64,000 bases of DNA from Hirudinaria manillensis (taxonomy: Eukaryota > Annelida > Clitellata > Hirudinida > Hirudinidae), in contig CM067529.1 in NCBI GenBank assembly GCA_034509925.1, positions 2,890,501 through 2,954,500 of the forward strand, written 5' to 3'. Made by a program: the position numbers and the translations under genes. This document shows, one piece after another, positions 1 through 64,000 of the stretch; the stretch's first letter is position 1, and each line of letters starts with the position of its first letter. A model generated the notes under the pieces. That model was not told where the DNA came from. It saw only the letters and a program-made list of their open reading frames with translations, and searched no databases.

Positions 1-72
1 TAATATTAATTATAGTTTATTAAAGCTTATTTTAAACTCAACGGGTTGAAACTTTCAATCAAGGAACGTCAG

Positions 73-1092
73 GATGCCAACTGCGACCTGTCAATCCAAG
101 CACAACCCGATCAATCGGTTCAGTTTCAATCAGTGGCCAATCTCTCATACTTGGCAATCAAGAAGAACGGATTGATTGTACTATCAAGAAAATCAAGTCG
201 AAATACAAAGATTCAAGTTTACTGCAAAGTAACTCATTAATGATTCTAACCAAATGATATTATAAATAATACTTATTATAAATAACAAATACTTATTATA
301 AATAACAAATACTTATTATAAATAACAAATACTTATTATAAATAACAAATACTTATTATAAATAACAAATACTTAATATAAGTAACAAATACTTCATATA
401 CATAACCAATTCTTATTATAAATAACTTAATTATAAATAAAAACTTAATTTTAAATACTAAGTTAACTTAATCCTGTTAATCCTTAATCCTGTTAAGGGT
501 ACGTTTAAAAGTGGAAACATAGTTGCTTTCGATACCTCCGTGGTTCAATCAGTTTCCGTGGATCACGTGGTAACAGGTTTGGGGTCAAGAGATGACCTTT
601 CATCGTACTGGGTGGTCCATAAAATCAGGAAAAGCATCTACTCGTTTGAGTCTCAGTTGCATAAAAATCAATTCTTATCACTGGATCGACAAGAACTTTT
701 TGTGGATATTTCGGTGAGAATTAATCTTGGGAATTAAATTTGAATTCAATATTTTAATCGTTTATTATTTTTTTCTATTAATTTTTAAATTAAAACATTA
801 TATAAACTCCTCAAAAGCTCTATGAAAATTAGCTAGGCTAGCATTTTTAGGTCTTCAATTTGAAAATCTGAAAAGTTTGGGATCCATGTTTGAGCCCATA
901 TTTTTAAGGGTTCGAAAGGCGAACCGAACACTTGCTTCATAATCCACAAAATGAAGCTTCAGGGGCACGTGACCCTGGAATCCAAAGTCCACCCGGGTGT
1001 AATGCTGGGCGTATCGACAGGGGGTACCATGGCGGGCATGAAGGAAGCTGATAAGAGAAGGAATATCGTTCTTTACCCTCGAGTTGTGAAAT
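73..1092 (+). other. Probable beta-trefoil (FGF/fascin-like) module in exons 1-3
   Basis: These exons do not read as PLAT. They carry an internal repeat. Exon 2 has WVVHKI followed by FES and a FLSLD hydrophobic step. Exon 3 has FIIHKM followed by LES and MLGVS. Exon 1 has VQFQS followed by YLAIKKNG. The spacing between the exon 2 and exon 3 units is about 46 residues, typical of trefoil repeats; exon 1 to exon 2 is about 79 residues. Fold assignment is inference from the pattern of hydrophobic residues and glycines. Confidence 0.45.
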
Positions 1093-4000
1093 GTTGGTTT
1101 AAAACTTTGTAATAAATATTTAGACAAACAATTAAAGCAATCGATGTTTTTTTTTAAGTTTAACATTTAAACTCATATTTATTTAAAAGTAAATAAAAAT
1201 CGTATAATTTAATTGATTGTAATTTCATCTAAATGATTGAAAATAAATAAATAAATAATTGATGATATTTCAGTCAAAGAAATGCAAAACAAATCGAATC
1301 AATTGACAGCTTTTCAATTCTCGAAAAGCGAACGAACAATTTTATCGCCAGTTCTCATCAATTCAGCGAGTGATGGAAGAGGAAAAGGATGGATTGGAAA
1401 GTCCAACTCATCCAATTACGTTCCTTCAATCAGCAGGCATCAATCAATAGATTTGATTGACGATGACGTCAGCAAAGATGGAGAACGGACTGACGGAGAT
1501 AATGATGATGACGATGATGACAAAGATGATGAAGACGACGACGATGACGATGACTCAATGGAACGAGAGGCAGTGGACGATGAAGGTGATGGTAGTGATG
1601 ATGAAATAAGTCACGTGCAGTCCTCAAAAGATAAACAATCTGGTCAGTATTGGAGATGTTATAGCTATTAATATAAATATTTTTTAAGGGAAATAATAAC
1701 AATGATATCAATGATAATGTTCACGAATTTAATAAAAAAAATAACAAATATTGTAAAAAATAATAAATATTTTAATAGATTAATTTATTTTACCTCAAAT
1801 GAATTTAAATCATTTCAGAATGGCGCGTTGCCGTGGCAAATGAGGAGTCTCTTGCAGATGCCGACGTATGTCTGTACGTCTGCGGTTCTCAGGGTTCGTT
1901 TGGTCCGGTTGTCCTTGGGGGGCCGGAAGGGCACCTGTTCGTTGCCGGCAATGTTGACGAGTTCAAAGTGGGCAGGACTAAGTGTTCATGAATATTGATG
2001 AGTGGATTTACAGAAGCTGTAATGCCTTATAATTGAATTTATAGTTATATTATATTTATATTAAATTAAACATAAATATTTATATATTATATTTATATTT
2101 ATATATTATATTTTATATTTATATAAATATTTATATAAATATTTATATTTATATAAATTTATATATTATATTTAAATAATTTGAATAATAAATGAATTTT
2201 TTCGATTGCTTATTTATTTTCCTTTTACAAAAGTAGCCCAAAAAAATATCAAACAATCGTCCAGAAAGTAATCCAACAAATGACGTAAATAAATTTAAAG
2301 TTTCTCATCACATCCATCATAGGTGAACATACCGAACAGGATTGGAAGCATTTCCAAGTTGAGACTGGAGTTGCAGTCACGTGAGTCTGTGCTCCGTGGA
2401 TCCTGGAAAGTGGATACGGTTTGAATTTGTGTCGATTAAATGCACGGACAAATAAATAAATAAATATGTTAATTAATAAATGTATATATTCATTTAATTT
2501 AATATTAATTAATTTTAACAACTGCAGCATTTAGAGTTAATTAAATAATTAATATATTATTTAATTCTAACAATATTTCATTTATTTATTTATTTTTGTT
2601 TTTAAATTGGATTTCTTTATGTTTTAATATTGAAAAGTTATTTATAAACAGTTATAATTTAAAATTTATTATTACGTTAATTATTTTACATTGAGGCGTA
2701 TAATTCCCATTCCAAAGGTCAAATTGCGCCACGTGACTACAGGAGTGACCTTGAAGTTTAAATTTCAACGGTGGCTATCAAGGTCAAAGGATGATGGAGA
2801 CCTGGTCAGGGAACTTCCGGTGTTGCTTCCACACCTGCCTTTCAATCCAGGTCGTCTGAAAAATTATTATTATTAATGAATTTTCTGTAATTGAAGCATT
2901 ATTAATTTGTATTTTTATGCAATTTATAATGATTAGTAATTTCAACAACTGGAACAAGTAAATTAAATTAATTTATTATTAAATTTTTAAATTAATTGAT
3001 TAATAGGAATAATTATTAAATTAACTATAAATAATAATTAATTAACATATATGTTACTAATAAAAGAATTTATTTATTCTATCATTAATCTCTTAAATAT
3101 GTAATTATTAAGCTTTATTACGGTATTAATTTGTAATTTAATCTATTTACAAGTGGTCGTCTACGTGTTGAGTGTATCAACTGGAAGACAGGAAGGAGCA
3201 GAAACGAATGGAAATGTTTTCCTGAATTTATTTGGCACCAGGGGGAGCACCGGAAACAGACTCCTTCACAAATCGAACAACGAAGTTAAATATTTGAGGG
3301 GACAGGTGCTTTTTAAGTTGACCTGTTTTTGGAAAACATGTTTGAGTTTTAATTAAAATAAATTAAAATTTAATATAATTTTAATTAATTTAAATAAATT
3401 TTTTTAAATTAAATTAAAATTTTATATAATTTTAATTAATTTAAATAAATTAAATTTAATATAATATTATTTAATTTAAATAAATTAAAATTTAATATAA
3501 TATTATTTTATTTAATTAAGAACTAAAACTGCTAGGTTTAATGAACGGGTAATTTACATATTAACATTAAATAAATAATCTCATAATTAAAACAAACAGC
3601 AATAATAAGATGGAAGCTAATCACGATTTTTTTAATTACTAGATTTACAATTATTGAATTTGTTTTTTAAATTAAGGAAAATTAACATTCACACGATCCT
3701 AAACAGACGGATATTTTCAAAATGGAGGCAGTCTATCTCGGTCGTTTGAAGTTCCTCATCATCGCTCACTTGACCTTAGATCACGTGACCAGTGGAGGGA
3801 GTTGGTTTTGCGAGCAGATCCTGGTGTCTTTCAAGAGTCCCGGAAAAAGTGGAAGCATGGAGAAAGTCGTCTTTCCATGTCACGAGTTGTTTTAATTAAT
3901 TAATTTATTTATTAATTTTAATTAATTTATTACTTATAAAGTTTATAATTTGAGGTTAAATTATTTAAAGTTATTTTTAAAATGTTTTGATGAATTTATA

Positions 4001-7000
4001 AATTTATTTAAAAACTTTCAAGATGGCTGACTCATGGTCCGGGCGAGCGAAAGATTAAAAAAATTCTTAGGCCAAGTGTGTTGAATATTTTGTAAAAATA
4101 TTAAAATTTAATTTTATTATTTTGCTCATTTATTTTATTTTTAAACAAATCTAACCTGAACTTTCAGGAAAAATATGGCGTCCATCGAAGATTCCAGTAT
4201 TCATGAAATCCACGTTGTCTCTGAACGCTGGAAACGAACCTAAACTGGTAGAAGTTTCGTTAATTCTAAATATTTTAAATTTAATATTAATTAATTAATT
4301 ATTTAAAAAAAAATTAAATTTCAAAATTAATTACAATTTAATCACTAATTTCCCATTAATTCAGTCGAAAAACATTAGAAACAACATGGAAGCCACGAAC
4401 CTGAAGAGAACTCTTTCTGTGTCCCAACTTTCAAACTTTGGCGGGAAAGGCGAAACACGTCTGCCTTTTTCTGACCAATCACGTAACACCACAATTCCAA
4501 TAGTTCGACTAAAATCACTCGAAACATTTTCAGGTGCATTTACAGCTTTTATTATTGCTACAATTTATATATTTAATTAATATTTACAGATTATTTAATA
4601 ATATTTACTTAATACTTATAAATTATTTAATAATATTTAATTAATATTTCTTAATTATTTAATAATTACAATTAAAGATTGCTGCGTTGATCTTATCATG
4701 TTTTTTTTAAATTTTTATTTCGCAGACGTCACGTACCAGGTTCAAATTCACGCGGGATTCGAGTTTGGGGGTTGCTTGACCCCGGGTCGTTTGTTTGTTG
4801 TTTTGAAAGGAAAAGCAGGCGACTCGGGGAGGAGGAGTTTGAAGGGGTCAATTGAGTGCAATGAAGGAAGGTCGTTGTTACGAAGAGGGACGGTAAGCCA
4901 CGTTATTATAAACAAATAATAATTATTATATTAATAAATATTAATTATATTAATAAATATTTATTTTATTGACTATATTTTATTAATATAATAAATGTTT
5001 ATTATGTTAATGAAAATTAATCATTTTAATAATTATTCAATATAAATATTAACTGCTTGAATTAATTATTAAATTTGTTGTTTCTAAATTAATTATTAAA
5101 TTATTAAGTATTTTAAAATAATTAGATTTTATTATTATTATTATTGTGAACTGTTTTATTTTGTAGGTTGAAACGTTTCTAGTGGAATCTATTGATTTAG
5201 ATGACCTAAAAGAAATACTACTTGGTTTTGATAACGATGATGATGATGATGATGATGACGATGACGATGTTGGTGATGATGATGATGATCAAAGGTGGTT
5301 CTTGGAAAGGATTGTCGTAAGATTGAGAAAGGTCGAACACGAAAAGATGTGGACTTTCACATACGGAAAGTGAACATTTAGAGTTAATTTTAAAATTTAA
5401 AAAAGATTTAATAAATTAATAATAATTGGTTAATTAGTTATTATAAATAATACTAGTTAATTTTAAATTAAAATATAAAAATGTTTTAAACCTCTTCTTA
5501 GATTTTTAGTTAGAAAAAGAGATAATCCTATCATGGAGTCACTCACCCCATCGTCCGACAAAGGTCTGTTTCTATTGGTTGACACGAATTTACTCCAGCC
5601 AATCACAAGGAGGGTTTCCATTTCAGACCTGTGGAAGGTTTACATAAGAAATGGAGTGAGCAGGAGTGACGGAGGTGGAGTGAGGTATCCTGGTGACGTA
5701 TTTTTGAGTTTCACAATCTGCGGTGAAGATGAAAATTCAGCAAGAAATTGCATCAAAAGTTGGAAAGGTGAAAAAGTCGATGATAGTGAACATGGAAGCA
5801 ATGAATTTATGGTGAGTTATGATTGTAGTTATTGTATTATGATAATGGTTTTTATAAGGATATTTTGTAAATTTTAATAATAATATTTCCCAATAATTTA
5901 AATGTTAATAATATTAATTATTATTATTATTTATTTGTTAAATTAAACAAATGATGATTTTATTTCAAACTTTCAAAAAATTCATTTACCTAATAAAATA
6001 TATTTTGTCATTTATCTAACAAAATAAAATACTTAAAAGTATTCGTAATTTCTTCAGCTCCATCTGTCGGAAGGATTCGGATTCATTTACAAAATGAGGT
6101 TCCATCTTGAATGCAACTCGTCAAAGGATTGTCACTGGTGCATTGAAAAGGTTGAATTAAAGATGGTGGCATAATTATAAGAAATAATTTTATAAATAAT
6201 TTTAAGAAATAATTTTATAAATAATTCTAGGAAATAATTTTGGAATATTTATATTTTACAGATAATTCTGGAGCATTTACATTCGAATAAAAAATATTTT
6301 TTCGAATTTAATGACGAATTGTTCAGAAATGAACATAATGACGGATGCATGGAATTACCCACGAAATACGTGATGAATGGATGGATGGATGGATCTGGGG
6401 ATGTTATCCCAGTTGATCTGCTGGAAGGTAATCTTATTATTTATTATATTATTAATAATAATAAACATAGCTAATAAGCTATAATAATTAATAATATATT
6501 GTAATTAATAATATAATCTAATAATAATATTATTATATTTATTATGTATTTTTATAATATTATCAATATTGTATTCAACCTAAAATTATTTTATGACCAT
6601 ATGGATATGTTGGAGTAATATAAATAATAATAAAAAATATAATATAATTAATAAATAATAATAATAATAATATATTCGACAGTGGTGTCTTATGAGGTGC
6701 TGTTTTCCATTTCGGATGGAAAAGAATATTTTCTGGAAAACAAGGAAATGTTGATAAAAATAATTGGAATTAAAGGTGACTCTGGCGTCAGGGAGTTGAA
6801 ATGGTTCAGGAAGCAGGGAGCCATTGGAGAGCCAGATGGAGTTGTTGAATATTTTAAATTTAATTCATTTATTTACAAATATTTATATTTTAAAATATTA
6901 CAAATTTAATTTGTTGTTGTAGAAGGATCAATTTATATAATTTATCTAATAATAATAATAAAACTAATATTAACAAATAATTATCTGATTAGGTCAGTAG

Positions 7001-9040
7001 CAAGCAAAAATAACGTTGAAATTCATAAACACATAATTTACTTTCAATATATTTATTCACATTAAATTATTTAATTTAACCAAATAACATTAAATTTAGA
7101 AATAAGAAAAATAAATTTAAAAATAAAAATAAATTTGAAAATAAAAATAAATTTGAAAATAAAAATACATTTAGAAATTAAATCGTCAAAATAAAAAAAA
7201 AACAAAAATCCTCAACCAGATATCATTCGTCGTATCACGTGTTGTCGACCTGACGGAGCTGGAAAAAGTTGTGATTTATTTGTTGGAGGAAGGAAATATT
7301 TTCCTGGAAAAACTGGAAATTAAGAAGTTCCCTGGAGAAGATGCTGTCAGATACGTTGCCAACTGCAAATGGTGGGCGATTTAAATAATTTAAATTTAAT
7401 TTTTAAATAATTTTTAAAATTAATTTTGTTTGATTTTAAAGAAATTATAAAAAATCGTAACCCTAATGTAATGCAATGAATATTTGGATTTTTAATTAAA
7501 ATAATAGGATTTTAGTGCTATTATTATTATTACAAGTTTTAGAACCAATTATGTAATTATTAACAAACTATTTAATTTAAATAATTTAATAAATAATATT
7601 TTATAATTAACTTAGACTTTTTTTATATATGTTACTAATTTCATTATTAATTGCATTAAATTAAATTAATAAATAATAAAATAATTAAATTAACTGATAT
7701 AAATTATAATAATTTAATATAACGAATAATTTCAGTCGATTGCAAGAACCTGCCCATAAAAGGGAGTTCAACTTTTCACTGGTTAAGGAAGAAGTGATTG
7801 ATCAATCAGAAGATCCGATTGAAGAAGATGGTTGAATTTTTAACTTATTTTCAATTTATTTCAAACAAATGTGACGTTCAAAATTTAATTATAATTTTAA
7901 TTATGATTATATTACGTCATTCATTATAAGTTATCCTTATGGGAGCTTAAAAGACATTTCAATAGATACCAAATGAGGGTGTTTAATACAAAAATATGGT
8001 TAATAAATAAATAAATAAATAAATAATAAATATATAACAAATAAACAACTAAATAAATAAATAATAAATAAATAAATAAAGCTAAAGAATTAAAAACTTT
8101 GTGACCACCCAATCGAAATGATCGTTCAGGGTGGCTGTTGTATTTGTTCCTCACAAACCTCCCCAACGTTGCCATGGAAACTGGGGATGAATTGAAGGCC
8201 ATGATCTCTGAAACGTTTAGACGTGCTGTCCTTTATTCCATCCATCAATCATTTTTCCCGCTCAAACTCGAAGACTTGAAACTCGTCTGCTTAACGACTT
8301 GGACGAACGGACCAATTGCGAAGTTCAAAGTGCATTTCATGTTTTAAAGCTTTTGATTTATTCAAATTATTAATAATAAGTAATATTAATAAGAATAAAT
8401 AGTAAATAATAATAATAATAAATAATAAATATTATTATTATTATTATAAATAATTATTTTATAATTATAATTTATTATTATGTATTTCCAGTCAGTCAGA
8501 TTATTAATGTTAACAACAATTATTTATTAAAAATTAAAATCTTGCAAATTTTATTTAAAATTAAAAGTTGGTCGGAGAAGAATTTCCAACGGAATTCTTT
8601 AAAATTAGAATCGGATTCGAAGAAATCACAAAAAGCAAGTTGAACCACCTCAGCTTGGACAAAGTATTTTAATTATTTTTATTATTATTTTTAAAATTAT
8701 TTGTCTACTATTGACATTTATTTTTTATATTTTATTTTATTATTATTTTTATTTACATAATAATTTTATATTAGTTTTATTTTTGTTATTTTTAAAATTA
8801 TTTGTCAACTCAATGATTTTTTTTAGCTTCCTATTTATGGAAATAATTTAAAATTAAATTAAATAATTTAAAATTAGATTATATTTTCAATTAATTTCCG
8901 TTTTAAATCCAAATTAATTAATTTCAAAATCGCTTCGTAATCGAACGTAAACATTTTATTCCTACAAAAAGGCTTTTCTGAAACATACATCGGCTGATCT
9001 GTCATACGAGTTTTCCAACAACAACAACAATAACAACATT

Positions 9041-9073
<33 letters not shown>

Positions 9074-10582
9074 GACGACGACAACATCAGTAGCCTCTCC
9101 AGCTCCATGAAGGACGGATGGTTGGAATTGCCAGCCAAGTTCAGAGGTTCATCGATCCATGGAAACGAATCCAATCTCATAGAAATCCAGTCACGCATGA
9201 CTGGAGTTCCGGGTAAATCCGTGAATCGATTTTGTCGATTGAAAGCGCTTTCGGTTTTTAAGAAATTCTTATAGGAACATTTATGTTTTGTAAAAATAAA
9301 ATATACAAGTGTGAATAATATAACTACTGGAATAAATATTGTTAAAATAACAACTATTTCAATTTTCTTTCCAATTTAATTTTAAAATAAATTTTAAAAA
9401 TAATACTTTTAATAATAATTAATAAATACTGTAATTACTACCAATTTGTAAACAATGGCAACAACCTCTAAATTCTCAAGCAGTACTTAAATACCTGGTA
9501 ACAATAAGAACTGACGTCATGAGGAACAGATTCACACCTGGATTAACTTCCGATCAGGTGTTCTTCGTGGACATCCACGGGGAGAATGGAAATACCGGAG
9601 TCAGGAAACTATTTCCAGAGAGTTCCGATTTATCTGTGGGTGTTAATTATTTCAAGTTAATTATTAAATAATTTTTTAATATTTATTATTAATAAATTAA
9701 TTTTAAAATTAATTATTAAATAATTTGCAAATTTTATTATTGAATAATTTATCAAATTAAATAATATTTATAAAAAAAATTGATCACTATATAATTTATG
9801 AAATTGATAAAATTAATTGTTTTATTAATCGAAATTTATTCAGATGATAAATAAAATTAAATACCTGCACGTAATATACGCATACAATCACATCATCACA
9901 ACGTCCTCCTCCTCCTCTTCTTCCTCCTCCTCCTCATCATCATCATCATCATCGCTCCACCTAAATGCCTTCCAGGAGATGACATTCCAGGTGCACGCAG
10001 TCGATTTGTCAACTTTGAGTTGGATTCTGATTGGTCACTTCGCTGGACAAGAAGTTGTTGATGAAAGTGTTGCGGTTGTTGAAGAAACTGTTGCAGTTGT
10101 TGAAGAAAGTGTTGCGGTTGTCGGTGGTGTTGCCGGGAATTCCGAGTGTCGTTGTTTCCTCGTTGATGTTGTTGTTTCTTGTTGGTCACCGACAGGAAGT
10201 AAGATGAGCAGCCATTTCCGGCACAACGGGTTTGTTTGTTTAATATTAATTATTTAATCAATAATACAATTAAATAATTAATTTAAATAGTTTTAAAAGT
10301 AGTTATTATAATAAAAAGTAGTTAATTATAATTATAGAAAATTTCTGTGAATTAATATTATTTTATATAATTATTTTAAACTCATTAAATTTTAATATAT
10401 TTCTATATTTTTTTTAAATTTAAATTTACCATTAACTTAAAATTACGCGATCAATTATTTTATTAATAACGGTTAAAATAATATTTTAAAAAATTAGTTT
10501 TTAATTATTTATTTATTTATTTAATTATTTATTTATTTATTTAATTATTTATTTATTTATTTAATTATTTATTTATTTATTT

Positions 10583-10613
<31 letters not shown>

Positions 10614-13600
10614 ACAAGCTGGTTAGAACCTTCAAAGGATGGCAACTATTCGCAGTTTCTGCATCCGGAAGTTGATGGAATCAACGACAACGTGATTCCA
10701 ACTGTTGATTCTCTGCCCTTCATTCGTAAGCATTTCCAGTCAATCAGTTTATAAATTTAATTATATTTAATTTATTATATTTTATTATTATAATAATAAT
10801 AAGTATATAAATATAATTGCTGATTTTATTAATATTATTATTAATATTATTACTATTATTATTCAAAGTCTTCGTCTTTACGATCACTATTGTCTAGTGA
10901 GTAAGATTTTAATCAGAAAAATATTTTTTTTGTGAGATTTAATTTAATTTCTAAATGAATAAATAAATGAATAAATAAATAAATAAAATAACTTCCCTTG
11001 AAATGTCACAAGCTGACGAATGGAAGGGCACCATAAGGACGGGCAAGTTCTACGACAGCGACGACGACGACGACGACGATGACGACAACAAAAACAACAA
11101 CAACAACAGCAGCATCTTGTACATAGACGAGTATCCTAGAAAGCCAGCCAACTACAAACAACTGCCCATTTACAAGTCCTACCCCGAGCCCTTGAAAGGG
11201 GATTTGTTGATGGTGTTGTACGATGTCATTGGGTGCACTGAGGTCATCCAGGTGCAGATGACGTCAGAGAGGCCGCTGGATTTCGAGCCCGATGAAGAGA
11301 TTGAATTTAAGGTGATGAAATTATGACGTGTTGGAGTTAATTATGATTATAATTTTGTTTTTTTATTACTTTTTATTTGTATGTGTTAAGGTTATTATTA
11401 TTATTATTACTATTATTATTATTATTATTATTGCTGTTGTTGATGCAAATGTTTGGCAACAATATGTTGTTATTACTATTACTGTTAAAAATAACAGTCT
11501 AAATATTATTTATCGGATTCGTATTAATCAATTTGGTTTTTATTTAATTATTTCAGAATATTTACAAATAAAAATATTATTAACGGAATTACGGAATTTT
11601 AAATCAAAAACTTTAAAATTTTTTAAATTCCCAATTTAACAAGATCTTAGTTCCGAGAATTATCGACCAGCCTTACAAAATCAGAATCGGTGCCAGCGGT
11701 GAGACTACAGAGAACTGGATCTTAGGAAATGTAGGTCGACATCGAAAACTAGGTCAGGTCTCTTAGTTCGACCTCGTGACCTTTCAACTTTTGACTTCCC
11801 CGAAGGTCACCATCGAAGATCCGACCAATGGGAACGTTTATAAATTCGAGTTCGAAGAGAGATTGGTTTGCGATGACCTTTTGGATGGATGGATTGAAGC
11901 TTCGTTGTCTGAGTTCGAGGGAAGCGGAAGTTCAGAAGAGTGCATGAAGACTCGCATACCATGTGAGACGATTATGATGATGATTGTAATGATTGTAGTT
12001 GTTGTTGTGATTGTGATGTCTGAAGGTCGGTGTTTGGTGATTCGATTGAGAGCTTTTTTTTCTTATCTCTAGTTTTAAATTTATTTCACAACAAATGCGA
12101 TGACGACGACGACGACGACGTAGATGATGAGGCTGTTGTTGTTGTTGTTGAACTTGTTGAAGTTTTAAAGTGAAATATTTACATAAAACAATTGAAAATA
12201 AACTAAATATTTGAGAAATTCATTCATATATTTTACTAAAAGGCGAATAAAAATGTTTAATTTATTTAAAAAAGAAACAAAATAATATTAATAACAGAAT
12301 AAACTTCATTAACCTCCAGCAATCCTCTACAACGTCTTCATCCACACCGGTCTCAGGGACGAACCGTCACGTGACCTGAAAGTGTCCCTCAATCTGATTG
12401 GCCAGCAGGGAGACACCGGTATTAGGAGACTTGGAGTACCTGTTCATCGATCAACGGAACAGCCTTTGTTTCAGACGGCAGAGGTTTTTACCTGCTTTTT
12501 GTTTGTTTTTCACTGCAAATTGCAAAACAAAAATAATGTTTAATTATGTTAAAATTGACAAATTCTAAGGCTTTATATTTAAAGTTAAGATGCATTTCAG
12601 AAGATGCATTTTTTAAAATTAATATTTTAAAGAATATAAACAAATTTTAATTTTGTTATTAATAAATAAATAAACAAATATTATCAAACAAATTTATTAA
12701 TAAAAATTTTTAATTACATAAAAATAAAAAAAATAATTATTTTTCCAGGTCGACCATTTCCAGATAGAGGCGGTTGACCTGATTAATATTCATGAGATTT
12801 CCATCCATGCCCGATGCAGCGAGAGATGTGATTGGTTGATAAACAAGGTCATCGTAAACTGGGACGACCCACGTGGTCACCAGGAATGTGAATTCTTTGT
12901 CAACAGGTTTTCTTTAGATTTTATGGTTGATTCAATTGTTTATTAAATTATATTTTTTTATTATTTCTGAATTTTATTTTATTTTTTTTTTTGATAATTT
13001 TAAATTAATATTTTTATTTAATTTTTTTGAAAAACCGAAGAAATTATTAATGATGATGATATAATATTAACTATGTATTATAATTATGTATTATTATTAT
13101 TATATACGACAAAATTATAACATATATTATCTATGCCACAAGTCAGGCATCACAAAAAGCTTGTCTTGTCAACAAGACAACCTGCAAGTTGAGTTACATT
13201 GCTGTTGCAATCATTATCATGGCACGAAAGAAGAATTATAAATATAATTATACATGAATTATAATTATAAATATAATTATACATGAATTATAATTATAAA
13301 TATATATAAATTAGCCTTGCAAGTTAAAAGTGAAATAAGTGCCTGAAATTGTTTCATCAATCGTGAAATTACGAGCAGAGCGTCTGATGGGGTCATGGAG
13401 TGTAATTTCAAGATTTTCGCACTAAAAATGGCTTAAAATGCCACTTAATTGGTCGGAAATAATATTTATTTTTTGATTTATTGATTAAATTGATTTAATT
13501 CCAATTAAATTTCTATTTCAGCCTCTTGAAATTTCAAGAAAATGCCGATTATCTGAAAAAGTCGTTCGAATTGAAAAATTACAAACCAGGTATTTGCATT

Positions 13601-14569
13601 TAATTGGTCATAATTTCTGGTTAATTATTTCTAAGTTCATAATTTTGATGAATGAGCCTGGAATATTATTCGTACGTAGGTCGAAATCGTGTGTGGCATT
13701 CCTTCTAATTAGGCTTTAATTAGGTTTGCTATTGTATCACCATCGTCGTCGTCGTCGTTGTTGATGTTGATGTTGTTGATGATGATGATGATGATGATGA
13801 TGTTGATTTAAGATCTTATTCACGATCTTCCATCAGATACGTGGAATTTACACCTGGAATACGAGAACGCAAGAAGGAGAAGAAGAAGAAGAAGAGGAGG
13901 AGGAAAAACTGATGGCAGTGATGATGATGATGATGATGATGATGATGTTGCTACTGGTGGTGATGCTGATGATGATGACGACGATGATGGCAATGAGAAT
14001 GGAGTTCATCCACTGAAGGAAATAAGGCTGTTCGTCTACGGAGACAGGGGATGGTCCAAAGAACTGAGACTTTTTGCTTCGCTTGAACGCTTGGATGGTC
14101 ACTCAAGAGTGGAATATCAAGTCATTTCACTTTATATTTTAGAAATTGAAACATTTAAATGGAATAATAAATGTTTAATTTATTTAATTGATAATTTCAA
14201 CCATGAAAATAGACTGCGGCCAACAATCTTAAATAATAATAATAATATTATTATTAATTAATAATAATTATTAATAATTAATTTAAATAAAGGTTTTTAA
14301 TTTTGTAGTTCGAAAATACATTCTATCCAACCATGGGAAACTTTTACAAGGTGAGGATTGGAATTCCAGACGAGGTTGAAGTCGGTCCAACGAAGCATGA
14401 AATCGGAAAAGTAACGCTTTCAAGATGAATTTTAATAATTATTTTTATAACAATAATCTTTACGAAATGTTTTAAAATATAATTTAGCAATTAATCTACA
14501 TTTGATGACAATAATAATAATAATAACAATAATAATAATAACAATAATAATAATAATAATAATAATAAC

Positions 14570-14606
<37 letters not shown>

Positions 14607-15940
14607 TATCGAAAGATTTTCTTGCGAAACGAAAGTCGAGAGAGGACTTTCACCTTTCAAGTGAACGGATGCGTGGAAAAAAATGCTTCCAACGACGGCT
14701 GGAAAGAGGCACCTGCTGTGCCGTTCATTGGAGACGACGTTGGTGGTCTGGAGACCGCACACGTGGAGGCCTGTTTGGCGGGTACCTGTCGAGGTTTGCT
14801 CTTTTTTTTTGCTGTCTGCTCATTGATTTTCAGAGAAAAATGTTATTGCTATGGGCAAGTATTTAATTTGAATTAAATATTATTTTAAATGTTTTAAATA
14901 TAATTTAAAATATTAATCATCATTAATATCATTATTTCGTATTATTATTATTACGAACGTCGAATGTCATTGTAGCTTTAATTTAAATAATAATAAACAT
15001 TTTTTCCAACCAACAAATAATAAATCAATAAATAAAATTGATTTTCTTTAAAATTCTAAAAAAAAAAAGTTCTCACGTACGGGGTTCAAGTACAAACCGG
15101 AAGTGCCCCAAATTCGTCGACCGATGACGTCATCTTCGTGGAACTTTTTGGAACAAAAGGAAGCAGTGGTCGAAGGAAACTCTTGGAAAACTTGAGTGGA
15201 AATTCCAAGAAATTCGTCAGAGGGCAGGTGGACGTGCATCGATTTTTATGAGATTTTAATTCAAAATATCAATTAATTGATAATAATTTACTTTTTATTA
15301 TTATGTTTTTCGAATGATGCCCTCTTATCGATCTTCATTCAATCATTGCTCCACCCTCATTTTGTTACTATAAATGACTAAATACGAGTGAATGGATGGG
15401 CCTCATGAATATTCAATCCATCCACGTGACCAGTGCATTCGTTAATTTCAATCAGTCAATCAATCAATCAATCAATCAATCAACCAATCGATCGATCATT
15501 CAATCAATCGATCAATCAATCAACCAATCACTTCATCAAAAATAGCTGGATGTTTTCCTCCTGGAAGCAGTTGATCTACACCGCTTGCAGAGGATCCACC
15601 TCGGACGGTTGAACCGTGGCAACGGCGGATGGTTGGTTGACATGGTAACGGTTGTTGTCCCTGGCGACAACACCTCAGTCACAAACTACAAGTTCAACTG
15701 CTCCTGGTAACGTCTTGCTGATTAATGCCATTTTAATTCAAGTCGTAATTAGTAATAAATAAACAAATAAAATATTAATAATTTTAATATTATTAATAAT
15801 AATTTTGATAATATTATTGTTAATAAAATAATAGACAAATTAAGTCCACTAGTGTGTTTTAAACCAGCTGGATCTCCAAAGAAGATCCAGTCAAAGAATT
15901 CCTGCTGACGGAAACATCAGAAACGACAGAAGGAAGTTAA
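73..15940 (+). CDS. LOXHD1: LOXHD1-like PLAT-repeat protein, 3' part (38 exons, 2064 residues visible)
   Basis: Exons as read: 73-228, 498-713, 909-1092, 1274-1642, 1819-1967, 2323-2418, 2718-2850, 3154-3305, 3707-3885, 4023-4075, 4168-4247, 4365-4533, 4726-4892, 5167-5369, 5514-5811, 6058-6150, 6262-6427, 6683-6840, 7220-7371, 7736-7830, 8130-8329, 8568-8663, 8972-9212, 9484-9635, 9976-10229, 10619-10725, 11013-11311, 11644-11730, 11806-11962, 12320-12483, 12749-12906, 13522-13589, 13837-14120, 14309-14410, 14616-14781, 15070-15227, 15546-15706, 15868-15940. Every junction is GT-AG and the sum is a multiple of three. Eleven PLAT/LH2 domains follow a probable beta-trefoil and an acidic linker. 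PLAT domains are beta-sandwiches that bind lipid or protein at membranes; vertebrate LOXHD1 is a PLAT array of hair-cell stereocilia. The start lies left of the window. Boundaries of exons 1, 10, 11 and 18 are the least certain. An AATAAA lies at 16096-16101. Whether this is the LOXHD1 orthologue or a lineage-specific paralogue cannot be told here. Confidence 0.85.
261..420. repeat. 20-bp AT-rich tandem repeat in an intron
   Basis: About six near-perfect copies of a 20-base unit (TAAATAACAAATACTTATTA) lie between exons 1 and 2 of the PLAT gene, decaying toward the 3' end. Confidence 0.85.
1274..1642 (+). other. Low-complexity acidic linker exon of the PLAT gene
   Basis: One exon of about 122 codons joins the trefoil-like module to the first PLAT domain. 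Its first half is Ser/Asn rich. Its second half is Asp/Glu rich, encoded by imperfect GAT/GAC repeats (about 1495-1560). It ends in phase 1 and supplies the Glu that precedes the first PLAT Trp. It has no recognisable domain and is probably a disordered spacer. Confidence 0.65.
1819..2850 (+). other. PLAT domain A (exons 5-7)
   Basis: The first exon opens with WRVAVANEES. The second carries the conserved core (GSISKLRL, then GSWKVD). The third reads VKLRHVTTG, then FQRWL and DDGDLVREL, which is the typical PLAT C-terminal strand and Trp-Leu motif. Intron phases are 1-0-0. Confidence 0.8.
3154..4075 (+). other. PLAT domain B (exons 8-10)
   Basis: This is a canonical PLAT. Exon 8 reads VLSVSTGRQ, GNVFLNLFG and GSTGNRLL. 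Exon 9 reads TDIFKMEAVYLGRLK, GSWFCEQI and VVFPCHE. Exon 10 completes EWLTHG. Intron phases are 1-0-2. The donor of exon 10 could be 4075 or 4077. Confidence 0.85.
4168..4533 (+). other. Inter-PLAT linker (exons 11-12)
   Basis: Two exons of about 82 codons carry no PLAT motifs. They are rich in Ser, Asn, Lys and Arg. The reading frame of exon 11 is chosen because it joins in phase to both neighbours. This linker sits where the alternating PLAT order is broken. Confidence 0.5.
4726..5369 (+). other. PLAT domain C (exons 13-14, tail in exon 15)
   Basis: Exon 13 reads YQVQIHAGFEFGG and GDSGRRSL. Exon 14 reads VETFLVESIDLDDLK, then an Asp run of GAT/GAC repeats (5236-5288), then QRWFLERIVV. The acidic run sits in the loop just before the conserved Trp. 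Intron phases are 1-0-2. Exon 15 fuses the tail of C with the head of D. Confidence 0.8.
5632..6427 (+). other. PLAT domain D (exons 15-17)
   Basis: The domain opens at WKVYIRNGVS within exon 15 and continues GDVFLSF. Exon 16 carries the HWCIEK core. Exon 17 reads KKYFFEF and DGCMELPTKY. Internal introns are phase 0 and 0. The head lacks the G-D/S-T/S-G-x-R motif of canonical units. Confidence 0.75.
6683..7830 (+). other. PLAT domain E (exons 18-20)
   Basis: Exon 18 reads YEVLFSISDGK and GDSGVRELKW. Exon 19 reads FVVSRVVDLTELEKV and NIFLEKLEI. Exon 20 completes a Cys-containing tail. Intron phases are 1-0-2. The donor of exon 18 is placed at 6840 from frame and may be a few codons off. Confidence 0.75.
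8130..9212 (+). other. PLAT domain F, divergent (exons 21-23)
   Basis: The head (GWLLYLFLTN) and core (FFKIRIGFEE) are weak matches. The tail reads LSYEFS, then an Asn-rich microsatellite insertion (about 9017-9072), then DGWLELPAKF. Intron phases are 1-0-0. Identity rests on position, exon pattern and the DGWLELP tail. Confidence 0.6.
9484..10725 (+). other. PLAT domain G with an internal 7-residue repeat (exons 24-26)
   Basis: Exon 24 reads YLVTIRTDVM and GNTGVRKLF. Exon 25 reads FQVHAVDLSTLSWILIGH, then a Val/Glu-rich heptad-like repeat (10054-10116), then a degenerate strand. Exon 26 reads WLEPSKDGNY. Intron phases are 1-0-2. Confidence 0.75.
10499..10612. repeat. ATTT-based tandem repeat
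   Basis: Copies of a 20-base unit made of ATTT tetramers with one AATT step lie directly upstream of the acceptor of exon 26 of the PLAT gene. They act in place of a normal pyrimidine tract. Confidence 0.8.
11013..11962 (+). other. PLAT domain H (exons 27-29)
   Basis: Exon 27 opens with EWKGTIRTGKFY. A run of Asp then Asn codons follows (11055-11109), then LKGDLLMVLYDV. Exon 28 holds YKIRIGASG and NWILGN. Exon 29 reads VYKFEFEERL and DGWIEASL. Intron phases are 1-0-0. Confidence 0.75.
12320..13589 (+). other. PLAT domain I (exons 30-32)
   Basis: Exon 30 reads YNVFIHTGLRDE and GDTGIRRLG. Exon 31 reads FQIEAVDLINIHEI, then CDWLINKVIV. Exon 32 is a short tail. Intron phases are 1-0-2. This is one of the clearest canonical units. 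Confidence 0.8.
13837..14781 (+). other. PLAT domain J with an Arg/Asp insertion (exons 33-35)
   Basis: The head opens WNLHLEYENA. Eight consecutive Arg, then Gly and long Asp runs follow (about 13870-13990, encoded by AGA and GAT repeats). The domain resumes EIRLFVYGDRGW. Exon 34 holds FYKVRIGIPD. Exon 35 reads TFTFQVNG and NDGWKEAPAV. Intron phases are 1-0-0. Confidence 0.75.
14508..14604. repeat. AAT/ACA-AAT microsatellite
   Basis: Nearly uninterrupted AAT triplets with scattered AAC lie in the intron before exon 35 of the PLAT gene. Open frames through it on both strands are simple-sequence artefacts. Confidence 0.9.
15070..15940 (+). other. PLAT domain K, C-terminal (exons 36-38)
   Basis: Exon 36 reads YGVQVQTGSAPN, then IFVELFGTKGSSGRRKLL and FVRGQ. 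Exon 37 reads LDVFLLEAVDLHRLQRI, then GGWLVDMVTV. Exon 38 reads WISKEDPVKEFLL and ends at TAA. Intron phases are 1-0-2. This is the most canonical domain of the array. Confidence 0.88.
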
Positions 15941-16743
15941 ACTCAGAGGGAACTTAGAGTTCCATTCGTGGCACATACGATGTTTGTTATGTATCGTATC
16001 ATGTATGTGTATCATGTATATGTATAACGTATGTTTATCACGTATGTGTGCCAGCTAAGGGTCATTGGATTGGAACCATTTGAATGTCGTGCATAAATAA
16101 ACTATAAATATACATAAATATGCATATATGCATATAAATATACATAAATATGCATATATGCATATAAATATACATAAATATGCATTTATTAATATAGTAA
16201 CGATAATAATAATAACAACATTAATAATAGAAATAATCGATGGAGATAGAAAAAATTAAAATCAAAGACAACCTCGTGTTGGTTGCTAACATGACAACGG
16301 TTGCTAACCAAGTGATAAAGTAATAAAAGATTTAAACACAAATCAACAATTGAAATGAAACCACCTCTGACGAGCAACCAAACAAGAATTGAAAAGCTGT
16401 GCTTTGGCAAATTGATGAATGCCAATATGTGTCTTGTTAGAACAATTTTTGAAATTCCGGTCGGCATTGAGGAGTCGGTTTGCATTGAAATTACATTTAA
16501 ATGCATTTGGGAATCCGTCTGTCGAGCTCTGACTTTGAGGTCTGGGGTGATGCTTGGGTTATTAAATAATTTACAACAATTGTTTAACGCTAAGTAATAA
16601 TATTAGACTCATGATAGCGTCTTCTCGTGATGCATCGCTTCGTTTTTTATATTAAGGGACCGGTTTTTTTATCGTTTCGATCCTTTCGTAATAAATCAAA
16701 TTTAAAAATTTTTAAATTTTATTCAAAAGAGAAACGATCCGCA
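15941..16743. other. Convergent intergenic region between the PLAT gene and ALG14
   Basis: This stretch contains the PLAT-gene 3' UTR, with a poly(A) signal AATAAA at 16096-16101. About three copies of a 30-base ATATGCAT-rich tandem repeat lie at 16100-16185. The ALG14 3' UTR follows; its AATAAA reads on the minus strand at 16718-16723, 21 bases after the stop. No gene seen. Confidence 0.7.
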
Positions 16744-17686
16744 TCAAAAAATCCATCCGAGATAAGTCGAACGAGGATAATGCCTCTGCAGCGAGCTCCA
16801 CTGAACGACGAATTGGTCTGCAAGGTGGTAAAGTATCTTGCCGGTCAGAGAAATGGAAGTGACCCTGCAGATGCTCTCGACGAAAATGATTTTCGGGAAC
16901 CTCACGAAAAATATCCTGGAGAGGAACGCGACCAGACATATCGGGACGCACGTGCCGGGCCCGTTGCACAGGATCAGTTCCGGCTTGTGACGGACGAAGA
17001 TTTTGAAGGCGTCGAGAGTGGCCAGCGAAGTCGTGGCCAGGGACGTCAGCCAAAGTTGGTGCACGTTTCTGCTCCTGCGAATCCTGCAGATGGAGTAGAC
17101 GGAGTTTTCTCTCGGCGCTTCGAAGTCCAGGATTTTCTGTTCGCTCAGCTGGTCATTTTTGGCGACCAAGTAGATTCTCGGAGAGTAATTGTTAGGCAGT
17201 CTACTCACGAGCTTCAGCATTTCAGCCGAGTGTCCACCTTTTGTAGGTTTTAAAATAGAAACAATATTAACAAAACATGCAAAAATAATATCATCAAGGA
17301 GCAAGTAATTGTTATATATTATGTGCTTTGAGTGATCTTTATTTGCAGTGATGCTAATAATCAATTATTTTTTTTTGATAATACCTTCTAGGCAGCCCGA
17401 TCAATTAGTACATATAAAGCTTTGTTGTGCAACTAAATCACTTAGAGTAGCCAGCAAAATATGAAATTTAAAAAAATCACTAAAATTGATATTTATACAT
17501 TCACCCACCTGACCCCATGACTATCATAGTTTTGAATTGCTTATCATACAATTCACATTTTCCTGGACATTTCTTAGTAATTCGTTTTCGTCGTATCGAG
17601 CCTAAAACAAAAACCACTCGACTAAAAACCAAGGTGACCAAAGCAGCGACCACATTGTAAGTTGTCAGCAACTCTCCGATCTCCAT
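16744..17686 (-). CDS. ALG14: ALG14, UDP-GlcNAc transferase membrane subunit
   Basis: Two exons: 17686-17509 and 17237-16744, joined GT-AG inside the GSGGHS motif that binds the nucleotide sugar. ALG14 anchors the catalytic partner ALG13 on the cytosolic face of the ER. The complex adds the second GlcNAc to the dolichol-linked oligosaccharide for N-glycosylation. Visible family features are an N-terminal hydrophobic anchor, then GGHSAEMLKL, the IPRSR-like IRRSRNVHQ segment, LCNGPGTCVPIC, FVESICRV, GKILYHLADQFVVQW and the C-terminal YLGWIF, matching human YLGRIV. The chosen start gives 223 residues, close to the family's roughly 216. An in-frame upstream ATG at 17767 would give 250. No other gene lies on this stretch; plus-strand open frames here are shadows. 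Confidence 0.93.
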
Positions 17687-17767
17687 ATACTCTGTTTTTG
17701 TTGTGATGACGACACAGGCTTTAAAAGTGAACGTTATTTTAGAATTTTCAGAAAGTCTTAACAACAA

Positions 17768-18261
17768 GAAATTAAATTTGATAAAAGAAAGACGTTCAAA
17801 CTAACACAAAGACATAAAATAGCCTTTAAGAAGTGCAAGGTCGGGATGGTGTCGCAAAAGAGTTTTAATTTCATTGAAGCATCGCAAGCGGAAAAGTGAT
17901 TTGAATTAACTCGCACTTTTCTTGCAATAACTATTGTTTACATTTACAAAATGTTTATAGTTCACTATTATTGTTCACGTGGCTTCTGATTGGCCAGCTG
18001 AATTGCATTCACCAATGTGCTTGGATCATATGACCTGACACTCACAAGACATTGTCATCTCAATTAGTTTATTATCACGCATCGAAATATCTCACAAAAA
18101 TTCCAGAAACAATAAATTGTCAAAAAGAAAAATACAATCTAGAATATAAAAATATAATCTGGTTTGCATGACTATAATTGCAGTGGAAAATAGGTGAGCT
18201 AGTGGTGCTTAAAAAATTGCAAGAGAACTTAATTTCAGAATGTATCCTAGGAATGTTACTA
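17768..18261. other. Intergenic, ALG14 upstream / MFSD1 3' UTR
   Basis: About 500 bases lie between the ALG14 start and the MFSD1 stop, both on the minus strand. A minus-strand AATAAA at 18068-18073 could end the MFSD1 transcript. The ALG14 promoter must lie in this segment. No coding signal seen. Confidence 0.6.
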
Positions 18262-21200
18262 TCAACATTCAGGATCCCTGCGACCCAAAAGAGGTTCAGA
18301 CTCGTCCGCTTCTTCGTTCTGAATCGATCCGTTATTGGCTCCGACTTCGGTCGTCTTGATCATCTCCTTCTGGGATTTGCTCAAATTCAGGACTTTATTC
18401 TGAAAAAAATTGTTTTTATTTTAAATTAAATGTTTTTGTTTTAAATTGAGGTTGACAAAAATTAAACCAAAAAGATGAATCAATGCAACGTCTATCTAAG
18501 TAAAGATGAAATCAGATAAAAATTATATAATTTTTAAAGATTATTTAACTTTGAAGTACTTTACTCATAAAAGTGGTAAAAGTTGAAAATTGAAAACTAC
18601 AATAATTAATAAATAATTAGTAATTAATTAATAAATAACTAATAAATAAGGTCCTCGGGAAATAAACGAATTCTAAACGAAACCAACCCTGGTCCTGTCA
18701 AAAACGTTGAGAAGAAAAGCGGTGAAGATGCAGAGGACGTTGTTGCCCAGGAGGAAGAGCATCACGTACTTCCATCTGTCCTGACTGCTTTCCCTTTGAA
18801 AAAATTAAGCAGTTAATTTATGATTAACTTTAACTATTTATTAATAATAGTTATGGAAATGGTGTCGTTAGTAATTATGTACATAATTACATACATCCTA
18901 ATTACTGAGTGCTTCCAACATCATATTGTTACAACTACTGCTAGCCAAATGGGGCCAAACAAATTAACTAATATGCAATTAATATGCAATTAGGATATAA
19001 ATAATATAAAAATATACAATTCAAACTCACTGGCTATGCTGATCTCCGTGTCCCAAAATGGCTCCGACGCAGATGTTGGAAATTCCAATTCCGACCATCT
19101 GCAGGGAGGTGGTGAGACCCATGGCAGTGCCGACTGCGGACTGCTTGATGACCAGTGGAATGGATGGCCACATGCTTGCCTGGTTGAAGAGGAGATCAAG
19201 CAATTGAACGATTGAAATTTAAAGGCATGATTGAAACAACAAAGGATTGACATTAATTAATGACATTAATTCTATGAGAAGATGTGAAAGAATAACAGGG
19301 CCATGTGTTGCCATTACAACTGAAGCAAGACATCATCATCATCATCATCACTCACAGCTGCAACGGAGTACGTGAAGCCGAGCCAGAGGGTGAAAATGAG
19401 CGGGTAGATGTGGGTGAATGCCAGGAGACCAAAGACTGGGGTGGTGAGGACGGCACAGGCCAGGGAGAGATATCCTCTCTTGCCAACATAGTCCTGCAAT
19501 CGAGTTCAAAGACCACAGTGATTATTACTAATAATTAAAAACTATTTCAATTTATTAATACATATTAATTAATTAGTAATAATGGTTATTTTGTCAACTC
19601 ATCCAATATGTTAAAGGGTTGTTTATTAAAAACATAATCACGTGACTGTCGAGAAGTCGTCCAAATTAAAATTAATTCGCCTCAAGTCAAACCAAAGCTC
19701 ATCAACAAACGAAAGCCACTCACGATGAGGTATCCTAGTCCTGGTGAAAGGACCATGGACAGGTAATAAACAGCACCTGCCATGTAAGCGGCCTGGTCCT
19801 GGGGGAATCCGTACTTGTCGTGGATGAACTTGCTGGATGGATGGATGGAAAAGAAAATGGTTGAGTGAGTTTAATGGTCGCCATGTTTACGTTAAACTTA
19901 TTATAACTCGTGATGTGATTCATAAGCATTTGATCTTACAAGTTCAACTGTAATATGTTATTTTGAGATTCCAACCATTTGATTGTATTAAAATAATTGT
20001 TATTAATTATCTCTAAAATGTTTATAAATTGTTATAATTTATTTCTAATTTTCTAACTTTATGACAATCCACTACAAAATATAAGTTAGTATTCAAAAAA
20101 TTAGAACCTGGCATCTGCAACAAATGGAAACACTCCGTTGTAGAAGAACATGATCGTCAATGCAATCAACCAGTACAGGGCGTTGAAGTTCTTTATGTCC
20201 GTGAACCTCTGCGAGCGGGGAATTTAATTTATGTTAATTTATGTTAATTTATGTTAATTTATGTTAATTTATGTTAATTTGCACGCTTCATTAACATTAT
20301 CAACTTAACTCTAACCTTCCATCAATTTAACGACAACATTGTTAATGTTTCAAATTGTTGGATACAAAAATTGGCTCAATGTTTATTTCCTTTTGATGTT
20401 TCCAATTTTGACAAATCATATATCATATATGAAATCATATATCATATCATATACCATATATCATGTATCATATCATATATCATATCGTGTATCGTATCAT
20501 TTTTATCCCCACCAGTTTCTTCGAGTTCTCACTGCCCACTTGATCCAGGCCAAGCTGCTTCAGTCCGACTTTGTCCAAAATGCCCACCGCGATGGCAGCC
20601 AAGAACCCGGTAGTGCAAAGGATGGCACCTGTTTTAGCGAGGCATTTGAACAGCTAATTAAAAATTATTTAATTAAATATTAATTAAATTAAATTAATTA
20701 ATTAAATATTTAATTAATTGCAAAAGCAAAGAAACTGCTCTCTTGTTATCATTGTGCCAGATTATGCACCTCAATAAGGTGATAAGAATGGATGAGTTAA
20801 GGCAATCATTGACTCGATTAGTTTTCATTGCTGTTGTTTCATCGAAGTCATCCTTGAAATGAATTGAAAACAAAAACCCGACGATTACCTCCCCAGAGGG
20901 TCCACTGGATTCCAAATCGGTCTGCAAAGTGGACGGTGATCAGGAAGTTCAGAACGCTTCCGAGTCTCGAGAAGGCCAACGTGACTCCGAAGGCCATGGC
21001 CAGCTCCTTGTCCTTGAACCAGAAGGCAGACAGTCTGCCCTGAACAACTGTTCAACGAGACAAGTGTTTTTCAATGTTGCCATGCAGTTGATAAGCAAAA
21101 AAAAAAATCATAACTTATATTTTCAAACTAAAATTAACACATTAAATTAATGTTTCTCATTTAAATATCAACTATCAACAGAATTTTAGTTCTGGCAAAA

Positions 21201-22180
21201 CTTTACTAACTGGTCAGGGAGCCATTACCGGCTCCAAACAAAAGTCTTCCGAGAAGCATGACCGGCAACATGGCCGGAGTTCCCTTCAACAGAGTCCCGG
21301 CAGCGAACAGACTCGATCCGAGAACGGTCAGAGATGAAAATACGAATGCTCCGACTGAAATGGACACAAAAAAATGTTGCCAATAACTAACAAGCGGAGG
21401 GTTTTATGATAAGATTCACGAGCCTCATAGTGATGTTTAATTATTTTTTAAGTGACATTTTCATGGCCGATTAGAATTATTTTCATAAATTTGGTTTAAA
21501 TCATTAGAAAGTAGCGGTTCTCACTTTGGTTCCCCACTTTGTCGATGAAGAATCCGGCACCAATTACAATGACAGCATTCCTTTTCAGAAACGTTAAAGT
21601 CTTAAAATGCTTGCAGGTCTAACATCATAAAGCGTTGAAGATCAAAATGAAACTCACGTCCATGCGTAAACAGCATAAAGGAGATTGTAGTTTGCCGGAC
21701 TCATATCCAAGCAGTCGTGGTGGGTGCCATCTCCAGTTTGATTGACTTGTGATGAGTTACACTGATCAAGACAATTCACAAAGTGTGAATCAAATGTATA
21801 GTATTAATGGAACACAAATCAATAAGTCTTACTTGGAATTTTTCCTGCAAGACACTTGGCATATCAAAACAGAAATACGACCCAAAGGTGAGCAGGCAAT
21901 TGAGCACAAGAACGACAAACCTGAAAACAGCTGGAAAAAAATACTTCCATTTAAGCTTACGTCTGAGAATAGCTTCAAATGTGAAGATATCTAACGTTTA
22001 GAAGCATGTAGGGCTGCCATATCGACGAGTGAAAAAGATCGAATGAATTCTAAACTCTACTGGCTTCAGGCAAATGAAAGAACATGTGACTTATTATTTA
22101 TTTGCGTACCGGTAAATGAACCACCCACAATTAGAACCGATTTTATTTCCCAAAATATTTATTTTTATTTCTGCGAGCAT
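18262..22180 (-). CDS. MFSD1: MFSD1-like lysosomal MFS transporter
   Basis: Thirteen exons: 22180-22110, 21920-21833, 21761-21658, 21580-21525, 21354-21211, 21047-20889, 20628-20513, 20208-20108, 19832-19724, 19493-19356, 19179-19031, 18793-18688, 18399-18262. They sum to 492 residues (human MFSD1 has 465), all in phase. MFSD1 is a 12-helix major facilitator of lysosomes that exports dipeptides with partner GLMP. Diagnostic stretches are LTFGSYFCFDMPSVLQ, NYNLLYAVYAW, GAGFFIDKVG, GRLLFGAGNGSL, SAFWFKDKELAMAFG, RLGSVLNF, GVFPFVADASKF, DYVGKRG and SVGTAMG-like SAVGTAMGLTTSLQ. Two N-glycosylation sequons (NSS, NQT) sit in the first luminal loop. Only the first exon, which ends NCGWFIYR, is less certain. 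The C-tail holds an acidic dileucine ESEPLL. Confidence 0.9.
20231..20280. repeat. ATGTTAATTT tandem repeat
   Basis: Five exact copies of a 10-base unit lie in an MFSD1 intron, 22 bases beyond the acceptor of the exon starting at 20208. Confidence 0.9.
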
Positions 22181-22662
22181 CTTCTAAACGCGATCCTGAA
22201 TAACAGTCAACTTTAGGTCCTGTTATAATAAAGTTCGCAAACAATAGGATTTGAAACATCTGTTCTCAGATTTTTGTTATTCATCATGTTATTGACATTT
22301 ATGGGCAATAGATTTATTTTGTACCTTTAATTTATATTGTAATAATTTTGCTTTATTTAATTTTTCCCGATTTTAGTAAGTTTTAGTTATACAATGTTAT
22401 CGGACTCTAAACCTAAGTGGTAATGAACAAAGAACATGTCCTTAAAAAGTCCTTAATGACTAACGGATCATCTTATAATTAATACAAAAAAAAAGTTAAG
22501 GATATGCGAAGCATTTATTTTTAACAATAAAAAATCGCCATTTATTAGGTACCATTATAAATGAATCACGCAAGTCAAATTATGCGCACATACAAATATT
22601 AAACTGGTTTCCATGACATCAAACACCCGCCTGTTGTTGTGAGTCTCAGAGAATCGCCCGCG
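22181..22662. promoter_or_regulatory. Shared intergenic between MFSD1 and DRC4
   Basis: 482 bases separate the MFSD1 ATG (minus) from the DRC4 ATG (plus). Both genes must start transcription here, or inside it, so it is a candidate bidirectional promoter. It is AT-rich, with no TATA box I can single out. A GC-richer patch at 22625-22665 surrounds the DRC4 start. Confidence 0.55.
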
Positions 22663-25215
22663 ATGGTAGTTATGCTTTGAAACCGACTTTTGCATTTGTA
22701 TTTTATTATATTTTTAATTAATTTTCTAGTCAGGTAAAAAACCCAAAAAGAAATCTGGCAAGAACAAAGTGTTCTCTATTATAGATGGGATATCTACAGA
22801 GGACATGTCGAAGGAGCAAGTGTGTTATAAATTATAATTAAATGAATTTCAGTTAAAATTTAATTTTTAAAATCATTTAATGCAGCTGGAAGAGCATGTC
22901 AGAAGGCTTTTGGAAGAGCTCGATAAAGAACGCAAAGAGAGAAATTATTTCCAATTGGAAAGGGATCAGGTCAACGCTTATTATGAAATCACCAAGACAC
23001 AGTTGGAGCAGAAGAATTCAGAATTGCGCAACAAGGAGCGAGAACTGGAAGAGAGCATAGAGAAGCATGACACAGAATTAAAGGCAATTTAATTTGATCT
23101 TCTTTGTAAGTCAGAAAAAAAGTTTTTACAACTTATTCAATCCAGGTTTATAAGCAAAAAGTGAAACACCTCCTCTATGAGCACCAGAACAACATGTCTG
23201 AGTTGAAGGCAAAGAACATGGTATCCCTGAAGCTTGCCTCAGATGAACACAATGATAATGAGAAGGAGTTGTGGAAGCAAAAACAATCTCTGCTGGTGGT
23301 AAACAATGAAAGGCAGATGCAACATGAGATGGCCATGAAACAATTGGAATTAGTAAGAACATCGATTTAAATTTATTTAAAAATAATGGTATTATTAGTA
23401 TTATAGTAAGAGTAGTAAAAATGAAAAGTAGTGTAAAAATAAAATAAAAAAAGTAAATTTAAACCCAAAAAAACATTTATAAAATAAAATAAAAATAAAA
23501 TTTAAAATCAAATTAATTTAAATCTACCAGAATACAATTTGACTGCATTGAAGCTAAAAGACGTTAAAACATTGAACTTACAAAACTTACAGAAACACGA
23601 TGAACTCATGACCAGCCTCCGGTCCCAGTACCAGCAGGAAGTGGTGGACCTTGAAAGAAAGTTTGAGTCAAAGATGAAGTCCCTCAGGGAAGAATTGGAC
23701 TTGAAGAGGAAGACCGAAGTCCATGCCGTTGAGGAAAGGAAAAACTTGCAGGTGGACGGTCTCATCAAGAACCACGAGAAGGCTTTTAGTGACATGAAGA
23801 ACTATTACAATGACATCACCATCAACAACCTTGCTCTCATAAACACTCTCAAGGTAAACATTTACCCTCAATTTGTTTCTTTTTAATATTTAAAATTATT
23901 TTTTTCGTTTTAATTGTCACTTAATTTATTGCAATTAATAACAATTTCATGATAAATAGTTGATAAATGGTAATTTAATAAACACTTTTTAAGGATGAAA
24001 TCGAAGAATTGAAAAAGAAGGAAGGAAGGTCGGAGGAGGAGAAGAAGAAGTTGACGTCGGAGAACAAAAGACTCGTTGAACCGCTCAGGAAGGCCACGGA
24101 AGACGTGAAGGAACTGAAAAGGAAGTTGAACAACTACGAGAAAGACAAAGTGTCGCTGATGGTGAGTTGGTGTTGTTGTGGTGTTGTGAAAGTTTTGAAT
24201 GTTGTTGTAAGGGGTAAATCTAGGGTTAGTAACAAAAGTTGCTGACAGTTGGCCAATGTTCATTAATATTATATAATATAATAAATAAACAAATAAATAG
24301 ATAAATAAATTTTCTAAGCTATAAATAAAGCAAAAATAATTTTAAATTTAAAAAAAAAAGTTTAAAAATTATTGCAGAACACGATGACAAGGTTGAAGAA
24401 GACTGAAGAAAATCTGAAAAAGACTGAGTTCAAGTTTGAGGTGTTGAGACAAAAATGTGAAAAGGTGAAACATTTTGTATCTGCTTTGTATTTGGTTTGC
24501 ATTTTCATTTAGTTAGGAATCTAAATAAATTATTGGAACTCCATTACAATTGCATGGAATTAAACAAGAAATTGAATTTTAACATTTAACATCATATTTA
24601 TAATAAAATAATTTAAATTTTTACTTCCAGATTGAGCTGGAAAGAGACGAATTGTTGCAGAAGTTTGAGCAGGCCATTTGGACAGTTCAGCAAAAGACGA
24701 ACCTCAAGAACGTCCTCCTGGAAAAGAAGTTGGAAGCGATCAACGAGTCCCTGGAAAAGAAGGAAATCCAGTTGAACGAAGTCCTTTCCGCTTCCAGCAT
24801 CGACCCGACAGCCATCGGAGCGGTCACCAAAAAGCTTGACGTAAAATTTTTCGGCTTGCATTCATAAATTATTCCAATTATTTTAATTAATCAAAATGAC
24901 TCATTTATTGATGTTTCAATCTCAGGATCTTTTAAGTTCAAAGAACAAAACCATTAAATTGCTTGAATTTGAACTTGCAAAAGCATGCAAGGTAGGATAA
25001 AGTATTGTTTTCGATCATCAAATTTAATGTTGATGTTGTCATCGAGTCCCGATTGCTTTCCTCAGGCTCATGACGACGTCTTGAAAGTCTACTCCTCCAA
25101 ACTTCAGCAGTTTGGAATCCCTGTCGAAGAATTGGGCTTTGAACCGATGCAGTCGAACATTCTGATCAAACAAACCATCGGGAAGGGACCGGCAGGATTG
25201 GTTTCGGCTTCGTAG
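22663..25215 (+). CDS. DRC4: DRC4/GAS8, nexin-dynein regulatory complex subunit 4
   Basis: Ten exons: 22663-22665, 22730-22819, 22886-23083, 23146-23352, 23593-23853, 23994-24161, 24378-24464, 24631-24840, 24926-24991, 25066-25215. The total is 479 residues, against 478 in human GAS8. DRC4 is a coiled-coil scaffold of the nexin link that ties outer-doublet microtubules in motile cilia and regulates dynein. Near-identical family blocks are [82 protein letters not shown] and GPAGL at the C-terminus. Almost the whole protein is heptad-rich coiled coil. Exon 1 contributes only the ATG, and the following [11 protein letters not shown] matches the family's basic N-terminus. Intron 3 uses a GC donor. 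AATAAA lies at 25458-25463. Confidence 0.95.
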
Positions 25216-25491
25216 AGGAAAATGTTTCGGAAAATCTAAATGTTTTATTTTTTATGGAAAATTCCAGGATATTTTGAAACAAGAACTAAATGACCTTTAT
25301 ATTCCTCTGCTTTTGATTGTTTCTCAAACAACACGTGATGCAGTAATACTGCTTTACCATATTCAGTAGTGTTTTTCACCAACATGAACATCAAAATCAT
25401 TCCTTTATATATACATTTCTATGTATATTCATATCTATTTTATTGAAAGAACTCACAAATAAAAACAACAACAACAACAACAACAAACTCC
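25216..25491. terminator. Overlapping 3' ends of DRC4 and RECQL4
   Basis: The two stop codons are 276 bases apart. The plus-strand AATAAA (25458-25463) lies beyond the minus-strand AATAAA (25439-25444), so the predicted transcripts overlap tail to tail by a few tens of bases. A CAA microsatellite (25465-25486) lies just inside the RECQL4 3' end. Confidence 0.65.
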
Positions 25492-33435
<7,944 letters not shown>

Positions 33436-33993
33436 GAGATTTTTAGTAATTATTCACGCACGAAATTATTTTAGAACTGAATTTGGCTCCAATCGAAACA
33501 TAAACAAAGATATGGAATATTTTGTAAATTTATGAAATTTTATCTTCTCTTTACTCATTCAATATTTACTTTTGACGCGGTATTCCTTACCTCTTTTAAT
33601 TTAAAATAAAAATCACTGCTGACTTAAATTTAAGTTTTGGGAGTACTATCACCACAAATGTTACTATGTATCGTAATGCGCGACCCTCTCCGGAACACTC
33701 AGTAAATGTAAATTCCAATTTTATATAAACTAAATAGTTAAAAATAGTTACAAGACGCTTTGTTGATAAATTAATTTGGGCATACGAAGGGATCCAGCCG
33801 CCAAATTGTAGAGTTCAGACGCGTCGCCAAAAAAAATCGCTCAGACCACAGAACAACACAAAATGATTAGTTGACAGAATAAGGTTGAAGACATTCAAAC
33901 TATCCTGTAATTCCTAAAATGTCAAGTCATTTCAACAGTTTTATTCAAGTTATTCAAGTTGTTTGTTTCTCAGAAACTGCAAAGTAAGTCTGT
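33436..33993. other. Intergenic between RECQL4 and the alpha-glucosidase
   Basis: Both flanking genes are on the minus strand. The segment holds the RECQL4 promoter and 5' UTR plus the alpha-glucosidase 3' UTR, whose minus-strand AATAAA lies at 33940-33945, about 50 bases after the stop. A GC-richer, CpG-containing patch around 33780-33840 is a plausible RECQL4 promoter core. No coding signal seen. Confidence 0.6.
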
Positions 33994-41429
<7,436 letters not shown>

Positions 41430-42872
41430 ATTTGCCCTTAAAGCAACCTGCAAAACTGTTGCACTTATTGTTATATTGCAGTAATTACGAGCTATTAAAT
41501 TACTCTGCGCAGCGCCAAGGTTCGACAGAAATATAAGACTGTTCAAACACTGTGAAAAAAATCAATTTTTAAATCAAAGTTCGGCGGCCCAGCCTCCTTT
41601 CCTCAAATGGTCTAAAGTATAGTAATAATTAATAACCATCTAACGCTGACAGTTTTTCTTACATAATCACTAGTGACATGAGAAAAACTAGCCCTTTGAA
41701 AATGTTACAAATGTCAAAGTCGGCGTTCTAAGGGCGTAATTATGTTGTAGTTTCACTTTAATCGACTAGCTTTTTTCTGAGCTAATCTTTAATTCACATT
41801 AATAATAAAAAGTGATTATAAGTACTTATGAGATCAATCGGACTTGCCACTGTTGCCTTTTGCAGACATACTTGTTAGGGACCGCAAAGTAGGAAAGGAT
41901 TAAAACGTTTGTGGCAACACTTGACGTGGCCAGGAAACTGACTCCCCTCTCCATATCATATGTTTTGGGTGGGAATTTAAAAACATGACATCATCTGACC
42001 TGGTCTAGATATAGCTTTGATGAAGCCCTAATTAGGTTTTGATTGCCCTTACACGTTCAAAATGTTCAAATGTTTCTAGTTCAAAATGTAATATATCATT
42101 GTTTTTTGTGTAAAATATTTAACGCGTTTATTGCCAAAGGTAACGAATTTAGTCTCAGAAAAATCTGAATCAATAAATTGTTGTTTAATAATTGTTTAAT
42201 GGCGGCTCATAAGAAAAATAAGTTGTTTCAAATTCTTGTTTCTTGTATTTCTTGGTTCTGGGATCTCTAAGATGCAGCTTGTTCGTCTTTTATCCTGCTT
42301 AAACCTGGAATGGACTGGACGCCAATATTTCGGAAGCGTTTTGGTTAGATATGGGTTTGTAGCTAATTGAGATTAGCGCCATTAGCTAGTTTGATAATTA
42401 TCACTGATGATACTAAAATCAATGTTTGCACATGCTTCCTCCTTTCAGCCTTCTTTACTATGAGTGATAGATTAAAAATGTCCCCTATAACAGCGCACAA
42501 CACTTTTCTACCACACACACTGGTCTTTTAATTACCATATTTGTGGCAAAGTTCAATTAAATTCAATAAATATAGAATATTAAGCTCCATTTAGCTATTA
42601 TTCGATTGAAAAATAATGCATATATAATAAAGACTGAAAGAAAAATAACCTCAAAGCGATTTTTAAATCACGATTAAATTTGAATTTCAAGAGTTTTAAT
42701 TAAATGCAAATATTTTAATGCAAAATTCGTTGAAATTAATATTGAAGTGTTGCTATTTTAATTTCGACGAAACCTGGCATACTAATCGCAGTCTACTTTT
42801 AAAAGCGAAGTTTGTCACCATAACGAGGCTGTGTATGTGTTGAAGTGCAGGTGGCGATTCTGGATATTGGAA
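41430..42872. other. Divergent intergenic between alpha-glucosidase and SWEET
   Basis: About 1.4 kb lie between the two divergent starts. The glucosidase 5' UTR probably contains an acceptor at 41448 (TTTTGCAG before the exon), so a non-coding upstream exon is likely. A similar acceptor-like site lies before the SWEET start (42850). No simple repeat, open frame or other gene is evident. Confidence 0.55.
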
Positions 42873-44314
42873 ATGGAGAACGTCGAAATACTGCAATACA
42901 CGACATTAACTTTGACGTTTTTGCTGCATTTGTCCGGCCTGTTAGTTTTTAAAGTTTTTTTTCTTTTAATTATGGGATAAATTATTTGCCATTACTTTGC
43001 ATTTTGTGATTTCAATGTCACAAGCTAAACTTCCTTAGAAGCCATTAATTTAAAATATATTTTCTAAATGATTTTAGATACCAAAAAATTAAAGATGTAA
43101 TTATTCTTTAAGAGTAATTATAAATCTTCTAAAAGTAGATTAATAGTATTGCCTCCCAATTATCTCCTCCTGTTTTTATTGTTTGTGTTTTTTTTAAATG
43201 AGCCTGTTTTTTCAATTTCAATTCTTGAGTGACATTTTGCAGGCCACCATGTCTGAAAATGTGGAAAACAAGGTCAACATCCAATGTTCCATTCTATGTC
43301 TTCATTTTGTCAGCCCTGAAGTAAACGTTTAAAGCTAATTCTTGATCATTGATTACTACATAACCGTGATTTAATTAGTTGCAGTGCCATGATATATTAT
43401 AGTATGCTGATCGAGCAAGATTCCCTATTTTATTTGAATCTTGCTGGTTTCACGTTGTATGCATTCTACATCGGCAGCTATGTTCTATGTACGAAAGATA
43501 AAGTAAGTTTGCTTTTAGAAAATACTAATCTTGTTCATATTTTTGCCTAATTATTTTTTTATGGTTGGTAAGATGGTTTTCATTTGCAGTTAGGTCACAT
43601 GTAGTAAAATATGTAATAAAGAGTTATTAGTTATTTAAAAGTTAATTTTTCTGTCATCAGTTGACTTCATTTTTAATTCTCTCATCAATCGGAGTGGGTC
43701 AATTGGGCCACTTTTACTGGGTCCACTACATTCTAGAAGAGCATTTCAAAGCCAACTCACTAGGGAAGCTGTTGCTGGCAGTGAATGTTCTGCTCGTTGC
43801 AACGTTGGCCTGGGAAGTGGTAAGTGGTGTCATTTATGGATAGCTGAGTTTGAGACGAGAGAACATTTGAACGTTCCAATTCAACTTTCAGATTCTAAAC
43901 TTGATTTATAAAGATGCTAAAGGCATGCCACTTGTCATGATATTTTCCAACCTTTTGTGCATGACTTCTTGGCTGCTCTATGGGCTATACCTGAATGATT
44001 TCTACATTTATGTGAGTTTTTTTTTTATATCTAAACTTTCCTAGGCATTGCTGTGTTTGTGTTTATCAAATAAGTTTTTATTTTAATCTGATAAAGATTT
44101 AAAGATATTGATTAATAATATTATATTCATGTCCTTTTGCATATCTAGATTGCATATATCATGATAGATATAGATATCTAGATATGAAATGACATCGATG
44201 AAAATGCCTTTTGTTTTCCAGTTTCCAAATGTTCCCGGTGTCTTGGTGATGATCATAAAGTTGATTCTTACATACTTCTTCTGCAGTAATGGAGAAGGAG
44301 AAAAGTGTTCTTAA
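42873..44314 (+). CDS. SLC50A1: SWEET sugar transporter (SLC50A1 family)
   Basis: Six exons: 42873-42940, 43243-43320, 43385-43502, 43661-43819, 43892-44011, 44222-44314. They give 211 residues (human SWEET1 has 221). SWEETs are seven-helix facilitators that move glucose or other sugars down a gradient across plasma or Golgi membranes. They are built of two three-helix MtN3/saliva repeats joined by a linker helix. The first repeat shows LPPCLKMWKTRSTSNVPF and NLAGFTLYAFYIG, including the conserved Asn of helix 3. The second shows KDAKGMPLVMIFSNLLCM, SWLLYGLYLNDFYIY and FPNVPGVLVMIIKLIL, with the matching Asn of helix 7. All junctions are GT-AG and in phase. The short, Cys-ending tail is EGEKCS. 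Confidence 0.93.
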
Positions 44315-45559
44315 GAACCTGAACTTTATCCTGTATTTAAGTCTACGTTGATGAATTCCCGTGCGTCTTTGTGCGTATGCGATATTAAGAATTTTCGATC
44401 CGTTTATTGATAGATATAAGCCATTTGCTCACTTGAACGTTTGTCCATTCGTCTGGAACTTCCGAGCCATTTATTAGATTTTCTGATTGAATTTTAAGCG
44501 CCATCCATGTAGCTTATTTTTCATCTTTTTTTGCGCATATTCAAGTCAGACTCTAACAACAACTTCGTAGTTTGTTTACAAATAGTTCGTCGCCAAATAA
44601 GGACGTTCATTTGAGTCGGTAATCGAAAGATTATCTACGATTTTAAGGACCCAATTGATGGCCTCCACTTTTGAGATTCAAAGTGCGACTTGCCAACCTT
44701 AGACTCCCCCAACGAATTAGAAATCGTTAACAAAATGAGGGCCAGAGTAAAAAAAAAGAAATTATCTTTTTGTGACCGCGAGTTCGCATTTGTACGCGGT
44801 GTTAGGGGTTTTTCCAATGTAGGTAAATAAATTCGTCACTTTTGAAGATACCGCTTTTGGAGCGATCGATTTTTGGCAGGCACAGATGGTGTTTACAATC
44901 GCCTTTTGTCGTGATTTTGAAATTAATTTGTCTTAATTTATTGCTGCAGAATTACTAGAGCTTCTAAAGAACAGATGAATTAAAACATCATGAACTTGTT
45001 GAAACAGAGCCCTTTATTGATTAATCAATGAGTCCTAATTTGGTGGCAGAGGTAGCTTTGAGTCAATAACCAATTTCGATCCCTCAAAATGCCCCAGATA
45101 CGTCTTCTGTGAAATATTTGCAAACATCGTTGATGAAAGTAGAGCAAGAGTTTGATAAAATCTAATAAAAAATTAATAGAACTAATCAAATTAGAATGTT
45201 AAACTTTGGAAGAATTAAGACAACAAAAATTCCGGAGAGACCATTTCCAAAGTTATGTAAAAGTTTAAATATAATTTAGTAAAATGGTCCATATCGTCAT
45301 CATCATCACGAGGAAAGTTATCGATCGAAATCAAAGTTATGAGTTCACTTTGTTTTTAGAACCCCTATTGATCAGTTAGACATTTTAAAATGTCTTTTTT
45401 CACCTTCGCGTTTGATTGCTGACAGTGAGAATATTGAAGCATATTGTACAACATTTTTGGTAAAGTTCTGAGCCTGGCTTTCAAGGTAACTGATAACTTT
45501 CAATTGAACGTGTTAATTTTAGACATGTGCATTATTAAGAATTAATTTTCATTCATTAG
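44315..45559. other. Intergenic after SWEET
   Basis: SWEET 3' UTR and the upstream region of the small gene at 45560. An AATAAA lies at 44826-44831. A donor-like site at 45486 (CAAG then GTAACT) could end a non-coding first exon of the next gene. No long frame with family similarity. Confidence 0.5.
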
Positions 45560-45961
45560 ATGCGCAAAATCATGGGTATAATTATGATCTCAGTCTCCAT
45601 AATTATCTTTGTGGTGTTGGTCATTGTCATCAGCGAAGGATATTATTCGGAGGTAGGACTATCTTTAGCGTACATGTACTTTATTGTATTGATAAGCTCA
45701 TCACGTACAACTTGTATTTGATCGTGAATAGAATGAAAAGACAACAGACTCCATGTACACTCCAGATTCCAGCAATGACGATGGATTCACAACGCCAGAA
45801 GACGCTGGTTCAGAGAAGATGCCACTGTCCCAGGTGACTCTAGCTTACTTCAAAATGAGTTTGAGAAAAGTTTTATTTATTTATTTTTTTTTTAAATTCA
45901 TTCAAATAACGTTCAGGGCCCCTCCTCTTTCGAAAACGTTTCAGTTGAACGGACTGTGTAA
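45560..45961 (+). CDS. Candidate 79-residue single-pass membrane protein
   Basis: Three exons: 45560-45652, 45732-45833, 45917-45961. All junctions are GT-AG in phase 0, and an AATAAA follows at 46182-46187. The product starts MRKIMG, has one hydrophobic helix at about residues 6-24, and then a Ser/Thr/Asp/Glu-rich tail (TPDSSNDDGF, TTPEDAG) that ends in VERTV. The basic start suggests N-in, C-out by the positive-inside rule. A C-terminal -TV could resemble a PDZ ligand, though that would need a cytosolic tail. I do not recognise a family. The ATG sits immediately after an acceptor-like AG at 45558-45559, so an upstream exon, possibly coding, may exist. Support is splice and frame consistency only. 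Confidence 0.45.
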
Positions 45962-46905
45962 TCTGTATCGATTGTTTTGTTTTTTTTTGGAAATCATGGC
46001 AAATCTGTGAGTATTGAGGAAAGGGTAAGGTTATTATCATTTTCCAAATTTATAAATAATGTCCTATTTATCGGTTGCTTTAAATTTTCATTTTGTTTAT
46101 TTCAGTCTAGTGTTTAGCCCAAGAAGGCTCTTTGCATGACTTCAAACCTGTTCATATGGAATTTTTAATGGTTTTGATGTTAATAAATGTTGTCCTACCC
46201 TAGTAGTTCCTTGAAATTTCCTCGACTTCATCTGACAGAGCATGTTATTGCACAGTTGTTTGTTATAAACCAATGATAATTAATACTGGATTATTATAAA
46301 TCATTGATATTAATTAATAAATGGATTGGATCCACGAATCGCGAAGTGAAGCCAGCGACACCTGCGTTCGAGGCGTCTGAACCGCTAAAGATCTTTTCCT
46401 CATCAGGATTGCATCTTGGAGGTCTTTAATTAATCAGAACGACTGGGGAGTAGAATTTGTCCCGAGAGGTTGGTCGTAAATAACACCGCCTTCTTGAGGG
46501 CAGACTGCGATGTTAGCTGCTTCTTTGATAAAATGCATCGTCCTGACTCGTACTCTTGTAATCGTACTGTTGTAATCGTACTGTTGTAATTGTACTGTTG
46601 TAATCGTACTGTTGTAATTGTATTGTAATTGTACTGTAATTGTATTGTAATTGTATTGTAATTATTTTATAATTGTGCAAGCAATTACAATCTCGTCTGT
46701 GACCGCTCTGCTATACACCTCGAAAAGTACCGAGTCGTTGAGATTCTTGTTTTTTTTTTCTTATTTTTCTTGAATTTTTAATTTTTTTTGTTTCATCACA
46801 TCCCATCTGGTCACGTGGTCTCCGGTTGTTTGATGACGGAGGTGCAAATGGTTCTGTATTTTTTATGAGGGAATGTGGCGAAAGTGGATGGGTGGAATGA
46901 GTGAG

Positions 46906-47055
46906 GGAGAAAGAGAGAGAGTGAGGTTGGGTGGTTGAGGGGAGAGAGAGAGTGAGTGAGGTTGGGTGGTTGAGGGGAGAGAGAGAGAGAGAGTGAGGTT
47001 GGGTGGTTGAGGGGAGAGAGAGAGAGAGAGTGAGGTTGGGTGGTTGAGGGGAGAG
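46906..47055. repeat. GA-rich minisatellite, about 40-bp unit
   Basis: Four copies of a unit GTGAGGTTGGGTGGTTGAGG followed by a GA tract of varying length lie in tandem. Copies differ mainly in the number of GA dinucleotides. Confidence 0.9.
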
Positions 47056-47641
47056 CTTTAGGTCTCGCCGAGAGGACAGAGATTCGTTTCAAATATGTCC
47101 ACATGTCGGTTTTTGAGAGCCCGTCGTGAATAATTGATGCGGAAAATGAAGGGAAAAGTTGAAATAATTCTCGCATCTTTGCCTCCCTTGGTGCTTCTCA
47201 AATCCAGACTTAAAAACGCCCGAAAACAGCCTGGAAACTGGAAGGCCTGGGCCAACGTTCGGCTGATTAGGATTCCAATTCATCGGAAGATGTCGCTCTG
47301 AATTTCAGACGTGATTTCGGAAGCTGCAAGTCGAGCTTGAAGATGAAGATGGAGCTTGAAGCGATGGTGGTGATGACATTTTTGTGTGGAGACATTTGTT
47401 GATTGGTCTTCATTAGAACCTCATTGAACACTTGAACAGTTCATCAGACGCTCGCTCCTCTCACTCGTCAGAGCACGTCACGTGACACACGCCAAGACGG
47501 TAACCTTTTCCCCATCAAGGGAGATTTGGAAAGGTCAAAAAAAGAAAAGAAAAGACAACACAACAAAAAAATTAATTTTCCTGTTTTTTCGATAACGAAT
47601 TTTCAGATAGGAAAAATACCTTTCAAGAAGCATTTTCAAAG

Positions 47642-47787
<146 letters not shown>

Positions 47788-48724
47788 AAGACAGCATTAG
47801 ACGAAACAAAACCAGAAAAAGGAATTTTCGTCGTTGCAATAAAGCAGTAGTCAATTGCAACTTGATTTGTAGCTCGCTCAGTACATCGCCTCCCCATTGT
47901 ACGCCAAAAGCCTATTGTACTCGTCTCCCGAGTACGACAAAACACCTGTAATAACATTTCACCTGTTGGAAATTTCAAACTCAGAGAATCAATTTTGAAG
48001 AGGAAAAGTTGCACTTGGAAAGCTTAAACCAAACCGATGGCTCTTTGAAGTGGAAATAAATTTCTTTTTTTAAAATTCAAATTAAAGACGACCTCCTATA
48101 ACCACCACTAACACCACCACTAGCAATAACAACAACAACAACAACAACGACGACGACGACGACGACGATCTCAACATAAAAGTATTGGTTGATTGAGCAT
48201 AAATTTACGGTGATGATGATGTTGGTGGTGTTGCTGGTGATGATGATGATGTTGGTGTTTAGACTCGTCACTGAGTCTCTGTGATGGTACAACAACAACA
48301 ACAACAGCAACATTGGAACGTAGTCGACCGACGGAATATTTAAATTTCTGAATTATTAACATCATAATTATTTTATTATTAATTAAAACAATAAAATTAG
48401 TTTTGAAAAATCCTGGAGCTTATATTATATATTATAAAATAATTATTTTAACAATTTCTTCATAATTAATACATACTTTAAATTGTGTAATAAATTAGAT
48501 TGTAATTACTTAAAGTATTTTTTTAACTTGTCGAGTGGTCATCGGACGAGTTATTGCGGAGTTATTAAAAATTTATATTTTTTAAATATTCCTAAAACAA
48601 ATATTAAAGCTATTAAAAATTATTTTGACAAATGACGCAAAAAAAAAAATTTTGTTCTATATTTTCTTTCTGACAACAACTGAAACTTAAATTAATTTTT
48701 AAGCGGAAATTTTCTTTATGTTTA

Positions 48725-48755
<31 letters not shown>

Positions 48756-49908
48756 GAATTAGTCTTCTCTCATCCACTGAAGGATGGAAGGAAGGAAATT
48801 TCGGATGGTCTTTAAGATTTTAGCTTCAAAATAAATAATATATATAAATGAAAATAATAATAATAATAATAATTGATAAATTATCAAGTACATAAACAAA
48901 ATATATAAATTGGTATAACATAATATATCGTATATCATTTATTAAACATGAACAATTTTAAGAATAATTTATAAATTAAAAATTACAAAATAATTATAAA
49001 TTATAATCATAATTTTAATATCCTTAATAATTAAGCAGAGCTGATTTTCAGTCGGCCGGGAACGCATTAACTCGACCAAATGATTTATTAATCGACCTCC
49101 CAGTGTAAACTCCCGCCAGTTTGCTGTAAATGTTCTTGTCGTCTGCTCGTGGAAGCGGTCTAAGAATAGAATGGAAAGATCCTGCAGAGTTCATTCTGGA
49201 TTATTCCCCTGAGTGTCCAATGCTTCAAGCGGATGACGGAAACGAATTAATTTCATTTTATTTATTTATTTATTTATTTGTTTATTTATTCAAATTAAAT
49301 TAACTTTTCGAGGTTTTACTTATTAAATGTCCTAATAGAATTTGAAAAGATGACGGTTTTAAACGAGAGGTAGAATATGTTTTTGGTTGTTGACTTTAAA
49401 ATGTTTTGTTTACAAAATGTTGGTTTAAATTGTTTTTCTTAATATATTAACAAAAAAATAATTCAAACATTTTTAAGCATAAAATGCAATCTATGATGGA
49501 TTTATGACGAGGCATTGAGATCTGATAAATAAAATAATAAAAATAATAAAAATAAAAATAATAAAAAAAAACATTTTTTAAACATTTAGTGAGAACTGAA
49601 AATAGGTTTTAAAATGTATTAATAGCATTTTAAGACATTTATGTTCTTAAATGTTCTTAAATTTTGGTGAACATTAAGCCAAAAACAGAAGCATTTTGTC
49701 ATAAAATATCTGCCTCCTGGTGTCAGAGGAGATGATTTTTTAAAATGTTTTTGTTTAAAAATAAAAAAAAATTTATTCGCCATTAAGAATTTAAGTCACA
49801 ATGGAGGAATTAAATTATTAAACTATTAAATTAAATTTAAATTGAATTAAATAGTTGGCCAATTATAATTCCCTTTGCGGAATTAATGGAATTGAATGAA
49901 TTGATTGC

Positions 49909-49942
<34 letters not shown>

Positions 49943-50400
49943 TTCTTATTAAATAGTAAAATGTTGTGAATTGTAAATAAAAACATTTCTAGAAGTGAGA
50001 AGTCTTATTAGTTTAATTGATTAAATTGGAAATTATAATTTATTTAAAAACTCATATTTTGTCCTTCTCTAATTCGGCCACATCATTATCAATACCACCG
50101 TCATCATTTTCTTCATCATTATCATCACCCTCATCCATCACCATAACATAAACAGAATCATCTCAATCATCGTCGTCGTCATCATCAGCATTGCTCCTCT
50201 CAGAACTGGTGCTCGAAGCGTCAAGAAATTAAAAGCCTTTATATGGACGCGTAGACGTTTGATCAAATCTCTGGAGAGCAGTTTGAGAGTTAATATCCAT
50301 TCCAATTTTTCAAGATATTATTAAACCGGATTTTTACTGCAAAAATAAGAAAATAAAAAAAATAATATCAACACTCGTAATTCCTGGTGACTCGTAATAT

Positions 50401-50423
50401 CAATCAGTCAACAAATCAATCGG

Positions 50424-50462
<39 letters not shown>

Positions 50463-50479
50463 GTCAACAAATCAATCGG

Positions 50480-50510
<31 letters not shown>

Positions 50511-50512
50511 AT
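50401..50512. repeat. CAAT tetramer array with a duplicated 55-bp block
   Basis: The block CAGTCAACAAATCAATCGGT plus a CAAT run occurs twice in tandem. Confidence 0.85.
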
Positions 50513-52400
50513 TGATGAAATATTTGTTATTATATATGTATATATATATATTTTGTTATAATATTTAACAAAGAATTATTATTTGAGAATTGATGGGAAT
50601 AATTACTCGGGTCGTAATATCAGTCTTAAATCATATAATCGGACGGAAATGCCGAAGCTGACACGTTCTAAAAATAGAAAATGCAGGTGGCCCGCACCTT
50701 GGTTGTCAACCAAGGGCCATCAATCAGGGGGTAATGGTCCCACATTCAATCACAATTTCTTTCTTCAACGATTCACGTCGCAACATTTCGAAACTCCGAC
50801 GTCTGGAAAAACCCGCGATCGAGTAGATTGAAAGCGGGGTTTTCCAATGGTTTTCCCGGCGTTAGCGATATTTAAGACTAGGGCAGCATAATATTAATAA
50901 ATTTGGTGAAGGAAAATATAACGAAAGAAAATTATAATTGAGGCTATTATCTGCCAATAATTTAAAAATTATGACTTAAATTTGAAAACAAAGTTGACAA
51001 AGCATAAGCAACTTACAATAAGTAATTAATGTCGAGTCTACATTCCTGTGTGGTTTAATACAGGATCTTCAAGGGAAGTTGCATAATAAATTGAACAATA
51101 ATAAACATAAAATTATATAATTATTAAAGTAATTATATTAATAACTCGTAATATTTTAAAACATTATAAATATATTAATATAATAGTATTATAGTAATAT
51201 AATAATAATATTATATTAATTATATTAATAATTTAAAACATTTTACAAATATTATGACAGTAATTATATTAATAATTTATAACCTTGGCGGATCATAAAG
51301 TCAGCTTGAAGTTCAAGTTAATTAAAATGAAAGGAATAAGAAAGCTTGTCGGCCTGCTAAGATGGAGATGTTCCGGAGATCACTTTGCATAATTACGCCC
51401 CACAGCTTTTCACCAATCAATTGGAAGGATATAATAATAATAATAATAATTATCATTATCATTATTATTATGGTAATTATTATGATAATGGTATCGATTA
51501 TAATAATTTATTAATTAGTGCCTAGGATGGGCTAATGAGTCTAGTTTAGTTAGGCGGTCAGTCCATGATGGTATTTGATGATGACGATACTGAAGTTAGG
51601 AATGATGATGATGACGACGACGACGACGATGCCGGAAGCGTTGATGCCATCAATAATGGCGAATTAATGTTAATTATCATTTATTATTATAATTACAGCA
51701 CAAGCGACTGGCGAAACGTTTTGCATGGATTATGTTAATTGGATTAACAGAAATTAACGAGCGAAACTCCACAGCGATGGTAGGCAATCAAATAGAAAAA
51801 TGACAAACATTTTAAACTCGTGCGTCATCGGTAATGTCGTATATTAATTTATAATAGGGCCATATTATTAATACTATCAAGTTAAAGTTAAACAAATTAT
51901 TTGGTATAATAATAATATAATAAATTATAATATCAGTAATACATTAACATTAACATTAATTATTAATAATAATCAGTTAAAATTAAAGAAATTATTTGGT
52001 ATAATAATAATAATAATAATAATAGTAATAGTAATAAATTAACATTGCAATGAAGTTTTTATATTAATAACGATAACAGGATTATTATTATTAACAATAA
52101 CTGTTATTATACAAATAGACGTAGTAATAATTTAAATTATGTTAGAATATGTTTGCCAATAATCCATTATCAACAGACATTGAGATGCCAGCCACCAACA
52201 GCCAGTCACGTGATATTAAAATGTAAATAAGAAAAGACTTCTGTTTCTGTAACCCAGGCGAACTGATGGAAAGAAGGAATGGCGAGAAATAAAGGAATGA
52301 AAGGGCGACCTTAAACTTTTATAGGGTGGACCACTGGCAGGGTGTTAATTTCTCAAAGGTATCCTGATAGGAGGAGAGTTTTAAAAGGAATGTCTTAATC

Positions 52401-52458
52401 TGAGACTCCAGGCGCTTGTTCAACTTTTCAAAGTCCTAGATGCCGGGGAATAATTCTT

Positions 52459-52524
<66 letters not shown>

Positions 52525-55500
52525 TTACTTTCTTCTATTCGGATTTAAACTTATTTAAATATAACTTAATTTATTCCAAGTCTCTTCGCTCGTTTATTAC
52601 GTGCGCAAGTTGGTGAGAAAATTGGCTGAAAAATAGTCCCTTAAATTTAATTAAATAATCTATTCTCTTCTGAAAGCAAAAAGCCGGAAGTAATTTTTCT
52701 AGCGCTGACTCGAGAACCGGCTGCTAATCACCTTGACATGTCAGAGAAGAATTCTTGAAAATTTTATTCGGGCGTTACAGCAGAGAAATGACACAAGAGT
52801 TCATAGCTCGCTTCCTTTAGAACCGTCGTAACTTTTATAGTTTCCAAAATGCATTGCCATGCGTTGGGAAGTTCTTTAGACCAATTTCTCAGAACCTTTT
52901 GGAATCTGTACCCTTTGGAATCAATTTTTATAAAAGTCCAGAGAGAAATCCTAGCGAGATATTAATAGAATTTAATAATTCAGTCTAAAAGAACGTTTGC
53001 TCATGGGTAGGGAAAATGAATTTCCATATTTTTTCGTATTCGGATTCACAAAAGTAATCGTTTAAAATTCAAAATTTAAATTTTATTTCAACATTTTCAA
53101 GTATTTTCTTTTCTTTTACTCTTTATTTCCGAGCGAAAATAAAAAGCTGGAAAGTCAAGCCGGCGTTTAGTTGTCGGGAAGATAAATATATTCCCCAAAG
53201 TGCTCGAGTCTGTCAACTTAAATGGTGATGCCGGGAAGATTTTTAATGCGGATTCACGGGCCATTTTTTCCAGCCAAGATGGAACCAGGGAAAAGTGATG
53301 GATCTCCAGATGCTTCCAGGGATGAACCGGAGTCGCGAAGGGCAACCAAACGTGTCCGGCTCGCATCCGGAACTTTGGCAAAGCAGTGCTGGAGTAGCCG
53401 ATCGGTGATGTTTGAAAATTAGTCTCCGCAAATATGGCGTTTGTTTTCCACCTTCCATCCTTTCCGAGCATGGCAAGGCACGGTCGTGTCTGAAAGTTCA
53501 TCTGGAATGACGAGTATTTAAAATATGCATGAAAATGCCGACGTGCGCCGGAGTTTTCCAGGGGAAGAAATATGATTCGTCTCGTGTCTCTAAAGAAGTT
53601 AGCCGAGGGAAAGGAGTGCCGGGTCGAGCACAAATTGGAGCCACTTTTTCGTGACCCACATTCATGAACATCCACTAGCGCCATCGTCCTCGTCGTCGTC
53701 GTCTTTGTCATCGTCATCGTCGTCGTTATCTCATCGTCATCGCCAGTCCTACTGCCGGCAAATGCTAAAAAGTTCGCTCGGTTCCAAGGGAGCACTAAAG
53801 CAACCCTTTTTTCCTCGTCGTCTCTTCATTCTCTGCCAACAATTTCTGCCATTTTTTTTGCAAAATGATCGAAAAGTGACGACCTCCTGACCTTCATAGG
53901 GCAAACGAAGGTCATTAAAACTGAGATCCGAGCTACGTGCACGTGTTTGTTTGTTTGTACGTGCGTGTGTGTCTGTGTGTTGTTTTTTTTTTTTATGTAT
54001 TTTTCTTTTGTGTGCTTATGGGTCTGAAGGCAAATACTCATTGTGGGATCACTTACCATTATTTGATAGCGGCTTTGATGAACAATTTGAACACTAATTG
54101 GAATTCCTAATTTCCTAATTAAAACCTTTAATCTGTTTAATCGCCTAAAAGTATAATCGCCATGTTTTAATAATATGAAAATAATTTTAGTCTTAATTAT
54201 TACATGCAAACTGCAACAACAACAACAACATCAACGACGACGACGACGACGAGGATGACAACAATTATAGTAACAAAAGTTAGATCTGACGAATGCTACA
54301 AAGATGTTTGACCTTGTATTATTATTATTACTATTATTATTATTATTATTATTATTATTGTTATTATTGTTGTTGTTGTTATAATTACAATTATTATTCT
54401 AATTATAAATTTATTCATTGGAAAATTATATTATACAATAATCACCTCCAATTTTGTTTCATCATCGTGTAGTCCGATTAATTAAGCAACAGAACGATTT
54501 TAAATTTTGAAAAGATTTAAAATTTTTCGGAATTAAAAAAAAAACAATTTGTGAAGTTAATTGAAAAAAAAATTATTATTTATTATTTTATTACATATAT
54601 TTATTATTTATTTGTAAAATAATATTTATTTATATTTGTTGTAAATTTTATTGAGTTTGATAAGACTTTATTAGACTGACTTTTAGAAAGTCACGCATAA
54701 ATCCTTTGAAATCAAACGATTTTTCCTCTAGACACGATTGCATCTCCACCTTCGCGAATTTAATTTTTTTTCCGGCATTTAAAAAATAAAATATTTATAA
54801 ATTAATTTTTAAAAAGAATATTTAATCATCTGTAACCGTGTAACGGTATAGTTACATATAGTGTTATAATATTGTCACTCATTTATTATAACTCATTTCT
54901 AATAAATAATATTAATAATAAATATCCTTTTCAGTTAAAAATTTATTTTCAAATTTTCTTTTTTAAAATCAAAACTAAAAAAAAAGAAAAAGGTGATAAT
55001 TCGATCGGTGAAGGCAAAGTGAGAACAGAAATTGCCTTTCGTTCGTGCAAAATTCTCAAAATTCCCGACTCGGATTTCTTTCGAAAATCCAGAAAAAATT
55101 TCCGATGGAAACAAAAACCTTAAACAAAGAACAGAAAATAAAAATTAGAAAAATTCCTGCGATTCTGAAAATGGAAGAAAAGAAAAGAAAGAAGAAATAA
55201 AAAATTCCCGTCCGTTTCTCTGACGAATTCCGAGGTCAAATTGTGAGCGGAATGACCATTTTCCAGAACTCTTGATCTGCTCCGTGGAAACACGATCCGG
55301 ACCTGGAAAAGGGATCCGGCCGGTCCCGCGGAAGAAGAGGGGAAGGAATACTCAACTGTGCCGGAAGAGATTCGAGATCAATCCGGGCACAGATAAGAAG
55401 TGATTTCTTATAGATTTCCAGACATTATCTGGCGTTTCGCAGACCGTCCCATTCCTATAAAACAGGTCGATTATGGGGCCTTCATGGAAGCATTAACAAC

Positions 55501-56280
55501 GCGAATACCGCGCGTTGCTCTTTCGGACACCTCCGCATTTTGCCGGAAAGCTACGTTCCGAGCGGAGAGAGAGGAGGAGATTAGTCGAAGCCTTTTAGCA
55601 TCTGGGCGCTCTTCGAGAGATTTCCCTCTTCGCAGATAGTCGTCTGCTCGGTTTTTAATTAATGTTTGATCGATGAAATAGTTTGAATTAAAAAGAAAGG
55701 ATTGTGAGTCGAATGAACATTTATTTTTTCTTGTTGTCGTTGTTTTGAATTTCCCATCTTTTCGAGAGTCCATCTCGAGATCCGACGTTGAACGAATTAA
55801 ATTTTTGTTGATTAATTACTCAATTAGCGGAAAACGATTTACGACATTAACAATTTAACGATCAAAGAAAGAAATATTCATCCGCTGTAAATTGGAAATT
55901 TGATATCGTCTCTTGTATTTCGAACTCTCGCAACGGACCTCAACAATACGCCTTTTAAAGATTCCTTTCCGGGAATTCTGGGCAGTTAATTTACAAAAAC
56001 AACAACAACAACCAAAAAACACCGCAAAAAAAAACTCCCGAGAAGTTGAAACGATTCTGAGACACGCAAAGCGTTGCTGAAATGAAGAACGATTGTCAAA
56101 ACAGAGCGAGATTTTGTAGCAGTCAGCTCCATCTGCAACTGTCCAACGAACTCGGTCGTCCTGCAATCATCACCACGAGCTGGAGTTATCACCACGAACA
56201 GTTGAGAGACTAATTGGCTTCGTTTGGATTTGGAAATTGAAGCAATTTTCCTGACCACTGGACGTGGAAAAGGCGAAAAG
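52401..56280. other. Non-coding, increasingly GC-rich region
   Basis: A long ATT microsatellite (52464-52523) is followed by sequence that is less AT-rich than the left half. Long open frames at 53097-53795 (minus) and elsewhere lack family similarity and splice logic. The block 55200-56280, just upstream of the signal-peptide exon, is CpG-containing and could hold a promoter and 5' UTR. Confidence 0.45.
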
Positions 56281-56377
56281 ATGACACCTTCAGAGGAGCC
56301 TGCGGTCAGAACGCTCGCGGATGTCCGAGGGCTGCCTGTCTCAGCTGGACTTTTGTTGCTTCTATTCGCTTGCACAG
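56281..56377 (+). CDS. Candidate first coding exon: signal peptide of an unknown secreted or membrane protein
   Basis: The ATG opens MTPSEEPAVRTLADVRG, followed by a strong hydrophobic core (LPVSAGLLLLLFACT) and a donor, CACAG then GTAAAA, in phase 1. A phase-1 intron at the end of a signal peptide is the usual layout for secreted and receptor genes. No continuation exon could be identified to 64000, so the first intron would exceed 7 kb. Family unknown. A chance open frame cannot be ruled out, but the n-region, h-region and donor together are better than its neighbours. Confidence 0.4.
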
Positions 56378-56720
56378 GTAAAATGTTTATCTCAGATCAC
56401 TTTTCAATACCCGATATCGTTATTTAGTTATAAATCGTTATAAATATATATTTTAATGATTCATTGCAATCAATCAATCGACTAATCAATTAATTAATCA
56501 ATTAATTATAATATTACTTTTAATTAAGATTTACTTTTAATCAAGAAATGTTTTTCTTCGATTTTAAAATATTTTCATTTAAAATGTTTATTCGCTTTTC
56601 GTGTTTTTTTTCTCCTACTCGACATGACGTCAGAAAAGGGTCCCCATTTCGAGTTCATTTCTTTTTCCATCGAGCGGTTCATCAACAGATCACGTCACGT
56701 CTCTACCAGAGATGGCGAAG

Positions 56721-56940
56721 TCGATGACGACGACGACGACGATGGTGGTGGTGATGACGATGACGATGATGATGATGACGATGGTGGTGGTGATGACGAC
56801 GATGATGATGATGATGACGGTGATGGTGATCGTGATTATCGTGATGATCGTTAGAAGATAAAGAAAAGGGTTGCTATATGATGATGATGATGATGACGAC
56901 GACGACGACGACGATGATGATGATGATGACGACGACGGTG
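56721..56940. repeat. GAC/GAT/GGT triplet microsatellites
   Basis: Two imperfect triplet arrays (56721-56835 and 56877-56940) are separated by about 40 bases. They generate spurious poly-Asp and poly-Ser frames. Confidence 0.9.
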
Positions 56941-59900
56941 ACGTGGACAAATAGACAGATCCTAAGCGATTCTGGTTGCATTCTGATTCGCTTAGCGCAG
57001 TTTATCGGATAAATAGTTTCACAGCGTCTTCACTTCGTTATCTTCCTCTTCTTCTTCTTTCCTCCATCTTTGATTTTTTTTATACCGAGACACGAGACAA
57101 ACTGAGAAATAATGATTCTTTTTATTATTATTATTTAAAAAAAAAGATTTTTTTAAAATTCGGGTTCATTCGACTTTTTATCTTTCTGGGGAGTGAGGCT
57201 GGCAGGGCGTTGATTTGCGGCAAAAAATCGCGCGGAAATCGCACTCAACGTTCACCTTGTCTTTCGTGACGACGACGACGACGACGACGATGATAACGGA
57301 GTCGGTGGCGGTCATTGGACAGAAAAACAAAAGCAGAAGCAAAAGCAAAAAAAAATGAAAAATTGCTTCAGACACAACATGACCGATGACGGGTGCAATA
57401 ATTCATCCATCCGCGAAAACCCTTCCAATGAAACAGTCTCCTTCTCTCCTTCTTGAATTCTTTCGCGCTCAGGAGAATGATCGAACTTCATCGCCTGCGA
57501 CGTCATCATCATCGTCATCATCGTCACCGTCCTCCTCGTCGTCGTCGTCGTCACTTCCCGCTCGTGTTTTAAGTTGTTTAAAAGTTGAGAGATGGAGTGC
57601 ATTAATTATGCAGATGAACTTGGAAACTTTGTTCCTTTCTGAGAAAGGGGGAGAGGTTGAGCCACGGGGAAGCCACGATTGGTTTTGCCAGACCCACGAC
57701 TTTTTCGTGCAATTCCCCGCCACTAGTTAGGATTCCTGCTTTCCTTTCGATGTTTGCCTTGTTTTGCTTTGTTTACTTTGTTTGCTTTGCTTCGCTTGCT
57801 TTGTTTGCTTCGATTCGTTTCGTTTGCAAGGCTGCTTTGCGCACGGGGTGAATGATCCCCCGTCGACCGAAGAAAAAAAATTAAAAAAAAAAAACGCTTC
57901 GTCGAGAAAGATTTTTAAGGAAAAAAAGGAGGCTTTGAAAATAGATTTCTAAGCCTTCGACTTGATCAAAGTAATTCATTTCAAAAAGTCCAACACGATT
58001 CTAGTCTCGGCATCAAAGTTTCACAACTTTTATTATTTTCATGAGGATTTGTATTTTCCAAAACATTTTCAAAAAGACTGTCTTCCTCTGACGATCACGA
58101 AATTTCTTCTTCTGTTCTTTTTTTTTTTTTTATGATTTTCCGACTCAAAGTTGGAAAAATCCGAAGATAAAACAATTCCTTTAATATTTAACGAGTTGGA
58201 AAGAACTGAAACTCCGACTTTCAATTTTTCATTTGCATCAACTGCTGACGAAATCCTTTTCCTGAAATTTTCAGAGGCTCTGGTAATCTCTCATGGACTA
58301 GAAAAAAGATGGGAGCTTGTCTCGTGAAGGTTTTAGGGTCTTGGATTTCTTTTTGTCCATCCCTCACACTGCCTCGTAGCAACCCGGGCCACCCCAACCT
58401 TGGACCAACCTGACCCTATGCAATCCTAATCCCGCAGATCTCTACCAATAGAAGGAGCTTTTCAAACGAAAACGTTTTCGAGTTGTCTCGGGTCTTTGGT
58501 CCGAGAGTCCAATCCTTCATCCGCACAAGGCCTGTCACATTGTTCAAGTCATCATTCCACGTCTGGACTTATTAGAAGTTGGTCGATGATGAATTCTCTT
58601 AGCTGCTTCCTTTAATGCATTGTCCACCTTGTCATTCCCTGTTCGAACTATTAAATTTCTGGAGCTGGAGTAATATTAATAATAATAACAATAATAGTAA
58701 AAATAATAAGAATAATAAATTATTTAACGGTAACTGAATTATATTTACAATAAAAAAAAATGAACTGTAAAGTCTTGAAAAATAAGAAGACCAGATGAAA
58801 TTCTTGGGCGTGATAAATTTCAATCTCATGATGCGAGGCGAAACTAATGCGAACGATGCCTGAGCACAAAATGAAAAGGATAGCTTCGTGCGAACATTGG
58901 GAGCAGGGGAACGTGTAAAATTGAGGACAGTAAATGCCCCACCATCGGTCATTCACTGCACCCGGACATCTCAGGGTGGCGTGAGGCTGGGTAGGCCAGG
59001 GGGTGGTTGGTATAGACGGAGGGAACGGAAGATATACTTGAACCCCGGCGTCGGTCAGACTATCGGATTCCCATAACGGACCCAGATTGGAATTCTAATC
59101 TCCCTGTTGCCGGCCATAAACGTCTGTCAAGTTGTTCAAAGGAAAAAATTAAAACCACAGCCCTCTGCACTGAGGCTCACTCTGGAGTGCAATAATTTCT
59201 AATTCAATTTCTCACTCCTAGAAACGTCTAAAGGAGCCAGAAATTCTGAGCAGGAAATCTGCTAATCGAATTAAAGACTTCAAATCATTTCTGCTTTTCG
59301 CCATTTTCTCGGGTTCAACGAGGTGCCAAGCAGAAGGCAGAGGCGGAAATTTTCTCCCGAAACGTTGGAGAATGAATGATGGATCATTGCCAGGACTTTT
59401 TTTTTCCTTTCCATATTCCGAGAGGCACGAATTCTTCCATTTTAAAAATCACCCTTGGTGCAAAAACGCACCTCTCGGATGGCGGGTAGCTGGGTGGGTG
59501 GATGGTGGAGTTGGGTATTGGTGGGGAAAGTGGTTCGAGAATAGATAGAAAGAAAGAGGGATCTCCGAAAGATTTTCAGGCCGCTTCTAAATCTCATTTT
59601 GAGGTCTTCTCTAAAAGCGAGAATCTTCAAAGCAACCGTCCCGAACCATACTTTATGAAAGATGCCGAGACAAGACTTTCACGGGCGTGAATGAAGACAA
59701 ACTCGTCAGAACGAATAAGGTTGAGAGAGGAATTTATATTGAGGTGGCCGCGTTAATGCAATAATGTCCAGTCTAATATAGGTAGCACGTCACAAATTGC
59801 CTAATGTTTATTCGCCTCGGAGAGGCTACCCATCCACTCTCCTTCTTCGGACTCTCCATCAATCGTGGAACTGGAATTACACAAAAGGGTGGATGGAAAC

Positions 59901-62413
59901 TGCCACCGACCTTCCCATTCAGAGGCATTTAATGGCTATTTTGGACCTCACAATGACCGCGTCCTGTCAGGAAGGAGATAGTCCTTGCTCTGTGAGAGAT
60001 GATTAAAAGCGAACTGAAAAGAATTAGGTGGCTACAAATGTTCACCTGTTCATCGGGCAGGTGTTCAGCCTCCTATCTTCAAAGGGACTCCCCTCGGGAT
60101 GGATGCTCCCGGGGCCACAGGGTCACCGTCATCATGCCAGCCTTGTGCCGACAAAGGCGTTGGCTGTGAGCTCGTTTTTCAAGCAATTTGTTGCCAGCCT
60201 TCGGTCGGATGAGATGCGAAGCTTTTCAATTCATCAAGCGCAAATTGTTGTCCACCAACCTGTCTTGTCCTCTGCCTCCCCTCTCTGAGTGAGGGAGTAA
60301 GAGGGCGACTGGGTGAGTGAGTAAGTGAAGAGAATGAATGAATGAGTGAGTGAGTGGGTGATTGAAGAGAGAAGCCCGACAAGAGACGGCTGAGAGGTTC
60401 TCAACCTCCCACTGGTGGCGCACACCGGACCAGTGATCATCTGGAGGATAGAAATCATGTCGGGGCCCAAGAGAGAAACATTAATTTTAAATATTAAATT
60501 TTCCCCTCTCCATGTTACTGGGAATAAAAGAAAAAATCACTTTATCGTGAGGAGGAAGGTGGGAGCCATGGTCCCCGGCCACTGCACCACACCCCCGACA
60601 AGAATCCTTTCCCCAAGGTGGATCGATTTGTTAAGATTTCGAGGCAAAAAACGCTCGATAATTTGCCCATTGCTGAGGCGCTTGTCAGGCTTAGCCGGTC
60701 ATTTTCATTTCACAAGTCAATTACTTCTTTGTCCTGACGTCAAGAGACTAGGCGCCGACATTTCACGGTCGCTGAAGACGACGACGACGACGATGATGAT
60801 GACGATTATCATGACCACGTCAACGATGACGAGAGCGTCATGTCAAACATTCGTTAAGCATTTCCAAATAAAGACGAGAAACGGACGGAAGGAACGACAA
60901 AACAAAAAAAAGGACAGCCATCGAAGATGACATTTAACCCCTTTATTTTCACGCTCCAGTGAATCCGACCCGATGCTCGGGCATGCGCATACAAGGGGGA
61001 AAAAGAGAGTCCGCGGTCGCCTGTGGATGCCAGGGTCATCGGTCTATTGGATTTTTTTTTTTGGAGGGAGGCTTATGGTGTGTGGAGTGTGGGTAGGGGA
61101 GACTCGGTCTTCTGCCAGGGTTAAAAATCATGCGAAGCGACCGGTTCGGGAGTCCGGATGATCGGAAAGTTTCCTGAACTGAGCTGGATTTATGGATCCG
61201 GACGATTGAATGAGACAAGTTAATGTTCCACGCAAGGAGGGTCCTGGATAAATTCATACGCACCATTTCGCCTGTTTTGTCTTCCGCTGGGCTCGCCTCA
61301 TCGGTCATGGAGTCCGTAGTCCTTTGCCACCTGGATTGGTCCTCACGAAGGAGACGCGGAGGAGGAAGACAGGGTGGGTTGGGGCGGGGATGGGTGGAGA
61401 GAAGACCAAGTCTAAGAGGATCCGGATTCCAGATGGATCGTGTTTAAAACAGAAAAAAGTTATCAGCTGAACTGACTCATTTGGTTGATCACCTATTGTA
61501 ACAAATTGATTAACGATAATCTTCCGTAGAAAGCTGAATTGCGTTGCGTACGATGACCAAGTTGCATCACGTGATCGCTGTTATGGAGTGACGGGGTAAA
61601 TGAATGCTCACAGACGCGACTTTCAAACTCCAGCGTAAATTGTAATTTCTGTAAACCTCTTGTAATGGATTACACTCTCCTGACATTACAATACATGCTG
61701 ACGGCATGCTTTACGTTTCTCTCAGCATCGTATTTTCATTAACATCATTTTAATAATTATTTAAAAAATTATAAATCGATTAAATTTTTTTTTCTCGTTG
61801 TAAAAATTAAATTACACGCATCCGCCGCAATATTAACGACAGAATTTCCTCCTCCTCCTGGCGACATCTGCTCTCCACCCTCGAAAGTTTTTGAAGAGCA
61901 CAAAAAAAATGGAACAAAAAAAATCCGAGGTCCCAAGAAATTGACAAAGTGCAAAGCGGATGCTTACAAATGGCGTCATTTTCACTTTTTTTTTTTATGT
62001 CTGACTCCCCCAAACTCCCCTAGCCTACCCATCCTACTCACTCATGCCAAAGGGCTTCCAGGTCCGCAGACAGCGTCGATAATATTTGGCACCGGAGGTA
62101 AAAGTTGTTTCCGAGTTCCAGGCAAGTTTCGATGCCGAGGATAACAAAATGTCAGGATGTCCGCGTGAAATCGGAACGGAATTTCTTATTTTTTTTCCTC
62201 TTCCTCGTCATGTATCGGCCACTACCACCATCACCGCCGTGCACCAAGACCACCATACCCCTCCGTGCACTAGGATCCCCTTGGCTTTTGTTCTGGTCGC
62301 TTAAGTCCTGTTTCGTCACGCTATGAGATTTGTTTTAATTATTTTCAAAAGGCTCCTCTTGTTATTTATTTGCAAGGATTTTTTTTTTATTTGTCGTTTT
62401 TATTTTGTAAACA

Positions 62414-62452
62414 TTTGTTTGTTTGTTTGTTTGTTTGTTTGTTTGTTTGTTT
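62414..62452. repeat. (GTTT)n tetranucleotide repeat
   Basis: About nine to ten uninterrupted GTTT units. Confidence 0.9.
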
Positions 62453-64000
62453 CTTTCTTTTTCGATTTGAAATTTTCAGAAGACTGAGACGGCACTCTGA
62501 TTAAAACCACAGCAGAAAATGTTTGGCCGTTTAAATTACTTAAAAGGCAGTTCGTTAATTCTTTAAGGCTTTTATTTCTTTTCGAAAGAAAATGATATTT
62601 GTTTTTGTTAACAGCAAAAAAAAGATGATGGAATCTTGTAACTGCTAAAAACAACGTAATTGAAAATAACTGGCATAACCACAACAAGAGCGGCAACAAT
62701 AACAACAACAACAACAACCACAATGCCTCGTGCAATGGGCCCAGATGGTTTCCGCGGGATGCAAATTCCAGGGTCAGACATTCCAAGGGCTGGCCATTTA
62801 GATTTTCCCCTAAGTGCCGTAGCTCTTTGAGTCTTTTAAATTAGAAACAGCCGGCAATGTGGCCGCTTAAAGGGACAAACTCTGTCATTGGAAGCCGCCG
62901 AGAATTCATTGTCGGTTCCTTGTCGGATAAATGATGATGTCGGTCAGGTCGGGTTGTACCCCTAGATGCCGTGGCGATGCCTCTCCACTCCCTCCTCTAA
63001 ATCTCTTTGTGTCTCTCTGTCTTCGTGTCTCTCTTTGTGTCTCTGTCTTTGTGTCTCTTTTTGTGTCTCTGTCGATTCTCATCCCTCTTCCGTCTGGAAA
63101 GCAGACATGCGCAATTGGCCTCACTTCGTCGGAAGGATTGTTACGCCCGAGAGATGATGCTTTCTTGACGACTCTTTCGGCGCTCTCATTTCGAGACTAA
63201 AAACATCGTTGGAGCCGTACTTTTGTTTTCTGCCTTTCTGTCTTTCTTCCTTTATTTCTCTCAATCACTCCTTTCTTTAACAGTCCCTCTTGTCCGTGGT
63301 ACCCCGAGGGTATGGCAGAGGAGGAGGCAGGGAGTGGTCGGGTTTTAAAATGCGCTCCATTAGAGGCATTTAACGTGTCTGAATCTTGTCAGGAGGGTGT
63401 ACGCTGTGGAATGATTAATGTTTCCTTCTAATGAAGGTTGGAAAAAAAAAGTGTCGGAAAATGTTTAAAAATTTCCGATTAATTCCAATTAATAATTTAT
63501 AATTACCTTAACAATTTTATAATTATTGTTGCGGCAACTAAGTTGACTGCGGTTTGTTGTTGCCATTGTTGCTGTTGGTGATGATGATGATGATCCTGTG
63601 TTGTTCCTGTTCATGGTGATGTTGAAGTTCTTGTTGAGTGTTGCAATATGGGTTACTACGACCGAAGATGACGACGACGATGATGACGACGACGACGATG
63701 GCCATTATATTTGGCGACATGCGTGTCATCGGCACGAACATGATTATGGTTTGTTGTTGTTATTGTTGTTGTTTTTTTTTAAAATTGAATTTATGAATGA
63801 ATGGTGATTCCCTAAACGAGAAATTTAATTGGCCACAAATTGATGAATGACCGGCTGAGGACCAATGAGAAACTTTCCTTCTACGTGGAGATATTCTCGC
63901 AAGCGTAATTTATTGTAAATGACGTCATCTTTGTCATCACCTTATCATCTGATGACGTATCAAAATTAATTATATTCTATCTAATTTCCTTTTAAATATA

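Follow-up and report, generated by a model that had tools for sequence, protein, structure and literature searches.

The gene at this locus encodes a long tandem array of PLAT domains, which raises the question of whether the array is built from two alternating kinds of unit and, if so, how such an order arose. The window is the whole 64,000-nucleotide stretch that was analysed (C4:2890501-2954500), from the Hirudinaria manillensis genome (148 Mb, 23 contigs). The original prediction described eleven PLAT units, A to K, of two subtypes that alternate in intron phase and motif, and proposed growth by duplication of a two-PLAT, six-exon block. The flank upstream of the window, where PLAT matches continue, was added to the analysis. 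Comparison was made with PLAT loci elsewhere in the genome, at C6 ~11.03 Mb, C2 ~14.06 Mb (minus strand), and C4 ~2.29 Mb (C4b), and two single-PLAT places were also taken in. Judged from sequence, the two-type pattern is real and well marked, and the alternating phases are borne out on the curated model.

The A-K model was curated under the guidance of a composition gene finder, which uses codon and base composition, and a spliced-profile aligner. A plain local profile search, run leave-one-out, was too weak for E-J, and coding scores were then added to the aligner. The curated model features 34 exons and 33 introns, all of which are GT-AG (33/33), with a G+C content of 0.45 in exons and 0.18 in introns. 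It forms a single open frame of 1,761 codons that ends at 15940; the open frame was a curation criterion and is not independent proof of the model. With the upstream part included, the order in the gene is U1, U2, a beta-trefoil region, A, B, a linker, C, D, E, F, G, H, I, J, K. The units were assigned to type 2 (U2, B, C, E, G, I, K) or type 0 (U1, A, D, F, H, J).

Type 2 introns are located near profile position 50 (phase 0) and position 101 (phase 2), and type 0 introns near position 55 (phase 0) and position 84 (phase 0); these sites are written below as position/phase. The difference between the types is deeper than phase, since both internal introns are at different positions. Units A to K and the linker are on the plus strand. 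Among the type 0 units, U1 (C4:2887306-2888203) has 55/0 and no last intron. Unit A (exons 1819-1967, 2323-2409, and 2718-2850) has 55/0 and 84/0, and the aligner prefers donor 2418 over the curated 2409 with the phase unchanged. Unit D (5629..6427) has the same two sites and is encoded by exon 5502-5811, which is common with the end of C, and by exons 6058-6150 and 6262-6427. Unit F (8130-8329, 8568-8663, and 8972-9212) has curated phases of 0 and 0; its last junction, 8663/8972, was recovered only with window units in the profile. Unit H (11013-11311, 11644-11730, and 11806-11962) has its last intron at 84/0 with the paralogue profile, and its middle junction was found with window units. Unit J (13837-14120, 14309-14410, and 14616-14793) also has its last intron at 84/0. 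The middle junction, and with it site 55, comes from curation alone in F and J.

Among the type 2 units, U2 (C4:2888614-2889466) has 50/0 and 101/2, as do B, C, I, and K. Unit B (exons 3154-3305, 3707-3885, and 4023-4075; motif GTRGSTGNR) has donor 3885 adopted from the aligner. Unit C (4726..5550; motif GKAGDSGRR) is encoded by exons 4726-4892 and 5167-5369 and the start of 5502-5811. Unit E (6683-6840, 7220-7371, and 7736-7830; motif GIKGDSGVR) has phase 0 then 2, with introns that align at 42 and 92 to the paralogue profile and at 52 and 98 when window units are in the profile. Unit G (9481-9635, 9976-10229, and 10619-10725; motif GENGNTGVR) has a phase 0 intron and then 101/2. Unit I (12320-12483, 12749-12906, and 13522-13589; motif GQQGDTGIR) has a last acceptor set by curation, and unit K (15070-15227, 15546-15706, and 15868-15940; motif GTKGSSGRR) includes the stop codon. 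The linker between B and C (4168..4533; exons 4168-4247 and 4365-4533) has phase-1 introns at both borders, and no PLAT pattern or remnant was recognized in it by eye.

The Pfam PLAT profile PF01477 scores above its curated cut-off of 23 bits in U1, U2, A, B, D, and K and below it in C (20.3 bits), I (21.9 bits), and H (14.7 bits). No match to the profile was found in E, F, G, or J, which were placed as PLAT units by frame, intron set, motif, or likeness to other units. Low-complexity tracts (poly-D, poly-N, and a 21-base repeat) occur inside PLAT-unit exons at 5236-5289, 9016-9086, 10054-10121, and 13919-13989.

The last-intron phases of A-K on the curated model are 0,2,2,0,2,0,2,0,2,0,2, exactly as predicted. 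Leading introns are in phase 1 in 10/10 units that have one, D lacking a leading intron as it has an exon in common with the end of C. The middle introns are in phase 0 in all units (11/11), as had been claimed, with the correction that their position is not common to both types. The chance of an equally regular order is 11/462 = 0.024 for A-K and 13/1716 = 0.0076 when U2 and U1 (as type 0) are included. The last phase is reproduced by the composition finder in 8/11 units (all but B, F, and J) when it uses a generic codon table, and in 8/11 again after training on 13 window exons. The aligner, given a profile of C6, C2, and C4b units only and the codon table from that training, agrees in 10/11 units and failed for F; in the same run A, E, and I each have one deviating splice site, and E is at a shifted position. 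When other window units were added to the profile the last phase of F was also right. Exact junctions were recovered by the aligner in 17/25 cases with the paralogue profile and 18/25 with window units added, the donor of B having already been set to the aligner's choice. The aligner misread the middle intron as phase 1 in J (paralogue profile) and in F (window units added), and placed extra introns in several units. An alternative in-frame splice pair of another phase exists within 36 bases for 7/11 last introns; the other four (4/11; C, D, F, and K) have no such alternative over that distance from the curated sites.

The intron positions were mapped in a similar manner. The first mapping profile held U1, U2, A, B, and K, and recovery of these five is in-sample; in that run the sets of both types were found directly in U1, U2, A, and K, and in B the middle intron only. 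With a paralogue-only profile, U1 (at the first intron only), U2, A, B, C, D, I, and K again have these sets, shifted down by one position, and G, H, and J have them at the last intron. The middle exon is 87 bases long in H, C6_8, and C2_7, and in A it is 87 (curated donor) or 96 (aligner donor) bases; it is 93 bases in D, 96 in F, and 102 in J. The idea that one middle intron slid by 15 bases was rejected because the second intron also differs and both sets recur in another gene.

The head motif that had been assigned to the phase-2 units, G-x-x-G-(D/S/N)-(T/S)-G-x-R, is present in 7/7 type 2 and 0/6 type 0 units with U1 and U2 included; U1 features a near form in which the final arginine is missing. 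Over all PLAT units it is found in 8/38, and its one occurrence among the 25 units outside the gene is in C6_6, which is also the sole mapped unit outside the gene with 50/0 and 101/2. When C6_6 was compared with solved structures, the listed matches were lipoxygenases, polycystin-1, and Rab6-interacting protein 1. The tail pattern ascribed to the phase-0 units holds for A, D, F, H, and J and does not extend to U1, and it has one outside match, in C4b_1, which sits mid-domain. An aromatic-K-x-R pattern (I-S-K-L-R in A), which was written after viewing the alignment, occurs in the six type 0 units and C6_8 and is absent from C2_7. GTD and HD each contain an acidic position that probably binds calcium in PLAT domains. 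These positions are kept in 15/18 (GTD) and 17/18 (HD) units of the LOXHD1-like genes, in 3/5 and 1/5 units of C4b, and in 4/13 and 1/13 units of the window gene.

The two LOXHD1-like genes are those of the C6 and C2 loci (L011-L014), which have most intron sets in common with the order kept. Ten units were found in the C6 gene with nine or ten different intron sets, introns 43/1 and 36/1 of its units 4 and 5 being doubtful. The C2 intron sets are mostly those of C6, and the first C2 unit is a weak match. C6_3 (L011 9436-9558) has an intron at 49/phase 2, one base from 50/0, as does C2_3, which is a possible one-base slide. C2_5 and C2_6 form a closely alike neighbouring pair (100/99). Upstream of the C2 gene, the last ~2.2 kb of L014 contain a ~400-base tandem repeat with a repeated, spurious-looking open frame. 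The C4b gene likewise features tandem PLATs with leading introns in phase 1 by the composition model; it differs from the window gene in that all units found have 63/phase 0 (5/5), a one-type array. At the C4b locus (L015, L016; C4:2280001-2300000) the five PLATs come after predicted exons rich in TPR, a join made by the composition model only. Among the four multi-PLAT genes alternation is seen in the window gene only, and both of its intron sets are present in C6. This occurrence in C6 makes the two subtypes look older than the window gene.

The main tree contains 38 PLAT units, with long rows flagged and a bootstrap that is not settled. It places the six type 0 units and C6_5 on one side and the seven type 2 units on the other (95/95). 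Type 0 has long branches and is recovered by itself as a clade in 48% of bootstrap trees; in the 38-unit tree it adjoins C6_5, not C6_8 or C2_7. Type 2 is not a single clade; four changes are needed, B grouping with C6_1 and I with C6_6. After removal of seven long rows the remaining four type 0 units are still apart at 93/93. Separate trees for each type have low support, and H has a branch length of 10. Pairs of type 0 units have a mean Z of 5.0, pairs of type 2 units 9.6, and mixed pairs 2.4 (permutation p 0.00125). The type split might still be a long-branch artefact, a reading that is weakened because E, G, and I are also long yet stay with type 2 and because the split survives without the seven long rows. 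The claim of two subtypes that agree in several characters is supported by intron sets, motif, and tree split.

The explanation that we consider probable is that two old PLAT lineages multiplied together in tandem blocks holding both types. The array would then hold two separate lineages, of which type 2 keeps the head motif and type 0 has diverged. One unit of each make-up is present in a LOXHD1-like gene of this genome, and both lineages are therefore likely to predate the window gene. Tandem copying of blocks with both types would lead to the alternation. The units and the linker are bounded by phase-1 introns (except at C/D), an arrangement that lets whole units be copied in any number with the frame intact. 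That blocks were copied, as well as their sizes and the order of events, is what we infer from these patterns. The points that weigh against this explanation are the spread of type 2 over more than one clade and the long branches of type 0, together with the high U1-U2 similarity, the unrejected neighbour pairs, and the weak lag-2 signal given below. Unit C is out of step with the alternation, and the suggestion is that one copied block probably held three units, 2,0,2, with U2-A-B giving C-D-E. When the longest rows are left out, the tree joins C to U2 (93/90) and D to A (97/82), which fits a three-unit copy; the lost type 0 partner that had been invoked for C is not needed. Against this particular copy, E resembles C most, rather than B, D has its best scaled match in U1, and B groups with C6_1.

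Strict growth by a block of two PLATs and six exons, in which the type 0 partner of C was lost, is rather unlikely, although growth in two-PLAT blocks in a looser sense is likely. The strict form would explain the repeated 0,2 order, and the mean similarity is higher at lag 2 (6.9) than at lag 1 (4.1); however, the lag-2 signal is weak against shuffled order (p 0.06 for 13 units and 0.087 for A-K), and even against odd lags give p 0.29. F-G and J-K are the only two blocks whose halves both group, F with J at 97/88 and G with K at 20/82, the second being weak. The groupings of C with U2 and D with A are explained by the three-unit copy without loss, and the linker showed no PLAT remnant by eye. 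The two members of the putative block are themselves apart in the tree, as type 0 and type 2 split at 95/95, in an alignment with long rows and with the bootstrap not settled.

Copying of single units, with intron sets and motif resulting from later gains, losses, and divergence, is improbable. By raw window Z, U1 and U2 are each other's best or nearly best match (U1-U2 20.9, the top value for U1, with its neighbour), and C4b is proof that one-type arrays occur. AU tests of neighbours as sisters, which have little power against such pairs, did not reject D+E, F+G, H+I, and J+K (p 0.24-0.45) or U1+U2 (p 0.556) and nearly rejected A+B (p 0.058). Against it, such copying calls for repeated joint changes of two introns and the motif in every other unit, and both intron pairs are also found in the C6 gene. 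It is very improbable that the phase series is in part an artefact of splice-site choice in a divergent gene: the in-frame alternatives, the four units with no Pfam match, and the use of the open frame in curation lend it some weight, but the agreement of the paralogue-only profile and of the generic-codon composition model on most last phases argues against it, as do the four units that allow no other phase in range.

The upstream part of the gene bears on its identity. A doublecortin domain is located at C4:2885924-2886091, upstream and on the same strand as the PLAT gene (Pfam E 2.6e-12 on a predicted exon). Between U2 and A there is a beta-trefoil region that starts upstream of the window; its exons 64-228, 498-713, and 909-1092 (64..1092, plus strand) come from the composition model only. 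The joined trefoil piece matches Pfam FGF PF00167 with 34.4 bits (E 2.6e-8), and a solved-structure search with its first part gave nothing better than E 0.38. The link of doublecortin and trefoil to A-K is made by the composition model only, and the same model strings together doubtful exons further upstream. On this predicted model doublecortin, PLAT, and an FGF-like beta-trefoil apparently lie in one gene. A literature search on doublecortin with a PLAT domain found no paper. Because the doublecortin domain and the FGF-like beta-trefoil seem to be part of the gene, it is probably not a plain LOXHD1; the LOXHD1 identity assumed at first is doubtful, and two other genes of the genome look more LOXHD1-like. 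Doublecortin domains bind microtubules. The doublecortin domain in front, together with a PLAT array whose two acidic positions are mostly lost and are kept in the LOXHD1-like genes, has led to the guess of a scaffold tied to microtubules, perhaps ciliary, which is doubtful.

LOXHD1 has 15 PLAT repeats in mouse and human, is found in stereocilia, and underlies human DFNB77 (PMC8051682, PMC7049443). The window gene resembles it in its long tandem PLAT array; it differs in that its 13 PLAT units alternate between two kinds and in the apparent presence of a doublecortin domain and a beta-trefoil. Human intron phases were obtained by arithmetic on splice variants in PMC9196635 Table 1, PMC7049443 Table 3, and tables of PMC6826470. 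In PMC9196635 Table 1 the junctions labelled between PLATs are all in phase 1 (5/5; c.511, 1270, 1654, 2437, 3514). Of those labelled inside PLATs, c.610 and 3061 are in phase 1 and c.1809, 4212, and 5085 are in phase 0. Unlabelled junctions are 245 in phase 2, 1938 in phase 0, and 3748 and 4375 in phase 1; c.1938 was taken as an exon end from a figure legend that names a K646K splice site variant, and c.1255+3 and c.1270+4 of two papers are perhaps one junction in two numberings. The proposed comparison with LOXHD1 orthologues, made here for human only, reveals no 0,2 alternation in these tabulated junctions, which cover part of the gene.

The array adds a good new example to a known process. 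In Bjorklund et al. 2006 (PMC1553488) a two-domain unit appeared commonest in repeat expansion, so the process of expansion is ordinary; the present array is distinct in that the two members of its putative unit are unlike in both intron positions and motif. The term 'intron phase' is absent from the text of PMC1553488. Among the matches listed in a literature search, none dealt with alternating PLAT subtypes by title or abstract start.

A tentative reading of the history is that a piece of a LOXHD1-type array with two old lineages (compare C6_6 and C6_8) was captured into a gene with doublecortin and beta-trefoil and multiplied there as a two-kind block, one kind staying near the ancestral PLAT and the other being free to diverge. 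If true, the gene would feature an obligate two-kind PLAT array, and intron positions would record domain ancestry better than sequence. The results suggest that intron positions can mark domain lineages where the protein sequence is nearly saturated and that subtype order can hint at the size of a copied block. The predicted model indicates an unusual domain make-up of doublecortin, PLAT, beta-trefoil, and a PLAT array. On the minus strand at 18240-22000 of the window, exons that resemble a major facilitator membrane transporter, as read by eye, adjoin the PLAT gene.
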